The notes under the pieces: generated by a model | The model's input: only the letters and a program-made list of their open reading frames with translations | Told to the model about the DNA's origin: nothing | Databases searched by the model: none | NCBI GenBank assembly: GCA_018645475.1 | Contig: JABGWU010000301.1 | Location: 1-36,687 of the forward strand | Reading direction: 5' to 3' | Length of the DNA: 36,687 nucleotides | DNA from: Opitutia bacterium | GTDB taxonomy: Bacteria; Verrucomicrobiota; Verrucomicrobiia; Opitutales; Seribacteraceae | Shown here: in pieces, positions 1 through 36,687 of the stretch | How the letters are laid out: each line of letters starts with the position of its first letter | How positions within the stretch are numbered: the first letter of the stretch is position 1 | Program-made: the position numbers and the translations under genes

Positions 1-231
1 ACCAATTGCTTCACCAACATCAGTAACTCGTTCACGCTCCCCACGAAAATGTACACTGTTCGCGACTCTCAATACTTTCATGGTTAAAGTCTGGTCAGAC
101 CTCATGATTTCTTTAATAGAATGGGTTGAGGAATTTGGATCCTTCAACATTTCAGATAGTGATTGGAAGACAGTAGGTAAGGTTGGCAAATTATCTTTCA
201 ACATCTCGCCAATCAGCTTATAATCTACCAT
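1..231 (-). CDS. HDOD domain protein, partial (N-terminal 77 codons; continues beyond window start)
   Basis: Reverse strand from ATG at 231 reads MVDYKLIGEMLKDNLPTLPTVFQSLSEMLKDPNSSTHSIKEIMRSDQTLTMKVLRVANSVHFRGERERVTDVGEAIG, clearly paralogous to the next gene's N-terminus. Confidence 0.85.
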   Translation of the reverse strand, partial: MVDYKLIGEMLKDNLPTLPTVFQSLSEMLKDPNSSTHSIKEIMRSDQTLTMKVLRVANSVHFRGERERVTDVGEAIG

Positions 232-312
232 TCCACCTATATTTTCCGAACCCACAGCCACATCATAAATTGAATCCCTCTAAGGAATCAACCAAATTTC
301 AAAAAAACTAAA

Positions 313-1227
313 TCATATACCATCAAGCAAATTACAAAAGTCTTCGGTCATCTTTAATTCATTTTCAATGTCAGTTGATATTTGATCGATGAGTGAAGAA
401 TGTAAATTCAAGCGACTTAGCAGGGCATCCGAGGGTTTGTCCGGTGACTCATGCCCACTAAAACCGAACTTCTGATGGTTTACTGCCCAGTTGGCAAAAA
501 TAACCACATCAATGAGTTCGTGCGCTTCCTCGGAAGTAACTTTTTGTCGACGTTCTGGATTCGGTTCGTGATGCCAACGAACAACCCCTTCTACAAAACT
601 AGATAATCCCCAATTCTTACAGATTAAATAACCCAGATAATCGTGACGGGGGGACTGATTAATAAGCTCGGATTTGAAAAAATTAATTTTCTTATCAAGA
701 CAAGTCTGCGCATCGTCAATAAATGCTTGGGTTCCATCATTTTCATCCAATTTAAAACGGGCCACTTTCCCAATATCATGGACGAGTCCACATGTATATG
801 CACGCTCATGCCACGGTTTCCCTAAAAAGTTGGCAACGCAACGAGAGGCAGCAGCAACTCCGAGGCAATGCTTCCACAAGCCCTCCAAAGAGAATTTTCT
901 CTCAGCCGAGGGGCCAGAAAACATTTTAAAAACAGAGGTGGTCAAAACCACATTACGAATTTTCTCAAAGCCAAGTGTGCCAATTGCCTCGTTTGCATCG
1001 GTAACACGGTCCCGATCGCCACGATAAAATGAAGTGTTGGCAACCCGCAAAATTTTCATCGTCATCGATTGATCGGCCGTCATTACATCTTCAACTGCAA
1101 AAGTGGACGCATCCGGATTTTGCAAAACATTAGTTAATTCATTCACAATCGTGGGAAGAGTGGGTAAATTCCGCTGAATTTGATTAACTAAATATTCGTA
1201 GTTTATAGAACCTGTTTCCATTTGCAT
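313..1227 (-). CDS. HDOD domain-containing protein
   Basis: NLPTLPTIVNELTNVLQNPDAS, MKILRVANTSFYRG and CGLVHDIGKVARF are typical HDOD motifs. Confidence 0.9.
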   Translation of the reverse strand: MQMETGSINYEYLVNQIQRNLPTLPTIVNELTNVLQNPDASTFAVEDVMTADQSMTMKILRVANTSFYRGDRDRVTDANEAIGTLGFEKIRNVVLTTSVFKMFSGPSAERKFSLEGLWKHCLGVAAASRCVANFLGKPWHERAYTCGLVHDIGKVARFKLDENDGTQAFIDDAQTCLDKKINFFKSELINQSPRHDYLGYLICKNWGLSSFVEGVVRWHHEPNPERRQKVTSEEAHELIDVVIFANWAVNHQKFGFSGHESPDKPSDALLSRLNLHSSLIDQISTDIENELKMTEDFCNLLDGI

Positions 1228-1284
1228 TTTAATATTAGATTACAACACCATTTTCCCCATACTCTGACGAAATAAAAACATTAT

Positions 1285-2889
1285 TCAAACTAAAAACCAT
1301 GATTTAAGGTTTTTCTTTAAGGAAAGCATCAATATAAATCCCAAACCCATACAAAGATATACAAACCAATCACCGTGTCGCATGTAAAAGGAAACTGTGC
1401 CGGGGGCATGGGCAGGGATTGACACATTTAAGATTTTTGCTCCTTCAAAATAAATGCTCCCCGAATCATCCCGTAATACATCTCGCTGATGGCCTCTTGA
1501 ATCAATCCAGCCTGACCATCCGGCATTCCCACAACGTATAAAGGGCTTTTGGGTCTCAATGGAACGCAGGACGGAATGAGCCGCATGCTGTACCGCACAC
1601 CCTTCCCGACCGAACCAGGCATCATTCGTGGTCACGAAAAAAAGATCGGCTCCGGATGAAACCTTATCTCGACACAATCTTGGAAAAATATCCTCATAAC
1701 AAATAAGCGAACCAATTTTCAAATTCGGGCGATCTTTTTTTTTGGAGGGGATTTTAAAAATCTTAGATTCATCACCTTTTTCAAAACTCCCCACGGGTCC
1801 AACCAACTTTCTTAGTCCGGGAATCCATTTAAAAGGAAAAGGAACATACTCACCAAATGGAACCAAAATTCTTTTTGCATACCAATTATTCTTGAATCCA
1901 GACTTTGGAAGGATTTCAGAAATAGTATTATAAATTGAATCAGCATCTTTCAATACTGCTCCAATGAGCAATGGTGTTTGGGTCTCATCAGCAAGTTGCT
2001 CAACCCAGGCAGTATCTTTATTTAATGCATAGGGGGTGGACGCTTCTGGCCACACAATAAAGTCAGGATTCATCAATCCTAAAAAATGAGTCTGTCTCGT
2101 AAGGATATCCTTATGTAAATCAGCATTCCCTCCTTTCCATTTCTCCAGTAAGTACGGTTGGCAAAGCCCGACTTTATATTCCTGAACACCGATGGGTGAA
2201 TAACTTCGAAATAGAAAAAATGGACTCAACATAAATACAAAAAGAAGGATAGCTAAGTAGAAATCTGGACAGATATTTCCGAAAATCCCTCCTTTCGAGT
2301 TTTGCCTTCTTACTAACAAATGATGAAGGTATGAACAAAGAGACAAATTTAAAAAAACCAAGAAAAAGGAAATTCCCCAGGCTCCCAACCACTGGGCTGT
2401 TTGCAGTAAAACAGGACGCTCCCACTGAGTAACGGAAAGAGGACACCAAGGGAACCCCAAGGTAAACTGACACCTCAACCACTCTACTGAAACCCAGGCA
2501 GAAGGCAGGATAATAAGAATTAAAAACCGATGTCTAAACCCACCCTCAATTGCCTTGGGAATGAGTACCCTCGCCAATAAAAACCAAGGCAAATAATAGA
2601 GGGACAAAAGAACACAAGCCATCAACATGCCGGAAAAAGAAATATGCCTCATCCATCCGACCAAAGATAAATGATATAAAATTCCCGCTAAGAAAAATGC
2701 GAGCGCAACAATTTTTAACTTTGGTTTAAAGGAGAACCAAAAAATCGCAGGCATTAAAAAAAAGTATGCACATTCTGGAGATTGCCTGGGTGGCTGAGCA
2801 AGAAGAAGGAAAAAATAAGTACCCATCGAGGAGATCAATGGTGCCCATATGACCTTAAGACCTTCCGTAAAAATATTTTTCACATTCAT
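1285..2889 (-). CDS. lnt: Apolipoprotein N-acyltransferase
   Basis: Multi-TM N-terminus, then a nitrilase-fold domain (FIVWPEASTPYAL, VPFGEYVPFP, GSLICYEDIFP, TTNDAWFG). Confidence 0.93.
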   Translation of the reverse strand: MNVKNIFTEGLKVIWAPLISSMGTYFFLLLAQPPRQSPECAYFFLMPAIFWFSFKPKLKIVALAFFLAGILYHLSLVGWMRHISFSGMLMACVLLSLYYLPWFLLARVLIPKAIEGGFRHRFLILIILPSAWVSVEWLRCQFTLGFPWCPLSVTQWERPVLLQTAQWLGAWGISFFLVFLNLSLCSYLHHLLVRRQNSKGGIFGNICPDFYLAILLFVFMLSPFFLFRSYSPIGVQEYKVGLCQPYLLEKWKGGNADLHKDILTRQTHFLGLMNPDFIVWPEASTPYALNKDTAWVEQLADETQTPLLIGAVLKDADSIYNTISEILPKSGFKNNWYAKRILVPFGEYVPFPFKWIPGLRKLVGPVGSFEKGDESKIFKIPSKKKDRPNLKIGSLICYEDIFPRLCRDKVSSGADLFFVTTNDAWFGREGCAVQHAAHSVLRSIETQKPFIRCGNAGWSGWIDSRGHQRDVLRDDSGSIYFEGAKILNVSIPAHAPGTVSFYMRHGDWFVYLCMGLGFILMLSLKKNLKSWFLV

Positions 2890-2891
2890 AC

Positions 2892-3992
2892 TTAACCAAG
2901 CTTACATCGGGAATAACCAGATTCCGAACTAGGTCGTGCCACGAGTCCGTCATAAGGCTCGATATTTAAAAACTCATCGCATCGTCCAGACTGAATCAGA
3001 TGAGTGTCACAAATATAGAATAATTCTTTCCTGGTCTGGGCTCGGCGCATTTGATGCAAAAATTTCCCATCCGCATCCACAGATAAACCAATAAAATTAA
3101 GAAACTTTTTCATTCGGTTTACATTTTTTCTCTCATCTACCTCAGGTTTTTCCAGGGAATCATACAGATCTTCAATATAATGATAAACATCTGCTAAAGT
3201 TGGCTGAAAGATTGTATCCCTAGCTTGAATTTCGCGAATCTGCCTAAAGATCCAGGGATTCCGAATAGCCGATCTGCCAATCATTACGCCATGAGCACCT
3301 GTTAATTCTTTTAAATCTACTGCCGAATTAAATGAGGTTACATTCCCATTTAATAATACAGGACATGGTAATGCCTCAACCGCTTTGGTCACATGAGAAT
3401 AACTTGGAGTGGAACGATATCCACCTAAAACTGTTCGGGCATGAAGGCTTAGAAGATCTATATTCGATTCAATCATTACCTCCATCAATTCATCAAAATA
3501 ACGATCATCCTCAAAACCAATTCTCATTTTGACCGAGAGTAAACCGACCACTTCTTCACGGAGCATTTTCAGGATCTCAAAAATTTGCTTAGGTGATCTC
3601 AATAAACCACCTCCCACATTTTTCTTAAAAACTCGGGGAGCAGGACAACCCAAATTTAAATCAATACCTGCAATTGAATAATCCTGAAAATCACAAACAG
3701 TTCTTTTTAAATCCTCAATATTTTCTCCGATTAACTGTGCAAACACAGGTTGTTCAGTAGGATTTTCTGTTATGGAAGAAAGAATTTCATCGTCTAATTT
3801 TGAGTGTGCATGCACACGAAAAAATTCTGTAAAGAAAAAATCCGGTGAACCCCGCCTCGCAACCACTTTCATGAAGGGTAACGCAGTAACATCCTGCATC
3901 GGTGCAAGCGCTGTAGGCCATTGTCCCCTAACCATCGAATGAGGTAACGGTTTAGGTGAACCGTTCGGTTTTGATTTCAAGGATGAAATCAT
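2892..3992 (-). CDS. dus: tRNA-dihydrouridine synthase family protein
   Basis: APMQDVTALPF, QLIGENIEDL, GIDLNLGCPAPRVFKKNVGGGLL (catalytic Cys), SVKMRIGFED, GVMIGRSAIRNPWIF. Confidence 0.92.
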   Translation of the reverse strand: MISSLKSKPNGSPKPLPHSMVRGQWPTALAPMQDVTALPFMKVVARRGSPDFFFTEFFRVHAHSKLDDEILSSITENPTEQPVFAQLIGENIEDLKRTVCDFQDYSIAGIDLNLGCPAPRVFKKNVGGGLLRSPKQIFEILKMLREEVVGLLSVKMRIGFEDDRYFDELMEVMIESNIDLLSLHARTVLGGYRSTPSYSHVTKAVEALPCPVLLNGNVTSFNSAVDLKELTGAHGVMIGRSAIRNPWIFRQIREIQARDTIFQPTLADVYHYIEDLYDSLEKPEVDERKNVNRMKKFLNFIGLSVDADGKFLHQMRRAQTRKELFYICDTHLIQSGRCDEFLNIEPYDGLVARPSSESGYSRCKLG

Positions 3993-4016
3993 AATGCTGA
4001 AAAAGCAAAGTTCTCG

Positions 4017-4499
4017 TTAATCCTGCTTGCGTAGAATGCGTTCCAAAATTTCAGACATATCCTCCACATTCTCCAGGACTTGATTGGACACATGAATAGG
4101 TTGTTTCATTTGCAAGGCAAGAACGATAGAATCGCTTGGACGGGCATCCAGTTCAATAATCTTTTTACCCAATTCATTTTCCATTTGAAGAATAATTCGT
4201 GCAAAAAAAGTCCCCTCGTCCACATCATTAATCAAGACCCGTTGTATACTTGTCTCCAAACCCCGTAGAATAAGCCCGATCAGATCATGTGTTAATGGTC
4301 TTTCTTTTTTCACTTGATTTATAGTCATGTTAATGGCGTTACCAATTGCGGGATCAACATAAATAACGAAGGTCTTTTCATCGTTACCCAAAAAGATTGC
4401 ACACCCATTGGATGTTGGCATTACTCCTTTAACTGTGACTTCCACTGAGTCGTTATTCATAGAGTTAGTATCTATATTTTTTTTCTTATTCGCAAGCAC
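4017..4499 (-). CDS. Bifunctional nuclease (BFN/DUF151) family protein
   Basis: RPLTHDLIGLILRGLETSIQRVLINDVDEGTFFARIIL and IELDARPSDSIVLALQMKQPIHVS are BFN signatures. Confidence 0.88.
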   Translation of the reverse strand: MLANKKKNIDTNSMNNDSVEVTVKGVMPTSNGCAIFLGNDEKTFVIYVDPAIGNAINMTINQVKKERPLTHDLIGLILRGLETSIQRVLINDVDEGTFFARIILQMENELGKKIIELDARPSDSIVLALQMKQPIHVSNQVLENVEDMSEILERILRKQD

Positions 4500-4526
4500 T
4501 TATAAATTTCGTATTATTCATGGACT

Positions 4527-5066
4527 ATGAATTCAAAGGGTAAAAATAACCCAACGCCCAACCTTTACCTGATTGGCTTTATGGGAACCGGGAAAAGTTC
4601 GGTCGGTAAAATTATTGCCCAAAAAACCGGTCTCACTTTTATTGATTCTGATCAAGAGATTGAAAATCAAACTGGTCTCTCGATCAGTAAAATTTTTGAA
4701 ACTCAAGGAGAACAGAAATTTCGCGAACTCGAAAAAAAATTTATTCAAAATGGACATCCCGAATCTGGTTGCCTTGTTTCATGTGGAGGTGGATTGCCGA
4801 TTCCTGATGGGATGATTGAAATCTTAAAAGAAAAAGGATTTGTATTTTGCCTTTGGGCCAGTGTGAAAACTATTTATGAAAGAACATCTGGAAATAACCA
4901 ACGCCCCCTGCTTCAAACTAAAAATCCAAAGTCTGAAATCAAATCATTGCTTGAAAAAAGGGAACCCAAATATCTTTTAGCAGATCAAATTGTAAACACG
5001 GAGCAGAGGAGTCTGGTTCAGGTCTCCGATTTGATTATTCGAAAGTATAATGAATCTGTTTATTAA
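4527..5066 (+). CDS. aroK: Shikimate kinase
   Basis: LIGFMGTGKSSVGKIIAQKTGLTFIDSDQEIE Walker A and shikimate-binding motif; VSCGGGLP. Confidence 0.93.
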   Translation: MNSKGKNNPTPNLYLIGFMGTGKSSVGKIIAQKTGLTFIDSDQEIENQTGLSISKIFETQGEQKFRELEKKFIQNGHPESGCLVSCGGGLPIPDGMIEILKEKGFVFCLWASVKTIYERTSGNNQRPLLQTKNPKSEIKSLLEKREPKYLLADQIVNTEQRSLVQVSDLIIRKYNESVY

Positions 5067-5467
5067 TCAGAAAATGTTGATTGTACCAAATCAACAAACT
5101 TTTCGGGCGGTCTAACCACGCTACCCCCACTCGAAACAAAGGCGTGCTTGGTTACCCCCGTGGCAATTAATTCATCTTTTCGTTTCACCTCGTAAAGAGC
5201 TTCTATACGAACAAGTGGTGGTTTTTCTATCTTTACTGTCACTTGTAATCTGTCATCAAAAAAAGCGGGCAAACGGAAATTCCCGCCACAGGAAAGTACA
5301 GGTAGGAAATAACCATCTTTTTCCAATTCTATATAAGGACAACCCAACTCATCTAACAATGCGACCCGTGCAACCTCAAACCATGTGAAATAGTTGGCAT
5401 GGTAAACGACCCCCATTTTGTCGGTTTCTTTATATCTCACACGAATGTCAACGCTTGCCGAAAGCAT
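5063..5467 (-). CDS. Acyl-CoA thioesterase (4HBT/YbgC-like)
   Basis: RVRYKETDKMGVVYHANYFTWFEVAR hot-dog motif. Confidence 0.9.
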   Translation of the reverse strand: MLSASVDIRVRYKETDKMGVVYHANYFTWFEVARVALLDELGCPYIELEKDGYFLPVLSCGGNFRLPAFFDDRLQVTVKIEKPPLVRIEALYEVKRKDELIATGVTKHAFVSSGGSVVRPPEKFVDLVQSTFSD

Positions 5468-5518
5468 AATCTTTCTTTACTTCAAAAACCTCAACTTATG
5501 CAACGAACGAATTTTTAA

Positions 5519-6139
5519 ATGGCGATTTCAAAAAAAGAAAGATCCTTATCCATCTGGATTGGTATAGCAATCGGAGTGGCAATATCTTCAATGCTTGTTC
5601 GATATGCCTTGCAAAAAAAAGCGGAACAAACCGAAGAACGGCCCGGAAATTATCAATCTCTAAAATGTGCATCAGGTGGTAGCCCATTTATTCAACTACC
5701 GAATAAAATTAGAGAAAAAATACCACATGGAATTGTGGTGCATTTTGAAAACAACCAAACCATCACGGATGGAAATGGATCGAAATTTCAAAGATCTTGG
5801 ATCATTGAATCTGCTGGTTCATTCAGGTCGGAAAGACTCTTCGTATCTGCGGAAGAAATTTGCATTAATCCCGACTTTAAGGATTTAAAGGACTATCGAT
5901 TTCATAGGGCATCCGAACTCTACATTTTACCCAAAGACAATGCTGACATCGAAGAATTCAAAGATCTCATTGACGAAGATCATTACAAAATTCTTGGTGA
6001 AAATTCAAAAACTGGGGAATGGATTCTTCAGATAAAACATTTTTCTCCCTCAGAAATCCGCTTAGCCATGGGAACTATAAGGGAATTTAGAACTCATGTA
6101 TCTTCAGTTCGTTTAATTCCATGGACTCCAAATCGATAA
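5519..6139 (+). CDS. Hypothetical membrane-anchored protein (one N-terminal TM)
   Basis: Intact 206 aa ORF with ATG and N-terminal hydrophobic segment LSIWIGIAIGVAISSMLV; family not recognised. Confidence 0.7.
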   Translation: MAISKKERSLSIWIGIAIGVAISSMLVRYALQKKAEQTEERPGNYQSLKCASGGSPFIQLPNKIREKIPHGIVVHFENNQTITDGNGSKFQRSWIIESAGSFRSERLFVSAEEICINPDFKDLKDYRFHRASELYILPKDNADIEEFKDLIDEDHYKILGENSKTGEWILQIKHFSPSEIRLAMGTIREFRTHVSSVRLIPWTPNR

Positions 6140-6264
6140 TCAATATCGACCCTTTATCTCGTTGACCCTAAGGACTTTTTTTGGTGTGATAATCCATTGT
6201 GTTGTGCTTATCGCGTTTACACATAAAACTAATCTAAATCCAATCCAAATTTTTGAAATAAACC

Positions 6265-7599
6265 GTGAATGTAGAAATTAAAGAAGCGGGAGACGCTCGT
6301 AAAATAGTTAATGTATCCTTCGATTCCGACGAAATGTCCAAGATGGGCAAAGAAGTTTGTAGAGAACTCAGTAAACTTGCCAACATTCCAGGGTTTCGAA
6401 AAGGAAAAGCTCCTGAACAAGTAATTCGCAAAAAATACGCCAGCGAAATCATTCAAGAACTCAGTAGAAAAGTCTCAAATGCGGCCTACGATGCAGTATT
6501 GGAAAATAAAGACATCAAGGTCTTCTCTATTTTAAAAGTTGAACCAGGTGAAATCTCCACCGATGCACCAGCCACGATCGAAGTCACCGTTGATATCGAG
6601 TCTGATTTTGACTTACCTAAATACGAGGAATACGAACTTACCACGCATCCGACTGAAATCAAAGATGAAGATGTGGATAAAGAAATTGACTCTCTTCGTG
6701 ATCAACGAGCTTCCTTTGAAGAGGTTGAACGAAAAGTTGCGAAAGGAGATTATGTAAAATGTTCCTACGAAGGAATGCTTGATGACTCTCCGGTAGCGGA
6801 TTTATTACCGGACAAACCAATGTACGGAAAACAATCAAATACTTGGGAAGAAGCAGGCCAAGCAAAAGGTTTGGGAATTGATGCGATCGCACAAGCCGTG
6901 ATCGGCATGAAAAAAGACGACAAGAAAGAAGTTGAAGCAGATTTCCCAGAAGACTTTGAAGTTACCCCTCTCGCTGGAAAAAAAGTAATGTATTCACTTG
7001 AGGTGCATGAAGTACGCGAGAAAAAAGCTCCCGATGCTTCAGACGAAAACTTTCTGAAAGCCTTAAAGGCAGAAAATTTGGATGATCTTAAGAAAAAGGT
7101 CAAAGACGATCTCTTATCAAGAAAAGAAAGAGAAAATATTGATGGCAAACGAAGCCAGGTTACACAAAAAATTCTTGAAATGCCTGACTTCCCTCTTCCC
7201 CAGCAAGCTGTGGAAGACGAATCAAAATCCATTTTTCAATCCAATGCACAGCGTGCGATTCAACAGGGTGCCAAGCAGGAAGATATAGAGGCAAAAAGAG
7301 ATGAGCTTTGGAAAGAAGCCCAAGTACAGGCACAAGCCCGGGTCAAAATCACTATCACTCTTGGAAGAATTGCAGAACTGGAAAAAGTTGAAGTTTCGAA
7401 CGAGGACTTAGCACAAGCTGCAACTCGTGAAGCAATGATGATGAGAACGGACCCGCAGACATATGTTCAGGAACTGGCCAAAGACCAGGCTCGCATCAAC
7501 CGACTCAGACAGGATGTTCTTCACGACAAAACTCTTGAACTGGTAGCTTCTAAAGCGAAGGAAAAAGTTTGTGACATTGAAGGTGAACACTCACACTAA
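6265..7599 (+). CDS. tig: Trigger factor
   Basis: N-terminal ribosome-binding motif IPGFRKGKAPEQVIRKKY, FKBP-like middle region, long helical C-terminus; GTG start; followed by clpP-clpX. Confidence 0.93.
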   Translation: MNVEIKEAGDARKIVNVSFDSDEMSKMGKEVCRELSKLANIPGFRKGKAPEQVIRKKYASEIIQELSRKVSNAAYDAVLENKDIKVFSILKVEPGEISTDAPATIEVTVDIESDFDLPKYEEYELTTHPTEIKDEDVDKEIDSLRDQRASFEEVERKVAKGDYVKCSYEGMLDDSPVADLLPDKPMYGKQSNTWEEAGQAKGLGIDAIAQAVIGMKKDDKKEVEADFPEDFEVTPLAGKKVMYSLEVHEVREKKAPDASDENFLKALKAENLDDLKKKVKDDLLSRKERENIDGKRSQVTQKILEMPDFPLPQQAVEDESKSIFQSNAQRAIQQGAKQEDIEAKRDELWKEAQVQAQARVKITITLGRIAELEKVEVSNEDLAQAATREAMMMRTDPQTYVQELAKDQARINRLRQDVLHDKTLELVASKAKEKVCDIEGEHSH

Positions 7600-7631
7600 A
7601 TTTTAAATAACGAATAACAAAATCTTACGAC

Positions 7632-8231
7632 ATGGGAGCTTATTTACCATTACCATATGTTTACGAACGTGAAGGTCGCCAAGAGCGGGCCTGGGATATT
7701 TACAGCAGACTACTAAGAGACCGCATCGTTTTTATCGGTACGCCCATCGATGATTATGTGGCCAACTCTATTATTGCCCAACTGCTCTTTCTTCAGATGG
7801 AAGACCCCAAGAAAGATATACATGTATATATTAATTCCCCCGGAGGAAGTGTTTCCGATGGTATGGCTATTTATGACACACTCAACTTTATGGAATGTGA
7901 CATTGTAACCTACTGTATTGGAATGGCAGCCAGTATGAGCACCGTATTACTCGCAGCCGGAACTCCTGGTAAACGTTTTGCCCTTCCTAATAGTCGAGTC
8001 ATGATACACCAGCCAAGCGGTGGGGCGGGAGGGCAAACATCAGATATTTCAATTGCCGCCAAGGAAATTCTTCGCTGGAGACAGACGATTAATGAAATAT
8101 TATCCCAACACAGTGGGAAAGCAATCGAGCAACTTGAGAAAGACTCGGATCGTGATTACTACATGTCAGCTGAAGAAGCCAAGAATTATGGCATAGTCGA
8201 TGAAGTAATTTCCAAAAAGCCTAAAGAATAA
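7632..8231 (+). CDS. clpP: ATP-dependent Clp protease proteolytic subunit
   Basis: [42 protein letters not shown] (Ser), [11 protein letters not shown] (His). Confidence 0.97.
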
Positions 8232-8243
8232 TTCTACAGCGCC

Positions 8244-9542
8244 ATGGCCAAACCAACTAAAATCAACTTTTGCTCATTTTGTGGTAAACCACAGGGGGAA
8301 GTCAAAAAAATGATTGCAGGTCCGGCCAGCGTGTACATTTGCGATTCCTGCGTTCGCGTATGCAAAACGATTATTGATCGGGAACTTGGAGAAAAAGCAG
8401 CCCCCAAACAGGAGAGCTCAGGAGAAAAGCCTGTGTTCAATTTACAAAGACCAAGCGTGATCAAATCCTTCCTCGATCAACATGTGATCGGACAGGAACA
8501 CGCTAAAAAAGTCCTCTCGGTTGCTGTTCACAATCATTACAAAAGACTGGCTTCCGAATTAAACATTGGAGAGAATAAATTAGACAAATTCTATTCGGAT
8601 GAATTGGAGGATGTTGAAATAGAGAAGAGTAATGTTTTGCTTATTGGTCCAACGGGAAGCGGAAAAACATACTTAGCCCGAACCCTGGCCCGAATGCTCG
8701 ATGTTCCTTTTGCAATTGCAGATGCCACCACTCTGACTGAAGCTGGTTATGTGGGAGACGATGTGGAAAATATTGTCCTCCGTCTGCTTCAATCTGCCGA
8801 TCACAATGTTGAAAAAGCACAATGTGGTATTATTTATGTCGATGAAATTGATAAAATTGGACGGAAAACAGATAATGTTTCCATTACCCGTGATGTATCC
8901 GGGGAAGGCGTCCAACAAGCCCTACTCAAAATTTTAGAAGGTACGATATGTAATGTTCCTCCACAAGGTGGAAGAAAACATCCAAATCAGGAATATATTC
9001 AATTAGATACTTCAAATATCCTGTTTATTTGCGGTGGAGCATTTGTAGATATTGACCAGATTGTGGAACAACGAACGGGTAGTCGAATGGTTGGATATTC
9101 CGCCGAGGCGGCAAAAGAATCTCATGAACTTCTTGCTGAAGTTAAACCAGAAGACTTGGTTAAATACGGATTGATACCCGAGTTTATTGGTCGTCTTCCC
9201 ATTGTTTCGGTTTTGGACGAACTAACTGGTCCCGAACTCGTTCGGATTTTAAAGGAAACAAAAAACTCTCTTCTCAAACAATATCGTAAACTCTTCCTCA
9301 TGGAAGGTGCACACCTACGATTTACTCGAGAAGCTATTTTGGCAATTGCCATGCAGGCGGTCGAAATGAAAACAGGTGCACGAGCACTTCGTTCAATTAT
9401 GGAAACCATCATGCTAGACATTATGTACGACCTTCCTGCAATTGAAGGTGCGGTAGAGGTTGTGATTAGTGCCGGTGTGGTCAAAGGTAAAGCAAAAGCA
9501 AAAATTTCTCCGATTGAACCGGAAAAATTAGACGCTGCTTAA
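8244..9542 (+). CDS. clpX: ATP-dependent Clp protease ATP-binding subunit ClpX
   Basis: N-terminal zinc finger [54 protein letters not shown]. Confidence 0.97.
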
Positions 9543-9565
9543 TTTTGTTTTTCGGAAAACGGGGC

Positions 9566-11359
9566 TTAGACTGCGTGTCTTTTAATTGCAGGTAAAAGTT
9601 CGGGTGGTCCAAAGCGGATAATGATCTCCTGAATTAATTGCTTGGGAGTTACTTTACCTATGAATCCCAGAGTGTTAAATAAATGGAATAAATAATCCCA
9701 GTTAATCTTTAAAAAGACCGGCTTTAACGGACATTCACGAAAGTGAAGAGTGAGCCATTTTAATCTAAACACATCACCGGTTGAAATAACGGATCGTGCG
9801 GCCAAGTTTTTTGTCTGACTGATCAGGGATCCAATCCCCGTCCGGCGGGCAAAGGATTGCAGGGAAGAAAAAGATATTAATTCAATCCCTCCATCCAACG
9901 GTTTCATGGATAATCCAAACTGATCATTCGCAACCGAGAGAAAACCACGACTGCAACCCAATCGGTCAAATACCTCAGCAAGTGGAGTCTTTCGAAAAAA
10001 ACCGGGCTTTTGCACCGCATAGTTTTCCAGTTGTTCCATGTCGAGAAATTGATCCCAGGTTGATTTTTGGGTAAACAGGGGCTCGTCAATGACCTGTACC
10101 TTTTCATGCTCAAGCAGGGAGGAAATAGTATCCGGATCGAGCCATTTATCCATTACGCACAAACGCCCAATTTTCCCATCCCGATAAGAGCACCAGGCAA
10201 GACTATTTGAACGCACCCGGTCCTGAATTTCTAAATCCTCCTGCAAAGCAAGCCACTGAGGTTCCTGCTGTCCCAACTCGCCCACCGTAACCATGACCTG
10301 CTTCCCACAATCCGCCACTCCAAAATGTCTCCAATTTTGATTATCGGACACCCTGAGCATAGAATTGCCCCCCTCCCCAACCGGGTCGAATCGAAAATCC
10401 GGTTTTTTGTCAAGTACCCGTAAGCGATGCGATTTGGGAAGATCAAAGAATTGAAAGTTATTTTCCGGCATATAACCACCACCCACAATTCCACGAATTT
10501 CCTTCAATTTAAGAAACTCTTCAATGTAATCTGAAAAACAGGTATCCGGTTTCTGATTGGCAAAACCCTTCGCCTCTCCAATCAGTCCATTATTCACAAT
10601 AAAAGTAAGATGTGGTTTTAATTGGGTACCGGATGCATGAACGACCGACTCACGAAGAGAATAGAGAACATCTCCCCGCTTCCCTCCTTCATTTCCACAA
10701 TGATGCATAGCAATGCCTTCCTGTTTCGATCTTCCTTCCACAATTTTATACCATGCCCACCCGTTTGCGAAGGAATAAAGCAATGCACCGTCCGTGCAAA
10801 ACCGTTCAAGTCTAGAATCATCCAGTAGTCTGATTTCCATTTTCCTGAAATCATTCAGGATCTGACTTGCCATACGGGGGACTGATTTTCCCTCAATCAA
10901 ATCATAAAATGGATAATCTTTCATCGATGGATGGGAATAAACTTCCTGAACACCATAGAAATGTTCCCAAACCTGCTGGGTGAACAAGTTAAAGTCATCC
11001 ATTACTCGCCCCCCCGACCATCCATCCAACTTACGCTTTACCTTCTTCCTCCATTTTGGCGAATGGAAGAGCGGATTACTCCGATTTTCAATCAACGCAA
11101 GCCTCTGAACCATTGAAAGATACCACACAACACGATCATCCTTGCGTAAATATTCAATGGCCCAATTCACCGCATCTTTAAACACAACTTTTTGATCGCC
11201 CAGAATGACCCCATTCCCCAAATCTCGAAACATGGATAAATATCTTTTTTTACGGCTCAACTTCTTAAAATAGCACAAAAAATTACATTCCACCAAAAAA
11301 TTTCGATTCAATTCCATAATGACTTTACCCATTTTTAAAATAATTCGATCAAGAATCAC
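9566..11359 (-). CDS. PcfJ-like domain protein of unknown function (start uncertain)
   Basis: 597 aa ORF with MHHCGNEGGKRGDVLYSLRES...KPHLTFIVNNGLIGEAKGFANQKP, resembling the PcfJ H-C / SLR / T-x-E / KGxxNxxP motif series. Confidence 0.6.
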   Translation of the reverse strand: MILDRIILKMGKVIMELNRNFLVECNFLCYFKKLSRKKRYLSMFRDLGNGVILGDQKVVFKDAVNWAIEYLRKDDRVVWYLSMVQRLALIENRSNPLFHSPKWRKKVKRKLDGWSGGRVMDDFNLFTQQVWEHFYGVQEVYSHPSMKDYPFYDLIEGKSVPRMASQILNDFRKMEIRLLDDSRLERFCTDGALLYSFANGWAWYKIVEGRSKQEGIAMHHCGNEGGKRGDVLYSLRESVVHASGTQLKPHLTFIVNNGLIGEAKGFANQKPDTCFSDYIEEFLKLKEIRGIVGGGYMPENNFQFFDLPKSHRLRVLDKKPDFRFDPVGEGGNSMLRVSDNQNWRHFGVADCGKQVMVTVGELGQQEPQWLALQEDLEIQDRVRSNSLAWCSYRDGKIGRLCVMDKWLDPDTISSLLEHEKVQVIDEPLFTQKSTWDQFLDMEQLENYAVQKPGFFRKTPLAEVFDRLGCSRGFLSVANDQFGLSMKPLDGGIELISFSSLQSFARRTGIGSLISQTKNLAARSVISTGDVFRLKWLTLHFRECPLKPVFLKINWDYLFHLFNTLGFIGKVTPKQLIQEIIIRFGPPELLPAIKRHAV

Positions 11360-11361
11360 AG

Positions 11362-11390
11362 TTGACAGATATTATGCAGAATCCTAACTT
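11362..11390 (+). promoter_or_regulatory. Candidate sigma70-type promoter for the RCC1 gene
   Basis: TTGACA (11362-11367), 17-bp spacer, TAACTT (11385-11390), 27 bp before the ATG at 11418. Confidence 0.35.
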
Positions 11391-11417
11391 TTATTACAAA
11401 TCTCCACTAGTATATAC

Positions 11418-14234
11418 ATGAAATTATTCCTCAACTCGCTGATTTTTGTACTTTTCATAACCCAACTGTTCTCTTCTCAACCGGTTCCCTACTCGGGCAA
11501 GGTGGCAATCCGGGGGATTAATTTTTCCGGTGAGGCACACTTTACTTTTTCCCTGACCGATCCCAAAGGGGGTATAAAATGGAGAAATGGTAAGGATGCC
11601 AAGGATACCATCAAGGTATCCATTTCCAACGGACGGTACAATGTACTGCTTGGTGGACAGGGTATGAATTCCCTACCCCCTGAACTTTTTCTCAATCACG
11701 ACAAACTATTCCTTCAGGTCCATCTCGACTTAAAGGATGGAAAAGGACTCCAGCACCTCGGGCCCGATCAGCGAATAACCAGTTCCCCGCGTTCCCTAGT
11801 TGCAGAAATTGCCAAAGTAGCCGAACGTGCAAAAGTGGCGGATACTATTTCCTCCGGTGTAATCTCTAAGGATTCGCTTGATTCTGCATTGCTTGATCAC
11901 CTCACCCCACTGCTCAAACCATCCTTTTCCGGCAAAATGCCAGATATTGTGGAAAAGAAAGGAAAATCAATCGCCCTGCAGGCACCCCATTCAACCGGTG
12001 CTCATTTATCCTACCAATGGAAAAAAGATGGTGTTCCAATTACCGGAGCAACCTCCTCCCAATTGATCATTCAGAATCATAATGATCATAAATACACCGT
12101 AAGTGTAAGCAATGCCTTTGGCTCCACTTCCGAATCGACCCGTTTACGGATTGCCCTTGGTGGGACCGGTGTCTTTTCTTCATCCACTTTTTCTCACTTC
12201 ATTGACGAAAACGGGGCTCTATGGGGAATGGGTATTAATGATCATGGGCGATTAGGCATAGCTATTGGCGACCAAAAATGGCGTTCTTCTCCCACCCGTA
12301 TTCTCGATAAAAATGTTTCATCTATTTCCAATAATTATCTGCATGCTCTTATTTTAAAAAATAATGGATCACTATGGGGAATGGGATACAATGGCGACTC
12401 TCCAATTAAGCCAGGAAGTGGAAGTGTTGAAATTCCACATCAAATTCTTGATTCAAATGTATCCGCAATTTCAGCTGGTGATGGGTATTCTCTATTTTTG
12501 AAAAAGAATGGATCGCTATGGGGAATGGGAAGAAATTCGGATGGTCAATTAGGGCTGGGGCATACCAATAAACAAACCAACCCCGTACAAATCATTTCCA
12601 AAAATGTACTCGCTATGGCAGCAGGTTATAAACATTCCCTGTTTATTAAAAATGATGGTTCACTCTGGGGAATGGGAAGAAATCCGGATGGACGACTTGG
12701 TGATGGAACCACCACAGACCGTCATCAACCGGTCAGGATTATCGAATCGAATGTACGGGCTATTGCACTGGGACATTCTCACTCTCTCTTTCTTAAAACC
12801 GATGGATCACTCTGGGGAATCGGAAATAATTGGAATGGGCAATTGGGGGACGGTACAACCACAAATAAAACTACGCCCGTAAAATTGATCGATTCAAATG
12901 TGATTAAGATATCTTCTTTTAAGGATAATTCTTATTACCTGTTGAATGATGGCCAACTTTGGGGCATGGGCACTAATAACTATGGGCAACTGGGGACTGG
13001 TTCAGTAACTGATAAAATCCTCACTCCTGTAAAAGTGGCTGACCATGTAAACCGAATGTGTGCTGGAGATGAATGCCTGATTTATGAAAAAATCGATGGT
13101 ACCCTATGGAGACTTGGAAAAAATACTAGTGGAAAATTGGGAAATGGTGTAACCATGCATTTTCCCTCACCCACAGAAATTGTCAGTTCAGGAGTGACAA
13201 AACTACCCATTAAGTCTGGAAACCACTCTTCCCTATTCATCAAAAATGATGGTTCTCTTTGGGCCATGGGAAATAATGGAGGTGGAAAATTGGGAAATGG
13301 AAATTCAATTCACCAATATATTCCGGTAAAAATAGTGGATGAAAATGTGACCCTCTCTTCAGCGGGAAATGGTCATAGTCTTTTTATCAAAAATGATGGT
13401 TCTCTTTGGGCCATGGGTAGCAACGGGTGGGGGCAACTTGGAGATGGGACCACCAGTAATCGCCCCACCCCCGTAAAAGTGGTGGATAAAAATGTAAGCT
13501 ATGCGAGTGCAGGGTATGAACACTCTGCATTTGTGAAAAATGATGGTTCTCTTTGGACAATGGGGAAAAATAAAAACGGCCCGTTAGGAGATGGGACCAC
13601 CACAACTCGCTCCACCCCCGTAAAAGTGGTGGATAAAAATGTAACGCAAGTCGCAACCTGGGGACATACCATGTTTATTAAGAATGACGGATCCCTTTGG
13701 GGGGTGGGAGGCAACAGCGATGGAAAGATTGGAGACGGTACGACTACCCATAGGTCAACACCCATTCAAGTGGTGAATAGCGATGTGACCCAAGTGGCAG
13801 TCCATGACCATACCCTCTTTATAAAAACCAATGGTTCCCTCTGGGGAATGGGAAAAAATCACACTGGCCAATTGGGGGACGGGAGCACAAATCATTCAAA
13901 AACTCCGAAACAAATAGTAAGTTCGGGCGTTATCAAAATAGGAGCCGGATGGAAAAACAGTGCTTTTGTAAAATCCGACGGTTCACTCTGGACGATGGGG
14001 AATAATGATTACGGACAATTGGGAACAGGGGATTTTAATTCGAGCCTGGTACCCGTAAAAATAATTAACAATGGAGTGGCCGATGTTGCCTGTGGCTCGA
14101 AGCACACATTGGTAAAAATGACAAATGGTTCATTAAAAGCTTTTGGATCTTCAGAATGGGGGCAGCTTGGTATTGACCGCCCACTCTACCGGCTTACTCC
14201 TTACCAAATTCCCCATAAATTACTACCCGAATAA
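11418..14234 (+). CDS. Secreted RCC1-repeat protein with Ig-like domain
   Basis: Signal peptide MKLFLNSLIFVLFITQLFSS; Ig-like LSYQWKKDGVPITGATSSQLIIQN..YTVSVSNAFGS; 14 units of the form GSLWGMGxNxxGQLGDGTTTxRxTPVKVVDxNV. Confidence 0.9.
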   Translation: MKLFLNSLIFVLFITQLFSSQPVPYSGKVAIRGINFSGEAHFTFSLTDPKGGIKWRNGKDAKDTIKVSISNGRYNVLLGGQGMNSLPPELFLNHDKLFLQVHLDLKDGKGLQHLGPDQRITSSPRSLVAEIAKVAERAKVADTISSGVISKDSLDSALLDHLTPLLKPSFSGKMPDIVEKKGKSIALQAPHSTGAHLSYQWKKDGVPITGATSSQLIIQNHNDHKYTVSVSNAFGSTSESTRLRIALGGTGVFSSSTFSHFIDENGALWGMGINDHGRLGIAIGDQKWRSSPTRILDKNVSSISNNYLHALILKNNGSLWGMGYNGDSPIKPGSGSVEIPHQILDSNVSAISAGDGYSLFLKKNGSLWGMGRNSDGQLGLGHTNKQTNPVQIISKNVLAMAAGYKHSLFIKNDGSLWGMGRNPDGRLGDGTTTDRHQPVRIIESNVRAIALGHSHSLFLKTDGSLWGIGNNWNGQLGDGTTTNKTTPVKLIDSNVIKISSFKDNSYYLLNDGQLWGMGTNNYGQLGTGSVTDKILTPVKVADHVNRMCAGDECLIYEKIDGTLWRLGKNTSGKLGNGVTMHFPSPTEIVSSGVTKLPIKSGNHSSLFIKNDGSLWAMGNNGGGKLGNGNSIHQYIPVKIVDENVTLSSAGNGHSLFIKNDGSLWAMGSNGWGQLGDGTTSNRPTPVKVVDKNVSYASAGYEHSAFVKNDGSLWTMGKNKNGPLGDGTTTTRSTPVKVVDKNVTQVATWGHTMFIKNDGSLWGVGGNSDGKIGDGTTTHRSTPIQVVNSDVTQVAVHDHTLFIKTNGSLWGMGKNHTGQLGDGSTNHSKTPKQIVSSGVIKIGAGWKNSAFVKSDGSLWTMGNNDYGQLGTGDFNSSLVPVKIINNGVADVACGSKHTLVKMTNGSLKAFGSSEWGQLGIDRPLYRLTPYQIPHKLLPE
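12170..14234 (+). repeat. Tandem RCC1 repeat array (14 units, about 150 bp each, intragenic)
   Basis: Counted by eye in the translated ORF; units 8-10 share near-identical DNA such as aaaaatgatggttctctttgg and cacccccgtaaaagtggtggataaaaatgtaa. Confidence 0.85.
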
Positions 14235-14268
14235 TGAGACCACTTTTTTATTATTCAAAAAAAGACAA

Positions 14269-15936
14269 TTAGTCGGGTAAAGAAATGGTACTGACCCGGG
14301 TATTATTATCCGGGTTAATATCAGTATGTCCGCCCAGTCGGAGTTGTGAAGAAATCCTTACCCCTTTGCCCGACTCTCCGCTTCCATCCAAAAATAATTT
14401 TTCACTCCTTGTTTCCCCGGGGTTTAAATTATTAAAGATATAATTTTTCACAACCCCTCGGTATTCCACCTCCAAACTGACATTGTTAAGCCAAGCGGTC
14501 CCCTGATTCTGAACGGAAACCAAAAAAGGAGTGGTTCCCCCTTTCATTTCCTCGGGATCAAAATAGTACCCGACAATCGCACCGTCATGTAAATCGGGCA
14601 CATTCCGATTTTCAATCCGGCCGACATTTAAAATGCCGTTTCCAGTAAATTCATCAAAGCCCGGTTTCTCGGATTCGTTGGAATATTTATAAAGTAAATC
14701 AATCGTTTGTTCAGGTAAAAGATTTGGGTTTTTCGAAATCTCCGCAGCCAATGCACCACTCACAAATGCAGTGGCTGTGGATGTCCCGCTAAAGGAGACA
14801 AAGCCTTCATCCTCCCACGCGGTAAATACACCAACCCCGGGTGCGGCAATATCCACCCCATCCCCGTAATTGGCAAAGGTGGATTGCCTACCATTGGCAT
14901 CAACCGAGGTGACCCCGATCACATTTTCAAATTTTGCCGGGTAGGATACTCCCTTGACTCCTTCATTACCGACCGCGGCCACAACAATTGCACCCCGCTC
15001 GCGGGCATAATCAACCGCATTTTTAAGCACCGTACTCCCGCCCGTTCCACCGAGGCTCAAATTGATTACCTGGGCCCCACGGTTTGCCGCTTCCACAATT
15101 CCCTTGGCCACGGTAAAAGAATCTCCCTCCCCTTCCCCATCAAGTACCCGAATAGAAAGTAGGGATGCAGATGGAGAGACTCCCCATTTACCCAGATCAT
15201 TCCCTGCAATAATGGATGCAATCGCAGTGCCATGCCCTTTGGAGCTACCCCCACCACCAATCAGATCAATTTCCTCTATGCTTACACCATCCAAATTGGA
15301 GTGAGTTTGATCGATACCGGAGTCAAGAATAGCCACCTTGACCCCCCTGCCCCAATCCTGCCTGTCTTGGGGGGTACCCATCCAGTCATCTGCACTGGAA
15401 CCAAATCCCTTCTCACCTTCAAGAAATTCAGCACGGGGTAATTCAGGTGCTCGAACACGATAGTTATAATTGGGTTCTTCCCTAGTATCCGTTTCATCAA
15501 AATATCGGGATGCTTTTTCCAAATCGGAAACTCTTAATCGAACCGTTTTCAATTCTGCCGATCGGTCTCTCACTATAAATCCATTCGCTTTTGCCTCCTT
15601 AAGGAATGCCTGCATGTCTTGGGTGGTAGCAAATCCGAGAGTCAAGTCTTCAAGTATCGGTGAATCCATTAACATACTCAAATCGAGCTCAGGTTTGCTC
15701 TGTCTGGGAAAAAAAGGTTCTTCTTTTAGGTTTTGTTGGGGGTTGGAAAGAGGAACCATTTCTTCGGTTTTGTCGGTTCCTTCTTGCGAGTTGAGAGTTT
15801 GCACAAATTCACTAGAGTCTTTATTAAAAGTTTTCCACAATGTAAAACCCAGCAATACAAAAAGTAAGAGACCGAATCCAATTAACAAACGATTGAACAT
15901 AATCCTTAATTTTGTCATTACCCGACCGGGTCGCAA
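14269..15936 (-). CDS. Membrane-anchored subtilisin-like (S8) serine protease with CARDB-like C-terminus
   Basis: Asp VKVAILDSGIDQTHSNL, His GHGTAIASIIAG, Ser SFSGTSTATAFVSGALA; N-terminal TM. An ATG at 15918 is more likely than the TTG at 15936. Confidence 0.9.
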   Translation of the reverse strand: MRPGRVMTKLRIMFNRLLIGFGLLLFVLLGFTLWKTFNKDSSEFVQTLNSQEGTDKTEEMVPLSNPQQNLKEEPFFPRQSKPELDLSMLMDSPILEDLTLGFATTQDMQAFLKEAKANGFIVRDRSAELKTVRLRVSDLEKASRYFDETDTREEPNYNYRVRAPELPRAEFLEGEKGFGSSADDWMGTPQDRQDWGRGVKVAILDSGIDQTHSNLDGVSIEEIDLIGGGGSSKGHGTAIASIIAGNDLGKWGVSPSASLLSIRVLDGEGEGDSFTVAKGIVEAANRGAQVINLSLGGTGGSTVLKNAVDYARERGAIVVAAVGNEGVKGVSYPAKFENVIGVTSVDANGRQSTFANYGDGVDIAAPGVGVFTAWEDEGFVSFSGTSTATAFVSGALAAEISKNPNLLPEQTIDLLYKYSNESEKPGFDEFTGNGILNVGRIENRNVPDLHDGAIVGYYFDPEEMKGGTTPFLVSVQNQGTAWLNNVSLEVEYRGVVKNYIFNNLNPGETRSEKLFLDGSGESGKGVRISSQLRLGGHTDINPDNNTRVSTISLPD

Positions 15937-15965
15937 GGAGATTTACAATTTGATTCATTTTCCCC

Positions 15966-16970
15966 ATGACTGACTTTATTATCGTTGGGCATGGACTTGC
16001 CGGTTCCGTAATGGCCCATTATCTTATTGCCCGTGGGCAAAAAGTAACGGTCATCGATGCCGGTCTAGCCCATTCCGCAAGTTCTGTTTCCGTGGGGTTG
16101 GTCAATCCGTTAATTGGACCAAAACTCAATCCGCCTTTTATGATTACTGAATGCCTGATTGAAAATGAATTATTTTTCCGACAGTGCGAACGGGCTTGGG
16201 GAAGCAACTTCTACCGATCTATCCCGCTTCATCGGCTCTTTATTTCCGAAAAACAAAAAGATACCTGGAATGAAATGGAAAAAAATTCCGATTTTATTCA
16301 ATTTCAAGATGGGCAATGGAGCACTGCTCATTATGAGGAAATGGGCATACAAGCTCCTCTAGGTGCAGGGATCACAAAAAATGCATGGCAACTCGATGTA
16401 CCCAGTTTTCTTCAAGCGAGTAAAGATTATTTAATTGCAAACAAGGCATGGAAAAATTCCGCCTTTCAAGAGGAAAATAAACAAGACTCACCGAAAATTA
16501 TTTTTTGTGAAGGTTTTCGGGTGCTTGAAAATCCATGGTTTAAATATCTTCCCTTTGCACCGGCCAGGGGAGAAGTTTTGACCGTTCAATCTGAAATTGA
16601 TTTGGCACTGAGCAATGGTTCCTGGCATCTACCGGGCTTTGAAGATTATGCTTATCTGGGCTCCACATGGGATCACCAAAATCTGGTATCCGGCCCGACT
16701 GAAAAGGGGAAAAAAGAAATATTACGAAAATGTGATTTTGTAGATTTTAGTAAAAAAGATTTCCCACAACACTTAAGCGGTGTTCGATCCGGGACCAAAG
16801 ATAGGCATCCGATTATTGGAGTTCATCCGAACCATAAAAATTTATTTCTCTTTAATGGCTTTGGATCGAGAGGAACATCAACCATCCCACACTACGCAAA
16901 AAAAATGACTGATTTTCTTTTGGATGATCGCACCCTTCCATCCGAGGCAAATTTAAATCGGTTTGAATAA
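15966..16970 (+). CDS. FAD-dependent oxidoreductase (DAO family)
   Basis: DFIIVGHGLAGSVMAHYLIARGQKVTVIDAG Rossmann motif; SGVRSGTKDRHPIIG near the C-terminus. Confidence 0.85.
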   Translation: MTDFIIVGHGLAGSVMAHYLIARGQKVTVIDAGLAHSASSVSVGLVNPLIGPKLNPPFMITECLIENELFFRQCERAWGSNFYRSIPLHRLFISEKQKDTWNEMEKNSDFIQFQDGQWSTAHYEEMGIQAPLGAGITKNAWQLDVPSFLQASKDYLIANKAWKNSAFQEENKQDSPKIIFCEGFRVLENPWFKYLPFAPARGEVLTVQSEIDLALSNGSWHLPGFEDYAYLGSTWDHQNLVSGPTEKGKKEILRKCDFVDFSKKDFPQHLSGVRSGTKDRHPIIGVHPNHKNLFLFNGFGSRGTSTIPHYAKKMTDFLLDDRTLPSEANLNRFE

Positions 16971-16977
16971 TTAAAAA

Positions 16978-17532
16978 TTGATGAGATTGACTGAACAGGC
17001 ACATAGCGAATTGGATAAGTTTGTTCATGCCGGAGATTTCGCAATAGATGCAACATTGGGTAATGGATACGATACTCAATTCCTTGCCCAAAAAGTCGGA
17101 CCGGACGGAGGAGTCTATGCTTTTGATATTCAGAAAGAATCAATGGAACAAAGTACACGCTTGCTGGAAAAACAGCTACTCGTAAACCGGGTAAATTTTA
17201 CTCAATCCTGCCATAGTAAAATGCTTGAGCATGTCCCAGTTAACATGCTCGGTAAGATTAAAGCTGTCACCTTTAACCTGGGATATTTACCGGGAGGTGA
17301 TCAAAATATTATAACACAACCAAACACCACATTGTCTGCCCTAAAACAAGCTCAACTTTGCTTATCCGATGATGGAGTCATATCCCTGATCGCCTATCGG
17401 GGGCACGATGGAGGGAAATACGAATTCGAGGAAATCGAAAATTTGATCAAGCAGAAAAATTGGCCGGTCCAAAAAATACCCGGGAATGAAACACCCGACT
17501 CACCTGTGCTCTTTTTAATGGATAAAGCTTAA
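16978..17532 (+). CDS. Class I SAM-dependent methyltransferase (YtqB-like rRNA methylase family)
   Basis: DFAIDATLGNGYDTQFLAQKVGPDGGVYAFDIQ; AVTFNLGYLPGGDQNIITQPNTTLSAL. Confidence 0.85.
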   Translation: MMRLTEQAHSELDKFVHAGDFAIDATLGNGYDTQFLAQKVGPDGGVYAFDIQKESMEQSTRLLEKQLLVNRVNFTQSCHSKMLEHVPVNMLGKIKAVTFNLGYLPGGDQNIITQPNTTLSALKQAQLCLSDDGVISLIAYRGHDGGKYEFEEIENLIKQKNWPVQKIPGNETPDSPVLFLMDKA

Positions 17533-18716
17533 AGTGAGGCGGATGGATCGACTTCTAATTCGTAATCAACATCATTTCTGCCAAACCCGAATAATTTTAA
17601 AAATTCTTCCTGATAAAGTTCAAAACTGGTTAATTCCTTCAAGTTTTCGGTGGTAATGCTTGGCCAAATCTCAATTATTTTTTCCTGAACTATCGGATCC
17701 ATTTCCCAGTCATCCAACCGGATTCTATTTTCCTCGTCCACTAAAGTATCCCCTTCTCCGTAGAGACGATCTTTAAATAACCTACAGGTTTGCTCAATGC
17801 ATCCTTCATGCGTTCCCATCTCTTTCATAATTTTATAAAGAATTGATACATAAAGAGGAACAACAGGGATGGCAGAACTTGCTTGAGTAACCAATGCTTT
17901 ATTAACTGAAACATATGCCTTTCCGGAACCAGCATTTCTCATCTTTTCAGAGATCCGTGCTGCAGAATTTTCCAAATGTAATTTAGCCTGTCCAATCGTT
18001 CCGTTTCTATAAATAGGCTGTGTGACTTGCGGTCCAATGTAGGAATAAGCAATGTTTAAACAGTTGGGTGAAAGTAAACCAGCGTCGAGTAAAACATCAG
18101 TCCAACTTTCCCAATCCTCGCCTCCCATCACTTTTTCTGTCTGTGCAATTTCATCTTCAGATGCCGGATCGATCGTAACTTCTTTCACTTCCTGTTTATC
18201 TGTGTCTAAAGTCTTGTTCTTATATATTGCCCCAATTGGTTTCAGGCAGGCCCGGTAAGATACACCATCTTTAGGATCTGTGCGTCGAGGAGAAGCAAGG
18301 CTATAAATGACCAAATCAAATTGCCCGCCAAATTCCTTCGCCTTTACCACCACTTCATCTTTGATTTCGTTTGAAAAAGCATCTCCGTTTATATCCTCAG
18401 CTTGTAATCCTGCCTCTTTAGCCAACTTGCAAAAAGCCTGGGAATTATAAAACCCTGCACTTGCAGTTCTTTCACCCGCGGGGGGGCGTTCGAAATAAAC
18501 TCCAAGTGTATCCGCACCACAGGAAAATGCCGCCGAAATTCGGGAAGATAAGCCATACCCAGTTGAAGAGCCAATCACTAATACGCGTTTGGGTTTATGT
18601 TCGTGAAAAATTTCCTGACTCTTTGCGTAGGCAACTTGCTCACGAATATTCTCCAGACAGCCAGTCGGGTGAGAGGTTATACATACGAAGCCCTTGATTC
18701 TAGGTTTGATGATCAT
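17529..18716 (-). CDS. fabV: Trans-2-enoyl-CoA/enoyl-ACP reductase FabV
   Basis: MIIKPRIKGFVCITSHPTGCLENIREQVAYAK; VLVIGSSTGYGLSSRI; LVIYSLASPRRTDP. Confidence 0.95.
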   Translation of the reverse strand: MIIKPRIKGFVCITSHPTGCLENIREQVAYAKSQEIFHEHKPKRVLVIGSSTGYGLSSRISAAFSCGADTLGVYFERPPAGERTASAGFYNSQAFCKLAKEAGLQAEDINGDAFSNEIKDEVVVKAKEFGGQFDLVIYSLASPRRTDPKDGVSYRACLKPIGAIYKNKTLDTDKQEVKEVTIDPASEDEIAQTEKVMGGEDWESWTDVLLDAGLLSPNCLNIAYSYIGPQVTQPIYRNGTIGQAKLHLENSAARISEKMRNAGSGKAYVSVNKALVTQASSAIPVVPLYVSILYKIMKEMGTHEGCIEQTCRLFKDRLYGEGDTLVDEENRIRLDDWEMDPIVQEKIIEIWPSITTENLKELTSFELYQEEFLKLFGFGRNDVDYELEVDPSASL

Positions 18717-18816
18717 TTATATAAGAATTACTATTTTAAAAAGTTATGGTATATTGAAAGGTATGATTTACATACCATTGATTCATCGATAGTAGAAGAT
18801 CAATATTTATTCATTA

Positions 18817-19212
18817 GTGAGTTCCAAGCATTCAAATTATAAAAAGTTAACTTCTTTCAATGAAAGAAGATTACTTGCAAATTTTCTCGAATTACCCATG
18901 GGAGAAGATATTAGCAAGCAGCGCGAGCCGATAAGTATGAAAGATTTGATTGAGAAAACATGGGCGAATTGGGGGATGGGTGAAGAAAAAACTCCCGAAC
19001 AATCAATATCAGAAAATTGGCATAAAATTGTTGGAAAAAAACTCAATATGAAATGTGCACCCGAGAGACTACAGCCATCTAATGGCATGCTCTATGTCAA
19101 GACATCCGGTGGTCCGGTTAAACAGGAACTATCTTTTCAAAAAAAGAGCATTCTCGCCAAGATCAAGCAATTAGAAGGTTGCAGCGAAGTAAAAGATCTA
19201 AAATTCACCTAA
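18817..19212 (+). CDS. DUF721/DciA-like protein (start uncertain)
   Basis: ENWHKIVGKKLNMKCAPERLQPSNGMLYVKTSGGPVKQELSFQKKSILAKI resembles the DUF721 core. Confidence 0.75.
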   Translation: MSSKHSNYKKLTSFNERRLLANFLELPMGEDISKQREPISMKDLIEKTWANWGMGEEKTPEQSISENWHKIVGKKLNMKCAPERLQPSNGMLYVKTSGGPVKQELSFQKKSILAKIKQLEGCSEVKDLKFT

Positions 19213-19230
19213 CTGTTATCGAATCGTACC

Positions 19231-20559
19231 CTACTCATGAAGGTAGGTTTTTTCACGATACTTCATGGCCACGGGAACATATATTATTGCAGTGACCAAC
19301 ATAGCCCCGGCAAAAAATATATAATACGTGGGTCCTGCCAATTTACTTGATCCATCATCGTTCAAAATAAAGATATTCACCAGACTGGTAAATAAATTAC
19401 CCAACGCAACAGAGGCCATAAAAAGACCAAAGACCAAGGATTTCATAGTGCGGGGAGCCTGAGTGTAAGAAAATTCCAAGCAGGTTACCGAGATCATTAC
19501 TTCCGCTGCGGTGAGTAAAAAATAGGAAAATAATTGCCAACCGATACCGGGAGTTTCCCCCAAGCCAATGCGATATTCAATCCATGCGGGAATCAAAAAA
19601 GATGGAACCACTAGAAAAAAGCCAATCCCAATTTTTCGTAAGGGGGTGAGTGGAAAAAAACGATTGATCGCTGGATATAAGACCCAGGAAAAAAGAGGAA
19701 TCATAATAATGATCAATGCTGGATTGACTGCTTGAATTTGAGAAGACAGCCATTCAATCCCCAAAAAGTTTCTGTCCATTTGCTCAGCCTGAAATACCCA
19801 TTTCGAAGCTGTCTGATCAAATAATGCCCAAAACATGGCGACCATAATATATATGACCATCAGCTTCCCCATTGTTTTCAACCCCTCAGAGGAAAAGGTT
19901 TCACGCAGAAACTCCGAACCTCGGGCGGGAATATGGGCAAAATCATGTCGACCGGCCCAAAAAACTAAAGTGGCAATCAACATAAGTAATCCCGGCACTC
20001 CAAATGCCACAGCGGGTCCGTGATTTTCCAGAAGCCAGGGAGTTAAAAGAGTGGAAGCAAATGCACCCAAATTAATCGAAAGATAAAACCACCCATATAT
20101 TTTTTCTAAAAGACCACCATTTTCTCGACCAAACTGATCACCCACATGTGCCGATACACAGCCTTTGATTCCACCTGCTCCAATTGCAATTAAGCTTAAC
20201 CCTGTTATTAATCCGAATCGGGTTTCGTCTAATGCCAGGGATAAATGACCCAGGCAGTAGACAATCGATAAATATATAATGGTTTTATATTTCCCAAGAA
20301 AGGCATCGGCTAAAAAAGAACCGAGTAATGGTGTAAAATAGACTGCGGTTACAAATGTATGAACCCAGACTGTTGCTTCACCTTCTGACATATAATTGGA
20401 ATTACCAGATTCATCCAAAAGAAACTGGGTCATAAAAACAGCAAGAATTGTCTTCATGCCATAAAAAGAAAACCTTTCGGCGGCCTCGTTTCCTATTATG
20501 AAAGGAATTCCAGAAGGAAGACCGGCAGTTTTTTGAGGAACGGTGCGATATGATTTCAT
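19231..20559 (-). CDS. POT/PTR family MFS peptide transporter
   Basis: IIGNEAAERFSFYGMKTILAVFMTQFL is the POT signature region; about 12 TM segments. Confidence 0.92.
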   Translation of the reverse strand: MKSYRTVPQKTAGLPSGIPFIIGNEAAERFSFYGMKTILAVFMTQFLLDESGNSNYMSEGEATVWVHTFVTAVYFTPLLGSFLADAFLGKYKTIIYLSIVYCLGHLSLALDETRFGLITGLSLIAIGAGGIKGCVSAHVGDQFGRENGGLLEKIYGWFYLSINLGAFASTLLTPWLLENHGPAVAFGVPGLLMLIATLVFWAGRHDFAHIPARGSEFLRETFSSEGLKTMGKLMVIYIMVAMFWALFDQTASKWVFQAEQMDRNFLGIEWLSSQIQAVNPALIIIMIPLFSWVLYPAINRFFPLTPLRKIGIGFFLVVPSFLIPAWIEYRIGLGETPGIGWQLFSYFLLTAAEVMISVTCLEFSYTQAPRTMKSLVFGLFMASVALGNLFTSLVNIFILNDDGSSKLAGPTYYIFFAGAMLVTAIIYVPVAMKYREKTYLHE

Positions 20560-20560
20560 T

Positions 20561-20836
20561 TTAATTTTGCTGAAGACGATCTTTTTGCTTTCTCTGGATT
20601 GCCTCTTTTTCCAACTCTTCCATCAGGGAATTTTTTTCTTCTTCAATCTTTTTATTTTCCTCACGCAACTTCTGCTTTGGCTTGATATAAGAATCATTAA
20701 GAAATCCAAATAAACTCAGACTCGCTCCTAAAATACATGTTAACATGGTTAAAATAAGCCATACATCCGAAAAAAACTGAACCGCCAGTACATTTATCGC
20801 GATAAATAGGTAGAAGATCGAATTTAAAATATGCAT
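20561..20836 (-). CDS. Small membrane protein with C-terminal coiled coil
   Basis: 91 aa; two hydrophobic segments then KPKQKLREENKKIEEEKNSLMEELEKEA; 1 bp from the POT gene on the same strand. Confidence 0.6.
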   Translation of the reverse strand: MHILNSIFYLFIAINVLAVQFFSDVWLILTMLTCILGASLSLFGFLNDSYIKPKQKLREENKKIEEEKNSLMEELEKEAIQRKQKDRLQQN

Positions 20837-20964
20837 ATTATTTTTGAGTGATAAAAAATGACTTTGGATACTTGAGTAGGTTATCTTTTAGAATTTGTTC
20901 AATGAAGTCCAACTCATTGAGATAAAATCTTGCCAAAACTACTACTTTTTAATCAAATCCATCA

Positions 20965-21723
20965 ATGCGTTTAATTACATCACTTTTATTTTTGTGTTTT
21001 CTATTTTTTCAATCATGCGAAATGTTGGAAAATAATTCAGAAAATACTGAAAACAATCAAAGCAGCGAGGTTAAACCTAAGGAAATTAAAAAAGTTAAGC
21101 CCCAACCCAAAAAAGAAAAAATAGTCCCGCCAAAACCAGTAGAAATTAAAAAAGTCCCCCCTGCTCCTCCCCCAAAACCAACTCCTTCAAAACCGGAAAA
21201 AGCTGGTTTCACCCCAGAGTTACTCAATGCCGTAAAAAATTGGAACGCGATTCCAAGATCAGTTTTCCCATTACGGGCTGTTACAATAAATAAAGATGTA
21301 AAATTTAATATTTATTCCAAATCGGGACAACCTATTGGTTCATCCATGCTTCCTGCTGGCAGAGAAGTAGTTGCCATCGACCACAAAGGAAATCTACTTT
21401 CAATATCTCCTTCAAACAAGGGAACGATGCGAGGAACAATCGCGATGGACGATACTGACTTTAAAGATGGTGTTGCTTATTTATTTGAACTTAGAAAAAT
21501 GCAAAGAGTTGCATATGCCCAAAGAAAAGCTCGAGAGTCAGAGAAAATTGCGATAAAAACAAAACCGTCCAGCTCGAGTATTAAAAAACCTGCTCCCAAA
21601 GCTAAAACTACTACTTCTCTCTTTGAAGATCTGCCTTCACCTGGTGACTACGGTCATGGGAAATTTTGTATCTGTTCGGATTGCCGAACGAAAAGACTCG
21701 CACAAACTGGATCAATAAAATAG
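20965..21723 (+). CDS. Hypothetical lipoprotein with K/P-rich linker and C-terminal Cys motif
   Basis: Signal and lipobox-like LFLCFLFFQSC; linker KPQPKKEKIVPPKPVEIKKVPPAPPPKPTP; C-terminus GHGKFCICSDCRTKR. Confidence 0.7.
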   Translation: MRLITSLLFLCFLFFQSCEMLENNSENTENNQSSEVKPKEIKKVKPQPKKEKIVPPKPVEIKKVPPAPPPKPTPSKPEKAGFTPELLNAVKNWNAIPRSVFPLRAVTINKDVKFNIYSKSGQPIGSSMLPAGREVVAIDHKGNLLSISPSNKGTMRGTIAMDDTDFKDGVAYLFELRKMQRVAYAQRKARESEKIAIKTKPSSSSIKKPAPKAKTTTSLFEDLPSPGDYGHGKFCICSDCRTKRLAQTGSIK

Positions 21724-21732
21724 GCAGTAATT

Positions 21733-22320
21733 ATGGCTTTTGGATCAAAAAAGAAAAAAAAGAAAAAAGAAATCGAGATAGGAGATTTTGTTCGTGAAAC
21801 TGTGTCTTCAAAGGGCAAGAAGCGGTGTGGCGAAGTATTAATGATTCTCCAAGATAATCCAGGCGACCCGACGCTTGAATGCGTGGAGGTTCACCCAGAT
21901 GAACTCACTCCGTTGGTTAAAGGTTCCGATGGGATGAAGACTTTCAAAACCAAAAGGTCAAAACTCAAACACTACACGCCAAGGAAACAGCTTTTCTCCA
22001 AGAAAGTTTTTGAAAAAGGAGATGTGGTCAGGCATAAAAGAGGTGCCACGATTCGATATGGTCGAATTGTCTGCTTTGTTCATCCTGATGGATTATATTC
22101 ATCCTCTCATGAAGAAGGATACAATGGCAAAGACTTACTTGAATGTGTTGAGATCGAGAAAAAGCCGGGACTACTTCAAGTTATCGGACCGGATGGAGAA
22201 CCGAAGAGATTTGAAGCACAGGGTAAGGATTGTAAAATCATGAAAGTCATCACCGTTGATTCAAAGGGTGAAGAGACTACCATGCACAAACTAGATATTC
22301 CCGACGAAGAAGAATTCTAA
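21733..22320 (+). CDS. Hypothetical protein with internal duplication
   Basis: 195 aa ATG ORF; two halves each with GDxVR..G..L/IECVE..DG..F motifs. Confidence 0.65.
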   Translation: MAFGSKKKKKKKEIEIGDFVRETVSSKGKKRCGEVLMILQDNPGDPTLECVEVHPDELTPLVKGSDGMKTFKTKRSKLKHYTPRKQLFSKKVFEKGDVVRHKRGATIRYGRIVCFVHPDGLYSSSHEEGYNGKDLLECVEIEKKPGLLQVIGPDGEPKRFEAQGKDCKIMKVITVDSKGEETTMHKLDIPDEEEF

Positions 22321-22324
22321 AAGT

Positions 22325-22564
22325 TCATTTCGTTTTAAAATATTCGTCAATTTCGAATTTTCGAATTCTTACGGTTTTACTATTTTTTGATTTATATGCA
22401 GGGAGCAACATGCGGTCTCGTACTCCATCTTTGCTCTCAAATGAAAATGCAATTTCATCCCTACTCCATCGAGCAAAACACCATTTTGCATGGTAACCTT
22501 GTAATATATAAGAAACTGCTTCCGCTCGGTTAAGATAAAATTCTCCTTTTATTTTAATTACCAT
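22325..22564 (-). CDS. Hypothetical small protein
   Basis: 79 aa ATG ORF filling the gap between neighbours; no recognised family. Confidence 0.5.
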   Translation of the reverse strand: MVIKIKGEFYLNRAEAVSYILQGYHAKWCFARWSRDEIAFSFESKDGVRDRMLLPAYKSKNSKTVRIRKFEIDEYFKTK

Positions 22565-22590
22565 TCAATTCATTTCTTATTTAAATTCAC

Positions 22591-22620
22591 AAAAAAACCA
22601 CAACCCGAGAGTTGTGGTTT
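22591..22620 (-). terminator. Rho-independent terminator for the 22639..23040 gene
   Basis: Perfect 10-bp stem aaaccacaac/gttgtggttt with 6-nt loop; seven T's at the end in minus-strand orientation. Confidence 0.8.
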
Positions 22621-22638
22621 AAAGTTTAAAAGCAAGTT

Positions 22639-23040
22639 TTAGGAGTCGTAATCACCTTTCTTAATTTTTTGACAAGTGGCAGGAGAGACACCCGACTCGT
22701 CGGAAGCGGTCTGCAAGGTAGCTCCTTGCTCAAGCAATGATTTCACATTCTGGACGATTTCAGGGGTTATCTTAGATCGCTTTCCTTTAATTCCAAATCT
22801 TTCGTAAAAACTAGCCTTTGCAATAGGAGGCAATCCTTTAATATAACATTCCAAATAATCAACGACTCCCCTGAATACTTTACGACCATCTTCTCTTTTG
22901 TGACGAGCATGATCATTTTTAATCAGATCGTAAAATTTACTCAAATCTTCCTTACCTGACTGCTTAGAATTTATTTTCTTTTCAATTTTACGCTTTAAAG
23001 CCTGTAATTCTTTTATGCTAGCATTCTCGTCAATATTCAT
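22639..23040 (-). CDS. Hypothetical protein with coiled coil and C-terminal helix-turn-helix
   Basis: ITPEIVQNVKSLLEQGATLQTASDESGVSPATCQKIKKG resembles a resolvase/transposase-type HTH. Confidence 0.6.
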   Translation of the reverse strand: MNIDENASIKELQALKRKIEKKINSKQSGKEDLSKFYDLIKNDHARHKREDGRKVFRGVVDYLECYIKGLPPIAKASFYERFGIKGKRSKITPEIVQNVKSLLEQGATLQTASDESGVSPATCQKIKKGDYDS

Positions 23041-23108
23041 AATATTTATATTTATTTTATATATTTTTATTACTTATAAACTATTTTTTTTTAATATGTA
23101 AAGACAAT

Positions 23109-24647
23109 TTAAAGAACAAGCGAACGGTCTAAACTTCGATATTGAATCGCTTCTAATAAATGCTTCATTTGTATATTTTCTGAACTATCAAGATCAGCAA
23201 TGGTTCGAGATACCTTGAGTATTTTATCATATGCCCTAGCGGATAAAGAAAGTTCATTCATTGCATGCTTTAAAGTAGATGCTTCTTTTACACCAATTTT
23301 ACATAATTCAGGGAGCATTTTATGGGTAAGATTTGCATTGCTAGAAATCTTGGTTTCTTGAAATCTCTTAGACTGAACCATTCTACAGTGATGGATTCTG
23401 TCTCTCATCTCACTAGACGACTCGCCTGTTACTTCATTTTGTAGATCTTCCACTCGGACCGCCGGGGCTTCCACATGAATGTCAATTCGATCAAGTAATG
23501 GACCACTTACTCGTGATCGATAGCGTTGAATCTGCGGCATAGAACATCGACAATTATTGGTTAAGTCTCCAAGATATCCACAGGGACAGGGATTCATGGC
23601 AGCTACCAACATAAAACGACTGGGAAGAGTAATTTTACCAGCACTTCTAGAAATTGTTACTTCTCCATCCTCCAATGGTTGTCTCATCACCTCAAGTGCA
23701 GATCTTTTGAATTCCGGAAGTTCATCTAGAAAAAGAATCCCGTTATGAGCCAATGAAATTTCCCCTGGACCGGGTATGGTTCCACCTCCCAAAAGTCCGA
23801 CATCACTAATGGTATGATGAGGAGAGCGAACTGGGCGACGAAAAAACTTTTTTTCACTCAAAACAGAATTCCCGGCAGCTGAGTGAATATTTAAGATTTC
23901 CAAAAACTCTTCTGTACTGGGTTCGGGTAAGATAGATGGAATTCTTTTGGCGATCATAGATTTGCCCGAGCCTGGCGGTCCTATCATAAGCAGATTATGC
24001 CCACCTGCTACGGCCACTTCAACAGCCCTTCGAACATTGGCTTGCCCTTTAACCTCGGAAAAATCGACTTCATCCGAATACTTTGATCGATTTGAAAAAT
24101 TGGTTTCTTTTCGCTCCAGAGGTTTTTGGGAATGCGGATTTTTAAAAAAAGCAATTGCTTCCCCCAAAGAACCAATTGAAAAAACATCAATTCCATCCAA
24201 TAAGCTTGCTTCCTCAGCCGACTCAGCAGGAAGCAAAACTCCCTTCCTGCCTTGTTTTTTGGCAAGCATGGCCATAGATAGTCCCCCTTTTATTGAACGA
24301 GTTTCTCCTGATAATGCGAGTTCTCCTGCGATTAAAAAATCTTTTAGTGATTCTTCTGGCAAATGCCCCATGACTGCCAATAGGCAAAGTGCGATGGGTA
24401 AATCAAAAGCGGCCCCCTCCTTTCTTAAATCTCCAGGCGCTAAATTAATCGTGACTCGGGTTCGGGGGCCACTAAATCCAGAGTTTGCCAAGCTTGAAAG
24501 GATTCGATCTAGAGACTCCTTTACTGCTGCATCGGGCAAACCAACCAAAACACAACGGGGTTCTCCCTTTTCTCCGCCATTTGCTTCAACAGTTACTGGA
24601 ACTGCAACCACTCCTTGAAGAGTTGCTGAATTTGTTGCCGCTAGCAT
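23109..24647 (-). CDS. comM: YifB/ComM family Mg chelatase-like AAA ATPase
   Basis: [72 protein letters not shown]. Confidence 0.95.
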
Positions 24648-24670
24648 TGTCTACTTATTTCAGGGCAGTC

Positions 24671-25258
24671 TTAGTGTTCATTTACTCGATTACGAACCAG
24701 TTTACTAATCACTCTAAAATCTGGGTGTTCAGCAGTTCCAAGATACCCGTACAAAAAACTTTCAAGGGGAATAATATGACAACCAGAACTCTCTAATTTT
24801 TTTAATGCCACACTCCCATCTTCGGTTCTTCTGGCACCCACACAATCGGATAAAATAGTAACATCATATCCAGCCTTCAATGCATCAATGGCACTTAAAT
24901 ATATACAAATTGAAGTTTCAATTCCTGTGAGTATTAAATGATTTATATTTAGCTCATTTAATTGATTGGTAAATTGATCAGATCCAAAAATGGAAAAAGT
25001 AGCTTTAGGAATTCGATTATGATCACTTAAATGTGTAGATAGAATTTCTGAGGTATCTCCAAGCTTTTCTGGAACCTGTTCAGTTATAATTAATGGAATT
25101 TTTAATATTTTAATTGATTGAATGAGAAGGAGGAGTGCATCAATCAAATCATCTTTGTTATTAATTCCAGATATTAAACTTTCTTGTGCATCTATTAAGA
25201 TAATTCCAACACCATTGAGGTGTTTTTTCGAATCTTTGATTCTTTCCTCGATTTTCAT
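24671..25258 (-). CDS. Isochorismatase-like cysteine hydrolase
   Basis: IILIDAQESL (Asp), PKATFSIF (Lys), GIETSICIYLSAIDAL (Cys) match the family triad. Confidence 0.85.
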   Translation of the reverse strand: MKIEERIKDSKKHLNGVGIILIDAQESLISGINNKDDLIDALLLLIQSIKILKIPLIITEQVPEKLGDTSEILSTHLSDHNRIPKATFSIFGSDQFTNQLNELNINHLILTGIETSICIYLSAIDALKAGYDVTILSDCVGARRTEDGSVALKKLESSGCHIIPLESFLYGYLGTAEHPDFRVISKLVRNRVNEH

Positions 25259-25359
25259 TTCAAATTTTCCTTTTTAATGCTTATGTATCTAAATCAAATC
25301 CATGTATTGCCTTTTTCACAACAGAAATTTATCAATCGTTTAACAAGGTTGTAAATATT

Positions 25360-25860
25360 TTGAACTCTAAACACATATCACCGAACTATTTTAGTAGAAG
25401 ATATTTTTTATCCTTACTACCCTTTTCAATTTTAGGTTCATGTCGAAAATCTCGATCCGATCCTAGTAAAATAACAATGCGACCAAGAGTATTTCTTGAA
25501 GGATCTGCTCCCATTCCCATTTTGGATGAATATGACTTTACCAGTCTTCGAATAGGTTCGGTTGATAATATTTTATCGGATGATCCTATTGATCGCAGGT
25601 TTGCCCTTTGGTTTGGCTTGGATCGTAGAAGTGCAACAAGCTTACAACAAGAAACAATCAGGAATATTGGAAAACGCCTGCATTTAGTTATTGGTGGGCA
25701 AATTGTTGGCGTTCATCCAATTGAAAAAGCCATAACGAATGGCGTTCTTCCATTTGTACTATCTACAGTGGCAAGTGAAGAAAACGCAATGATGCTTTAC
25801 CAAGAACTCACCTTATCCCTAATCCATATAAAAGCTGAACTTCGAGACCAGAAAGGTTAG
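25360..25860 (+). CDS. Putative Tat-type lipoprotein with SecD P1-head-like domain
   Basis: SRRYFLSLLPFSILGSC leader; NIGKRLHLVIGGQIVGVHPIEKAITNGVLPFVLS..SEENAMMLYQEL resembles the SecD GKRLAIVLDGKVISAPVI..I.GG region. TTG start. Confidence 0.6.
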   Translation: MNSKHISPNYFSRRYFLSLLPFSILGSCRKSRSDPSKITMRPRVFLEGSAPIPILDEYDFTSLRIGSVDNILSDDPIDRRFALWFGLDRRSATSLQQETIRNIGKRLHLVIGGQIVGVHPIEKAITNGVLPFVLSTVASEENAMMLYQELTLSLIHIKAELRDQKG

Positions 25861-25869
25861 TACTTCGAG

Positions 25870-26883
25870 ATGAATTATCTTCTATTGAGATATTGTGGAA
25901 TCTTTTTTTTAATTGCACTTCACCTCGGTGCCAGTTCCCCCAATTTTAAATTATCGTGGCCAACCCCGAATCCTGCTTTTGCCCGCGGACTAGGCTATTC
26001 GACTTTTTTACAAAAAACGGGCCCAGACAAAGCCGTAACTTCTGGTGCATACGGCTGTGTTAGAAATAATGGATACAAGTTTCATGAGGGTTTAGATCTT
26101 TATCCAGTCAAAAGAGATAGAAGAGGAAAAGCGGAAGACTCAATTTATGCGGCGATGGATGGCGTGGTCAGTTATGTAAATTCAACTGCATCTTATAGTG
26201 CTTATGGAAAGTATATTGTTTTAGAACATCCGCAATTAAACCCTCCCCTTTATTCTCTTTACGCACACCTGCATTCAATAACTCCAAATTTAAAAAGAGG
26301 AAGCCGGATAGTTATTGCACAAGAGATTGGCAAAATGGGAAACTCTTCTTCTGGATATCGTATTCCACTGGAAAGATCTCACTTACACTTTGAAATGGGT
26401 CTTCGACTGACCGATAAATTTCAGAATTGGTACAACAAAAAACCTTTCACTTCAAAAAATCGACACGATAACTTTAGTGGGTTTAATTTAGTTGGGCTGG
26501 ACCCGTTGGCATTTTATACAAAATACAAAAACAAATCTATATCGAACCCCATTGATTTTATAAGAGCACTCCCGGTAACAGTGATCGTTCAGGTAAAAAC
26601 AAAAAATATACCTGACTTTATTACACGTTACCCAACCCTCACAACCCAGACCAAGTCCACTGCGACTAATGGATGGACAGTTTCATTCGGGCCTTATGGA
26701 ATCCCTCTTCAATTAAAACCGGTTGAAGAAATGATTTCTGAAAAAGAAAAACAAATTAAAATCCTTCAATTTAATTCCAATACGCAAAAAAAACCCTGCC
26801 GTAGGTTGACAACACAAAAGGGAAGTGAATTCTTCCCGACCGAACAATTGCAAACCTATTTGGAATTAATATTTGGACTATAA
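25870..26883 (+). CDS. M23 family metallopeptidase
   Basis: KFHEGLDLYP, YAAMDGVVSYV, YSLYAHLHSI, RSHLHFEMG. Confidence 0.85.
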   Translation: MNYLLLRYCGIFFLIALHLGASSPNFKLSWPTPNPAFARGLGYSTFLQKTGPDKAVTSGAYGCVRNNGYKFHEGLDLYPVKRDRRGKAEDSIYAAMDGVVSYVNSTASYSAYGKYIVLEHPQLNPPLYSLYAHLHSITPNLKRGSRIVIAQEIGKMGNSSSGYRIPLERSHLHFEMGLRLTDKFQNWYNKKPFTSKNRHDNFSGFNLVGLDPLAFYTKYKNKSISNPIDFIRALPVTVIVQVKTKNIPDFITRYPTLTTQTKSTATNGWTVSFGPYGIPLQLKPVEEMISEKEKQIKILQFNSNTQKKPCRRLTTQKGSEFFPTEQLQTYLELIFGL

Positions 26884-26890
26884 GTAAGTT

Positions 26891-27994
26891 TTGAGAATTG
26901 CGTGTTTTATAACCTCGCATGGATTTGGACATGCAACACGATCTCTTGCTTTGCTTAACAAACTTGCTGAAAAAGAAAATTTAAATGTTTTCATCTTTAG
27001 CACCCTGCCCGCTTGGTTTTTCCAAGAAAATCTCAATGGAATTTCATATAAATACCACCATATTGAGACTGATGTGGGTCTTGTCCAAAAATCTCCCTTT
27101 TTACATGATCTAAATTTAACAATTGATAGGCTAACGACCTTTCTCGACTTCAAAAAAGAAGAGACCGAACCCATACTTCAAATATTGGAAAAGGAATTAT
27201 TTGATTTTATTTTCTGTGATATTTCTCCACTTGGGCTATACCTAGGAAATAAATTAAATATTCCAACCTGCCTGCTTGAAAATTTCACCTGGGAATGGAT
27301 TTATGAAAGTTATCTTTTCAAAAATCAAAACTTCAAAAGACCAATTGAAAAGTTAAAAGACATCGTATCCAAAACAAACTTGCACATTCAAACCAATCCA
27401 ATTTGCAAACCAGATGAAAATCTTCTTCAAATAAATCCAATTTTTCGAACCTGGCGACAAAGTAAACTGCAGACCATAGAGCAAATAGGAATCAATATTG
27501 ATAAACCAATCATACTGATCACCACCGGAGGTATTTCTCAAAAATTTTCCTTTTTGGAAAAAATCAAAAAAGACGATAAACACTTCTATCTTATCACTGG
27601 TGATTACTCAAAGATGGAAAAAGGGAAAAACTACATCTTAATCCCCCAAAAAAATGATTTTTATTTCCCGGACCTAGTTCAACTATCAGATGGAGTGGTT
27701 GGAAAAGCAGGATATGGAACAGTAGCTGAAGTTTGGGGTGCCCAAAAACCCCTAATTGGAATATTTCGGGATGACTTCAGAGAATCCGTACCGATGAGAA
27801 ATTTTGTACAAAAAAATATTGCTGGATTTGAAGTCAGTAAATTTTCCTTTCAGCAAGGTGATTGGATACCAAAAGTTGAACAACTCCTGAGCGAACCCCC
27901 AAAATGTTCTTCAACCATTGAAAATGGTAGTGAAGAGGCGGCTTTAATTATTTCCAAGTGGAGTAAGAATGGTTTTATTACCGAAGGAAATTAA
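26891..27994 (+). CDS. MurG-like/UDP-glycosyltransferase family protein
   Basis: MRIACFITSHGFGHATRSLALLNKLAE and SDGVVGKAGYGTVAEVWGAQKPLIGI; TTG start. Confidence 0.8.
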   Translation: MRIACFITSHGFGHATRSLALLNKLAEKENLNVFIFSTLPAWFFQENLNGISYKYHHIETDVGLVQKSPFLHDLNLTIDRLTTFLDFKKEETEPILQILEKELFDFIFCDISPLGLYLGNKLNIPTCLLENFTWEWIYESYLFKNQNFKRPIEKLKDIVSKTNLHIQTNPICKPDENLLQINPIFRTWRQSKLQTIEQIGINIDKPIILITTGGISQKFSFLEKIKKDDKHFYLITGDYSKMEKGKNYILIPQKNDFYFPDLVQLSDGVVGKAGYGTVAEVWGAQKPLIGIFRDDFRESVPMRNFVQKNIAGFEVSKFSFQQGDWIPKVEQLLSEPPKCSSTIENGSEEAALIISKWSKNGFITEGN

Positions 27995-30900
27995 GCCAAC
28001 AAATCTGGGAAACCGGCCCCGCCTCCTCCAGGCGTTCTAAGGATTAATCGATCACCTGGGTTCATAATGGTGGAATCAACCGATTTCATATTATCTCTTT
28101 TTCCATCTTGACGGATAACAAATTGTTCACCCGATTGTCCGGAAAAACCACCATCCATTCCGTGAGGCTTGCATTTCCGGTTTTGAGTTAAAAGACTAAG
28201 ATTTGATTTTTCTTCAAAAATATAAATTCGTTCTATTCCATCTCCTCCGTTCCATGAACCCCGACCACCCGAGAACTTCCTGATTTTAAAACCGACCAGG
28301 CGAACCGGAAAGCGAGATTCAAGAATTTCTGGATCTGTGATTGCGGTGTTAGTCATATGGACCTGAACGGCTGAAGTTCCACTCGATCCAATCATTGCAC
28401 CCGAACCACCACCAACAGTCTCATAATGACTGAATGATTTATTTCCAAAAGTAATATTATTCATGGTCCCCTGTGAGCAAGCAACTCGATCAAAAGCACC
28501 AAGAATTAAATCAACCAGTTTTTGACTGACCTCAACATTTCCACCCGCTACTCCTGGACACTGACAAGGTATTCTAGAAAAGGTTGGGGATAATATTGAA
28601 CCCTGAGGAATGATTATAGAAACCGGCTTCAGGAGGCCTTCATTGAGAGGAATTTCTTTATTAATTAAAACCCGCAAGCAATAACAAACTGCACTTTGGG
28701 TTATAGCCACAGTCGCATTCAAATTGTCTTTTCTAAAAGAAGCAGTTCCAGAAAAATCAAAAGTCGCGTGTCCGTCTTTTATTTGCAAATCAAGTTTCAA
28801 TTCCTCTCCATCATCAAGGCATTGCGTGGAGGAAAGGAAGCCATTTCCCCATTCACATAAAAACTTCTCACAAATCGTTGACGCATCAAAGTGCAGGTTT
28901 TTCATCTGCACGATCAATGTGTCACAGGTATATTCTGATTCTAAAATCTTCATCTCTTTAAGTCCTTGTCTTAAAGAAGCGACTTGAGCAGACAAGTCAG
29001 CCAGATTATCTTTTATCTGTCGGGAAGGAAATTCGGAATCGCTTAATAAAACTGCAATTTCATTCATACAGGAATGACCCGCCCGAAATAGATATCGAGG
29101 GGATATTACAACCCCTTCTTCCAGTAAATTTTTAGATCCTGCAGGCATGGAACCAGGTAAGATCCCTCCAATTTCAGCATGATGGGCTCGGTTGGCGAGA
29201 AAGCCAATAATTTGATTAGTGTCAGAAAATATTGGTGCGATTACAGTAATATCAGGTAGATGAGAGCCACCGTAGGCAGGATGGTTTGTGATTATAATAT
29301 CTCCTAGTTGTAAATGGGGAAAAAGCTTTATTGATTCACGTACACAAAGTCCAAGTGCACCTAGATGGACAGGTATGTGAGGAGCATTCGCAACCAAGTA
29401 GCCTTCACTATCCAAAAGTGCACAAGAGAAATCTAACCGTTCACGCACATTAACAGATATGGCGGTTCGTTTAAGTTGTACTCCCATTTCCTCGACGAGG
29501 CAAAAAAACCTACTGGTAAACAATTCTCTTTCCACCGTTAACTCATTATCAGAATCAGAACCAGTGGAAATTTCCTCCACCATTATGCTTCCTAAATCCC
29601 CTTTTATCCCTTTCCAACCTCTTTCTATCCAAAGTGCTCCAAAATCATCGACCACTAAACAGGGACCAAAAACAAACTCTCCATGTTCAAGATCATCCCG
29701 ACATATTACCTTTTTTTCTCGAAATCGAGCAGAACGGATGTCTTTTGAAGTAAATTTCTCCTGTCCAAAATCAGGCGACGGAAAGGCCAGAAGAATACGA
29801 AGCCCATAAATTTCGACTTTATTTCTAGCTGGAAGGTATCCAAAAATATCCTCGAATTTATTCTCATATAATTCCCGGATTTCAATTCCTTCTTTATACT
29901 CAACTTCCAAACCTGATTCCTGGCCCTTCATTCGGACAAATGCGGTCTTAATTTCAACATCGGCTTGACCCGAAAAACCTGATAAAAGCTTATAGCCTTG
30001 TTGGATTAATTCGTCTTCAAAATCTATAAATTCGATCTGACTCAATGGGCGGTAAATGGGTTTTTCAATCACCCTTTCTATTCTGGACATCGACAAGCCA
30101 TATGCACTAAGAAGTCCTGAATCACGGGGTGACAAAAGCCTACTCACCCCAAGCTTTTTTGCCACCCCACAAATATGCTGCCCCCCTGCACCTCCAAAAG
30201 AAACGAGGGCATGCTTAGCCGGGTCATAACCTTGCTTGACGGATATTTTACGAATTGCACTAGCCATGGTTTCATCTGCAATGGCAATAAAACCAGCCAT
30301 CAATTCTCTCTCCAAATATCCTGACGACTCCACGCATTCCATAAGTTTTTCCCTTGCCGCCTCTACAGACAGTGGCGTGGAGAATCGATTACTATCCAAT
30401 CGATCAAGAATCAAATTAATATCAGTTAGGCAAAGGGGGCCACCAAATCCATAGCATGCCGGTCCAGGGTAAGCTCCGGCACTTTCCGGTCCAACGATTA
30501 ACCTTCCATTTTCGACCCTACAAATCGAACCGCCACCTGCTGCAACTGTTTCTATCTCCATAGAAACTCCTACTAATTTAGCATCGCCAACATTTTGAAT
30601 TGATTGATAGGAGAAAGACCCTGAAAACCTGGAAACATCGGTACTGGTTCCTCCCATGTCTAGGTTTATAAAATGATTCAAACCAGCTCTTTTCGCAACT
30701 GCACATGCACCAACCACTCCACCAGCTGGACCGCTTAATAAACTATCAATTGCGCGATAGTGATTTCGATTCAATAAACCACCTGAACTCTTCATAATTA
30801 AAAGCTCACCCAGTTCACCTAGACCGGAAACAATATTCCCGATATACTGTTGAAGAATGGGATAAAGATAACCTTCAAGAACAGAAGATTCACTCCGACC

Positions 30901-31716
30901 TAACCAATTCATAAAAGGATGAATTTCTGCGGAAGTTATTACTGTTTGAAATCCAATTTTTTTTAAACTATTAGCTACAAATCTTTCATTCCCCTGATTG
31001 ATATAAGAATTAAGAAATGAAATGACTGCCACCTTATGCCCTTCTCTTACAAGTTCTCTGGCCTTAGGTATGAGTGTAGAAAGATTTGGCTCTTGAATTA
31101 CTTTTCCCGATCGGTCGGTCCTTTCTTCCACTTCCACACAAGGACCAGCGAAAGATTTTCTCTTTCTTGGAATCAGATCAAAAAGATTCACCCTTCTTTG
31201 ATCTCCAATTTCCATTAAATCAGGAAAACCTTGAGTTAAAAAAAGTACGGGCTTTTGCCCTGTATCTTCTAAAAGTGCGTTCGTACAACGGGTCGTTGCT
31301 AAACGCATTCGTATTTGACAATCACTTTGTTTTTGCATCGTCCGGGCTAATATTAAGCGCATCCCAAGGATTGGGGCTTCCCAACCAGAAAACAGCTCGA
31401 TCGTTTCACCTGTAATTTCACTTTTTCTTAATGCTTCAGAAAAACGCAGTATTTTGGTCTCCACATTCCAACTTTCGACTTTCAGTGCAGTCTGATCAAT
31501 TTCTGTAAGAAATATTTTAAACCCAGATGGAAAATTATTTGGCCAATCGGATTCATTGCCCAACTTAATTTCAAATTCTGACAGTTGCTCCACTACCTTT
31601 GCAGTCAAACTTCCTCGGGAAAGAACTTTTTCTCGGATTTCTTTTTTTCCAACTTCTTTTCCCAGGCAATCGGTAAAAGTTCCCCCAGTATCAATAAAGA
31701 AATCCCAAATCTGCAT
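27991..31716 (-). CDS. Hydantoinase/5-oxoprolinase, fused HyuA-HyuB
   Basis: HyuA part FFIDTGGTFTD, LGLNHFINLDMGGTSTDVSR; HyuB part RERLDFSCALLDSEGYLVANAPHIPVHLGALG, GDIIITNHPAYGGSHLPDITV. Confidence 0.92.
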   Translation of the reverse strand: MQIWDFFIDTGGTFTDCLGKEVGKKEIREKVLSRGSLTAKVVEQLSEFEIKLGNESDWPNNFPSGFKIFLTEIDQTALKVESWNVETKILRFSEALRKSEITGETIELFSGWEAPILGMRLILARTMQKQSDCQIRMRLATTRCTNALLEDTGQKPVLFLTQGFPDLMEIGDQRRVNLFDLIPRKRKSFAGPCVEVEERTDRSGKVIQEPNLSTLIPKARELVREGHKVAVISFLNSYINQGNERFVANSLKKIGFQTVITSAEIHPFMNWLGRSESSVLEGYLYPILQQYIGNIVSGLGELGELLIMKSSGGLLNRNHYRAIDSLLSGPAGGVVGACAVAKRAGLNHFINLDMGGTSTDVSRFSGSFSYQSIQNVGDAKLVGVSMEIETVAAGGGSICRVENGRLIVGPESAGAYPGPACYGFGGPLCLTDINLILDRLDSNRFSTPLSVEAAREKLMECVESSGYLERELMAGFIAIADETMASAIRKISVKQGYDPAKHALVSFGGAGGQHICGVAKKLGVSRLLSPRDSGLLSAYGLSMSRIERVIEKPIYRPLSQIEFIDFEDELIQQGYKLLSGFSGQADVEIKTAFVRMKGQESGLEVEYKEGIEIRELYENKFEDIFGYLPARNKVEIYGLRILLAFPSPDFGQEKFTSKDIRSARFREKKVICRDDLEHGEFVFGPCLVVDDFGALWIERGWKGIKGDLGSIMVEEISTGSDSDNELTVERELFTSRFFCLVEEMGVQLKRTAISVNVRERLDFSCALLDSEGYLVANAPHIPVHLGALGLCVRESIKLFPHLQLGDIIITNHPAYGGSHLPDITVIAPIFSDTNQIIGFLANRAHHAEIGGILPGSMPAGSKNLLEEGVVISPRYLFRAGHSCMNEIAVLLSDSEFPSRQIKDNLADLSAQVASLRQGLKEMKILESEYTCDTLIVQMKNLHFDASTICEKFLCEWGNGFLSSTQCLDDGEELKLDLQIKDGHATFDFSGTASFRKDNLNATVAITQSAVCYCLRVLINKEIPLNEGLLKPVSIIIPQGSILSPTFSRIPCQCPGVAGGNVEVSQKLVDLILGAFDRVACSQGTMNNITFGNKSFSHYETVGGGSGAMIGSSGTSAVQVHMTNTAITDPEILESRFPVRLVGFKIRKFSGGRGSWNGGDGIERIYIFEEKSNLSLLTQNRKCKPHGMDGGFSGQSGEQFVIRQDGKRDNMKSVDSTIMNPGDRLILRTPGGGGAGFPDLLA

Positions 31717-31768
31717 ATTTAGGAGTTCTCCTTCGTTATTTCAAACTTAGGCTTTTGAACTATTAAAT

Positions 31769-32194
31769 TTAACTCCATTTCAATAGCATTTGAATATAGT
31801 TTTCGGGCAACCCTACTTGTCTTGCACCTTCAAGTACCTCTTTTTGATAATGCCGGGCGGGTTTACCGTACTTTCTGTTGTTCGATAAATAGACAATGGT
31901 TTCATTTTTAACACCGGTGGGAACTAATGATGCCTGAATCGTAGTTCGATCATAATAACCTTCCTTCACCGCCTCATATTCGTCCAAAGATTTCAAATGA
32001 TTGTCACCCAATTTCCAAACACAACCTAATGTGTAAGAATTTAAATTTTCTTCAATACCTGCATATCCGTTACCGTTTATAAAATAACTCCAATTATTTA
32101 CCCGAGCCTGACAGACAAAAATGGCCCCCGGACATCGGGTTTCCATTTGTTTGAAATTCATATTCGATCCGTAAGCAAAATAAAGACAGTGCAT
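31769..32194 (-). CDS. Gamma-glutamylcyclotransferase-like protein
   Basis: LYFAYGSNMNFKQMETRCPGA and LKSLDEYEAVKEGYYDR match GGCT substrate loop and catalytic Glu region. Confidence 0.87.
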   Translation of the reverse strand: MHCLYFAYGSNMNFKQMETRCPGAIFVCQARVNNWSYFINGNGYAGIEENLNSYTLGCVWKLGDNHLKSLDEYEAVKEGYYDRTTIQASLVPTGVKNETIVYLSNNRKYGKPARHYQKEVLEGARQVGLPENYIQMLLKWS

Positions 32195-32253
32195 TTGAAT
32201 AATTTTTACCTTTTCCAGTTAGGGTAGCAAGCGGAAGCTTTCAAGCTTGTATA

Positions 32254-32397
32254 AAAGTAAGATTTTAGTATTTTACTTTCAGCGTTAGAGGCCATCCATT
32301 GGATTGCCTCCTTGAATTTCAATTCTTGCAACTGCAAATAATTGGGCGGAACGGTACTTTGGCTCACGCTAAAGTACGAATTCACAAGTGTGAATTT
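32254..32397 (+). promoter_or_regulatory. Candidate structured leader of rpsO (four successive hairpins)
   Basis: Hairpins at 32254-32279, 32288-32310, 32354-32377 and 32379-32396; see findings. Confidence 0.5.
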
Positions 32398-32424
32398 CAC
32401 GCATCGAGAAATTAAAATATAATT

Positions 32425-32691
32425 ATGTCTGAACAAGTAAATAAACAAAATATAATCGAAGATAATCGTTCTCACGAGAAGGACACGGGCTCAAGCGAAG
32501 TGCAAGTTGCACTACTTTCTGCTCGTATATCTCATCTTACAGAACATCTTAAGACTCACCGTAAGGATTTTCATTCTCGCCGAGGTCTCCTCATGATGGC
32601 CGCCCGTAGAAGAAAAATTTTAGATTACTTAAAAAGGACCGATTTAAAACGCTATCAAGCTATTATTGAAAAGCTTGAATTACGTAAGTAA
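32425..32691 (+). CDS. rpsO: 30S ribosomal protein S15
   Basis: [52 protein letters not shown]. Confidence 0.97.
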
Positions 32692-32735
32692 ATCACACTT
32701 TTCCATAAACTTGGGGTATAAACCTCAAAATTTCT

Positions 32736-32776
32736 CTCCAATTTTAACCACAGAATTTTGATTCTGTTGATTGGAG
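32736..32776 (+). promoter_or_regulatory. Candidate pnp leader stem-loop
   Basis: Outer stem CTCCAAT/ATTGGAG, inner stem ACAGAAT/ATTCTGT with TTTG loop, in the rpsO-pnp gap. Confidence 0.45.
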
Positions 32777-32846
32777 TTTCGGTTAAACAATTCGGTTGAA
32801 TCGAAAAAAAGAAGATAATCGAAAATCAAAAAAACAGTACGAAAAC

Positions 32847-35039
32847 ATGAATCAAAAGCACAATGTAACCGCCGAAAAACTTGGCATCCAAATATCCACC
32901 GGTACCTTAGCAGGATTAGCAGGTGGAGCCGTCACTATTTCCCTGGGAGAGACTAATGTATTTGTCTCTGCCACTGCCGCATCAAATTTGCGTACAGGAC
33001 AGGACTTTTTCCCGCTCACCGTGGACTATAAGGAAAAATTCACCGCAGCCGGAAAATTCCCAGGTGGATATTTCAAACGTGAAGGTCGTCCTAGTGAAAA
33101 AGAAATCTTAACTTCTCGTTTGTGCGATCGTCCACTCAGACCCCTTTTCCCAAAAGGTTTCCTCAACGAAGTTCAAGTTATTGGATATCTTCTTTCCACG
33201 GATCAGGTAAACGAAGCAGATGTGTTGATGGTCAATGGTGCATCAGCAGCATTAATGATTTCAGATATCCCTTGGAATGGTCCAATTGGTTGCGTTCGCT
33301 TGGGCGAAATCAATGGTGAATTCGTGGTCAACCCGACTAACGAACAAATGTACGATTCATCCCTCGATCTCATCTATGTTGGAAGCGAGAAGGAAATGAT
33401 GATGATTGAAGGCTCAGCGGACCAAATGCCAGAAGACCGATTCGTGGAAGCTCTTGAATATGCTCATGAACAAATTCAGGATATAATTTCAGCACAGCGC
33501 AAACTGGCTGAATTGTGTGGCAAGGAAAAGAAAAACTTTGAATTAGTCAAAGCACCCGACGACATTCTTACCTTATGCAAAGAAATTACGGGCGACCGCT
33601 TGGAAGATGCAATTTTTGCTGACTCCAAACAGGAAAGACAGGAAGCGGTTGATGTCATTAAGGAAGAAGCGTTGAAAGCGTGTGAAGAAAAATTCGGCGA
33701 CGAATTTAACCCTGATCATGTTAAAATGGCTTTCGAAGTTCTTCAGGAAGATGTTTACAGAGAAAACATTTTGGTGCGCGGAAAAAGAGCGGATGGTCGC
33801 CAAGCGGCAGACCTTCGAGAAATTTCCTGTGAAACAGGTGTTCTTCCAAGAGTTCATGGATCTGCAATTTTTACAAGAGGTGAAACTCAATCATTGGTCA
33901 TGTCCACACTCGGAACAAGTCGTGATGTGCAGGATTTAGATGGTTTGACTGGTGGTCCGACTGCTAAATCGTTTATCTTACACTACAACTTCCCTCCCTT
34001 TTCTGTTGGGGAAGCCGGGCGATTTGGTTTCACAAGTCGTCGTGAAATGGGACATGGAGCATTAGCTGAACGATCCGTTTTACCTATTCTACCAGCTGAA
34101 GACGACTTTCCATACGCGATTCGAATTGTTTCAGAAATCATGGCTTCCAATGGTTCGACCTCGATGGCTAGTGTTTGCGGCGGTTCATTAGCCCTTATGG
34201 ATGCGGGGGTACCTATTTCCCAACATGTTGCAGGTATATCCACCGGTCTGGTCACCGAAATGGATGATGATGGGAACATTACCAAGCATGTTGTTCTTAC
34301 GGATATTATCGGTGCTGAAGATCACTTCGGTGACATGGATTTTAAAGTATGCGGTACCAGAGATGGAGTTACAGGATTCCAACTTGACCTAAAAATTCAA
34401 GGGCTACCTTTCGATATTGCAAAAGAAGCCGTAAAACAAGTCACGGAAGCTCGTATGAAAATTCTTTCCAGCATGGAGGAATGTCTTCCAACTCACAGAA
34501 AAGAATTACGCGATCATGCACCTCGAATTGAGGTTGTTCAGATTGACCCTGAAAAGATTGGTGCATTAATTGGTCCTGGCGGAAAGAATATTCGTCGAAT
34601 TACTGAAGTTACCGGTGCAAACCTTGATATTGATGAGGACAACAGTGGTAAGATTCGTGTTTACGCAAGCGACTCGGAAGCAATGAACCGAGCCCTCCAA
34701 GAAATTGACCTTGTTACCGGTGAAATCGAAGCTGGAAAAACATATCGTGGAATCGTTCGGGGAGTTAAAGAATTTGGTGCTTTCGTTGAATGTCTCCCCG
34801 GAAAAGAAGGATTATGCCATATCTCCGAGCTCGCTGATTTTCGTGTCAACAAAACTGAAGATATCTGTAAATTAGGCGACGAAATCATTGTAAAATGCAT
34901 TGGCATTGATGATAAAGGCCGAGTAAAACTTAGCCGTCGTGCTGCGATGGAAGAATCAAAATCTGAGGACGGAGAATCCAAAGATAATGATACCAAGGAA
35001 GAAAAATCCGAAGAAAATGCCGAACCGGCAGCTTCATAA
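32847..35039 (+). CDS. pnp: Polyribonucleotide nucleotidyltransferase
   Basis: [13 protein letters not shown] domain [22 protein letters not shown]1 domain at C-terminus. ATG at 32847 preferred over the TTG at 32796 in the track. Confidence 0.96.
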
Positions 35040-35069
35040 GAGATTGCTCTTTTTATAAATCTTACTATC

Positions 35070-35109
35070 GAGGGGAGTGGTGTAATCATACACCCTCCCC
35101 TCTTTGTTT
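35070..35109 (+). terminator. Terminator-like hairpin between pnp and surE
   Basis: gagggga-gt-ggtgta-atca-tacacc-c-tcccctc followed by tttgttt; stem ends at 35102. Confidence 0.7.
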
Positions 35110-35916
35110 ATGAATTCTGAAAGACCACTCGCACTGCTTACCAACGATGACGGTATTGATTCAAACTTCCTTCGAGTTTTAATTGATGAAGTATCCAAGC
35201 TATTCGAAGTTGTTGTCTGTGCCCCTGACCAAGAAAGAAGCTGGATTAGTCATGCCATTTCAAGACATCAAAAACTGAAACCTGAAAACAGGGACAAAGA
35301 CTTCGATTGCCAAGTCTATTCATTGAACGGAACTCCGGCTGATTGCGTTAATTTTGCAATTGGGAATCTGTTACCTAAAGAGCCTGATTTAGTCATTAGC
35401 GGAATCAACCTTGGATACAATGTCACATTACCTATGATCTTATCTTCCGGAACAGTGGGTGCGGCATTAGAAGGCTCCTTGCTTGGCATTCCCGCGTTTG
35501 CGGTCAGCATGGCTCTTCCTGAAGAAAGCTTTGAAGAAATAAGAGAAAATATGGGGAAAGTGGATGGGGAAATTTCAAACTCACTCACGCATTCTGCGAA
35601 AACAACCGCTGCTTATGCGAAAGAATGGATAAAATATCCTTCATCAGAGGGTCTTTCCGTTCATAACTTAAATTTTCCCCATGATTTCGATGGAAAAGAA
35701 GAACCCATTTTATCTTTTGCGGGGGCATTAAGATTAGGTAGTCTATTCCCAAAAGTGAAAAATCAAGATTACCACCAACTCGAATACCGTCCAGAATGGT
35801 TAAAACAAAAGGAACCAGAAATCGGTTCGGATCTATGGGTGCTAAATCAAGGCAAACCTACAGTCTCCCGTCTCGACTTTGCGGATATTTCGGGTAGAAA
35901 ACACCTTGAACCCTGA
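35110..35916 (+). CDS. surE: 5'-nucleotidase SurE
   Basis: LALLTNDDGIDS, VVCAPDQERSWISHAIS, LNGTPADCVNFA, VISGINLGYN. ATG at 35110 preferred over the TTG at 35104. Confidence 0.95.
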   Translation: MNSERPLALLTNDDGIDSNFLRVLIDEVSKLFEVVVCAPDQERSWISHAISRHQKLKPENRDKDFDCQVYSLNGTPADCVNFAIGNLLPKEPDLVISGINLGYNVTLPMILSSGTVGAALEGSLLGIPAFAVSMALPEESFEEIRENMGKVDGEISNSLTHSAKTTAAYAKEWIKYPSSEGLSVHNLNFPHDFDGKEEPILSFAGALRLGSLFPKVKNQDYHQLEYRPEWLKQKEPEIGSDLWVLNQGKPTVSRLDFADISGRKHLEP

Positions 35917-35946
35917 TTACGAATACTCTTCAATGTAAGTTATCTT

Positions 35947-36204
35947 ATGTTGCATAAAATTTTCCAATGGTGGTATTTACGAAGAAGATCTTCGTATGGA
36001 AAAAGTTATAAAAAAATTGATAGTCGCTCAAAAGATCGTGATTTAATTAATTATTTTCATGATTTTGGAGGAGAAACCACAAATTCTCGAAGATCCTACT
36101 GGCTTTACCGAAAAATTTTTCATGTGATCGCTTGGATAATTTTCTTGGTCTTTGCGATGTGGTTTTCCCTCGAAAGTTATCAGGGGTTGATAATTTATGA
36201 TTAA
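35947..36204 (+). CDS. Small hypothetical protein with C-terminal TM
   Basis: 85 aa ATG ORF; VIAWIIFLVFAMWFSL hydrophobic segment. Confidence 0.5.
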   Translation: MLHKIFQWWYLRRRSSYGKSYKKIDSRSKDRDLINYFHDFGGETTNSRRSYWLYRKIFHVIAWIIFLVFAMWFSLESYQGLIIYD

Positions 36205-36269
36205 ATACCTTATTGAGCTTGATCGATTGCAGGGAAAAGGTTAGATTAAATCCTTTTTTGTAGAACAAC

Positions 36270-36455
36270 ATGAATAAAACGCACAAAGGCATCGCTAAAA
36301 GATTCAAAATTACTGGATCTGGAAAAGTTAAATTTCGCAAACCAAGTAAACGGCACCTTCGCCGTAAGCTAAGCACTAAGCAAGTTCGAGCTGGCAGGCA
36401 GGATCAAATTTTAGCAAAAGGAATGGCTCGCCGCGTAATAAAAGCCATTTTATAA
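36270..36455 (+). CDS. rpmI: 50S ribosomal protein L35
   Basis: MNKTHKGIAKRFKITGSGKVKFRKPSKRHLRRKLSTKQVR. Confidence 0.95.
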   Translation: MNKTHKGIAKRFKITGSGKVKFRKPSKRHLRRKLSTKQVRAGRQDQILAKGMARRVIKAIL

Positions 36456-36484
36456 CTTCACACTGTTAATAGAGGAAATAAGAT

Positions 36485-36687
36485 ATGCCACGAGCACGTA
36501 ATGTAGCCGCTACCCGTAAACGCCGTAAAAAAGTTCTTAAAAAAGCTAAGGGGTATTTTGGAAATAAATCTCGTCTTTTTCGATATGCTAAAGACGCAGT
36601 GGATCGTGGTGAAGCATATGCTTATTCCCATCGTCGCAAAAGAAAAACTGAATTTCGTCAATTATGGATTGTTCGTATCAATGCAGC
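36485..36687 (+). CDS. rplT: 50S ribosomal protein L20, partial (runs off window end)
   Basis: ATG at 36485 reads MPRARNVAATRKRRKKVLKKAKGYFGNKSRLFRYAKDAVDRGEAYAYSHRRKRKTEFRQLWIVRINAA; not in the ORF track because it is open at the edge. Confidence 0.95.
   Translation, partial: MPRARNVAATRKRRKKVLKKAKGYFGNKSRLFRYAKDAVDRGEAYAYSHRRKRKTEFRQLWIVRINA

Follow-up and report, generated by a model that had tools for sequence, protein, structure and literature searches.

A pseudoknotted rpsO leader conserved in Opitutales, probably an S15 autoregulatory element of a new structural class

The window analysed here, the whole stretch of 36,687 nucleotides taken from contig JABGWU010000301.1 of an Opitutia bacterium, carries rpsO, which codes for the 88-residue ribosomal protein S15 (32425..32691, on the + strand, as are all features below unless stated otherwise; PF00312, E 7.7e-36), and, 3' of it, pnp, the gene of polynucleotide phosphorylase (32847..35039). 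The upstream neighbour of rpsO is a divergently oriented gamma-glutamyl cyclotransferase gene. Its enzyme makes 5-oxoproline, and it is followed on the - strand (27991-32194 for both genes) by a fused hydantoinase A/B, 5-oxoprolinase-like gene, the product of which opens 5-oxoproline; the two are likely to form a two-gene gamma-glutamyl recycling unit. Three hairpins are possible in the gap between rpsO and pnp (32692-32846), of a kind suiting the processing of pnp mRNA. When the gap of the window was submitted to a test for conserved structure, the fold was not significant (z -1.6).

The region 5' of rpsO is of another nature. An earlier note, made from the letters of the sequence, had described there four successive hairpins, A (32254..32279), B (32288..32310, with one C/U mismatch), C (32354..32377) and D (32378..32397, with its inverted repeat at 32379-32396), as a candidate leader under the control of S15. 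All four inverted repeats are indeed present in the sequence, and A, C and D were also recovered independently. The segment 32254-32460 has a folding energy of -52.2 kcal/mol, while dinucleotide shuffles give -35.8 +/- 3.7 kcal/mol (z -4.4), and since none of the 200 shuffles was equally stable, this fold is more than chance. Relatives were then considered via an S15-guided collection of rpsO loci within the order Opitutales, with a family alignment of 30 distinct leaders running from a CGTTAG box through to the start codon. The G-U wobbles of the hairpins had been taken as the sign of an RNA made from the + strand, an argument that extends to the entire order: over the paired columns of 73 leaders of Opitutales, G-U cells largely outnumber A-C cells (236 versus 36), which indicates an RNA on the rpsO strand. 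Conservation and compensatory change in relatives, which the note had proposed to look for, are both abundant.

The description as four hairpins was nevertheless incomplete, as it overlooked a pseudoknot (P1), a closing helix (P2) and a further hairpin (P3). Together with B, C and D, these belong to a structured leader of about 130 nt (32281..32413), to which two covariance models, R1 and R2, give 117.3 and 106.1 bits, respectively, for a copy that was part of the training set. RNAalifold, applied to the 30 leaders of the family, found 30 pairs, which correspond to hairpins B, C, D and P2; compensatory changes are seen at 23 of these pairs. Two-sided changes affect all seven modelled pairs of B, seven of the eight pairs of D and five of the six pairs of P2, and hairpin C covaries as well. 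The 5' strand of P2 (CUUGAA, 32311..32316, with the sixth pair mismatched in the window) faces a 3' strand (AUCGAG, 32403..32408) that ends 16 nt 5' of the start codon; in the family alignment the helix reads CUYGA against UCGAG and encloses C, D and P3. This latter hairpin (32320..32344) varies in sequence and in length, and is identified by its folding energy in relatives, with a mean z of -3.7 over 76 homologous segments when compared with mononucleotide shuffles, while the window's own copy is weak (z -1.1).

P1 associates CGUU (32283..32286) with the complementary AACG (32350..32353), located directly before hairpin C. With the 5' strand of P2 placed between the two strands of P1, and the 3' strand of P2 beyond both, the two helices cross. 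In an alignment (A4) built with a model devoid of P1, 97.9% of the P1 cells are paired and changes are seen on both sides, despite the P1-free model. Among 77 leaders collected at the level of the order, the four pairs are all formed in 64 and at least three are formed in every one, with variants such as CGCU/AGCG (families f3, f9, f10 and f13) or CGUC/GACG (families f16 and f21). Counted as events on the supported tree, the compensatory changes of P1 are too few for a significant test, with about 2 and 2 informative phylogenetically independent pairs, all agreeing and 0 against. Because P1 is contiguous with hairpin C, coaxial stacking is likely, so that hairpin C is probably stacked on P1. 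For the structure as a whole, 94.6% of the cells of A4 are paired, compared with 70.6% after shuffling and at most 47.9% after sliding, and 29 pairs display two-sided changes; the proportion of paired cells is 91.7% on a second alignment. As judged from this comparison of sequences, the crossing of P1 and P2, which B, P3 and D complete into a compact pseudoknotted domain, is a conserved RNA fold.

Hairpin A does not belong to this domain. A promoter is predicted for rpsO, with a -35 box (TTGTAT, 32247..32252), supported by a conserved CTTG, and, 16 nt past the box, a -10 box (TATTTT, 32269..32274). The pattern recurs in the family: all 30 leaders have CTTG 37-40 nt 5' of their CGTTAG box, and most have a -10-like hexamer 16 nt later. 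Of 75 leaders taken from other families, 69 also have CTTG at about the same place. Transcription of rpsO is thus predicted, on the basis of this promoter, to start near 32281. A non-random hairpin occupies the position of A in only 4 of 29 family leaders, window included. Of the four hairpins of the earlier note, A was therefore rejected as part of the leader: it overlaps the predicted -10 box and, in relatives, is unconserved as a hairpin. For these two reasons it is probably best read as promoter DNA, mostly untranscribed.

The distribution of the leader was examined with the two models. Model R1, with a single family as its training set, detects leaders in other families with E values down to 2.9e-9 and, within the genus, gives exactly one match per genome in the 18 of 18 genomes having a match. 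Model R2 matches 197 of the order's 333 genomes, a number that is a minimum because the filters were strict. A cultured relative, Cerasicoccus maritimus NBRC 105382, is among the carriers of the leader. Outside the order, R2 gave one weak, chance-level match (E 0.035) among some 220 genomes of the same class, and no match in 326 kb of rpsO loci from other phyla. In all 86 matches that were compared with rpsO coordinates, the leader lies directly 5' of rpsO on the same strand, at 9-49 nt from the match to S15 in 84 cases and at 91 and 112 nt in the other two. At the gathering threshold, neither the gammaproteobacterial S15 leader nor any other Rfam family matched the window or 20 relatives, and a permissive search of the window (E up to 10) retrieved only unrelated sub-threshold matches. 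Going by these matches, the leader is conserved across the whole order and restricted to rpsO. The lineage-specific rpsO leader that had been suspected is therefore found again, always just 5' of its gene and confined to one order, with S15 as its presumed ligand.

What points to S15 is the apex of hairpin C, where G32361-U32370 lies on G32362-C32369 (orientation 5'-GG/CU-3'). This G-U pair stacked on a G-C pair near the loop, already singled out in the first description, is kept in the family, where the apex pair is G-U in most leaders and A-U in some, and it equals 16S helix 22 of the genus (identical GG/CU in two genomes). The GU/GC motif makes half of the S15 binding site, approximately one helical turn away from a three-way junction (Slinger et al., 2015; PMC4684408); in the Opitutales leader, counting upwards from the P1/C junction, it is pair number eight. 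Present in the window and in most of its family, this mimic of the 16S site varies at the scale of the order: of the 77 leaders of alignment A5, 46 have a G-G mismatch at the apex pair, 26 have G-U and 5 have A-U, next to an invariant G-C. The apex is not universally GU/GC, and the argument that it provides is strong only within some families. A G-G mismatch also replaces GU/GC in the Thermus mRNA (PMC4684408). Families f10, f13 and f20 each display more than one apex state (G-U, G-G or A-U) among their members, on one scaffold, and at least 15 changes of state are needed on the best rpsO tree, itself weakly supported. Whether one homologous, order-wide scaffold repeatedly switches between GU/GC and G-G/GC recognition elements is in our view an even bet.

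On the protein side, the residues of S15 involved in contacts with GU/GC (H41, D48 and S51) and with the E. coli pseudoknot (T21, G22 and Q27) (PMC4684408) are all kept, nearly invariant, in the Opitutales set. To be fair, this does not prove a contact with the leader, since these residues are kept across bacteria generally because of 16S rRNA. A link between residues of S15 and type of apex was considered and rejected, as most of the positions with the strongest differences (3, 24, 9 and 12) fall within the variable N-terminal part of the protein, and phylogeny is a confounder.

Between P2 and rpsO extends an A/U-rich, single-stranded ribosome landing region without a Shine-Dalgarno sequence (32409..32424). 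None of the motifs GGAG, GAGG or AGGA is present at positions -16 to -5 in any of 95 rpsO genes from Opitutales; the tail of 16S rRNA is normal, a 16S gene of the genus ending with CACCTCC. Initiation of rpsO translation in the order looks Shine-Dalgarno-independent. Sequestration of a Shine-Dalgarno sequence by P2 was discarded as a mechanism, there being none to sequester, and the GAG of P2 lying too far upstream. An intrinsic terminator was looked for in the leader and none was found. Given the lack of a Shine-Dalgarno sequence and of a terminator, and a helix P2 ending 16 nt before the AUG, it is simplest to suppose that S15 stabilizes the domain, which would then block or trap the 30S subunit. 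It is highly probable, in our judgement, that the element is an S15 autoregulatory leader of a new structural class, repressing its gene by blocking 30S loading at a start site devoid of Shine-Dalgarno sequence. The mRNA of Opitutales rpsO, beginning at its predicted start, would fold into the pseudoknotted leader, to which free S15 would bind when exceeding 16S rRNA. The protein would recognize the GU/GC (or G-G/GC) element of hairpin C, and probably the P1/C junction too, and its binding would stabilize the pseudoknot together with P2. As a result, the 30S subunit would be kept either from loading on the A-rich start or from leaving it, and synthesis of S15 would fall.

Other readings have to be weighed. 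It is unlikely that this RNA, real, structured and cis to rpsO, responds to a ligand other than S15, which might be another ribosomal protein or PNPase, or that it serves in RNase III processing: pnp is the downstream gene, to be sure, and in E. coli both RNase III and PNPase control it, but the element stands before rpsO and not before pnp, and the usual ligand of a ribosomal leader is a protein encoded in its own operon. Furthermore, the apex has the S15 motif, and its commonest replacement, G-G, matches another S15 leader (PMC4684408). We hold it for still less likely that S15 binds the leader in order to act on mRNA stability or transcription elongation instead of translation; a long structured leader could well serve as a nuclease target, yet this one is without an intrinsic terminator, and in all the families aligned P2 terminates beside the start codon. 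Finally, that the hairpins are accidents or DNA-level features such as palindromic operators or promoter elements, with no function as RNA, fits the unconserved hairpin A over the promoter, but is practically untenable for B, C, D, P1 and P2, where it is refuted by order-wide compensatory change, by the asymmetry between G-U and A-C cells and by a fixed position before rpsO.

S15 leaders are a textbook case of unrelated RNA folds that evolved for one protein. They have been published for Gammaproteobacteria, Firmicutes, Thermus, Alphaproteobacteria, Actinobacteria and Chlamydia (PMC4137082), as well as for Flavobacteria, Halobacteria and Methanomicrobia (PMC7247131); for Verrucomicrobia we found none in the open-licence literature, a description elsewhere being possible. 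Among these, the leader of E. coli and other Gammaproteobacteria likewise combines a coaxially stacked pseudoknot with a GU/GC mimic of 16S helix 22 (PMC4684408). By contrast, P1 of Opitutales encloses hairpin B, the 5' strand of P2 and P3, while P2 encloses C and D; this pseudoknot holds neither a Shine-Dalgarno sequence nor the start codon, and it has no match in Rfam. The leader of Thermus thermophilus has a G-G mismatch where 16S rRNA has GU/GC (PMC4684408), as do the 46 relatives with that apex, whereas the apex of the window is G-U; the two folds seem to be unrelated, and nothing imitating the three-way junction's G-G-C base triple was recognized in the Opitutales leader. In Geobacillus (Firmicutes) a multi-helix junction has GU/GC about one helical turn away (PMC4684408) and is not described as pseudoknotted, whereas the Opitutales leader builds its junction from a pseudoknot and bears the motif at an apex. 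The alphaproteobacterial, actinobacterial and chlamydial leaders (Slinger et al., 2014; PMC4137082) and those of Flavobacteria and Archaea (Eckert et al., 2020; PMC7247131), also lineage-restricted and also found by comparative genomics, have other folds: the actinobacterial one is a kissing-loop pseudoknot, and the element of Chlamydia is a hairpin over the start codon, whereas the conserved structure of Opitutales stops some 16 nt short of the AUG. The Opitutales leader is thus apparently an undescribed structural class.

This adds to the S15 leaders a strongly supported class in Verrucomicrobiota, with a conservation across an entire order that is deep enough for real covariation analysis. 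It would be a case of autoregulation at a start site without a Shine-Dalgarno sequence. Swaps between G-U, G-G and A-U at the recognition position of one scaffold make the co-evolution of S15 with its RNA directly testable. The GU/GC element, of the E. coli and Geobacillus type, and the G-G/GC element, of the Thermus type, have so far been seen in unrelated leaders; if the switching of the apex is true, Opitutales would provide a natural series for the way in which the recognition of an RNA by a protein changes on a constant fold.
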